Shown here piece by piece: positions 1 through 29,687 of a stretch of 29,687 nucleotides of DNA; position 1 is the stretch's first letter; each line of letters begins with the position of its first letter. This stretch comes from a virus. The DNA lies in the IMG/VR virus record IMGVR_UViG_3300032093_013413, positions 1 to 29,687 of that record; one strand, given 5' to 3'. The notes under the pieces were generated by a model. The model was not told where the DNA came from, searched no databases, and was given only the letters and a program-made list of their open reading frames with translations. The position numbers were made by a program, and so were the translations under genes.

Positions 1-76
1 ACGGGCACTTCCAGAGCCTCGGTCCGATTGTTTCCTTTGGTCGACCTACGGAAATTGCGACCTTAGGTCGGAGGTT

Positions 77-88
77 TTGTAACCAAAT
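77..88 (+). repeat. Candidate integrase arm-type site, copy 1
   Basis: The 12-mer TTGTAACCAAAT occurs here and again at 282-293, and 11 of its bases recur at 304-314. This copy lies left of the tRNA-fragment core, the other two lie right of it. Repeats of this length and spacing on either side of a core are what arm-type integrase-binding sites look like. The binding role is inferred. Confidence 0.5.
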
Positions 89-174
89 GTATCCCCGGAG
101 CTCCTTTTTTCGTTTCCCCATGGCACATTAGGTCGGAGCGGAAATGAAAAAACCTCGCGAAATGCGGGATTTCT

Positions 175-218
175 AGTACCCCCGAGAGGAATCGAACCTC
201 CGACCTACGGTTTAGGAA
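175..218 (-). other. Attachment-site core: 3' half of a tRNA-Arg(CCU) gene
   Basis: Read on the minus strand, this segment folds as the 3' half of a tRNA. It has a 7-nt anticodon loop TTCCTAA at 218-212 (U33, anticodon CCU, A37), then the 3' anticodon-stem strand ACCGT, a 5-nt variable loop AGGTC, a T-arm with stem GGAGG/CCTCT and loop TTCGATT, an acceptor strand CGGGGGT and discriminator A. The 5' half is absent: the bases just upstream (CAAAA) do not pair with ACCGT. A tRNA broken at the anticodon loop directly beside a tyrosine integrase is the classic mark of an att core. An intact tRNA-Arg(CCU) sharing these ~44 bases is expected at the other junction, or in the unoccupied host site. It is not a functional tRNA as it stands. 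Confidence 0.8.
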
Positions 219-281
219 TTTTGGTTTGCTTTTGGACCAAAGGTGTCGATTCCCCGAGGAAATTGGCCTTCTTGAAATTTG

Positions 282-293
282 TTGTAACCAAAT
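282..293 (+). repeat. Candidate integrase arm-type site, copy 2
   Basis: This is an exact second copy of TTGTAACCAAAT, in direct orientation, about 65 bases right of the att core and 20 bases before the integrase start codon. It could also affect integrase expression, since it falls where a promoter or operator would lie. Confidence 0.5.
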
Positions 294-303
294 TTCGAGG
301 AGT

Positions 304-314
304 TTGTAACCAAT
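304..314 (+). repeat. Candidate integrase arm-type site, copy 3, overlapping the integrase start
   Basis: The third copy, TTGTAACCAAT, runs into the integrase ATG (313-315), so an integrase bound here could block its own translation start region or promoter. The preceding bases AGTTTGTAAC (301-310) recur at 3176-3185, just before the broken integrase copy. Confidence 0.45.
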
Positions 315-1569
315 GTCCAAAGTTCTGCCGACCTACAGCCACTTCAAACCGCGCAACATCGGCTACGTTTTCTGGCGCGGAAAGCGCTTTTACTTCAACG
401 GCGCACCTTTCGGCAGCGAAGCGAGCCTAAAACTCTACCACGACTTCATCCGCATCAACTGCGGAACCAAGCGAGACAAGGCCAGCCCCGTGCTGATCGC
501 CAAGCCCCTTCGAGACGTAACGCTCGCCAAGCTGGCCGACATGTACCTGGAGCACATGTCCGAGCCCGGTCGCCTGGAAAAGGGCGAGCTCGACAAGCAC
601 CGCCGGATTCTGGAGATCGCAGTCGAACGCTACGGCACGCTGCTCGCCTCTGAGTTCGGCCCGGTCTACTTGGCCGACCTGCGCGACTATCTGGCGAGCA
701 ACGAGTTCATTCGCCAGTTCCGCAATCGCAAAGGCAAAGTCACCCGGACGATGCGCTACCGTTTAACCCGGACGACGATCAATCATCAGTTGGGAAACTT
801 TAAGCGGGTCTTCAAGTGGGCCGTCTCGCGCGAGATCATCTCGCCGGACCGGTTGACCGCACTCGCGACGGTTGGTGGGCTGCGTTATCAGAAGTCCGAA
901 GCCCGCGAGACCGCGCCGCGTCTTCCAGTCGATTGGGCCACGGTGCAAAAGGTTCTGCCTCACGTGACTCCAGTCGTCGCGGACATGATTCGGTTCCAGT
1001 GGCATACTGGCTGCCGGCCGCAGAACGTCTGTACCATCCGGCCGTGCGAGGTTGATACCTCTCAGGAGCCTTGGGTCTGGACGCCGACGCATCACAAAGC
1101 CAAGTACCGTGGGCATGATCTGGTCATCTTCCTCGGCCCGGCGGCTCAGGCGGTGCTCAAGCCCTACCTTGATCGGCCGTCGAAGCAGTACTGCTTTTCG
1201 CCCAAAGAGTCGGTGGCTCATCGCTACAAGACCGACCAGCCGCGGAAGAATCGCAAACCGAAGTCGGACCTGAAGCACATTCGGGATCATTACACGACGG
1301 ATACCTACCATCAGGCCGTCACCCACGGGATTGCCCAACAGGCGACGCCGCGAATTGACCAGCCCTACCGGGTCGCGAAATTCAGGGCGGCGGGTCTAAT
1401 CTACTGGACGCCACACCAGCTGCGGCACGCGAAGGCCCAGATGATTCGCGACCAGTTCGGCCTGGAGGCAGCTCAAGCCGTCCTCGGCCACAGCAGCCTG
1501 ACCGCAACGCAGATCTACGCAAAAAAGCGGCTGGACCTGGCGAAGGAACTGGCGGCGAAGTGTGGGTAG
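313..1569 (+). CDS. int: Tyrosine recombinase / phage integrase
   Basis: The 418-aa protein would catalyse site-specific recombination between attP and attB at the tRNA-Arg site. The C-terminal catalytic domain shows the full set of active-site residues: Arg235 in TGCRPQNV, Lys264 in the HHKAKYRG beta-hairpin, His368 and Arg371 in TPHQLRHA, His393 in LGHSS and the nucleophile Tyr402 in TQIYAKK. The N-terminal ~60 residues are basic and aromatic, as in arm-binding domains, followed by a SAM-like core-binding domain at about 70-190. An insertion of about 60 basic residues (295-358) separates the Lys hairpin from the HxxR box, longer than in many family members. The start chosen is ATG at 313, which overlaps repeat copy 3; no strong Shine-Dalgarno sequence is seen. 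The 5' end lies 95 bases from the tRNA fragment, which supports the att assignment. Confidence 0.93.
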   Translation: MSKVLPTYSHFKPRNIGYVFWRGKRFYFNGAPFGSEASLKLYHDFIRINCGTKRDKASPVLIAKPLRDVTLAKLADMYLEHMSEPGRLEKGELDKHRRILEIAVERYGTLLASEFGPVYLADLRDYLASNEFIRQFRNRKGKVTRTMRYRLTRTTINHQLGNFKRVFKWAVSREIISPDRLTALATVGGLRYQKSEARETAPRLPVDWATVQKVLPHVTPVVADMIRFQWHTGCRPQNVCTIRPCEVDTSQEPWVWTPTHHKAKYRGHDLVIFLGPAAQAVLKPYLDRPSKQYCFSPKESVAHRYKTDQPRKNRKPKSDLKHIRDHYTTDTYHQAVTHGIAQQATPRIDQPYRVAKFRAAGLIYWTPHQLRHAKAQMIRDQFGLEAAQAVLGHSSLTATQIYAKKRLDLAKELAAKCG

Positions 1570-1640
1570 GACTCCCCTGCTCTGGGTTCATTGTCGAGGC
1601 GGGGGGGCTGTTGAGACGCAAGTCCTCGCCGGGCTCCCGC

Positions 1641-2987
1641 CTAAATTTTGTCGGACTTCTGCAGATTGCATTTGCGGCAAAGAAGCTGGACGTTTTGGTC
1701 CGAGTTGCTGCCGCCTTTGGCGACCGGGACAATGTGATCGAATTCGAGGTAGTCAGTTGCTCCGCATTCGGCGCACTTGCCGCTGTAACGCTGCCAGACC
1801 CTTTGGCGCACTTCACGCGGGATATGGCGGTCTGGGGCTCCGGTGGAACGGCGAACCAAGGTTTGGTTGTTAAGTTGAAGCAAGGACTTAAACCGCTCAA
1901 AAAACAGAGGGTCTGGCTTCCTGCAGCGGAAACTGATGGTCGGTTTGTTCTTGACCGTTAAATTCAAGAGCCGATCCTGACCGTTCCAGCCGACAATTGC
2001 CCGATAAGTGATGCTCAACGGTTTAGTCTCGGACTCAAAAATGACCCGGGAGTCCGTCAGGGCTAAGTTGCCGTCGTGCAGGTCGTCTGTAAGGCCCGAC
2101 TTTAGGTTGCGCTGAATGTTGGCTTCACATCGTCCCCAGAAGAAAACAGACTCGCTTGGCTGTAAGTTCAAACCCGGCGGGGGCGGGACTTGGGGCGGAT
2201 TTCCACTGGAAATCATAGTCCTTTCTCTGAGAAGGCTGAGTTCGCTTCGGATGTAGTCTTTAAACATGGCACCAAAAGAGAAAGTCTGCATCAGCCATTT
2301 CAGATACCGCTCTTCCTCGGCGGTCACGACTCCATCTGACTTAACGTCCGCTAGCACATGTTCGGCGAAGGACTTTGCATGCGGAGTTACTGCCTCTAGC
2401 AACTCCTCGCGAGTCAGCCCCAGTGCGTCGGCGGAGGCTTGTAGGTTTTGCCAGAGCTTTTGGTCAAGGATGCCTGTTGAAGTCGCCTCAGCGAACAAGC
2501 CCCGTAAAATACCGATCCCCTGGCGTAAAGCGTTGCGGCGAGCAAACACCTTTACGGTTGAGCCAGTGAAACTGGCGACGCCCTGCAAAGCTTCCAGTTC
2601 GGATGCCGTCAGGACTCCGTCTTTGAGGGCTTCCGAGAGACATTCTGCAAATGCAAGCGAGGCGACTTCTTCGTTGAGTTGCTTCACTTCGTCTTGAGGT
2701 AAACGGAGCTTTTCAGCGATGACGCCGAGTAATTGGCGTTGATTCGGTTGGGGTAGCCCGTTCTCCCACAGTCGCTGCAGCATCAGCTGGTAGTATGCTT
2801 TTGTCGCGACCTTGAGATCAGTCGGATTGTATTCATGAGCAATCAACACCTCGCTCAGGTCAAAAGCCGACTTCTTGGTTTGAAAACCGTGTGCGATAGC
2901 CTGCTGTAGCAGCCTCACGCGTTGCTCCTGACCTGGGTTGGTGAATTCGGTCCAAGCGCGTTTGAGAAGCGATTTGACTTTGGACAT
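1641..2987 (-). CDS. TerB-like / PH-like / HNH endonuclease fusion protein
   Basis: This 448-aa protein has three visible parts. Residues ~1-255 are helical and carry two TerB/calcium-loop-like acidic segments, LKDGVLTASE near 121-130 and VKSDGVVTAEE near 215-225. After a Pro-rich hinge (264-272), residues ~280-370 resemble a bacterial PH (YokE/GRAM-like) fold, with the signature LTDSRVIF at 310-317. Residues 388-448 form a clear HNH nuclease: CAEC (405-408), FDHIVPVAKGG (416-426) with His418, Asn432, and CRKCN (437-441), so the zinc cysteines and catalytic His are intact. HNH proteins cut DNA; the PH-like part could target membrane or ligand. It is the only defence-region gene on the minus strand and lies between the integrase and an integrase remnant, with lower GC than the phage half. 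A role as a defence effector is inferred; a homing-type or packaging HNH is less likely given the other domains. Confidence 0.75.
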   Translation of the reverse strand: MSKVKSLLKRAWTEFTNPGQEQRVRLLQQAIAHGFQTKKSAFDLSEVLIAHEYNPTDLKVATKAYYQLMLQRLWENGLPQPNQRQLLGVIAEKLRLPQDEVKQLNEEVASLAFAECLSEALKDGVLTASELEALQGVASFTGSTVKVFARRNALRQGIGILRGLFAEATSTGILDQKLWQNLQASADALGLTREELLEAVTPHAKSFAEHVLADVKSDGVVTAEEERYLKWLMQTFSFGAMFKDYIRSELSLLRERTMISSGNPPQVPPPPGLNLQPSESVFFWGRCEANIQRNLKSGLTDDLHDGNLALTDSRVIFESETKPLSITYRAIVGWNGQDRLLNLTVKNKPTISFRCRKPDPLFFERFKSLLQLNNQTLVRRSTGAPDRHIPREVRQRVWQRYSGKCAECGATDYLEFDHIVPVAKGGSNSDQNVQLLCRKCNLQKSDKI

Positions 2988-3203
2988 CGGTGGGATCCCA
3001 GAACCTTAGGTGGAAGGAAGGGGTAAACTCGAGCCGCGAACGGCTATCGCCCCATCTTAGCGAGGATTTCTTGCGGGAAAACAGTCGTGAGCGGCTTGCG
3101 GCTTGGGCCGGCCACCTTTCGGGCCAAATTCGTGATGAGGCTGTAAAAAGGATGCCAGTGGTAGGCAAAATTCCCAGTTTGTAACATTTCAGGCTGCGCG
3201 TTC
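2988..3203. other. Gene-poor spacer upstream of the HNH gene
   Basis: No convincing gene is seen. It should hold the promoter of the leftward HNH gene, but I cannot point to clear -35/-10 boxes, and the sequence before its ATG has no strong Shine-Dalgarno match. A 64-codon rightward open frame (2990-3184) has a GTG start without a ribosome site and resembles nothing I know. AGTTTGTAAC at 3176-3185 is an exact copy of the 10 bases just upstream of the intact integrase start (301-310). Confidence 0.5.
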
Positions 3204-3370
3204 CATACGCCGCACCAGCTGCGGCACGCCTAGGCCCAGATGATTCGTGGCACTACGGGCTGGAGGCAGCTCAGGCCGTCCTCGGCCACAAGCAGCCTGC
3301 CCGCGACGCAGATCTACGCTAAGAAGCGGCTCGACTTGGCCAAAGAGCTGGCGGCGAAATGTGGGTAGGA
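3204..3370 (+). pseudogene. Broken 3' end of a second tyrosine integrase gene
   Basis: This segment aligns end to end with 1406-1570, the last ~55 codons of the intact integrase, at roughly 85% identity by eye. It retains the CACCAGCTGCGGCAC box (HxxR motif), the LGH region, the ATCTACGC of the catalytic Tyr and the final GTGGGTAG. It is inactivated: the Lys codon after RHA is a TAG stop (3231-3233), one base is missing around 3250-3260, and one is added in CCACAAGC near 3288-3291. Weaker similarity continues ~50 bases past the stop. The rest of the gene is missing, although the AGTTTGTAAC that precedes the intact start is found 19 bases before this fragment. Most differences fall where third positions would be, so it probably derives from a related element, not a recent duplication. 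Confidence 0.85.
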
Positions 3371-3589
3371 TTGACCTGCCCTGTCCAAATTGCCGGGGCG
3401 GGAGTCTCAGGTGAGCATTGCCCTCTCGCTGTGTTCCCGCAGCGGCTTACTTTCGCCAATCAAACGTGATGGGATCCCGTTCAAAAACTTGGGAAAAATT
3501 GCAGAAGAATGACGCTGCTTAACTGAACTGCTATCTTGTTGACCTAAACACGGTGGTAGGTCCAAAGGGACGGTGATTGGAAGGGAAAG
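3371..3589. other. Intergenic region upstream of the Mrr-type gene
   Basis: No gene is seen. The first ~50 bases resemble the sequence after the intact integrase stop (1571-1620), so they belong to the integrase-remnant duplication. The rest should carry the promoter for the rightward defence genes; it includes the inverted repeat at 3541-3562. A Shine-Dalgarno-like GGAAGG (3579-3584) sits five bases before the ATG at 3590. Confidence 0.5.
3541..3562. promoter_or_regulatory. Candidate operator: GACCTA-N10-TAGGTC inverted repeat
   Basis: A perfect 6-bp inverted repeat, GACCTA (3541-3546) and TAGGTC (3557-3562), with a 10-nt spacer lies 28 bases before the start of the Mrr-type gene. The half-site is the same hexamer that is repeated around the att core. 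The position suits a regulator-binding site, but no regulator gene is visible in the window. Confidence 0.35.
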
Positions 3590-4660
3590 ATGTCAAAGAC
3601 TCAACAACGGGTTTTCTTGGTTCGTGCAGGTGGGGATGGCGAGGACGAGCAGTACGCCATCGAAAATGGCGTTGCGATTCTTGGTTTCAGGGAGGTTCCC
3701 TCGCTTGCCGGGATTGGTGACTACCAGGGTATTTTTGATTTGGTAAAGGCCACCTTCCCCAATGCCAAAACCCGGGCAATCGGGAACTACTCTGGGCAGC
3801 TTTGGGCATTTGCTCTGGCAATACAAGTCGGTGACATTGTTGTCCTGCCGAGAAAGTTAACAAACCAAGTAGCACTGGGGCGGGTGACGGGCAACTACCA
3901 ATACGAAAAAGTTGGGGATTCGTTTCGGCATGTTCGGGCTGTTGAGTGGATTCGACCGGAGATACCGAGGTCGCTCTTCAAGCAAGACCTTTTGTACTCA
4001 ATCGGTGCATTTATGACGGTCTGCAACATCAAACGAAACGACGCCGAAAATCGAATCCTCGCGATGCTTAACGGAAAGTCAGATCCAGGCTTTCAAGGGG
4101 GCGTCGGTCCAGCCGGGCCGATTCGAGTCGATGAAGACGATGCTGAGGAGGTGGCTCACGACTTGGCTTTGGCTGCGAACGATCGAATTGTGGCTCACAT
4201 CCAAAGCCGTTTTGTTGGACATAAGTTGGCAGAATTAGTCGAAGCAATCCTCAAGGCAGATGGCTGGATCACCAAGTTATCCCCGCCTGGACCTGACGGA
4301 GGTGTTGATATTCTTGGTGGCCGGGGTCCTTTGGGGCTCGACGCCCCACGCCTTTGCGTGCAAGTTAAATCTCAAACTTCACCAGCGGAGGTCACTATCT
4401 ATCGAACACTTCAAGGTGCGATGCAATCTTTCAAGGCTGAGCAAGGGCTCCTTGTTTGTTGGGGCGGCTTTAACCGGGTTGTTCTGAGTGAATCAAAGCA
4501 GGCTCATTTCACAATTCGCCTGTGGGACAGCCGCGACGTCGTCGAAGCGATCTATCGGACTTATGAACGCTTGCCGCCCGAGATTCAAGCTGAGTTGCCG
4601 CTGAAAAAGGTTTGGATGCTAGTTGATGAACATGGGGGGGCCGACTTGGAGGAAGAGTAA
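3590..4660 (+). CDS. Mrr-type restriction endonuclease with N-terminal EVE/PUA-like domain
   Basis: The 356-aa protein has an N-terminal domain (about 5-150) with GDIVVLPRK and VALGRVTGNYQY, typical of the EVE/PUA-like beta-barrels that read modified bases and are found at the N-termini of restriction-system proteins. The C-terminal part (about 195-325) is an Mrr_cat-type PD-(D/E)XK nuclease: FVGHKLAELVEAILKADGW helix, GPDGGVDIL with catalytic Asp240, then LCVQVKSQ with the Q258-x-K260 form of the motif that marks the Mrr family. Such proteins are usually modification-dependent (type IV) DNases that cut DNA carrying modified bases, a role inferred here from domain pairing. It stands upstream of the type I system but is separated from it by ~325 bases, so it probably has its own promoter. 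ATG at 3590 is supported by GGAAGG upstream. Confidence 0.85.
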   Translation: MSKTQQRVFLVRAGGDGEDEQYAIENGVAILGFREVPSLAGIGDYQGIFDLVKATFPNAKTRAIGNYSGQLWAFALAIQVGDIVVLPRKLTNQVALGRVTGNYQYEKVGDSFRHVRAVEWIRPEIPRSLFKQDLLYSIGAFMTVCNIKRNDAENRILAMLNGKSDPGFQGGVGPAGPIRVDEDDAEEVAHDLALAANDRIVAHIQSRFVGHKLAELVEAILKADGWITKLSPPGPDGGVDILGGRGPLGLDAPRLCVQVKSQTSPAEVTIYRTLQGAMQSFKAEQGLLVCWGGFNRVVLSESKQAHFTIRLWDSRDVVEAIYRTYERLPPEIQAELPLKKVWMLVDEHGGADLEEE

Positions 4661-4985
4661 AGAGGGTTGGGATTCCCATCTAGGTGGTTAAAACATGAGA
4701 GGCGATGGACGATCACCCTATGCGTATGGCGGCAAAGACGATGAAAAATTATCCAATTGCACTCAAGGAATGGGAGGCCGAGTGCCTCGCTGTTCAATGC
4801 AACACGTCTAGAAAACGCACTGCCCGTTGTTGCATCTGGCTTGCCGTTATTTGAATGAAAAGCTGTCGCTTGTTCACGCGGACGGACTTGGACAAGTTGC
4901 TTACAAGGCTGGCACGCTAGTTTAACGAAAATTAAAGACCATCGAGGCCGAAGTAGAGTTGGACGACTTTCGAGGAAGAAACACA
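4661..4985. other. 325-bp gap between the Mrr gene and hsdR
   Basis: No recognisable gene. One 44-codon plus-strand frame (ATG 4720 to TGA 4854, cysteine-rich near its end) has no convincing ribosome site and I do not recognise it. The last part (4921-4985) is AT-richer and probably holds the hsdRSM promoter and leader. A TTG at 4959 could open hsdR nine codons early, but the ATG at 4986 has a better ribosome site. Confidence 0.4.
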
Positions 4986-7394
4986 ATGGCCAAGAATGAA
5001 GCCGAGACACGCTATGAGCTGATCGACCCTGTCTTGCGGGACAAGGGTTATCGCATGCCCTACGTTCGGCTCGAAACGCCTGCGCCAGTGGAGCCCACAG
5101 GCCCCAAGGGTCGTCGTCGCGCTGGGCCTGGCAAGATGGACTATTTGCTTTGCGTCGAGGTTCCCAACGGCACGACGCCGTTACCCGTGGCCATTCTCGA
5201 AGCGAAGAAAGAGGACGAAGACCCACTCAAAGGGATGCAACAGGCCAAGGACTACGCCGAGTGCAAACGTTTCGACGCCAAGTACATTTTCTCTACCAAC
5301 GGTCATCGTTACGCCAAGTTCAATAAATTCACCGGCGAGCACACTGGACCATTCGCATTCACCGACTTTCCCGACCATCAGCGTTTAACGGATTGCTACC
5401 ATCGACACACCGGTATTAAGCTCGATGACCCATCCTCGCTGCTACTTTTTCAGCCTGACAGTCCCGCCTATCCCGATTCTCGCTACTATCAGGACGCGGC
5501 CATTCGAGCCGCCTTCGAAAAGATACTCAAATGCGAAGCAGATGGCGAAGCTCCGCGAGTGCTCCTTTCGCTGGCGACCGGATCAGGTAAGACAATCATC
5601 GCTGCCAACCTGCTGTGGCGACTCAACGAAGCGGAACGGCTGCCGAAACCCGCTCTGTTCCTTTGCGACCGCGACGAATTGCGTGAGCAAGCCTATACCA
5701 AACTCAAAGCGGTTTTTGGCGACAACGCTCGGCTCGTCAAGACAGAAAAAGGCGACAACGCGGCTAAGAATGCTCGCATCCACATCGCCACCTATCAAAC
5801 GCTCGGCCTAGACGATGAATCCACCAACTTTGCTAGTTTCCTGACCGAGCATTACCCACCCGATGCTTTCAGCGTCATCGTGATCGACGAATGTCATCGT
5901 TCGGCCTGGGGCAAATGGTCGGTCATTCTCGAACGCAATCCGTCTGCCATCCACATCGGACTGACCGCGACCCCTCGCCAACTCCGCGAAGCGAAAGACA
6001 AGACCGACGAGGACGCCGAAATCACCGCCAACAATCTCAAATACTTCGGCGAGCCAGTTTACGAATACACCCTCATTCAAGCCCAGGAAGACGGCTACCT
6101 CGCCGCTTGCGAAATTGTCAAACGTAAACCGACCATTGACGCTCGCGTTTTTACCCGCGCGGAAGTCCTCGCCGCTCGGCCTACCAACATCAAGACCGGG
6201 CAGCCAATCACCGAGGACGACCTGACCAAAAACGAGTACACCGGCAAGGACTTTGACGACGAACTGTTCATCGACATGCGCACGCCTGCCATGTGTGAAG
6301 ACCTGTTCCAGCTCCTTTGTCAGAACGGTGGCCCCGAGCAAAAGGTAATCATCTTCTGCACCCGCGAGATTCATGCCGACCGGGTGGCCATTCAGATGAA
6401 CAATTTGTACGTTCGCTGGTGCCGGGCCAACAACCGTGAACCGAAAGACCACTATGCCTTCAAGTGCATGGGGGGCGTCAACAACGGAGCAGACATGATC
6501 GAGCCGATGAGAGGCTCTGGCGAACGCGCCTTCATTGCCTGCACCGTCGATTTGCTCGAAGCCGGCGTGGACATCGAACGGCTCAACGCAGTCGTTTTCT
6601 TCCGCTACCTCAAGAGTGCCATTAAGTTCTATCAGATGGTCGGTCGCGGCACCCGAATCCACGAGGAGACACAAAAGTACAAGTTCTGGCTGTACGACTA
6701 CACAGGCGTCACCGACCTATTCGGCACCGACTTCATCACCAGCCCGCCTCGACCGCGCGGGCCTGGCGGCGGTGGCGATGATGACGACGGCCCTGGTGGA
6801 GATGGGCCTGATGGCCCGGATGGGCCGCCCCCTGTACCTGAAATTCCCGGCGGCACGCTGATCACGCCGCAAGGGCGATTTATTCTGGGTAGTCGCGATG
6901 GGCGGGCCGTTCCTATTCCCGTAGATGAATATCGTCGCGAGATGATCAAGCGGGTGTTGAGCGAGGCTCACAACTTGGACGACTTCCGCCAACTGTGGAT
7001 CGAATCCCCGAAGCGTCGGCGGCTGATCGATCATCTATTGGGCGACAATTTCAGTCCCGAATTGCTCCGCGACATCGAGCAGATGACTGAATTCGACACC
7101 TACGATCTTTTCGCCCACTACGGTTACCGCGCCCGAGCCTTGAAGCGGCCAGAGCGCAAGGGGATTTATTTGGCGGACAACCTCGATTGGTTCGACGGGA
7201 TGGATACTAGGGCGGCCGCGGTGCTGCGCGGCGTGGGGCATCAGTTCGAGCTTGGCGGCACGGAGGCGTTGGAGACACCTGCCTTGTGGGATGTGCCGGA
7301 GATCAAGTCTGTCGGCGGTCTCGATGCCCTCCGTACTCTTGGCTCCCCGGCCGCAGTAATGTTGGATGCTAAGGGGAGGTTGTTCGCAGCATGA
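4986..7394 (+). CDS. hsdR: Type I restriction enzyme R subunit (nuclease and ATP-dependent translocase)
   Basis: The 802-aa protein is the motor and nuclease of a type I restriction complex. An N-terminal PD-(D/E)XK nuclease (HSDR_N) shows Asp52 in GKMDYLL and Glu72-x-Lys74 in ILEAKKE. The helicase core follows: Walker A in ATGSGKT (about 198-204), the DECH box in VIVIDECHRS (297-306), motif III GLTATP (325-330), then motifs V and VI in LLEAGVDIE (523-531) and YQMVGRGTR (549-557). A low-complexity Gly/Asp/Pro linker (about 588-622) leads to an EcoEI-type C-terminal domain that contacts HsdM. The ATG at 4986 follows GAGGAAG at a good distance; a TTG at 4959 is in frame but poorer. The stop overlaps the hsdS start (ATGA, 7391-7394), so the two are translationally coupled. 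All key motifs are intact, so it is probably active. Confidence 0.95.
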   Translation: MAKNEAETRYELIDPVLRDKGYRMPYVRLETPAPVEPTGPKGRRRAGPGKMDYLLCVEVPNGTTPLPVAILEAKKEDEDPLKGMQQAKDYAECKRFDAKYIFSTNGHRYAKFNKFTGEHTGPFAFTDFPDHQRLTDCYHRHTGIKLDDPSSLLLFQPDSPAYPDSRYYQDAAIRAAFEKILKCEADGEAPRVLLSLATGSGKTIIAANLLWRLNEAERLPKPALFLCDRDELREQAYTKLKAVFGDNARLVKTEKGDNAAKNARIHIATYQTLGLDDESTNFASFLTEHYPPDAFSVIVIDECHRSAWGKWSVILERNPSAIHIGLTATPRQLREAKDKTDEDAEITANNLKYFGEPVYEYTLIQAQEDGYLAACEIVKRKPTIDARVFTRAEVLAARPTNIKTGQPITEDDLTKNEYTGKDFDDELFIDMRTPAMCEDLFQLLCQNGGPEQKVIIFCTREIHADRVAIQMNNLYVRWCRANNREPKDHYAFKCMGGVNNGADMIEPMRGSGERAFIACTVDLLEAGVDIERLNAVVFFRYLKSAIKFYQMVGRGTRIHEETQKYKFWLYDYTGVTDLFGTDFITSPPRPRGPGGGGDDDDGPGGDGPDGPDGPPPVPEIPGGTLITPQGRFILGSRDGRAVPIPVDEYRREMIKRVLSEAHNLDDFRQLWIESPKRRRLIDHLLGDNFSPELLRDIEQMTEFDTYDLFAHYGYRARALKRPERKGIYLADNLDWFDGMDTRAAAVLRGVGHQFELGGTEALETPALWDVPEIKSVGGLDALRTLGSPAAVMLDAKGRLFAA

Positions 7395-8638
7395 GCAATC
7401 TTGAGGTAGAAGTCGAGAAGTCCGCAGCAAGATGGCGAGTGAGGCCTTTGAGAGATGCAATTACGCCAATACGCGGCGTTACTTTCCCCTCGGGCGAGGC
7501 AAGGCCGTCGCCTTTCGAGGGCTCGGTAGCTTGCTTAACTACCAGTGCAGTTCAGTCCGAAGTCGTCTGGGAGAGTCGAAGATTCATTCCGGCCAAATGC
7601 GTGAAAGATCCAAGTCGCTTCCTTGCGTTTGGTGATTTGCTGGTGTCGACGGCCAATAGCAAAGCACTTGTGGGGAAGTCATGTCTAGTACGCGAATTGC
7701 CTTACAAATGTACTTTTGGAGCTTTTGTGACTGTCTTCCGGCCGAAGGATGGTTTTGACCCGGGCTATCTCAGTTTGTTTATGCGGTCAAAACAGGTCAT
7801 GGATTGTTGCTATGAATTGTCATCCAATACAACCAACATTTCAAACCTGTCGATTGATGATTTACTCTCAAAGAAATTTCCGTTTCCTTCGTTCAGCGAA
7901 CAAAGGTCAATTGCTAACCGACTATTCAACGAAATCCATCAGTTAGAGCACGCACGCGAATCCGCGAGGAAGCAACTCGCGGAACTCGACCTTCTGCCGC
8001 AGAAGCTGCTGGGCCAAGTCTTCTCCGAACGTTGGCCTACTGTGCGGCTTGGGGAATTGTTGCATGGTATTGAGACGGGGCGAAGCCTTCAAACAACAGA
8101 ACAAATCGCTCGTGATGATGAGTTGGGTGTGATCAAAGTCAGCGCCATGACGTGGGGAGAATTTCGTCCGAGAGAAGCAAAGTCAATTGAAGCAGACTAT
8201 CAACCCGATGAGCATCATCGTATTCGTAAAGGTGACGTGTTAATCTCTCGAGCGAATACCGTTGAACTTGTGGGTGCGGTTGTTCGCGTCGATCGTGACT
8301 ATCCCAATCGCCTACTATCTGACAAGTCATTGCGATTGGTCTTGGATGAAAGCAAATGCGATCCAGACTACGTGGTTCAAGCGTTACGCTGGCCAGAAGC
8401 ACGATCGCACATCGAAGAGAATGCAACAGGTACTAGCAATTCGATGCGAAACATTTCGCAAGATACAATCCGCGAAACGCCATTGCGACTACCAGAACTG
8501 CAAGAGCAAAGCCGGATCGCCTCGACGCTGAAGAGTTTCCATGTCGAGCTAGGACGCGCGCGGACGGCATCAAATGCTCAACTTGTGGAACTTGACCTCC
8601 TACCGCAAAGACTCCTCGCTCAAGTATTCGGGAACTGA
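7391..8638 (+). CDS. hsdS: Type I restriction-modification specificity subunit
   Basis: The 415-aa protein selects the bipartite DNA target for both methylation and restriction. It shows the two-repeat HsdS plan. The first target-recognition domain (about 15-168) ends in PFPSFSEQRSIA and a long helical spacer (169-211) closing with ELDLLPQKLLGQVF. The second recognition domain (about 215-369) ends in RLPELQEQSRIA and a spacer (370-415) closing with ELDLLPQRLLAQVF. The two spacers are near-identical in protein but diverged in DNA, so they are old repeats and not a recent duplication. The gene overlaps hsdR by four bases and is followed by hsdM after five. The recognition sequence cannot be read from the protein. 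Confidence 0.93.
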   Translation: MSNLEVEVEKSAARWRVRPLRDAITPIRGVTFPSGEARPSPFEGSVACLTTSAVQSEVVWESRRFIPAKCVKDPSRFLAFGDLLVSTANSKALVGKSCLVRELPYKCTFGAFVTVFRPKDGFDPGYLSLFMRSKQVMDCCYELSSNTTNISNLSIDDLLSKKFPFPSFSEQRSIANRLFNEIHQLEHARESARKQLAELDLLPQKLLGQVFSERWPTVRLGELLHGIETGRSLQTTEQIARDDELGVIKVSAMTWGEFRPREAKSIEADYQPDEHHRIRKGDVLISRANTVELVGAVVRVDRDYPNRLLSDKSLRLVLDESKCDPDYVVQALRWPEARSHIEENATGTSNSMRNISQDTIRETPLRLPELQEQSRIASTLKSFHVELGRARTASNAQLVELDLLPQRLLAQVFGN

Positions 8639-8643
8639 AACGT

Positions 8644-10566
8644 ATGGCCAAGACCAAAAAGGAACGGAAACCCAAGGCCCCCAAGGCTATCGCCGGGACG
8701 CGGTCGCTATCGGCCTTCGTCAAGTCGATTTGCGATATTCTGCGAAGGTCGAACTGCGCCAGTGCCTTGCAGTACGTGCCCGAACTGACCTGGATTCTCT
8801 TTCTCCGCATTCTCGACGAGCAAGAGCGACGCGACCGCGAGGCGGCAGATGCGGTGGGCGAGTCGTTTACGCCCGCACTCCGCGCTCCGTTCCGCTGGCA
8901 GGATTGGGCCGCTCCCTATAGGGACGACTTGACCCATCCGCGAACCGACGAGGGCAAGCCGTACGGCTGGAAACGGCAGGAACTCTTCTCCAAAGGGGAT
9001 GGCAAGCTCTTTGACTTTATTAACCGCGAACTGTTGCCCCACCTGCATTCGCTCGACATCGATCCAAAGACCAAGCAACCGAACCCGACCGCTACCCGCA
9101 AACAGCGTGTCATCGGCCGAATCATGACGGCCGTTGAACGGGTGCGGGTGGACAGTGAAACGAATCTCCGCGATATCCTTGACAAGGTCGATGAAATTAG
9201 CATCGATCACGTGGACGACACCCACTTTTTCACCCTGTCGCAGGTGTACGAGGACTTGTTATTGAAGATGGGGGAGAAGAACTCTGACGGTGGGCAGTTC
9301 TTCACGCCGCGAGAGGTGATTCGGGCGATGGTGCATACGGTCAACCCGACGCTGGGCAAGACGGTGTACGATCCCTGCTGCGGCACCGGCGGCTTTCTGG
9401 CCGTAGCCTACGAACATATCGCTCGAAACCTGGGTAGCGCTCCGGCCAGCACTGATATCGACAAACTCAAGCATGACACGTTTTTCGGACGTGAGAAGGA
9501 AAACCTCGTCTTCCCGATCGCCCTGGCGAATCTGGTGCTGCACGGGATCGACCAGCCGAACCTGTGGCATGGCAACACCTTGACCAAACGGGCCAGCTAC
9601 AGTGGGTTGTTTGACAAGGCTCCCAAGACGTTTGACGTGATTCTGACCAATCCACCCTTCGGAGGCAAGGAAGGAAAGGACGCGCAGAAGAACTATGCGT
9701 ATGCTACCAGCAGCACTCAAGTCCTATTTGTTCAAGACATTCTCGGCGAACTGGCCGCCGAGGGGCGGTGTGCGATTGTTCTCGACGATGGTTTTCTGTT
9801 CCGCAAGGACGAGGCCGCATTCGTGGAGACGAAGCGCAAGTTGGTGGACGAATGCGATTTATGGGCCATCGTCAGTCTACCGGGTGGCGTGTTCGTTGGT
9901 GCTGGCGCGGCAGTGAAGACAAATTTACTTTTCTTCACGAAGGGGAAGAAGACTACCAAAATCTGGTACTACGACCTGACGCATGTTAAGGTCGGCAAGA
10001 AGTCACCGATGACGCTGGCCCACTTCGGTTTTGGCAAGAATGGCGAAGTACTCGACGACGCCGATCTACCGGCCTCGTTGATTGACGCTTGGAAAGAAGA
10101 CGAGACGAATGCCGGCCAACCATTCCCCTCCTATGCTCGGTTGCGGAAAACACGCGGCACCAAGGCGAGTGAAAGCCGTTATTCCTGGACGGTCGATTTC
10201 GCTGCCCGCCGCAAACAAGCCCGCGAGGACATGAAGCCTCATCAGGAAGAAGTGGAGCGGGCTAAAGCCGAGATTTTGGTACTAAAAGAAGAGCTTAAAT
10301 CGCTCAAGTCAAACGGAATTGATCAGGCAGAAAAAGAGAGTTTGGAAGCTCGTATTCGAGAACAAGAAAAGGCAGCTCGTGAGGTGCAATCAAAGGTCGA
10401 TGCGATCGATGCGGCTGTCTTTGATCTCAAGGCTGTGAACCCGAATGTCGTTGTTAAGCTGGATGAACGGACACCTGAAGAGGTTATTCGCAGTATCGAG
10501 GAGCAAGGAAAATTAGTCGCTGAAGCGTTATCGATATTGCGAAAACTGATCAGCGAAAAGAATTGA
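8644..10566 (+). CDS. hsdM: Type I restriction-modification N6-adenine methyltransferase subunit
   Basis: The 640-aa protein methylates adenine in the type I target and forms the core complex with HsdS. Residues ~20-200 are the helical HsdM_N domain. The catalytic N6_Mtase domain begins at GGQFFTPREV (217-226), with the SAM-binding motif I DPCCGTGGF (243-251) and catalytic motif IV NPPF (336-339). The last ~130 residues are highly charged and predicted coiled coil (EEVERAKAEIL onward), followed by a helical tail, which makes the protein longer than the ~500-aa average and is typical of a subset of HsdM proteins that contact HsdS through an extended C-terminus. It is last in the operon, five bases after hsdS. 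The order R-S-M differs from the common R-M-S and M-S-R orders. Confidence 0.95.
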   Translation: MAKTKKERKPKAPKAIAGTRSLSAFVKSICDILRRSNCASALQYVPELTWILFLRILDEQERRDREAADAVGESFTPALRAPFRWQDWAAPYRDDLTHPRTDEGKPYGWKRQELFSKGDGKLFDFINRELLPHLHSLDIDPKTKQPNPTATRKQRVIGRIMTAVERVRVDSETNLRDILDKVDEISIDHVDDTHFFTLSQVYEDLLLKMGEKNSDGGQFFTPREVIRAMVHTVNPTLGKTVYDPCCGTGGFLAVAYEHIARNLGSAPASTDIDKLKHDTFFGREKENLVFPIALANLVLHGIDQPNLWHGNTLTKRASYSGLFDKAPKTFDVILTNPPFGGKEGKDAQKNYAYATSSTQVLFVQDILGELAAEGRCAIVLDDGFLFRKDEAAFVETKRKLVDECDLWAIVSLPGGVFVGAGAAVKTNLLFFTKGKKTTKIWYYDLTHVKVGKKSPMTLAHFGFGKNGEVLDDADLPASLIDAWKEDETNAGQPFPSYARLRKTRGTKASESRYSWTVDFAARRKQAREDMKPHQEEVERAKAEILVLKEELKSLKSNGIDQAEKESLEARIREQEKAAREVQSKVDAIDAAVFDLKAVNPNVVVKLDERTPEEVIRSIEEQGKLVAEALSILRKLISEKN

Positions 10567-10591
10567 ACAATATTGAAAAGGCGAACAATAA

Positions 10592-10620
10592 TTGACAACG
10601 ATCCATTGAGTATTTACGGT
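10592..10620 (+). promoter_or_regulatory. Candidate promoter for the deaminase gene unit
   Basis: A perfect -35 box TTGACA (10592-10597) is followed after 17 bases by a weak -10 box TACGGT (10615-10620; three of six consensus bases). It lies just after hsdM and before the 80-aa gene, so it could drive the deaminase unit separately from hsdRSM. The weak -10 box keeps confidence low. Confidence 0.3.
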
Positions 10621-10701
10621 GCACAAACCGGTAAACCAAACCTCATTGTTTAAAGAGCCTGTTTCTGCGTGAGTTGTTTGGCAGAAGTCGAAGGACGTGA
10701 G

Positions 10702-10944
10702 ATGGCGCTAGACTTTAAAACCTTCAAAGAGACTGTGTACCGCGCGAATCTCCGCCGCGATGCCATTGCTATTCAGGACAATGCCAAATCCTACATGAGA
10801 TTTGCAAGTGTGCAGTATTTGTCCTCCTTTCAGACCTGGCTCAGTTTGGTCTTCTTGGTCGATTCAATGGATTCAAAGCACAAAGCCTCGGGGAAACTAG
10901 GCCACAATTTAATCTTGATTTTCAAGGAGCGGCGCAAAATATGA
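10702..10944 (+). CDS. Small protein of unknown function upstream of the anti-phage deaminase
   Basis: This is an 80-aa, mildly basic protein with a KTFKETVYRANLRRD-type helical start, an aromatic and hydrophobic middle (FQTWLSLVFLVDS) that is too short and polar to be sure of a membrane segment, and a basic end FKERRKI. I do not recognise a family. The ATG at 10702 has a good ribosome site AAGGA (10691-10695); an in-frame GTG at 10669 would add 11 residues but has no ribosome site. It ends 34 bases before the deaminase start. In Vibrio the DcdV/AvcD deaminase is held in check by a partner encoded immediately upstream (DifV/AvcI), so a partner or inhibitor role is conceivable from position only. 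Confidence 0.5.
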   Translation: MALDFKTFKETVYRANLRRDAIAIQDNAKSYMRFASVQYLSSFQTWLSLVFLVDSMDSKHKASGKLGHNLILIFKERRKI

Positions 10945-10978
10945 CTTCCGAGCCCGTTAAAACATGCAAGGTAGACTC

Positions 10979-12580
10979 ATGACCGCAGCAAGCATACTGG
11001 AACACGGTCTTAAAGATATTGTCATTGGTCTGGTTGCGCCCATTGGAACCGATCTCGAACCGTTTTGCCAAGCGTTGGCAAACTCATTTCGACGATTGGG
11101 TTATGCATCGCACCAAGTTCGCCTCAGCGGTTTGTTGGATGAAGTCAAAGAACTAATTGGACTTGATCTTAACTATTCCAATGAGGAGGCGCGTTACGAC
11201 AAATACATGAAGGCCGGTAGTAGTTTTAGGACTAAATTGGGGCGGGGTGATGCTCTGTCCATGCTCGCCGTCGGTGCGATTCGGGAACTTCGGAGCCAGT
11301 CAACAGAGGCGAAGCATGCATTTATTTTGCGGTCTCTAAAGCATCCTGATGAAGTGACGAGTCTTCGTAATATCTACGGCCCAGCATTTTTACTGTTTTC
11401 TCTAGCTTCCAGTCGGACTGCTAGGGTAAAGCACCTAGCAAGTCGCATTTGTCGGACTCAACAGGAGTTTGATTCGACAAAGTTTCTGCCAAATGCAGAG
11501 CAGTTGATCAATCGTGACCAACAAGAGCCTGATGATCTAATGGGCCAGAAGGTTGGTAAAGTGTTTCCTTTGGCAGACTTTTTCATTGATGTTGACCACG
11601 GGATGGAAGTCGCGACTAACCGACTGGTTGAGTTGTTTCTCGGGAACGTCTTTATAACGCCGACTGCTAGCGAACAGGGCATGTTTTTGGCTCATGCTTC
11701 CGCTTGGCGATCTGCCTCGTTGCAGCGTCAAGTCGGCGCGGTGATTGCCACTCAAGATGGGAATGTGGTCTGCGTCGGAACGAACGAGGTGCCAAAGACC
11801 GGAGGAGGCCTTTATTGGGAAGGTGACGAGCCTGACGGTCGAGATTTCAAGCGACGCGACGAAATCAATGACGACATGAAGCATCGAATGTTTGTGGAAG
11901 TCGTTCAGCGAATGCTTGATAGCGGGATGGCTTACGCCAAAAATTCCGATGGCAGTCAACACGAGCTCGCCGGTTTCGGCACTAGCGATGCACAGAAAGT
12001 TGCAGCATGGCTCATTGAAAAACGGTACATGGACAACACAAGGATCATGGGAGTGATCGAGTTTGGTCGATGTGTTCACGCCGAGATGGCGGCCCTTATG
12101 GATGCAGCGAGGCGAGGCGCTGCGGTTGATGGGTGTTTTCTGTACTCGACGACTTTTCCATGCCACGAATGCGCACGTCACATCGTAGCTGCTGGCATTC
12201 GAAAAGTTTACTACATTGAGCCATACCCGAAAAGCCTCGTCAACGAACTCTATCCTGATTCAGTTCGCATTGAAGATATTGAATGCGGGAACGTTGTTTC
12301 CTTTGTCCCTTTTGTTGGCGTTGCGCCTCGACGCTATCAAGACCTGTTCAAAGTGATTGATGTCGACCGAAAGAAACTGGTGATGCATGCCAAAGAGTGG
12401 AAGCCTGACATTGCGAATCCAAGGCTTGGGGAGTACCCTAGTCGAACGCAAAGGATTAACATGGCGGCAGAGAAGGCGGCCTTTGAACAGTTCAGGTGGG
12501 ATCTCGAAAGGGTAAAAAGTGGAAGCAATCAAGCTCAAGAAGGGGTGGTTGGATCGGCAAATGCGCCAAGTTCGCCTTGA
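10979..12580 (+). CDS. Anti-phage dCTP/dCMP deaminase (AvcD/DcdV-like): P-loop kinase-like plus zinc deaminase
   Basis: The 533-aa protein pairs an N-terminal P-loop kinase-like domain (about 10-225) with a C-terminal cytidine-deaminase fold (about 235-420). The P-loop reads GLVAPIGTDLE (17-27), lacking the usual Lys, and the domain also has LKHPDEVTSLRNIYG (120-134), both familiar from this family. The deaminase part has the zinc and proton-shuttle motif CVHAEMAAL (His367, Glu369) and PCHEC (Cys395, Cys398), so it should be catalytically competent. Known relatives deplete dCTP/dCMP during phage infection and so starve phage DNA synthesis. ATG at 10979 is preferred over 10964 because AAGG lies just upstream at normal spacing. 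It follows the 80-aa gene and overlaps the next one, so the three probably form one operon. Confidence 0.88.
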   Translation: MTAASILEHGLKDIVIGLVAPIGTDLEPFCQALANSFRRLGYASHQVRLSGLLDEVKELIGLDLNYSNEEARYDKYMKAGSSFRTKLGRGDALSMLAVGAIRELRSQSTEAKHAFILRSLKHPDEVTSLRNIYGPAFLLFSLASSRTARVKHLASRICRTQQEFDSTKFLPNAEQLINRDQQEPDDLMGQKVGKVFPLADFFIDVDHGMEVATNRLVELFLGNVFITPTASEQGMFLAHASAWRSASLQRQVGAVIATQDGNVVCVGTNEVPKTGGGLYWEGDEPDGRDFKRRDEINDDMKHRMFVEVVQRMLDSGMAYAKNSDGSQHELAGFGTSDAQKVAAWLIEKRYMDNTRIMGVIEFGRCVHAEMAALMDAARRGAAVDGCFLYSTTFPCHECARHIVAAGIRKVYYIEPYPKSLVNELYPDSVRIEDIECGNVVSFVPFVGVAPRRYQDLFKVIDVDRKKLVMHAKEWKPDIANPRLGEYPSRTQRINMAAEKAAFEQFRWDLERVKSGSNQAQEGVVGSANAPSSP

Positions 12581-12728
12581 GGTTGAGCAATGGCCAGATG
12601 CCCTTAAGGTTCTCACCTACCTGAATTCGGAGATTACTCAGCAGTACACGGTTTCTCCCTCTAAAGTCCTTCTAGATTCTATTCAGATTGGTGCTTCCAC
12701 CAAAGCTGGATCAACCCAGCATGGGTGA
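12519..12728 (+). CDS. Small overlapping protein downstream of the deaminase
   Basis: This is a 69-aa frame beginning with GTG at 12519, with AAAGGG (12506-12511) at good spacing, and overlapping the deaminase 3' end by 62 bases. An internal ATG at 12561 could instead start a 55-aa product beginning MRQVRLEVEQWPD. The first 45 residues (KKGWLDRQMRQVRLEVEQWP) look like a short amphipathic basic helix of the kind found in many small proteins encoded beside accessory genes. I cannot name a family. The last ~20 residues are polar and unstructured. Overlap and ribosome site argue for coupled translation with the deaminase. It could be a partner of the deaminase or simply a hitchhiker; the following phage genes converge on it. 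Confidence 0.5.
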   Translation: MEAIKLKKGWLDRQMRQVRLEVEQWPDALKVLTYLNSEITQQYTVSPSKVLLDSIQIGASTKAGSTQHG

Positions 12729-12751
12729 TTTTGTTTACCTTGTTCACAGGA

Positions 12752-12770
12752 ACCTGCGATTTCGGCAGGT
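12752..12770. terminator. Weak hairpin between the convergent operons
   Basis: ACCTGC (12752-12757) and GCAGGT (12765-12770) can form a 6-bp stem with a 7-nt loop in the 50-base gap where the rightward deaminase unit and the leftward late operon meet. Neither strand has a T-run after it, so it is at best a poor intrinsic terminator. Confidence 0.2.
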
Positions 12771-12778
12771 ATTTGGGC

Positions 12779-13204
12779 CTAAGTTCCCCAGAGCACCCCA
12801 TTCACTTGGTCGAACTGGTACGTAAATGGGTCCGAACTGCCGATGAGGGCGATCGGCGCGCCGTAGTCAGCCCAGCAAATGAGCTCCTTGTTCGTCGCTG
12901 TGAAGTTGTAGAGCGCGGCGTATTGCCAGATTCCAACAGTTCCAGTTGGTGTGAACGTGTAGTCCTGCAGAAAGAGCCGCCAGATTCCTGTTGAGGCTCC
13001 ATCGTCGAAGCTGAGCCGGGTCAGAGCAAAGCCGTTCGCGGCGTAGCCACCGCCGGCGGCGATTTCGGTGAGGTTGGACTTCACCGAGTTCGAGATGACT
13101 GGCTCAACGTTGGTCAGCATCAGGTAGATGCTGTCCGCGCTTAGGTTGTGAATCTTCTTGGCGAGTGCTCCGGGGAAGGAGCGGAATCGGGTGGTGCTGG
13201 GCAT
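12779..13204 (-). CDS. Small phage virion-type protein, last gene of the late operon
   Basis: The 141-aa protein is of a kind common at the tail end of siphophage late operons: N-terminal helix (RSFPGALAKKIHNLSADSIYLMLT) followed by beta-rich sequence with GGGYAANGFAL and WQYAALYN. Similar short proteins usually follow the tail-fibre genes and are thought to be virion components, but their exact role is not established. The start is ATG at 13204, which has a near-perfect ribosome site AGGAGG a few bases upstream, the strongest in the window; the frame is open further upstream but only as a shadow of the next gene. It begins eight bases after the stop of the 135-aa gene. Confidence 0.75.
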   Translation of the reverse strand: MPSTTRFRSFPGALAKKIHNLSADSIYLMLTNVEPVISNSVKSNLTEIAAGGGYAANGFALTRLSFDDGASTGIWRLFLQDYTFTPTGTVGIWQYAALYNFTATNKELICWADYGAPIALIGSSDPFTYQFDQVNGVLWGT

Positions 13205-13212
13205 GGAACCTC

Positions 13213-13620
13213 CTATGCGTTGCCTTCGGTGATGGTGAAGCTGGTGATCGTGACGGAGCCGCCAGAGACGATGGAAGTCGAGCTGAGCGTCAGGTCTCCG
13301 CCGCCTCCGGTAGCCGTGACTGTGCCCTGCATCTCGCAAGTCGTGCCGTCGCTGCGGTAGATGCGGAAGTGGCCCGCAGTGCCCGTGGCGTCCGCGCTGG
13401 CGTCCTGCCAGGTGCCAGCCAGGGAGACGGCCCCGCTGGACGCAGCTCCCATCCAGTCGGCCGGCAGGTTGAGCGTGGCGAGCACGGTGCCCGAATCGGC
13501 CGTGCCACAGTTGGCCGGGACTGAGCCCGATCGGATTTTCATCACGGCCGAAGCCCCGACGTGGGATTCGATTTGGTTGGCCCGGGCGTTGCGGAGGTTG
13601 GTGCTGAACTGAAGTGCCAT
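13213..13620 (-). CDS. Conserved phage structural protein, tail-fibre neighbourhood
   Basis: This 135-aa protein begins MALQFSTNLRNARANQIE, followed by KIRSGSVPANC and a compact beta-rich region with AGTWQDASADATGTAGHFRI, a pattern seen in many siphophage genomes next to tail-tip and fibre genes. The family is widespread but of unproven function; a minor virion or fibre-associated protein is the best guess. It is followed, eight bases later, by the 141-aa gene, and preceded by the third tail-tip paralog, all in one leftward transcript. Confidence 0.75.
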   Translation of the reverse strand: MALQFSTNLRNARANQIESHVGASAVMKIRSGSVPANCGTADSGTVLATLNLPADWMGAASSGAVSLAGTWQDASADATGTAGHFRIYRSDGTTCEMQGTVTATGGGGDLTLSSTSIVSGGSVTITSFTITEGNA

Positions 13621-13646
13621 GTCTGTTCCTCAAAAGTAAGTGTGGG

Positions 13647-15032
13647 TTAAACGGAGACAGCTCCGGAACCCGAGACGGAGGAAGCCGAAGTCGAGACCTC
13701 CCCTGCCCCGAGCCGCTGGAAAGCCCGCTGCGCAAAGCCAACCGCCGAGGTCTGGAGGAGTCCAGCCGAGACGGGACCTTCAATCGGTCCGAGAATGCGG
13801 CCACTCTCCGATTCGCCACCTGGAGTGGCGATCGACGATGGCGTCGGTGGCGGTGGGTTCGGATTGGCCGCAGGGTCGCGAATCAGTGGCACCGTGTCGT
13901 CCCGCTGCGTCTCCATCAACTCGAGCGCACAGGAGGTGCAGCGAACATCGACCGCGCCAGCCGAATAAGCCGGCATCTCGGCTCCACCCAGCCAGCAGTT
14001 GACGACCCAGCGGTACACCCATTTGGTCGGTTCGTTGAAGCTCGCCGGGTTGAACGTGCTGAACGGCAGGACCAACGTCACGCCGGTCTGCTGCGCCTGC
14101 CCCGGAAGGTAAAAGTCATTGAAGTTGGCATCGAACTCACCAACCGTGAATTTCTGGGGATGCCGCGACATCCAAAGTGGGTTGATGGTTTGCGAGCTGG
14201 TTCCGGAAAGGGGCTCGACCTGCCCCAGCCGCGTCGATTCCACGCGCGCGTTGAGCGTCAGCCCCGGATAACCAAAGCCAATCGTCCGGCCGGTCGGGCC
14301 ATCCTTGAGTGGGCTGCGGTAGCGGGTAATTGAGAATAGCAACCGCACGACGCCCCGAAACTGCTGGCGATAGCGGGATTGGATCAAAGCCAACGGCTGG
14401 CCCCCTGCCCGCTCGGCCGCGGTCGCCTGAAACGACTCCAGCCCCGGGAGATAAGTTGGCATTGCCGAGAGGTTGTATGGCAGACCCACAAACGGCACCG
14501 GGATCGGCTGCGAAGCACCGTAGGTGGTGACAAAAGTCTCCCAGTAAGCCGTGTTGAGGTACGGCACGCCGACAACCGCCGAACCGGCGTAGAACCGTTG
14601 GCTGGGTGCGCGCCGCGGGACGGTCTTCACCGTCGCGCTGCCGCTGCCCAGCCAGCCGAGCACCGCCGCCTTGCCGACCAGACCAGGGCCAATCGTCTCC
14701 AGCAGCCGCGCGTAAGAACTGGTCGAGGCGTCGGGTTTGACGGCCGGAAAAATGGCCAGCGCATTCAGCAGCTTGTTCCCCGCCGGAGTCGCGCCCATCG
14801 TTTCCGGTGGAAACACTTTTACCAGTTCGCCGGCAATCATCTGAGCACCTGACTGGTTGCGGACGTTGACCGTGAGATTGGGAAAGAAGTCGGTCGAACT
14901 CGCAGGCTCAGCCGGCAGCCCCGAACGTTTGGCCTGGGCTTCGCGGGCGACGTCGACCAGCTCCCGCCACGCCCGAACCGAACGGGGAATCCTGTCTCCG
15001 GGACGCAGCTGCTGGAATGGATCCCGGCTCAT
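13647..15032 (-). CDS. Tail-tip/fibre paralog C
   Basis: The 461-aa protein is the last of three tandem paralogs. It shares with the other two an N-terminal helix (IPRSVRAWRELVDVA, 15-29), the strand motif VRN (57-59) that opens the globular part, FPAV near 95, the hydrophobic VLGWLG (124-129), and the C-terminal LELMETQRDD. After a Pro-rich hinge (NPNPPPPTP) the end is small-residue rich (STSASSVSGSGAVSV). No enzyme motif is seen. Position after the tape measure and distal-tail genes suggests tail-tip, hub or fibre material. Its start overlaps the end of paralog B by four bases (ATGA). Confidence 0.65.
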   Translation of the reverse strand: MSRDPFQQLRPGDRIPRSVRAWRELVDVAREAQAKRSGLPAEPASSTDFFPNLTVNVRNQSGAQMIAGELVKVFPPETMGATPAGNKLLNALAIFPAVKPDASTSSYARLLETIGPGLVGKAAVLGWLGSGSATVKTVPRRAPSQRFYAGSAVVGVPYLNTAYWETFVTTYGASQPIPVPFVGLPYNLSAMPTYLPGLESFQATAAERAGGQPLALIQSRYRQQFRGVVRLLFSITRYRSPLKDGPTGRTIGFGYPGLTLNARVESTRLGQVEPLSGTSSQTINPLWMSRHPQKFTVGEFDANFNDFYLPGQAQQTGVTLVLPFSTFNPASFNEPTKWVYRWVVNCWLGGAEMPAYSAGAVDVRCTSCALELMETQRDDTVPLIRDPAANPNPPPPTPSSIATPGGESESGRILGPIEGPVSAGLLQTSAVGFAQRAFQRLGAGEVSTSASSVSGSGAVSV

Positions 15033-16612
15033 GCCCCACCTCCCCCGAAGCTACCGGTCGAGCCGGCGGCGCTGAGCGTCGCATTCGCGGCCGTGAGCGA
15101 GGCCGAGCCACTGACGCCGGGTGAGGTAGCGGTGCCGGAGCTGCTCAGCGCCGCGGCAGCTGACAATGCAGCCGAGCCCGTGACCGGACCACTGGCGAAA
15201 TCCCCCGCCGCGGCCAGGCTGCAGCCCACGCTCGGGGGGTCAGCCGTTCCGATCACCGAGCCATAACCGATCCCGACCGACACGCGCCGCACGAATTGAC
15301 TGGATTGCGTTTTTGGTGCCTGCTCGGCCGTGAGACCGATTGGCCCGAAAACGGCAGGTCCGATCGCTTCCGAGCCCGTTGGGTTCGGCCCGGTCCCGAT
15401 ACCGGGCGAGAGGATGCTCCCATCGAAGCGAATCGCATCGTCCCGGTCAGTCTCAAAAATCTGCAGCAGCTCCGGCCCCGGCAGCGGCCGAACTTCGGGT
15501 GGGAACACGCCGGAAACATTCCAGCCCGCAGGCAATCCGCCGCTGACACTTAACCGATAGTAGTAGCCTGTGGTAATGCCAACCGTGCGGTGAATCGCGT
15601 GCGACTCGCCAAAGACGAGGCCGTTCTGCCAGACGTTCTTGGTCGAGAAATTGATGGGCAGCGAATAAGACTGGTAAATCGGCCGCGGCGGCACTCCGCC
15701 ATTGGGATTCAGCGTGGTCCCAGTCACGAGTGGGGCGAAGTTGAAGTTGCCGCTGTAGGCGTTGGGTGTGGCGTTGAAGCCGATGACCGCCGGTTGCCAG
15801 CAGATCGGTTCCAGCCAGACTTGCGCCGCGCCCCCGTAGGGATAACCGCCGAAGGTCTGCACGGCTGGCGCAGTGAAGTAGTTCGACGTGCCGCCCCAGC
15901 TGGCGTAGTTGTGCGAAGCCCGGAACTCGACCGTCGGCGTCCACCAGCCATGCTGGTCGACCGGATTGCGAAACTCCAGCACGGTTCCATAGGGTGGCTG
16001 GATAAAGCGATGCCCGAGCGACTCCATTCCAGGAAACCGGGCTTCGGGCGGGCCGTTGTAGCTCAGCCCAAAGTCCTCGCTGTACCAGGCATCTCGCCAG
16101 GTTGAGTTCCCGGGCCGTGGATAATTCTGCCGCGCGGCCTGCACGTAGGTGAGCCCGGTGAATGTCGTCCCGCCGTAGGCCCGCTGCGGTTGAGTCCGTC
16201 GCCAGACCCAGCCGCCATAGATGTAGCGAGCCGGTCGGCGGCCCGGTCCCAGCCAACCGAGGATCACGGCCGGACCGGCGCAGCCTGGAGGCAAACGCTT
16301 CAGCGGCCGGGCGAACGTGGCCCAGCCGTCGACATACGAGACGACAGGAAACACGACTTGCCCGTTGTAGAAGTCGCTGGTGCCGGACGGTTTGCCAATC
16401 GGAATCGGTTGGTCATTCGGCAGCTGAAATTGGGTCGTGTTCCGAATGAAGACAACCCGGTGCGGGTAGTAGTCGGTCAAGACGGACGCATCGCCCGCCG
16501 GCCGGGAGTCGGCATCGCTATCGGCGCGAGCTCCGTCGAGCAGCGAATTGAGCAGCGTCGCCGAATGGGGCAAGCGAGCGCCGACGGTGGGAAGTGCATA
16601 GGGGTCGCTCAT
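15029..16612 (-). CDS. Tail-tip/fibre paralog B with Ala/Ser/Gly-rich tail
   Basis: The 527-aa protein is the middle paralog. Shared landmarks are LPHSATLLNSLL (14-25), IRN (56-58), VVFPVV (86-91), VILGWLG (116-122) and a C-terminal LLQIFETDRDD. It is the most aromatic of the three, rich in Tyr, Trp and Gly (for example YIYGGWVWRR), as receptor-contacting beta structures often are. The last ~75 residues consist of repeated short blocks such as SAALSAAAALSSSG and SASLTAANATLSAAG, likely a flexible or collagen-like stalk or an oligomerisation tail. It overlaps paralog A and paralog C by four bases each, so the three are translated as a set. Function as a virion tip protein is inferred from position. 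Confidence 0.65.
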   Translation of the reverse strand: MSDPYALPTVGARLPHSATLLNSLLDGARADSDADSRPAGDASVLTDYYPHRVVFIRNTTQFQLPNDQPIPIGKPSGTSDFYNGQVVFPVVSYVDGWATFARPLKRLPPGCAGPAVILGWLGPGRRPARYIYGGWVWRRTQPQRAYGGTTFTGLTYVQAARQNYPRPGNSTWRDAWYSEDFGLSYNGPPEARFPGMESLGHRFIQPPYGTVLEFRNPVDQHGWWTPTVEFRASHNYASWGGTSNYFTAPAVQTFGGYPYGGAAQVWLEPICWQPAVIGFNATPNAYSGNFNFAPLVTGTTLNPNGGVPPRPIYQSYSLPINFSTKNVWQNGLVFGESHAIHRTVGITTGYYYRLSVSGGLPAGWNVSGVFPPEVRPLPGPELLQIFETDRDDAIRFDGSILSPGIGTGPNPTGSEAIGPAVFGPIGLTAEQAPKTQSSQFVRRVSVGIGYGSVIGTADPPSVGCSLAAAGDFASGPVTGSAALSAAAALSSSGTATSPGVSGSASLTAANATLSAAGSTGSFGGGGA

Positions 16613-17985
16613 CCCGGGCCCGCCCCCGTGTTTGCGGTCCCGGCGGCGAAGAGCGAGGCCGAGGCAAGTGTGGCCGAGCCCTGCCCATTCCGTAAGAAAA
16701 ACAGGGGTGTTTTGATTACAGTTGACTCGCCCACCGCGCTGGCCGAGACGCGGAACGAACTGTCGCGGATGTTTGGTCCCATTTCGCTCGACTGAGTCCG
16801 GAACCGGTTCCCGAGAAAGGGCGAAAGCGGGTTGCCGCTGCGGTCGCGCGAATCGTCCCGGTCGATTTCAAGGAATTCGACCATGCAGCCGGCGATCTTG
16901 ACCGTCGGCAGGACTGGGCAAATGTTCCGGCCCCGTTGGAAGATCACGGTCCAGTAGATGTCGCCTGCGAATAACGGGTCGGGACGGCCGAGCGTGAAGG
17001 GCAAGACGAAGGTTCGAAACTCACGGAGGTTTTCTGGCGGGACGCTCCCCGCGCTGCCATCGGGTTGCAGCGGTGAGTTGTTGAAGTTGATGTCAAACCC
17101 GGAGCCGGAAAACTGCCGGATGCAGCGGTTAAGCAGCACCGGAGCCACCGTCTGCCGCTGGGCAAAGTGGTCCGGATTTGTCGGCACGAAGGGGTTGCCG
17201 TTGATGGCGACAATTAACTCACAGTCGCCGTACAGAAACCCGCTGCGGAGATTCACGCGGGGGCGCGAGATGAACAGTCGCATTGTGAGCGTGCCGACCA
17301 GCCGGCAGGGATGAACCGGCTGGTAAGCATCCCAGAATCTCGTTCGGCCGCTTTTGGTGCGGCTGACATCGCGGAGCGGAATGAACTCCAGCCCATCAAT
17401 CGACGCCGGCTTATTCTCCGTACCCGGCACTCCCGAGAACGAACCGCCGTTGCCAGACGCTGGCACCGTGATCCAATCCGCCTCGACATTGGTAAACGGC
17501 TGGCTCTCATGCTTCGCCTGATTCACGAACGGGATACCGACGAACGGTTTGCCGGCCCAGTGCCGCCTCGGTCCCAGCTGCAAGACTCCGTCCGGCAGGT
17601 GCCCCAGCAGCACGGCCCGGCCCACGTTGCCCCGCTCGATCCGATCGAGCACGCGGACGAACGAGCTCGCCGCCGGTTCGGCGATGGTTCCCGAGGCGGG
17701 GAAGATTACCGGGAGCTGATGGAACTTCGAAGTCTCGAAATTGCCGAAGGGCAGGACTCCACTGGGAAACTGCACATGGCAGAGCGTTCCCGGCTCGATC
17801 CGGACGTTCTGGGCGTTGCGGACCTCGAGCAGTTCGTAGGGATAGGCATCGAGAAACGCCTCGTCGCCCGAGGGCGGCGGCGTGATCCGCTGGCGTCGCT
17901 GCCGCGCGGCACGCAGCGCGGCGTTCCAGGTTTTGCTGGAGCGGGGGAGCTTGCCATAGCGGTTGACTTTACCCAGCGGGTCCAT
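16609..17985 (-). CDS. Tail-tip/fibre paralog A
   Basis: The 458-aa protein is the first of the three paralogs. Landmarks are LPRSSKTWNAALRAARQ (13-29), VRN (55-57), VIFPAS (93-98), VLLGHL (125-130), and FLEIDRDD (371-378) before a variable tail ending in small residues. The ATG at 17985 is chosen because it shares one base with the stop of the preceding 270-aa gene (TGATG); the frame is open 38 codons further upstream but only as a shadow. The N-terminal basic helix is stronger here than in B and C. I see no catalytic motif. A structural role in the tail tip follows from gene order. Confidence 0.65.
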   Translation of the reverse strand: MDPLGKVNRYGKLPRSSKTWNAALRAARQRRQRITPPPSGDEAFLDAYPYELLEVRNAQNVRIEPGTLCHVQFPSGVLPFGNFETSKFHQLPVIFPASGTIAEPAASSFVRVLDRIERGNVGRAVLLGHLPDGVLQLGPRRHWAGKPFVGIPFVNQAKHESQPFTNVEADWITVPASGNGGSFSGVPGTENKPASIDGLEFIPLRDVSRTKSGRTRFWDAYQPVHPCRLVGTLTMRLFISRPRVNLRSGFLYGDCELIVAINGNPFVPTNPDHFAQRQTVAPVLLNRCIRQFSGSGFDINFNNSPLQPDGSAGSVPPENLREFRTFVLPFTLGRPDPLFAGDIYWTVIFQRGRNICPVLPTVKIAGCMVEFLEIDRDDSRDRSGNPLSPFLGNRFRTQSSEMGPNIRDSSFRVSASAVGESTVIKTPLFFLRNGQGSATLASASLFAAGTANTGAGPG

Positions 17986-18797
17986 CAGGTGCCGATCCCC
18001 AGCGTGGCGAAGTTCGCGTATTCGTAAACCTGCTGGACGTAGACGCCCTGAGCTTTCGGCTTGAGGGCATTGGTCGGGCTGTCGACCTCCTTGCACCAAT
18101 TGACCCAGAGATACTCCCAGCCTTTTTTGGCAATTCCCGAGATGCCGGCGACGACCAGCCCGGTGGCGTTGGGACTGGCCGCAAAGCGAAAGGAAATTTC
18201 CCAGTCGTCATCGCCCCGCTTGGAGCCACTGGCACCCAGGAACAGCACCTCCCCCTGGGCAAAGCCCTTGAACGAGCCGCTGTTTACCTTGCCGGTCGCG
18301 TTAAACAGGGCCAGCTTGTAAGCACCCGTGACACTCGCCGCCGGGAGTACATGCGTCTCGGAGAAGTTAAAGACGGGTGCCTGGACCTCGACGCCGTTAA
18401 TCTTCTCGCCATCGAAGTTCACGGCGTTCGCCATATCCGGGGCGCTGGCCGGATATTTGGTCGTGGCGATGGCGTAAGAGACTTGCTTCGTCCCGCCGCC
18501 GGTTTCGAACTGATAGCTCGACTCGCCAGCCTGCAGCTCCTCGTTGTCCAGCGACTTTTTCGAGTAGGTGACCGTGCCGTCGAAGATCTGTTCATCCACG
18601 TAATCGACGGTGAAGACCCGCTTGGCGAGGGTAATCCCATCGACGGTGACGCTGGCTGGAGCGGCCGCGACGAGCGCCGCATACGCCGCGTCGGGATCGC
18701 TTGTCCCCCGAATCTTGTAAGCGATCTCGCGGGTCGACTGGTGGAAGTCGCCGGTGATCCGCGGGCTCTTGATGAACTCTTCGACGGTGAGCGGCAT
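17985..18797 (-). CDS. Phage tail protein, distal-tail (Dit) position, family not recognised
   Basis: The 270-aa protein begins MPLTVEEFIKSPRITGDF, has predicted mixed alpha/beta sequence, and includes TKQVSYAIATTKYPAS and DDWEISFRFAASPN, which look like beta-barrel strands. It follows the tape measure by nine bases, the slot where siphophages encode the distal tail protein, so that is the best positional guess, though I see no family signature. The ATG at 18797 has AAGGGA upstream at good spacing. The last residues are translated into the start of paralog A (one-base overlap). Confidence 0.55.
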   Translation of the reverse strand: MPLTVEEFIKSPRITGDFHQSTREIAYKIRGTSDPDAAYAALVAAAPASVTVDGITLAKRVFTVDYVDEQIFDGTVTYSKKSLDNEELQAGESSYQFETGGGTKQVSYAIATTKYPASAPDMANAVNFDGEKINGVEVQAPVFNFSETHVLPAASVTGAYKLALFNATGKVNSGSFKGFAQGEVLFLGASGSKRGDDDWEISFRFAASPNATGLVVAGISGIAKKGWEYLWVNWCKEVDSPTNALKPKAQGVYVQQVYEYANFATLGIGT

Positions 18798-18806
18798 TCG
18801 TTTCCC

Positions 18807-20786
18807 TTAAGCACTGAGCCGGTTGGACTTGGCAATTGCCGCCGGCAGCTCGCGGATCAGCCGTCCGGTGTTGCGGGCAGTCTCCTCGCTGGAGCCGGCG
18901 ATCTTCCGCTGCACGTCATTGCCGGGGCCGAACTGCAGGGCCTGCGCAGCGGAGAAGGTGCCTTGGTTCTGGATTGCCCGGCTGACTTCGCGTTCGGACT
19001 TGCTCGACTGCTCGGCGAAGATGTCGGCGGGCGCTCCCGGCCGGCGGGGGCCAGCGGGAGCGGCTTGGCCGAGCACCGCTTCGGCCTGGGCGTTGGCGGC
19101 GTCGAGCTTAGCGCGTGCTGCGGCCGCCCGGGCATTGCGGGCATCCTTGGCCGCCTGAGCCTCGGCATTGCGTCGGTCGACTTCACGCTGGCGATCTTCT
19201 TCCAGCGTCCGGTCGATGTCCTTGGTCCGCTGGTCAATCTGGACCTGCCGCTGGAAGCGATCGTTGGCCCGCTGACTGAGAATCCCCTCGGTCGCCGAAT
19301 CGCTGGCTGTGTTTCGGGCCGAAGTCTCGCTGTCGATGCGGTTGACCTCGGACTGCACGTTGATGTCGCTGTCGAACAGGCCTTTGAGCCGGACCCAGGC
19401 CTTCTGGACAAAGCCAATCGTCGAGTTCCACGTCTTGGTCAGCATGTTCGTGAAGCTGGTCCACGAGTCGGCGAAGAAGCCAATCGTCTCGGTCCAGCCA
19501 ATCTCGATGAAGTTCCAGCTGTCGTTGAAGAACTTGGCAATCGACGAGACCGTGCTGGTCCAAATATTCAGAATCCAGGTGGTGAAGTCGGTCCAGGCAT
19601 TTCGCAGGCCGGCGATTCCGGTTTGCCAAGCCGCGTCGATCGCCGTCCAGCCGAGTTCCATCGCCGCGCCGAGTTGTCCCGCCTGCAGCAAGCCGACGAT
19701 GTTGCCAATCGTCCGGGAGACGGTGGCGAACAGGGCCGAGAACTGCTCCCCCAGCCACTTGACCATCGCGACTCCAAATTCTGTTTGGGTGGCAATCACA
19801 TAACCGAGGGCACCGATCGCCGCGATGGTCAGGCCGATTGGAGAGATGACGGCCGCGAATACGGTCGAAAGTACTCCTCCCAGGGCAATCAGCCCGCTGA
19901 TCGCCGCAGCGGCAGCCATCGCGGCGACGCCGAGCGAGACTAGCGCCGCTCCTGCGGCTCCGACGCCGGCGGCCACCGCCGCAACCCAGACGACAAGTTG
20001 CCGGTTCTTCGAAACCCACTCGGCAACACCGACGACGAGGGGAGTGATTGTCTTGATAATTGAAGTCAGGGCCGGTGCTAAGGCAGCCCCGAGTTCAAAC
20101 GACACGTCCTTGATGACTGACCAGAGGTTGGCGAGCGTGTCGCCGTAGAGCGTCGCCGCGGCAGCGTCGGAGTTGCTGACCTGCAGGCCCAGTTTGCGGG
20201 CCTCCTCGCGGAGAGCCCGAATCCCGGCGGCACCCGTGGTCATCAGCGGCATCAGGCTTGCGCCTCCCTTGCCGAAAACTTCCATTGCCCGCATCGTGCG
20301 AATCGCCGGATCTTCGATTCCGGCCAGTGCATCGGCAATCGCCTCGAATTGCTGGTCGACGGACATCGACTGCAGCTCGGCTGCCGAGAGTCCCAGATGA
20401 GCCAAAGCCTCAGCCGCCCCGTCGCTGCCGGTGGCCGCCTCTCCAATTACCTTGGACATCCGGTTGAGTCCGGTCTGGAGCTGGGCGACTTCGACGTCCG
20501 ACTGAGCCGCCGCGTGCCGCAGCTCCGAGAGCGCCTCGACGCTCGCTCCCGTGCGGTCGGCCATCTTCGAGAGTTCGTCACCCGAGCCGGCAAACACCTG
20601 GACGCTGGCCGTCAGGGGACCGAGCACCGCCGCCGATGCCGCTGAGAGTCCTCCGCCGACTGCCGAGAGGCCCATCCCGAACTTTTTCAGCTTGGCCTGC
20701 GCAGCGCGCAGTCCCTTCACGAGCGCCGTATCGTTGGCACCGATCTCGACAAAGGCTTTCCCTGCGCGAATTCCGGCGGCTGACAA
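18807..20786 (-). CDS. Tail tape measure protein
   Basis: The 659-aa protein sets tail length and is ejected ahead of DNA in siphophages. It starts with the TP901-type pattern: a short strand FVEIGANDTALVKGL, an amphipathic helix (AAQAKLKKFG) and Gly/Ala-rich segment. It then has long helical regions, a hydrophobic stretch at about 260-332 (VVWVAAVAAGVGAAGAAL and onward), repeats of Trp-containing helices at about 375-475 (WTDFTTWILNIW, DSWNFIEIGW, DSWTSFTNML), and a charged coiled coil around 510-570. It starts with TTG at 20786, supported by GGGAG eight bases upstream. At 659 residues it implies a short tail of about 100 nm, using the general rule of ~1.5 angstroms per residue. Confidence 0.9.
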   Translation of the reverse strand: MSAAGIRAGKAFVEIGANDTALVKGLRAAQAKLKKFGMGLSAVGGGLSAASAAVLGPLTASVQVFAGSGDELSKMADRTGASVEALSELRHAAAQSDVEVAQLQTGLNRMSKVIGEAATGSDGAAEALAHLGLSAAELQSMSVDQQFEAIADALAGIEDPAIRTMRAMEVFGKGGASLMPLMTTGAAGIRALREEARKLGLQVSNSDAAAATLYGDTLANLWSVIKDVSFELGAALAPALTSIIKTITPLVVGVAEWVSKNRQLVVWVAAVAAGVGAAGAALVSLGVAAMAAAAAISGLIALGGVLSTVFAAVISPIGLTIAAIGALGYVIATQTEFGVAMVKWLGEQFSALFATVSRTIGNIVGLLQAGQLGAAMELGWTAIDAAWQTGIAGLRNAWTDFTTWILNIWTSTVSSIAKFFNDSWNFIEIGWTETIGFFADSWTSFTNMLTKTWNSTIGFVQKAWVRLKGLFDSDINVQSEVNRIDSETSARNTASDSATEGILSQRANDRFQRQVQIDQRTKDIDRTLEEDRQREVDRRNAEAQAAKDARNARAAAARAKLDAANAQAEAVLGQAAPAGPRRPGAPADIFAEQSSKSEREVSRAIQNQGTFSAAQALQFGPGNDVQRKIAGSSEETARNTGRLIRELPAAIAKSNRLSA

Positions 20787-20815
20787 CTTCGAATCTCCCT
20801 TGCCGGTTACTCAAC

Positions 20816-22123
20816 TCAAGTCCGATAGGCGGCCGAAATGATCTGGAATGAGCTGCCGGTCTGGGCGACGGCACTGTTTACAAATTCGACGCGAATGTAA
20901 CGAGCCGCTACACGGCAATTGAGTTCGACCGGCGTGTTGGCGGCGACAGCGACTTGGGAATGGACATAAGTTGGGGGTGTGGCTGCACCTTGAAGAATTC
21001 GCAGAGTGCCCGCAGTGGGCGACGTGCAAAGAACCGAGAACTCTTTGTAGAGCGCGGCCGAGCCCATATCCCTGACCGCGCCGCTGTAGGTTGCTGACGC
21101 GGCGAGATTGGTTGTTGTCTCCGCGAAGTTCAGGGGTGTCGCCTGAATGGTCGCCGAAGTCACGGTAGAAACGGTTGTAACCGTGCCTCCGTTGAGCCAA
21201 GCAGGGAACGCTTGGGCTCCATCCGTTCGGCCAGCTGCGCGGGGGGCAACATCCAGCCGCGTGCCATCCAGCACATTGACCAGGTGCACTCGCCAATCAG
21301 TAGCCGAAGCTGGAGCCGTGCTTCCGTTCTCAACCAGCATCACCAGTCGATAAGACTTTGTTGGGTTGGGGATTGTCGAGTCCATCGCAAACTGGCCGCC
21401 GAGGTTGGTCAGCGCGTTCTTGACGAATCCGCGAGCGGAGATCCGATCACGTTCGAATGCGAGGCCGAAGTTCACTGCGGCAATCAAGTTGGGAGCCGTG
21501 CCGGTTGCGACCGTCGTGTAGCCGGTGCCGTATGCGGCGGCGAGCGTATCGAGCCCACCTCCGGCAGTGCGTGCCACGATGCTGCCGGTCGTGGCAGTGA
21601 CGCCTGACCATTCCGCCATCACGGCATTTCGGGCGTTGAGTACCGCCGGGGCCGTTGTGTAGGTGACATCAGTCAGGAGCTGCCCGGTTTCCGGGTTGCA
21701 TTCCACAAACCCGATGCGAAAGGCGTTGTTGGCGATTCGCTGGGATGCAGAGAGTTGGTAGCGCAAATCCAGGGGGGCTCGCCACCATTGCCGGCTGGCA
21801 ATCACCAACCGGTCCCCTGCCCCGATGCCGCTATTGAGGTTGATATAAGGCGAGGCCCCGACCGCCGCTCCACCGATCGGCCCGGAAATGCTCATCCCGG
21901 CTGACGGTTCGAGAATCTCCCAGTTACCCGTGGGGCTGGTGTCGAAGTCGAAGAACGAGTCAAAGAACCGGTCCTTGGCCGTGCCGATGAGCAATTTCTC
22001 GCCAATTGACTCATAACCGGCGATGAGCAGTGCACCCGACTTGTCGACGAAGGGGATTTCCTCAGTCGCGCCGATGGTCGTATTGAATTTGGCCTGATAC
22101 GGGCCGAGGTGCATCTTGGTCAT
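20816..22123 (-). CDS. Lectin-like virion protein between tail chaperones and tape measure
   Basis: The 435-aa protein is rich in Thr, Ala, Ser and Gly and looks all-beta. Its N-terminal ~250 residues have no recognised motif, though WNGSI-like and RQWWRAPLDLRYQLS segments suggest a jelly-roll virion domain. The last ~130 residues (from about 305: NFAETTTNLAASATYSG, ending RYIRVEFVNSA...SSFQI) match the look of a discoidin/F5-8 type galactose-binding fold. That suggests carbohydrate binding, for example to the host surface. The place is odd, since siphophages keep the interval between chaperones and tape measure clear. It starts 11 bases after the chaperone frame stops. A tail-decorating protein is the best guess. 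Confidence 0.6.
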   Translation of the reverse strand: MTKMHLGPYQAKFNTTIGATEEIPFVDKSGALLIAGYESIGEKLLIGTAKDRFFDSFFDFDTSPTGNWEILEPSAGMSISGPIGGAAVGASPYINLNSGIGAGDRLVIASRQWWRAPLDLRYQLSASQRIANNAFRIGFVECNPETGQLLTDVTYTTAPAVLNARNAVMAEWSGVTATTGSIVARTAGGGLDTLAAAYGTGYTTVATGTAPNLIAAVNFGLAFERDRISARGFVKNALTNLGGQFAMDSTIPNPTKSYRLVMLVENGSTAPASATDWRVHLVNVLDGTRLDVAPRAAGRTDGAQAFPAWLNGGTVTTVSTVTSATIQATPLNFAETTTNLAASATYSGAVRDMGSAALYKEFSVLCTSPTAGTLRILQGAATPPTYVHSQVAVAANTPVELNCRVAARYIRVEFVNSAVAQTGSSFQIISAAYRT

Positions 22124-22133
22124 GGTGGAGGTG

Positions 22134-22541
22134 TCACTTGGGGGTGGGGTTGGTCACGAACGCCGCGATCAAGGCTGCGGCCGATTCCTGGCGGCTGAGT
22201 CGGCGGCGTTTCTTTCTCAGTGGGTGGAACTCTTCCGGACTGCGGATTTGCGACTGCCTCGTGCAGTGAACGTTGTGCGTCATCGCCAGCAGAGCCGAGA
22301 CCGCTTCCCAAGCGGCCATCTGTCTGGCCCGGGCCATCGCCGCCAATTCCCCAAACGTAAACGTCCAGGGCTCGACGCCCACGATTCCGGCAAATTCAAA
22401 AATCAGCCGCCAGACTTCCGCGGCAGCGACTTGAGGGCTTCGTCGATGTGCTCCGTGACCAGCTTGTTCACATCGATCTCGTCCATCTGGCCGAGCACCC
22501 GGACCGTCGCCAATTCCTTCGTCGACTCCAGCTTGTTCCAC
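22134..22541 (-). CDS. Tail assembly chaperone, second (GT-like) frame
   Basis: This frame overlaps the end of the first chaperone gene in the -1 frame and runs on to 22134. Only the part after about 22430 looks coding: EVWRLIFEFAGIVGVEPW, TFGELAAMARARQMAAWE and AMTHNVH, followed by a basic tail, a pattern I associate with the second chaperone domain in many siphophages. The upstream part of the frame reads as a shadow (RPDGRDR-type). There is no good start codon near the real domain, so it is probably made by -1 frameshifting from the first gene, as lambda gpGT is, though I found no canonical slippery heptamer. Alternatively it starts at a rare codon near CTG/ATT at about 22409-22404, with GGAAG upstream. 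Confidence 0.6.
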   Translation of the reverse strand: MEQAGVDEGIGDGPGARPDGRDRCEQAGHGAHRRSPQVAAAEVWRLIFEFAGIVGVEPWTFTFGELAAMARARQMAAWEAVSALLAMTHNVHCTRQSQIRSPEEFHPLRKKRRRLSRQESAAALIAAFVTNPTPK

Positions 22542-22870
22542 ATCGCCCGCATGAGCTGCCCCTCCCGGGGCTGCGAAAAATTTACGATTGCCTCCACCAG
22601 AGCCTCAATCGCGTGGGTGATTCCGACGCCGACGATCCCTTGGGCAAACTGCCTGTCATTGAGCCCCAGCTGCTTGATCTGGTCCTCCAGCAGGCAGCTG
22701 AGCACGTCGACCAGCAGGACTGTGTCTGTCGACAGCCTGGCGAAGAGCCTGTTGTCGGCGCTGGCGCACTCGGCCAGATCGAGCTGGAACTCGTCCTTGA
22801 CCTTCTTCAGTTCAAAGACGGTAATCTCGATGTTCCAGGTGCGACTCAGGCGGTCTTGGAAACTTGCCAT
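22403..22870 (-). CDS. Tail assembly chaperone, first (gpG-like) frame
   Basis: The 155-aa protein sits between tail tube and tape measure, as lambda gpG does, and has the right size. It begins MASFQDRLSRTWNIEITVFELKK and continues with helical, acidic sequence typical of the chaperones that coat the tape measure during tail assembly. Its start overlaps the tail tube stop by one base (TAATG). It ends RKSGG just where the second frame becomes coding. It is not expected in the mature virion. Confidence 0.7.
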   Translation of the reverse strand: MASFQDRLSRTWNIEITVFELKKVKDEFQLDLAECASADNRLFARLSTDTVLLVDVLSCLLEDQIKQLGLNDRQFAQGIVGVGITHAIEALVEAIVNFSQPREGQLMRAMWNKLESTKELATVRVLGQMDEIDVNKLVTEHIDEALKSLPRKSGG

Positions 22871-23307
22871 TACGGGATAACCATTTCACTAGGGGGATTG
22901 GCAGCCGGAGCCGGCTTGATCGTCACCGAGTACATCTGGGCGTTTTCCAGCTCCTGCGACAGTTCAAACTTGGTCACCTGACACGAGGCCCGCAGTCCAC
23001 GCGTCCCGGAGACGGCCACGCCGCCGTCGAGAATTGCGAATTCGACCGTTGTGCGCGCGGCGTAGGCGGCCCGCATGTCGCTGACCTGCGTATCGGCCTG
23101 CACGTTGACCATGTCGAAGTCGATGGAAGCTTCGCGCAGGGTGGAGACCGTTTCCCGCCAGCCACCCGAGGAGCGCCGCGTCACGTCGGCTTCGGCCATC
23201 GAGTCGGTCAGCGTCAAGTCGCGGATCGCCGTCACCTCCGTCCAGACCGGGACAGCGTAGGTGCCGGTGTTGCGGTAGAACTTGGCATTGAGGCCGAGCT
23301 TGGTCAT
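22870..23307 (-). CDS. Major tail tube protein
   Basis: The 145-aa protein has the layout of small siphophage tail tube proteins: N-terminal strand (GLNAKFYRNTGTY), a loop with VWTEVTAIRDLTL, then DVTRRSSGGWRETVSTL, a motif seen in this family, and strand-rich sequence to the C-terminus with FELSQELENAQMYSVTIKP. It polymerises into the tail tube. It lies between the gp10-like connector protein and the chaperones, the usual siphophage order, and overlaps the chaperone start. Confidence 0.85.
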   Translation of the reverse strand: MTKLGLNAKFYRNTGTYAVPVWTEVTAIRDLTLTDSMAEADVTRRSSGGWRETVSTLREASIDFDMVNVQADTQVSDMRAAYAARTTVEFAILDGGVAVSGTRGLRASCQVTKFELSQELENAQMYSVTIKPAPAANPPSEMVIP

Positions 23308-23320
23308 TTCGGTGGGGCTC

Positions 23321-23941
23321 CTATGACTTGATCAGGTCTTTGAATTCTTGGGCGATTACCGGCCGGGCTTTCTCCAGGGCGGGACTCATGAACGGCCGCC
23401 GGGCAATTCGCACCCGCTTGCGCCGCTGGCCGCTGCTGACTCGCCGCTTGAGTGAGCCGTCGGCCAGCTTTCGCCGGAATGCTTCCAGCTGTTTGCCTTT
23501 GGCCGGGCGTCCTTTTCTTGCTGGGAGGCTGGGCTCGAAAATGGTCACCTCCGCCGAGCCGCCATATTCAAGCGTCGCCGGGGCGTCTCCCTGGATGTCG
23601 AATTTCACGGGCCCGGCCACCACGGACTGAGTGGCTGGGTCGTAAGCGAACAGGATTCCCTTCTTGAGAGTCCCCTTTCGCACGCGTGGAGCCTCGCCCG
23701 GCTCGCTCGATTTGAAGGGCAAGTCTTCCCGCTTCCGGCCGCCCGCTTCCCAGAGGGCCAACTGGGCCGGACTCAGTTCGCTCTCGCGCAGCCGCCGGGA
23801 CTTGCGCATCAGCCGCCGAGCCGCTTTACGTACAAACCCGCCGACTCGCCGCAGCGAATCGACGCGGCCCTTTTCGACCGCTTCCAGAACCTTCATCCGG
23901 TCGAGGAAGAATTCCTTGGCTTGCTTAAAGGTCAGCTGCAT
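23321..23941 (-). CDS. HK97 gp10-like tail completion / neck protein
   Basis: The 206-aa, strongly basic protein has an N-terminal helix (LTFKQAKEFFLDRMKVLEAVE), a central part with many Arg/Lys, and the tell-tale C-terminal RPFMSPALEKARPVIAQEF of HK97 gp10-type proteins, which join head and tail or complete the tail end. The central insertion (about 55-130) is longer than in HK97 gp10. ATG at 23941 is chosen because the longer frame (from 24037) translates the end of the preceding gene. The 5' end overlaps that gene by 17 bases. Confidence 0.75.
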   Translation of the reverse strand: MQLTFKQAKEFFLDRMKVLEAVEKGRVDSLRRVGGFVRKAARRLMRKSRRLRESELSPAQLALWEAGGRKREDLPFKSSEPGEAPRVRKGTLKKGILFAYDPATQSVVAGPVKFDIQGDAPATLEYGGSAEVTIFEPSLPARKGRPAKGKQLEAFRRKLADGSLKRRVSSGQRRKRVRIARRPFMSPALEKARPVIAQEFKDLIKS

Positions 23942-24137
23942 CGTCGTCCGGTTCCTGAGGAGGGGATTGCAGTTTGGAACGGATGGCTGAGACGGCGAAC
24001 TCGATCGGCCGATCGTCTGGCCAATTGGGCTGGACACTCAGCCCGATTTGCCGCGCGGTCCCGGCGGTAATCGCCACCAGCTCCGTTTGGCTTAGGTTCG
24101 TAAGGGCGGCCGAGAGAATGGCAGTCACGTTTTCCAT
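23925..24137 (-). CDS. Small phage protein of unknown function
   Basis: A 70-aa frame starting at ATG 24137 (MENVTAILSAALTNLSQTEL). It has a helical N-terminal half and an acidic end (EPDDDAADL). The longer frame starting at 24188 would run into the protease gene and looks like a shadow. It lies between the secreted protease and the gp10-like gene and overlaps the latter by 17 bases, so it is probably translated with it. No family recognised. Confidence 0.5.
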   Translation of the reverse strand: MENVTAILSAALTNLSQTELVAITAGTARQIGLSVQPNWPDDRPIEFAVSAIRSKLQSPPQEPDDDAADL

Positions 24138-24150
24138 AAAGGTCGGGGTC

Positions 24151-25209
24151 CTATTTGAGGAGTCGGGACAATTCCGCCAGCACCGCAATCAGTTTTGGCC
24201 AATCCTCGCCCAGTTCGCTGCGGAGCTGCCGCTCGGCAGGTCCAATCTCCGGACACTGGGGACTCGGCGGGGGCTCGGGGCTACTGCCGAGATCCCAGAT
24301 GGGGTAATCGCTGAGCGAGCTCGTTTCGCGATGGTAGCCTTCAATCAGTTCGACGCCGGCTGTCGAGGCCGGAATCATCATCCCTGGCACCCTCGCCGGT
24401 CCGTCGGTGTTTTGCTGCTGCGACTGGCGGTAGATGGTCGCCGTCTTCTGGCCGGCTCCATTGCCGCCGATGGTCCAGGTCAGCAGGCCCTTTTGCGTTC
24501 CGTCCTGCACGACGGCCGAGCCACTCTGGCCGCCAATCGAATTCGGCTGCCAGTACCAGATGCTCCCCAGCTGCAGCGTGCGGCAGAGCTGGCCGCTGGG
24601 TACCTCGCAGCGGGGGCAACCCCAGGTTCCAGTCAACTTCCGGGAGTCGGGGTCGGTCGTCGAGAGCTTGATTGGCTCCAGCCCCTGCATGCAGCTCGGG
24701 TCAGCCTTGAGTAGCGCCCAGTCAGTCGAGGTCTTGCTGCTGTAAGCCGCTTCAATCACCCTCGCCTGAAACCGCTCGGTCGCCGAGCCGTCGGCCAGCA
24801 GCGCTTCGCAGCTCACCATATGTCCAATTCGCGAGCCAACTACGTGGGCGTTGGTCAGGATGTAGATGCCAGTCGAATCCCGGCCGCAGAGCGAGCCGGT
24901 TCCGCAGGAGTTGCCGTTGAGAATTCGCACTGCCCGCTTGGTCCAGGCGCGAAGTTTGGCTTCCTCCGCCGCGCTGACCGCGTAACCAGCCGGTCCCCGT
25001 AGGGTCTTGTACCAGGCGGTTGAGGCCTCGTCCGCCTTGGGTTCGACCGCATCCATTGGGATCGGCTGAATCGCCGGCGAGGCAATGACGATTGGCGGGT
25101 GGCAAACGCCTCCCGGACAGGGGGTTAGGATTTGCCGACGAAATAGCTGAGCGTCCGCCGGTGCTGAGACGGCCAGTAATAGAAGCAGTGAAACGAATTT
25201 GAGGGCCAT
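24151..25209 (-). CDS. Secreted trypsin-like serine protease
   Basis: The 352-aa protein has a signal peptide (hydrophobic run FVSLLLLLAVSAPADA, cleavage near residue 20) and a chymotrypsin-fold protease domain. The triad is visible: His122 in LTNAHVVG, Asp163 in STDWALLK and Ser229 in GGQSGSAV. Cysteine pairs (CPGGVC 31-36; CPRC 198-201 with Cys209) may form disulphides, fitting an exported enzyme. The C-terminus has a Pro-rich linker and a helix ending LAELSRLLK. The ATG at 25209 is preferred because it places the signal peptide at the N-terminus; an upstream ATG (25263) would add 18 residues. A protease exported from the cell is not part of a normal tail module, so it is probably cargo: host-cell modification or envelope processing are guesses. 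Confidence 0.8.
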   Translation of the reverse strand: MALKFVSLLLLLAVSAPADAQLFRRQILTPCPGGVCHPPIVIASPAIQPIPMDAVEPKADEASTAWYKTLRGPAGYAVSAAEEAKLRAWTKRAVRILNGNSCGTGSLCGRDSTGIYILTNAHVVGSRIGHMVSCEALLADGSATERFQARVIEAAYSSKTSTDWALLKADPSCMQGLEPIKLSTTDPDSRKLTGTWGCPRCEVPSGQLCRTLQLGSIWYWQPNSIGGQSGSAVVQDGTQKGLLTWTIGGNGAGQKTATIYRQSQQQNTDGPARVPGMMIPASTAGVELIEGYHRETSSLSDYPIWDLGSSPEPPPSPQCPEIGPAERQLRSELGEDWPKLIAVLAELSRLLK

Positions 25210-25323
25210 TGGGGGGCTCGCAGGGTCTTGTTTGAAACAGAGAAGTTTTTGGACTTGATTCATGGGGTAAGTTAAAATCTCGCTTGTTAAATCGTTCGCG
25301 AATCAAACTGTTGGGAGTTGTGT

Positions 25324-25512
25324 ATGGTGAAGCTCACATCCGACTACTGCGCTGGCATGATGACTGGCTGCGGAATTGCCATGTTCTTGCTCGCACTTGG
25401 AGTTCAAAGCCAATTTTTGAAATCCGACATCATGGTGAACTCAGGAATCATTTTTGCTGGATTGGCTTTGGTATTGGGCGGCGGGGGAATAATGTTGCGC
25501 AAAAGAAAGTGA
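25324..25512 (+). CDS. Small two-helix membrane protein, opposite strand
   Basis: A 62-aa protein starting at ATG 25324, with GGAG (25313-25316) at good distance. It shows two hydrophobic segments, about residues 10-28 (AGMMTGCGIAMFLLAL) and 38-56 (VNSGIIFAGLALVLGGGG), and a basic C-terminus LRKRK. Topology suits an inner-membrane hairpin. It is the only plus-strand gene inside the leftward phage operon, diverging from the protease gene, so it has its own promoter and is a typical 'moron'. A holin-like role is possible given size and two helices, but no lysis enzyme is near. No family recognised. Confidence 0.55.
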   Translation: MVKLTSDYCAGMMTGCGIAMFLLALGVQSQFLKSDIMVNSGIIFAGLALVLGGGGIMLRKRK

Positions 25513-25516
25513 ACGC

Positions 25517-25915
25517 TTAACTGAACAGGTCAATCAGCATGGTGACGAATTTGAGGATCGACTCCTGATTGGCGATGATGAACTTGATGAAGGCAAAGAA
25601 TTGATCGCCGGCCGCAACTTCCGAGGCGACTTCATCGAGTTCGCTGCCGTACCGGATCGCAAGGTACTCACAGAGCGCCGCATCCTTGGCTGCCCGCCGC
25701 AGTTTGGCCGCCTGTAGGGGCCGGAGCCGGCTCTGGTCGGCCAGTTGATTCAGCGCGACCTGAAAGGCGAGTATCCGCTGACGCTCGATGCTCGGTGAGC
25801 TTGGCTGGGATTCGGGAGCCTCGGCAATGACCGAAACGGCTGAGATGTTTTCCTGAGCACAGGCGACTGCGGGAATCAGACAAAAGGCGAGAAGCAGAGG
25901 CAGCAGATTTTTCAT
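25517..25915 (-). CDS. Small exported protein (signal peptide, possible lipoprotein)
   Basis: The 132-aa protein begins MKNLLPLLLAFCLIPAVACAQ, a clear signal peptide; the AVAC sequence could act as a lipobox with Cys19 as the lipid-bearing residue, or cleavage could fall after the following AQ. The mature part is acidic and Ser/Pro rich, then helical (AFQVALNQLADQ, AAKLRRAAKDAALCEYLA), ending in a hydrophobic segment (FFAFIKFIIANQESILKFV). ATG at 25915 is preferred over the upstream in-frame start at 25945, which would run into the neighbouring gene. It converges on the plus-strand membrane gene. No family recognised; a spanin or envelope factor is one option. Confidence 0.6.
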   Translation of the reverse strand: MKNLLPLLLAFCLIPAVACAQENISAVSVIAEAPESQPSSPSIERQRILAFQVALNQLADQSRLRPLQAAKLRRAAKDAALCEYLAIRYGSELDEVASEVAAGDQFFAFIKFIIANQESILKFVTMLIDLFS

Positions 25916-25919
25916 GGGG

Positions 25920-26354
25920 CTATTCCAAACTGAGAAAGGTGGCAATCAGGACGGTGTGGAAGGTTCGTTTCCCTTCCAGGAGCTTCCAGTCAAACGTCTG
26001 GATTTCGGTGCGGGCCAGATTGAACCCGGCGACCTGTCGGGCACTGGCGTAGAGGAACTTGTCGAGCCGCTCGGCTAGTTCGAGCAGCCCATCCACTTCG
26101 TTTTCGCTTTCCAGCTTCTTGATGATCTGGATCGCGATGCGGGTCGTTCGCTCGATGTCGCGGCGGGTCTTGGGTGCTCCCGAGATCGCCCCGGGGGCGA
26201 CGTTCACGGTCAAACCGGAGACTTCGTCGAGGTCGTCCGTCAGGTACCAAACGGCACTGGGCGTAAAGCTGGGCCAGCTCCCGGCCGGTGCCGGAACCCA
26301 GCCAGCAATCGCGGCGACGATTCCATCGCGGAGGGCTTTGGTTTCACTGGCCAT
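25920..26354 (-). CDS. Phage neck / tail-terminator-type protein
   Basis: The 144-aa protein has an N-terminal helix (ETKALRDGIVAAIAGW), a strand-rich middle (GLTVNVAPGAI) and a helical stretch EVDGLLELAERLDKFLY with a strand-rich end (RTFHTVLIATFLSLE). This is the shape of tail terminators and similar connectors, and it follows the other neck gene with an 11-base overlap. No catalytic motif. The assignment rests on size, predicted fold and gene order. Confidence 0.55.
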   Translation of the reverse strand: MASETKALRDGIVAAIAGWVPAPAGSWPSFTPSAVWYLTDDLDEVSGLTVNVAPGAISGAPKTRRDIERTTRIAIQIIKKLESENEVDGLLELAERLDKFLYASARQVAGFNLARTEIQTFDWKLLEGKRTFHTVLIATFLSLE

Positions 26355-26706
26355 TGGCTACCTTCCGAACGTGAATCCGAAACAGCTCATCGGTAATCCG
26401 GCGAAAGCAGGGCTCGTCACCCAGCAGCTGGACTTCATAAGTCCCATCAGCCGCGACCACGCGGTCGCCGACCTCTGGGAGGAAAGGCACGGCCGCAAGC
26501 TGCAGCCGGTCGCGGTGGATAATCCAGTCGATTTGCACACTGCGGATGAGGCTCCCGTCTTCCCCCTCAGACTCAAAGACCTCGCGGCCTTGCGTCGCGT
26601 CGGGGATCGCGATGGGACTCGCGCCCCGGTAGTAGGTCACCGCCTGCCCAGCCGCGCTCGGCAGCTGCCTGGACAACCAGTTCATTCCATCGGTCAGCAG
26701 CGACAT
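26344..26706 (-). CDS. Phage head-tail connector / head-closure type protein
   Basis: The 120-aa protein has a helical N-terminus (TDGMNWLSRQLPSAAGQ) and a beta-rich body, with VTYYRG, SVQIDWIIHRDRLQL and PEVGDRVVAADGTYEVQLLG. The DRI/V-type turn followed by alternating strands is usual in head-closure and connector proteins. It lies between the decoration protein and the terminator-type gene, and overlaps the latter by 11 bases. The function is inferred from position and shape. Confidence 0.55.
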   Translation of the reverse strand: MSLLTDGMNWLSRQLPSAAGQAVTYYRGASPIAIPDATQGREVFESEGEDGSLIRSVQIDWIIHRDRLQLAAVPFLPEVGDRVVAADGTYEVQLLGDEPCFRRITDELFRIHVRKVANGQ

Positions 26707-26710
26707 GGGA

Positions 26711-27055
26711 TTAGGCCGCCGGATCGTGGAGGAATTCGACTGTCTGTCCTGCGGCTGAGGCGGAGCTGTTGGGGAGCAGCCACCCCAGCGGCTTGTTGCC
26801 GGTCGCCGTGACCGTCACGCGGTTGTTGGTGTTGTCCCAGAAGACTTTTGCGCCGGCCGAGATCGCTCCGCCCGCCAGTCCGCTGTAGACCCCACCGCCG
26901 GCAGCTACCGCGCCGAGGATGTTAGCCGGGATTGCCGTGTGACAAATCAGGTTCAGTTCTCCGACCACGACGATCTGCCCGGCCGGAACTGCCGCGGCCG
27001 GGGTGTAGTCGAGCATCACCGGATGCCCGCTGCGAAAAGTGACTTCAAGGGCCAT
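26711..27055 (-). CDS. DUF2190-type capsid decoration/cement protein
   Basis: The 114-aa protein has the DUF2190 pattern: PAAAVPAGQIVVVG near the N-terminus, an Ala/Gly-rich centre with GVYSGLAGGAISAGAKVFWD, and TGNKPLGWLLPNSSASAAGQTVEF. Proteins of this kind decorate or cement the capsid surface and lie next to the major capsid gene in many siphophages. Here it follows the protease-capsid fusion by ~31 bases. The family assignment is firm from the motif pattern; the virion role follows from it. Confidence 0.85.
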   Translation of the reverse strand: MALEVTFRSGHPVMLDYTPAAAVPAGQIVVVGELNLICHTAIPANILGAVAAGGGVYSGLAGGAISAGAKVFWDNTNNRVTVTATGNKPLGWLLPNSSASAAGQTVEFLHDPAA

Positions 27056-27086
27056 GAAATAACTCCAGGTAGTTGATTAGTTTCGG

Positions 27087-29222
27087 TTACGCGATGCCTT
27101 TGCTCTTCACGCCGGCTCGCCACTCCTGCTTGGCCACGCCAAAGTCGAAGTAACCCCGCATCGCGATGCCGAGCGTGTCGAAGTCGGCTTCGGCCTCTTC
27201 GATCACGGGAGTTTGCTGGCCGTTGAGAAACACGACTTCAATCGTCGCCAAGTCGTTCGGGTCGGCGAGCAGGTACCACGCCGTCTGTGAACCACCGAAC
27301 GCTGCATTTCCGACATAGGCTGACACCTCGGGGCGGTAGCGTCCGGCGAAGACGTTGATCGCCATGTTCTTGCCGGCCGAACCGGTGATCAGTCCGGTCG
27401 AGTTGAACAGTTCGCGGGCCGTGACGCTGTTGCTGGAGGCGACCAGCAGGATTGCCGGCGTCAGGCCGAGCGGATTCCCCTTGGGATCGACCTGGTCCAT
27501 GAACATCTGCTCGGCGGTCTGCAGCGAGGAACTCTGCAGGTTCGTAGCCGCTCCCTCGAAGTAGTTCTTGCGGGGCGTGGTGAAGAAGGTCGAGTTTGTG
27601 TTGAACTCGTTCCAGAAGACCTCGTTCAGCTCCAGGGCTGCTCCCCGGCCAATCTTCTGGGCCCGGGTGCTGAGCGCCCCGAGGTCGTCGTTGATGATGT
27701 CCTGTCGCGTGAGCGAGAGAATCTTGCCGTAGGTTTCCGCCTTGTTGGAGAAAGATTCCTCCTCAAAGCCGGCGTGCTTCAGCCGCCCATCGGGACCGAC
27801 CCGCTCGAACTTGGCATCTTCAATCAGCCGGAAGCGGGTCACGGTTTTGAAGTCGTTGACCTGTCCAATTGCGGCAATCGAACGCCAGACGCTTTCCACC
27901 GCATTGAAGCTCGACAGGAGCAGCTTGTTGCCGGTATTGGAGAGGATGCCCGAAATCTCGTGCATCGTGAACGCGGCCCGGAGGAAGTCGCGAGAGACTT
28001 GCCGGATCGGCCCGGGGGGAACCGGAAACCCGGCGGCGCTGGCCGCCATAATCAGCAGCCGTTGCAGACCCACGCCTGTGCGGTACTGTTTGTCGGCCGC
28101 GTCGAGCGTGCGGACATCGAACCGCTGCTCGCGGTCGGGCAGCTGGGCGCTCTTGGCCACGGCACACTCCAGAACGCTGAGGTTGCCGGAGAAGTCCTGG
28201 GCGACGTGAATCGCCGGACTCGTGGGCCGCGAGGCGCGAAGGGCTTCGAGTTCGGTCTTCTCCGCGCTCCAGCCTTCGCGGATGGCGTGAGCTTCGAGGC
28301 TGGCGACTTCCTTGCCGTCGATCCGGGCGGAGGAAATGCCGTACTTCGCGCAGACCAGCTTGATGCTGCTGGTGCGGTCGGCTTCGGCTGCCTGAATCTC
28401 GCGGACCTGTTTTTGAATGGACTGGGCATCGACTGCTGCTGCGACCGGCTTGGGGGACTTGGCTGGTTCCTCGTCCGCGTCGTCCGAGTCATCGTCCGGC
28501 AGGTCGGCTCCGGTTGCCTCGAAGGCGGACTGGAGGATGTCGAGCTGCGTGCCGGTCAGGTTCTGGGCGTCAAATCCGTTTGCACTGAGCCACTGGGAAA
28601 ATTCCATCGAACGATGCTCCTGGGGAGAGAGAGAGGCGGCAATCGAGGCAGTGGTGTTGTCATCGGCTCCGAGTGCCGCGAAAGAGATTTCTCGGAGAGA
28701 TGTCCTGCGGGCGACGTAGACCGGGCCCGAGACGTTGCGTCCATTCACCTTGACCGTGTTGCCACGATCGACGAATTCGAGTTGCTGGACCTCCGCCCCG
28801 ATGCTCGCCTGCCACGGGAAGCCGTTGTCGCCCAGGGCAGTCACCTCGGAGGCCGCCGCGCTGATGCCGCTGACTTTTCCCGAGACCTTGATCGTCTGGG
28901 CCGTGACGGAGATCTTCTCGCTGTGTCCGACGATTTGAGCCGCGTCGTGCGAATAGAGAATCGGCCGGGTCTGCGAGCGGACTGTCATGCCCGCGAGGTC
29001 AACGACTACGGGCCAGTAGTAACCGGCGACGGTCATCTGACCGCCTGTGTAGGCCGTCATCGAGAAAGCGCGGACCTTCGGCCGCTGGCCTTCGGCAGAA
29101 GGATCGGCAGCGGTGAGCTGCAGATCGGCTATCTGGCTGGTGAGCGTAATTCGCTGGGGACCGTTGGCAAAAAGCCGCTGCTTACGCGGCTGCCTGGTCC
29201 GTTGTCGCGTCTTCCGTGGCAT
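27087..29222 (-). CDS. Fused prohead protease and major capsid protein
   Basis: The 711-aa protein combines two functions usually encoded separately. Residues ~45-200 look like an S78-type prohead protease: PILYSHD (His92), VGHSEKI, and WQASIGAE with Ser140 as candidate nucleophile, followed by SLREISFAALGA. An acidic, Pro/Ala linker (about 238-265, DDDSDDADEE) and helical region (to about 390) would be the scaffold-like delta domain. Residues ~390-711 resemble Mu gpT-type major head subunits, with NEFNTNSTFFTTPRKNYFEG, AILLVASSNSVTARELFNS and DFDTLGIAMRGYFDFGVA. The enzyme presumably cuts itself from the capsid part during maturation. The ATG at 29222 overlaps the portal end by 41 bases. An internal Met206 (MEFSQWL) may be an alternative start. 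Confidence 0.85.
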   Translation of the reverse strand: MPRKTRQRTRQPRKQRLFANGPQRITLTSQIADLQLTAADPSAEGQRPKVRAFSMTAYTGGQMTVAGYYWPVVVDLAGMTVRSQTRPILYSHDAAQIVGHSEKISVTAQTIKVSGKVSGISAAASEVTALGDNGFPWQASIGAEVQQLEFVDRGNTVKVNGRNVSGPVYVARRTSLREISFAALGADDNTTASIAASLSPQEHRSMEFSQWLSANGFDAQNLTGTQLDILQSAFEATGADLPDDDSDDADEEPAKSPKPVAAAVDAQSIQKQVREIQAAEADRTSSIKLVCAKYGISSARIDGKEVASLEAHAIREGWSAEKTELEALRASRPTSPAIHVAQDFSGNLSVLECAVAKSAQLPDREQRFDVRTLDAADKQYRTGVGLQRLLIMAASAAGFPVPPGPIRQVSRDFLRAAFTMHEISGILSNTGNKLLLSSFNAVESVWRSIAAIGQVNDFKTVTRFRLIEDAKFERVGPDGRLKHAGFEEESFSNKAETYGKILSLTRQDIINDDLGALSTRAQKIGRGAALELNEVFWNEFNTNSTFFTTPRKNYFEGAATNLQSSSLQTAEQMFMDQVDPKGNPLGLTPAILLVASSNSVTARELFNSTGLITGSAGKNMAINVFAGRYRPEVSAYVGNAAFGGSQTAWYLLADPNDLATIEVVFLNGQQTPVIEEAEADFDTLGIAMRGYFDFGVAKQEWRAGVKSKGIA

Positions 29223-29687
29223 TAGACGGTTGAGTTGCCTGCGAAGGGGTCTCAGGGCTCAGGTTCAGCTGCTGCATCAGTTCCAGTTCTCTGGCTCGCT
29301 GTCGCAGCTGCTGCTCCCAGTCTTTACCTTGCCGCGCGTATTCTTCGGCGAGGGTCGTCGTGTGATTGCGGAGGCGGGTTTCCTGGGCACTCGCTTCCTT
29401 GGTCGGGTCCACATGCTCGGCTCCGTCCCAGAACCACTGGCGATCGCTCGCCCAGTCGCCGTAGGGACCAGCCGGAAGCAGACCCGGAACCAGCGAGGCT
29501 TCGTCGAGCCACGCTTGAAAGATCTTGCTCAGGACAATCGACTCAAGCGCGTCCTGCTCGACCCGAATCGATTTGAAGTAGACCTGATGGTCCAGACGCC
29601 CGGAGGCGTAGTTGTAAGATGCCGAGTTGCAAGCGGCGACGTTGAACGGCATGTTCAAGCAGCGTGCGATTTCATTGATCAACTCTC
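29182..29687 (-). CDS. Phage portal protein, lambda family (5' part beyond the window)
   Basis: Only the last ~168 residues are visible; the frame is open through the right edge. The segment RCLNMPFNVAACNSASYNYASGRL matches the lambda-type portal pattern (a 'NYSSARxAL'-like box) and QWFWDGAEHVDPTKEASAQ matches the Trp-Asp-Pro-Lys box just before the C-terminus. The portal forms the ring at the capsid vertex through which DNA enters and leaves. The tail is Gln/Thr/Ala-rich. It overlaps the capsid fusion start by 41 bases. The apparent TTG start at 29682 is only where the window ends, not the real start. Confidence 0.85.
   Translation of the reverse strand, partial: ELINEIARCLNMPFNVAACNSASYNYASGRLDHQVYFKSIRVEQDALESIVLSKIFQAWLDEASLVPGLLPAGPYGDWASDRQWFWDGAEHVDPTKEASAQETRLRNHTTTLAEEYARQGKDWEQQLRQRARELELMQQLNLSPETPSQATQPSNATEDATTDQAAA

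Follow-up and report, generated by a model that had tools for sequence, protein, structure and literature searches.

A tRNA-Arg(CCU) fragment flanked by direct repeats on both sides is a candidate attP in an uncultured temperate phage

The whole viral record IMGVR_UViG_3300032093_013413, a linear stretch of 29,687 bases that starts at position 1, was analysed (hereafter, the window). We propose that the segment from about 40 to 315 is the attP of a temperate tailed phage, and that this phage was sampled in a non-integrated form (excised, replicating or packaged). We estimate the probability of this reading at roughly two in three, which is about twice that of the rival explanations together. 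The proposal is drawn from several observations. Three copies of a 10-mer are confined to this stretch, where they bracket a tRNA fragment that neighbours an integrase gene (int). A second arm module is shared by the two sides and an inverted copy of the core is present, neither of which is expected of host DNA. The features are as follows.

40-88, plus strand: distal arm segment, with a gapped local alignment to 245-293 (shuffle p 0.01)
42-51, plus strand: CGACCTACGG, identical to core 201-210, half-site-like; forms a palindrome or hairpin with 60-69
60-76, plus strand: inverted near-copy (16/17) of core bases 195-211 (shuffle p < 0.001)
77-88, plus strand: TTGTAACCAAAT, distal-arm repeat, putative Int arm site
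128-138, minus strand: further core half-site-like copy, which reads TTAGGTCGGAG on the plus strand
148-174, minus strand: hairpin followed by a T run, just past the tRNA 3' end (weak, not above shuffles)
175-218, minus strand: candidate attP core, the 3' part of tRNA-Arg(CCU) with the 5' half absent (direct reading, blastn, no intact tRNA)
245-293, plus strand: int-side arm segment matching 40-88 (local alignment)
282-293, plus strand: TTGTAACCAAAT, int-side arm repeat, putative Int arm site
304-315, plus strand: TTGTAACCAATG, third repeat
313-1569, plus strand: tyrosine integrase of 418 amino acids, with an N-terminal beta-beta-beta-alpha domain at residues 7-49 (Pfam Phage_integrase, PHROG integrase, models and fold matches)

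The core was read directly on the minus strand. Its 44 bases run from the anticodon loop to just beyond the discriminator base: the anticodon loop is TTCCTAA, the stem strand ACCGT, the T-arm GGAGG-TTCGATT-CCTCT and the acceptor part CGGGGGT, and A73 follows. By blastn, the core matched annotated tRNA-Arg genes with 83-93% identity over about 30-40 bases. The direct reading and blastn agree with the original prediction of a tRNA-fragment core at 175-218, and at the sequence level the identity of the core as the 3' part of a tRNA-Arg is clear. ARAGORN detected no intact tRNA in the window, and an Rfam search of 1-340 gave nothing at the gathering threshold, the matches all having E > 1. It had been suggested that an intact tRNA-Arg(CCU) sharing the 44-base core should be sought. 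The exact core had no copy in viral_contigs or genome_contigs, and a degenerate tRNA-Arg(CCU) pattern had no match in viral_contigs.

The tRNA fragment sits just upstream of the integrase gene at 313-1569, and the tRNA is oriented away from int. It had also been claimed that the 5' half of the tRNA is missing, as attP requires. The half is indeed missing; however, with the tRNA in this orientation, a one-armed junction at the int side would equally lack it, and its absence therefore does not favour attP. The hairpin at 148-174, a weak signal not above shuffles, is a possible terminator for the restored tRNA.

On both strands of the record, the 10-mer TTGTAACCAA occurs only at 77, 282 and 304. 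Repeats on both sides of the core, about 90 and 65-90 bases away, had been predicted; we measured gaps to the core of 86 bases on the left and of 63 and 85 bases on the right. The repeats at 77 and 282 are spaced by 205 bases, with the T-loop 110 and 95 bases from their centres. Thus, repeated arm-type motifs flank the core on both sides, and these are putative Int-binding arm sites. A one-armed junction would have such motifs on the phage side only, whereas here the copy at 77-88 lies across the core. The third repeat overlaps the start of the integrase gene, where its TTGTAACCA fills the spacer between an SD-like GAGGAG (297-302) and the ATG of int (313-315).

Several controls were applied to these repeats. 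When 1-340 was subjected to dinucleotide shuffling, a direct 12-mer repeat appeared in 0.8% of the shuffles and a 10-mer occurring three times in 0.5%. A sliding control with equal geometry found a 12-mer common across the gap at 3 of 1,451 positions (about 0.2%). Across the whole record, only two pairs of exact 12-mers repeat directly within 250 bases, and 77/282 is one of them. A plain alignment of the left side with the right side was weaker (p 0.036); the gapped alignment gave p 0.01. As this alignment shows, the segments 40-88 and 245-293 share, in the same order, GTCGA, GGAAATTG, CCTT and TTGTAACCAAAT. Outside the record, 44 viral contigs with paired TTGTAACCAA were judged to be unrelated, since none of them has a related integrase or a nearby tRNA T-loop. 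Four viral contigs (L010, L023, L025 and L044) are dense in TTGTAACCAA, with up to ten or more copies that are often 21-30 bases apart, and have no related integrase nearby.

The distal arm also contains copies of parts of the core. The inverted near-copy at 60-76 directly adjoins the arm repeat, and the palindrome that it forms with CGACCTACGG has a spacer of 8-9 bases. These copies, together with TTAGGTCGGAG, the gapped repeat 40-88/245-293 and the position of the third repeat in the SD-ATG spacer, are additional to what was originally predicted. On the right side, a tRNA-like inverted match at 241-253 was marginal (p 0.02-0.07) and is not claimed.

The integrase gene lies next to the core. 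An AlphaFold2 model of its product, built with seven relatives, had a mean pLDDT of 79.7, and the best Foldseek matches of this model were full-length lambda integrase structures. The first 50 residues were modelled as a beta-beta-beta-alpha domain. The full-length fold match and this domain argue for the attP reading. When the N-domain was taken alone, Foldseek gave no match at E < 0.001, and the fold matches were weak: an AP2 domain (Z 4.8), lambda Int 1-64 on P'2 DNA (Z 3.1) and a P4-like integrase on attP (Z 2.9). The modelled domain has the topology of arm-binding domains; this is suggestive, and such a match is not proof of arm binding. Residues 131-150 (window 703-762) are predicted to form a beta-hairpin insert in the core-binding domain, which is absent from the seven aligned relatives. 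A search for the integrase in phages (50,697 records), genome_contigs and plasmids gave no match.

Published attP sites with the same layout also favour the attP reading (PMC8074189, PMC11963761). The attP of Oenococcus phages with IntF or IntB carries 10-base direct repeats on both arms, which have been proposed to bind the N-domain of the integrase (PMC8074189). As in the window, its core is the 3' end of a tRNA; however, the repeat sequence differs, the copies are more numerous (2 and 4) and the Oenococcus core excludes the anticodon loop (PMC8074189). ICEMlSymR7A, which uses IntS, has a 283-bp attP with five arm motifs beside int, and integrase bound to this attP represses int (PMC11963761). 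The site resembles that of the window in being compact, in its arm motifs and in its position beside int, whereas ICEMlSymR7A is a conjugative element, its motif is TGKTGGTATC and it has been tested experimentally (PMC11963761). The position of the third repeat suggests that a similar autoregulation may operate in the window. Lambda shares the full-length fold of the integrase and the arms on both sides of the core, but the sequence identity of the integrases is only about 13% and the lambda core is not a tRNA. Sites for IHF, Xis or Fis were not identified in the window.

Seven related integrases were aligned, and the upstream DNA was compared for six of them. In five relatives, a tRNA T-loop lies 58-165 bases before int and the tRNA is oriented toward int, unlike that of the window. 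The closest parallel is L085 (IMGVR_UViG_3300024052_000091), whose integrase is of the same family. There, TTYTGACCCTTTTG is repeated at 10704 and 10909, again 205 bases apart around a tRNA fragment, and the core has nearly the same position: the repeat centres lie about 112 and 93 bases from the T-loop, compared with 110 and 95 in the window. The repeat sequence and the tRNA are different, and the L085 tRNA is oriented toward int. Because the distal side of L085 carries a tail tape-measure gene, this site has phage DNA on both sides, and the attP reading of the window draws on the same layout. The att geometry is kept between the window and L085, a comparison that rests on two cases. Between 10690 and 10821, the distal arm of L085 contains a 12-base inverted near-copy of its tRNA fragment (p 0.03), which is weaker than the copy at 60-76 of the window. 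A convincing two-sided direct repeat pair was not found at the integrases of L062, L081 and L084. The capsid relatives share structural genes with the window, and no integrase was found in them.

The original prediction, that the site is either an attP or a tandem junction, is supported, though not proven, by the two-sided repeats, the lambda-type integrase and the L085 layout, and the double-armed geometry fits these two better than a one-armed junction. The tandem case, a joint of two elements integrated one after the other at one tRNA gene, seems unlikely to us. If the same phage were present twice, the joint would equal attP; otherwise, the distal arm of a related element would lie on the left. 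The joint has a sequence identical to that of free attP, and therefore sequence cannot separate the two. For example, in SGI1 arrays, a published case, free attP and the tandem joint were told apart only by pulsed-field gels (PMC2297512). Elements may also occur side by side in this integrase group: at 10934-13656 of L084, a single tRNA 3' fragment lies between two integrase genes that are divergent and belong to different subfamilies, and this is perhaps a locus of two adjacent elements. However, a second integrase or a second element was not seen in the record, and two integrated copies are needed where one free copy would suffice.

At the right end of the record, a gene is interrupted: the open frame 29182-29685 has 99% identity over 167 amino acids with an ORF of the relative L065, and in the relative L067 the ORF at the equivalent position is a PHROG portal protein, followed by terminase. 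Because this gene is cut and because of the portal and terminase order in L067, we consider the record to be a fragment without terminase and early genes. To the left of the core there are only 174 bases, in which no gene was seen, and a search for a neighbouring contig with the left-end 20-mer found none. The site could also be the one-armed, int-side junction of a single prophage. In that case, host sequence beyond the 3' end of the tRNA would make up 1-174, and the repeat at 77-88 would be due to chance or be the remnant of an older element. We regard this as improbable, to much the same degree as the tandem joint. Such a junction is equally expected to leave an int-side tRNA fragment that lacks the 5' half, phage genes are not seen left of the core, and a possible terminator hairpin (148-174) follows the tRNA 3' end. 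Moreover, L083 has an intact tRNA-Val, as an attL would have, so that this integrase group is recorded as integrated copies as well. Nevertheless, the repeat at 77 (about 0.2-0.8% by chance), the second module and the inverted core copy (p < 0.001) would all have to be coincidences. These three features alone argue against host DNA on the left. Against the attP reading, we counted the 174 bases without a gene, the p value of 0.036, the lack of a repeat pair in L062, L081 and L084, the tRNA orientation and the weak N-domain matches.

That the repeats serve as operators through which a regulator acts on int, or as sites for an RDF, rather than as Int arm sites, and hence are uninformative on attP, is very unlikely: one copy does lie in the SD-ATG spacer of int, but the copies flank the core, with the T-loop about 110 and 95 bases away, L085 repeats the geometry with a different sequence, and one domain of the integrase has the topology of arm-binding domains.

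If the attP reading is right, the site may work as follows. The core at 175-218 would be a copy of the 3' part of a host tRNA-Arg(CCU) gene. The N-domain of Int would hold both arms at the TTGTAACCAA repeats and fold the DNA. The core would also be where strands are exchanged, probably at the anticodon loop or close to it. On integration, the 5' half of the host tRNA would be joined to the core and the distal (left) arm, and the tRNA would be restored. The tRNA fragment would remain on the int side, adjoining host DNA. Int bound at the third repeat, in the SD-ATG spacer, may then lower its own synthesis. It is conceivable, though doubtful, that attP in this integrase family carries a decoy or accessory core site for Int, which would control direction or allow inversion between the two copies. 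In that event, the accessory site would be the 60-76 copy with the CGACCTACGG palindrome in the distal arm.

A defence cluster adjoins int at 1641-12577 of the window. It encodes an HNH protein, an Mrr-like nuclease (PADLOC PDC-S02), a type I RM operon (hsdR, hsdS and hsdM) and an anti-phage dCTP deaminase (415.9 bits against an NCBI cut-off of 400). Beyond the cluster, structural genes lie on the other strand. The relative phage G002 (L063 213-3365; 88% capsid identity) has a different type I restriction enzyme, with an HsdR of 1050 amino acids, in the same slot, which follows its last tail gene. This slot is a possible site for defence cargo.

The finding would give an attP and integrase pair aimed at tRNA-Arg(CCU). 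The phage is uncultured, and none of 50,697 phage records matches its integrase. In metagenome records, arm repeats on both flanks of a tRNA core may serve as a simple sequence sign by which free or tandem phage DNA could be distinguished from a single integrated prophage. Because the integrase adjoins the defence cluster, the att site bears on how that cargo moves.
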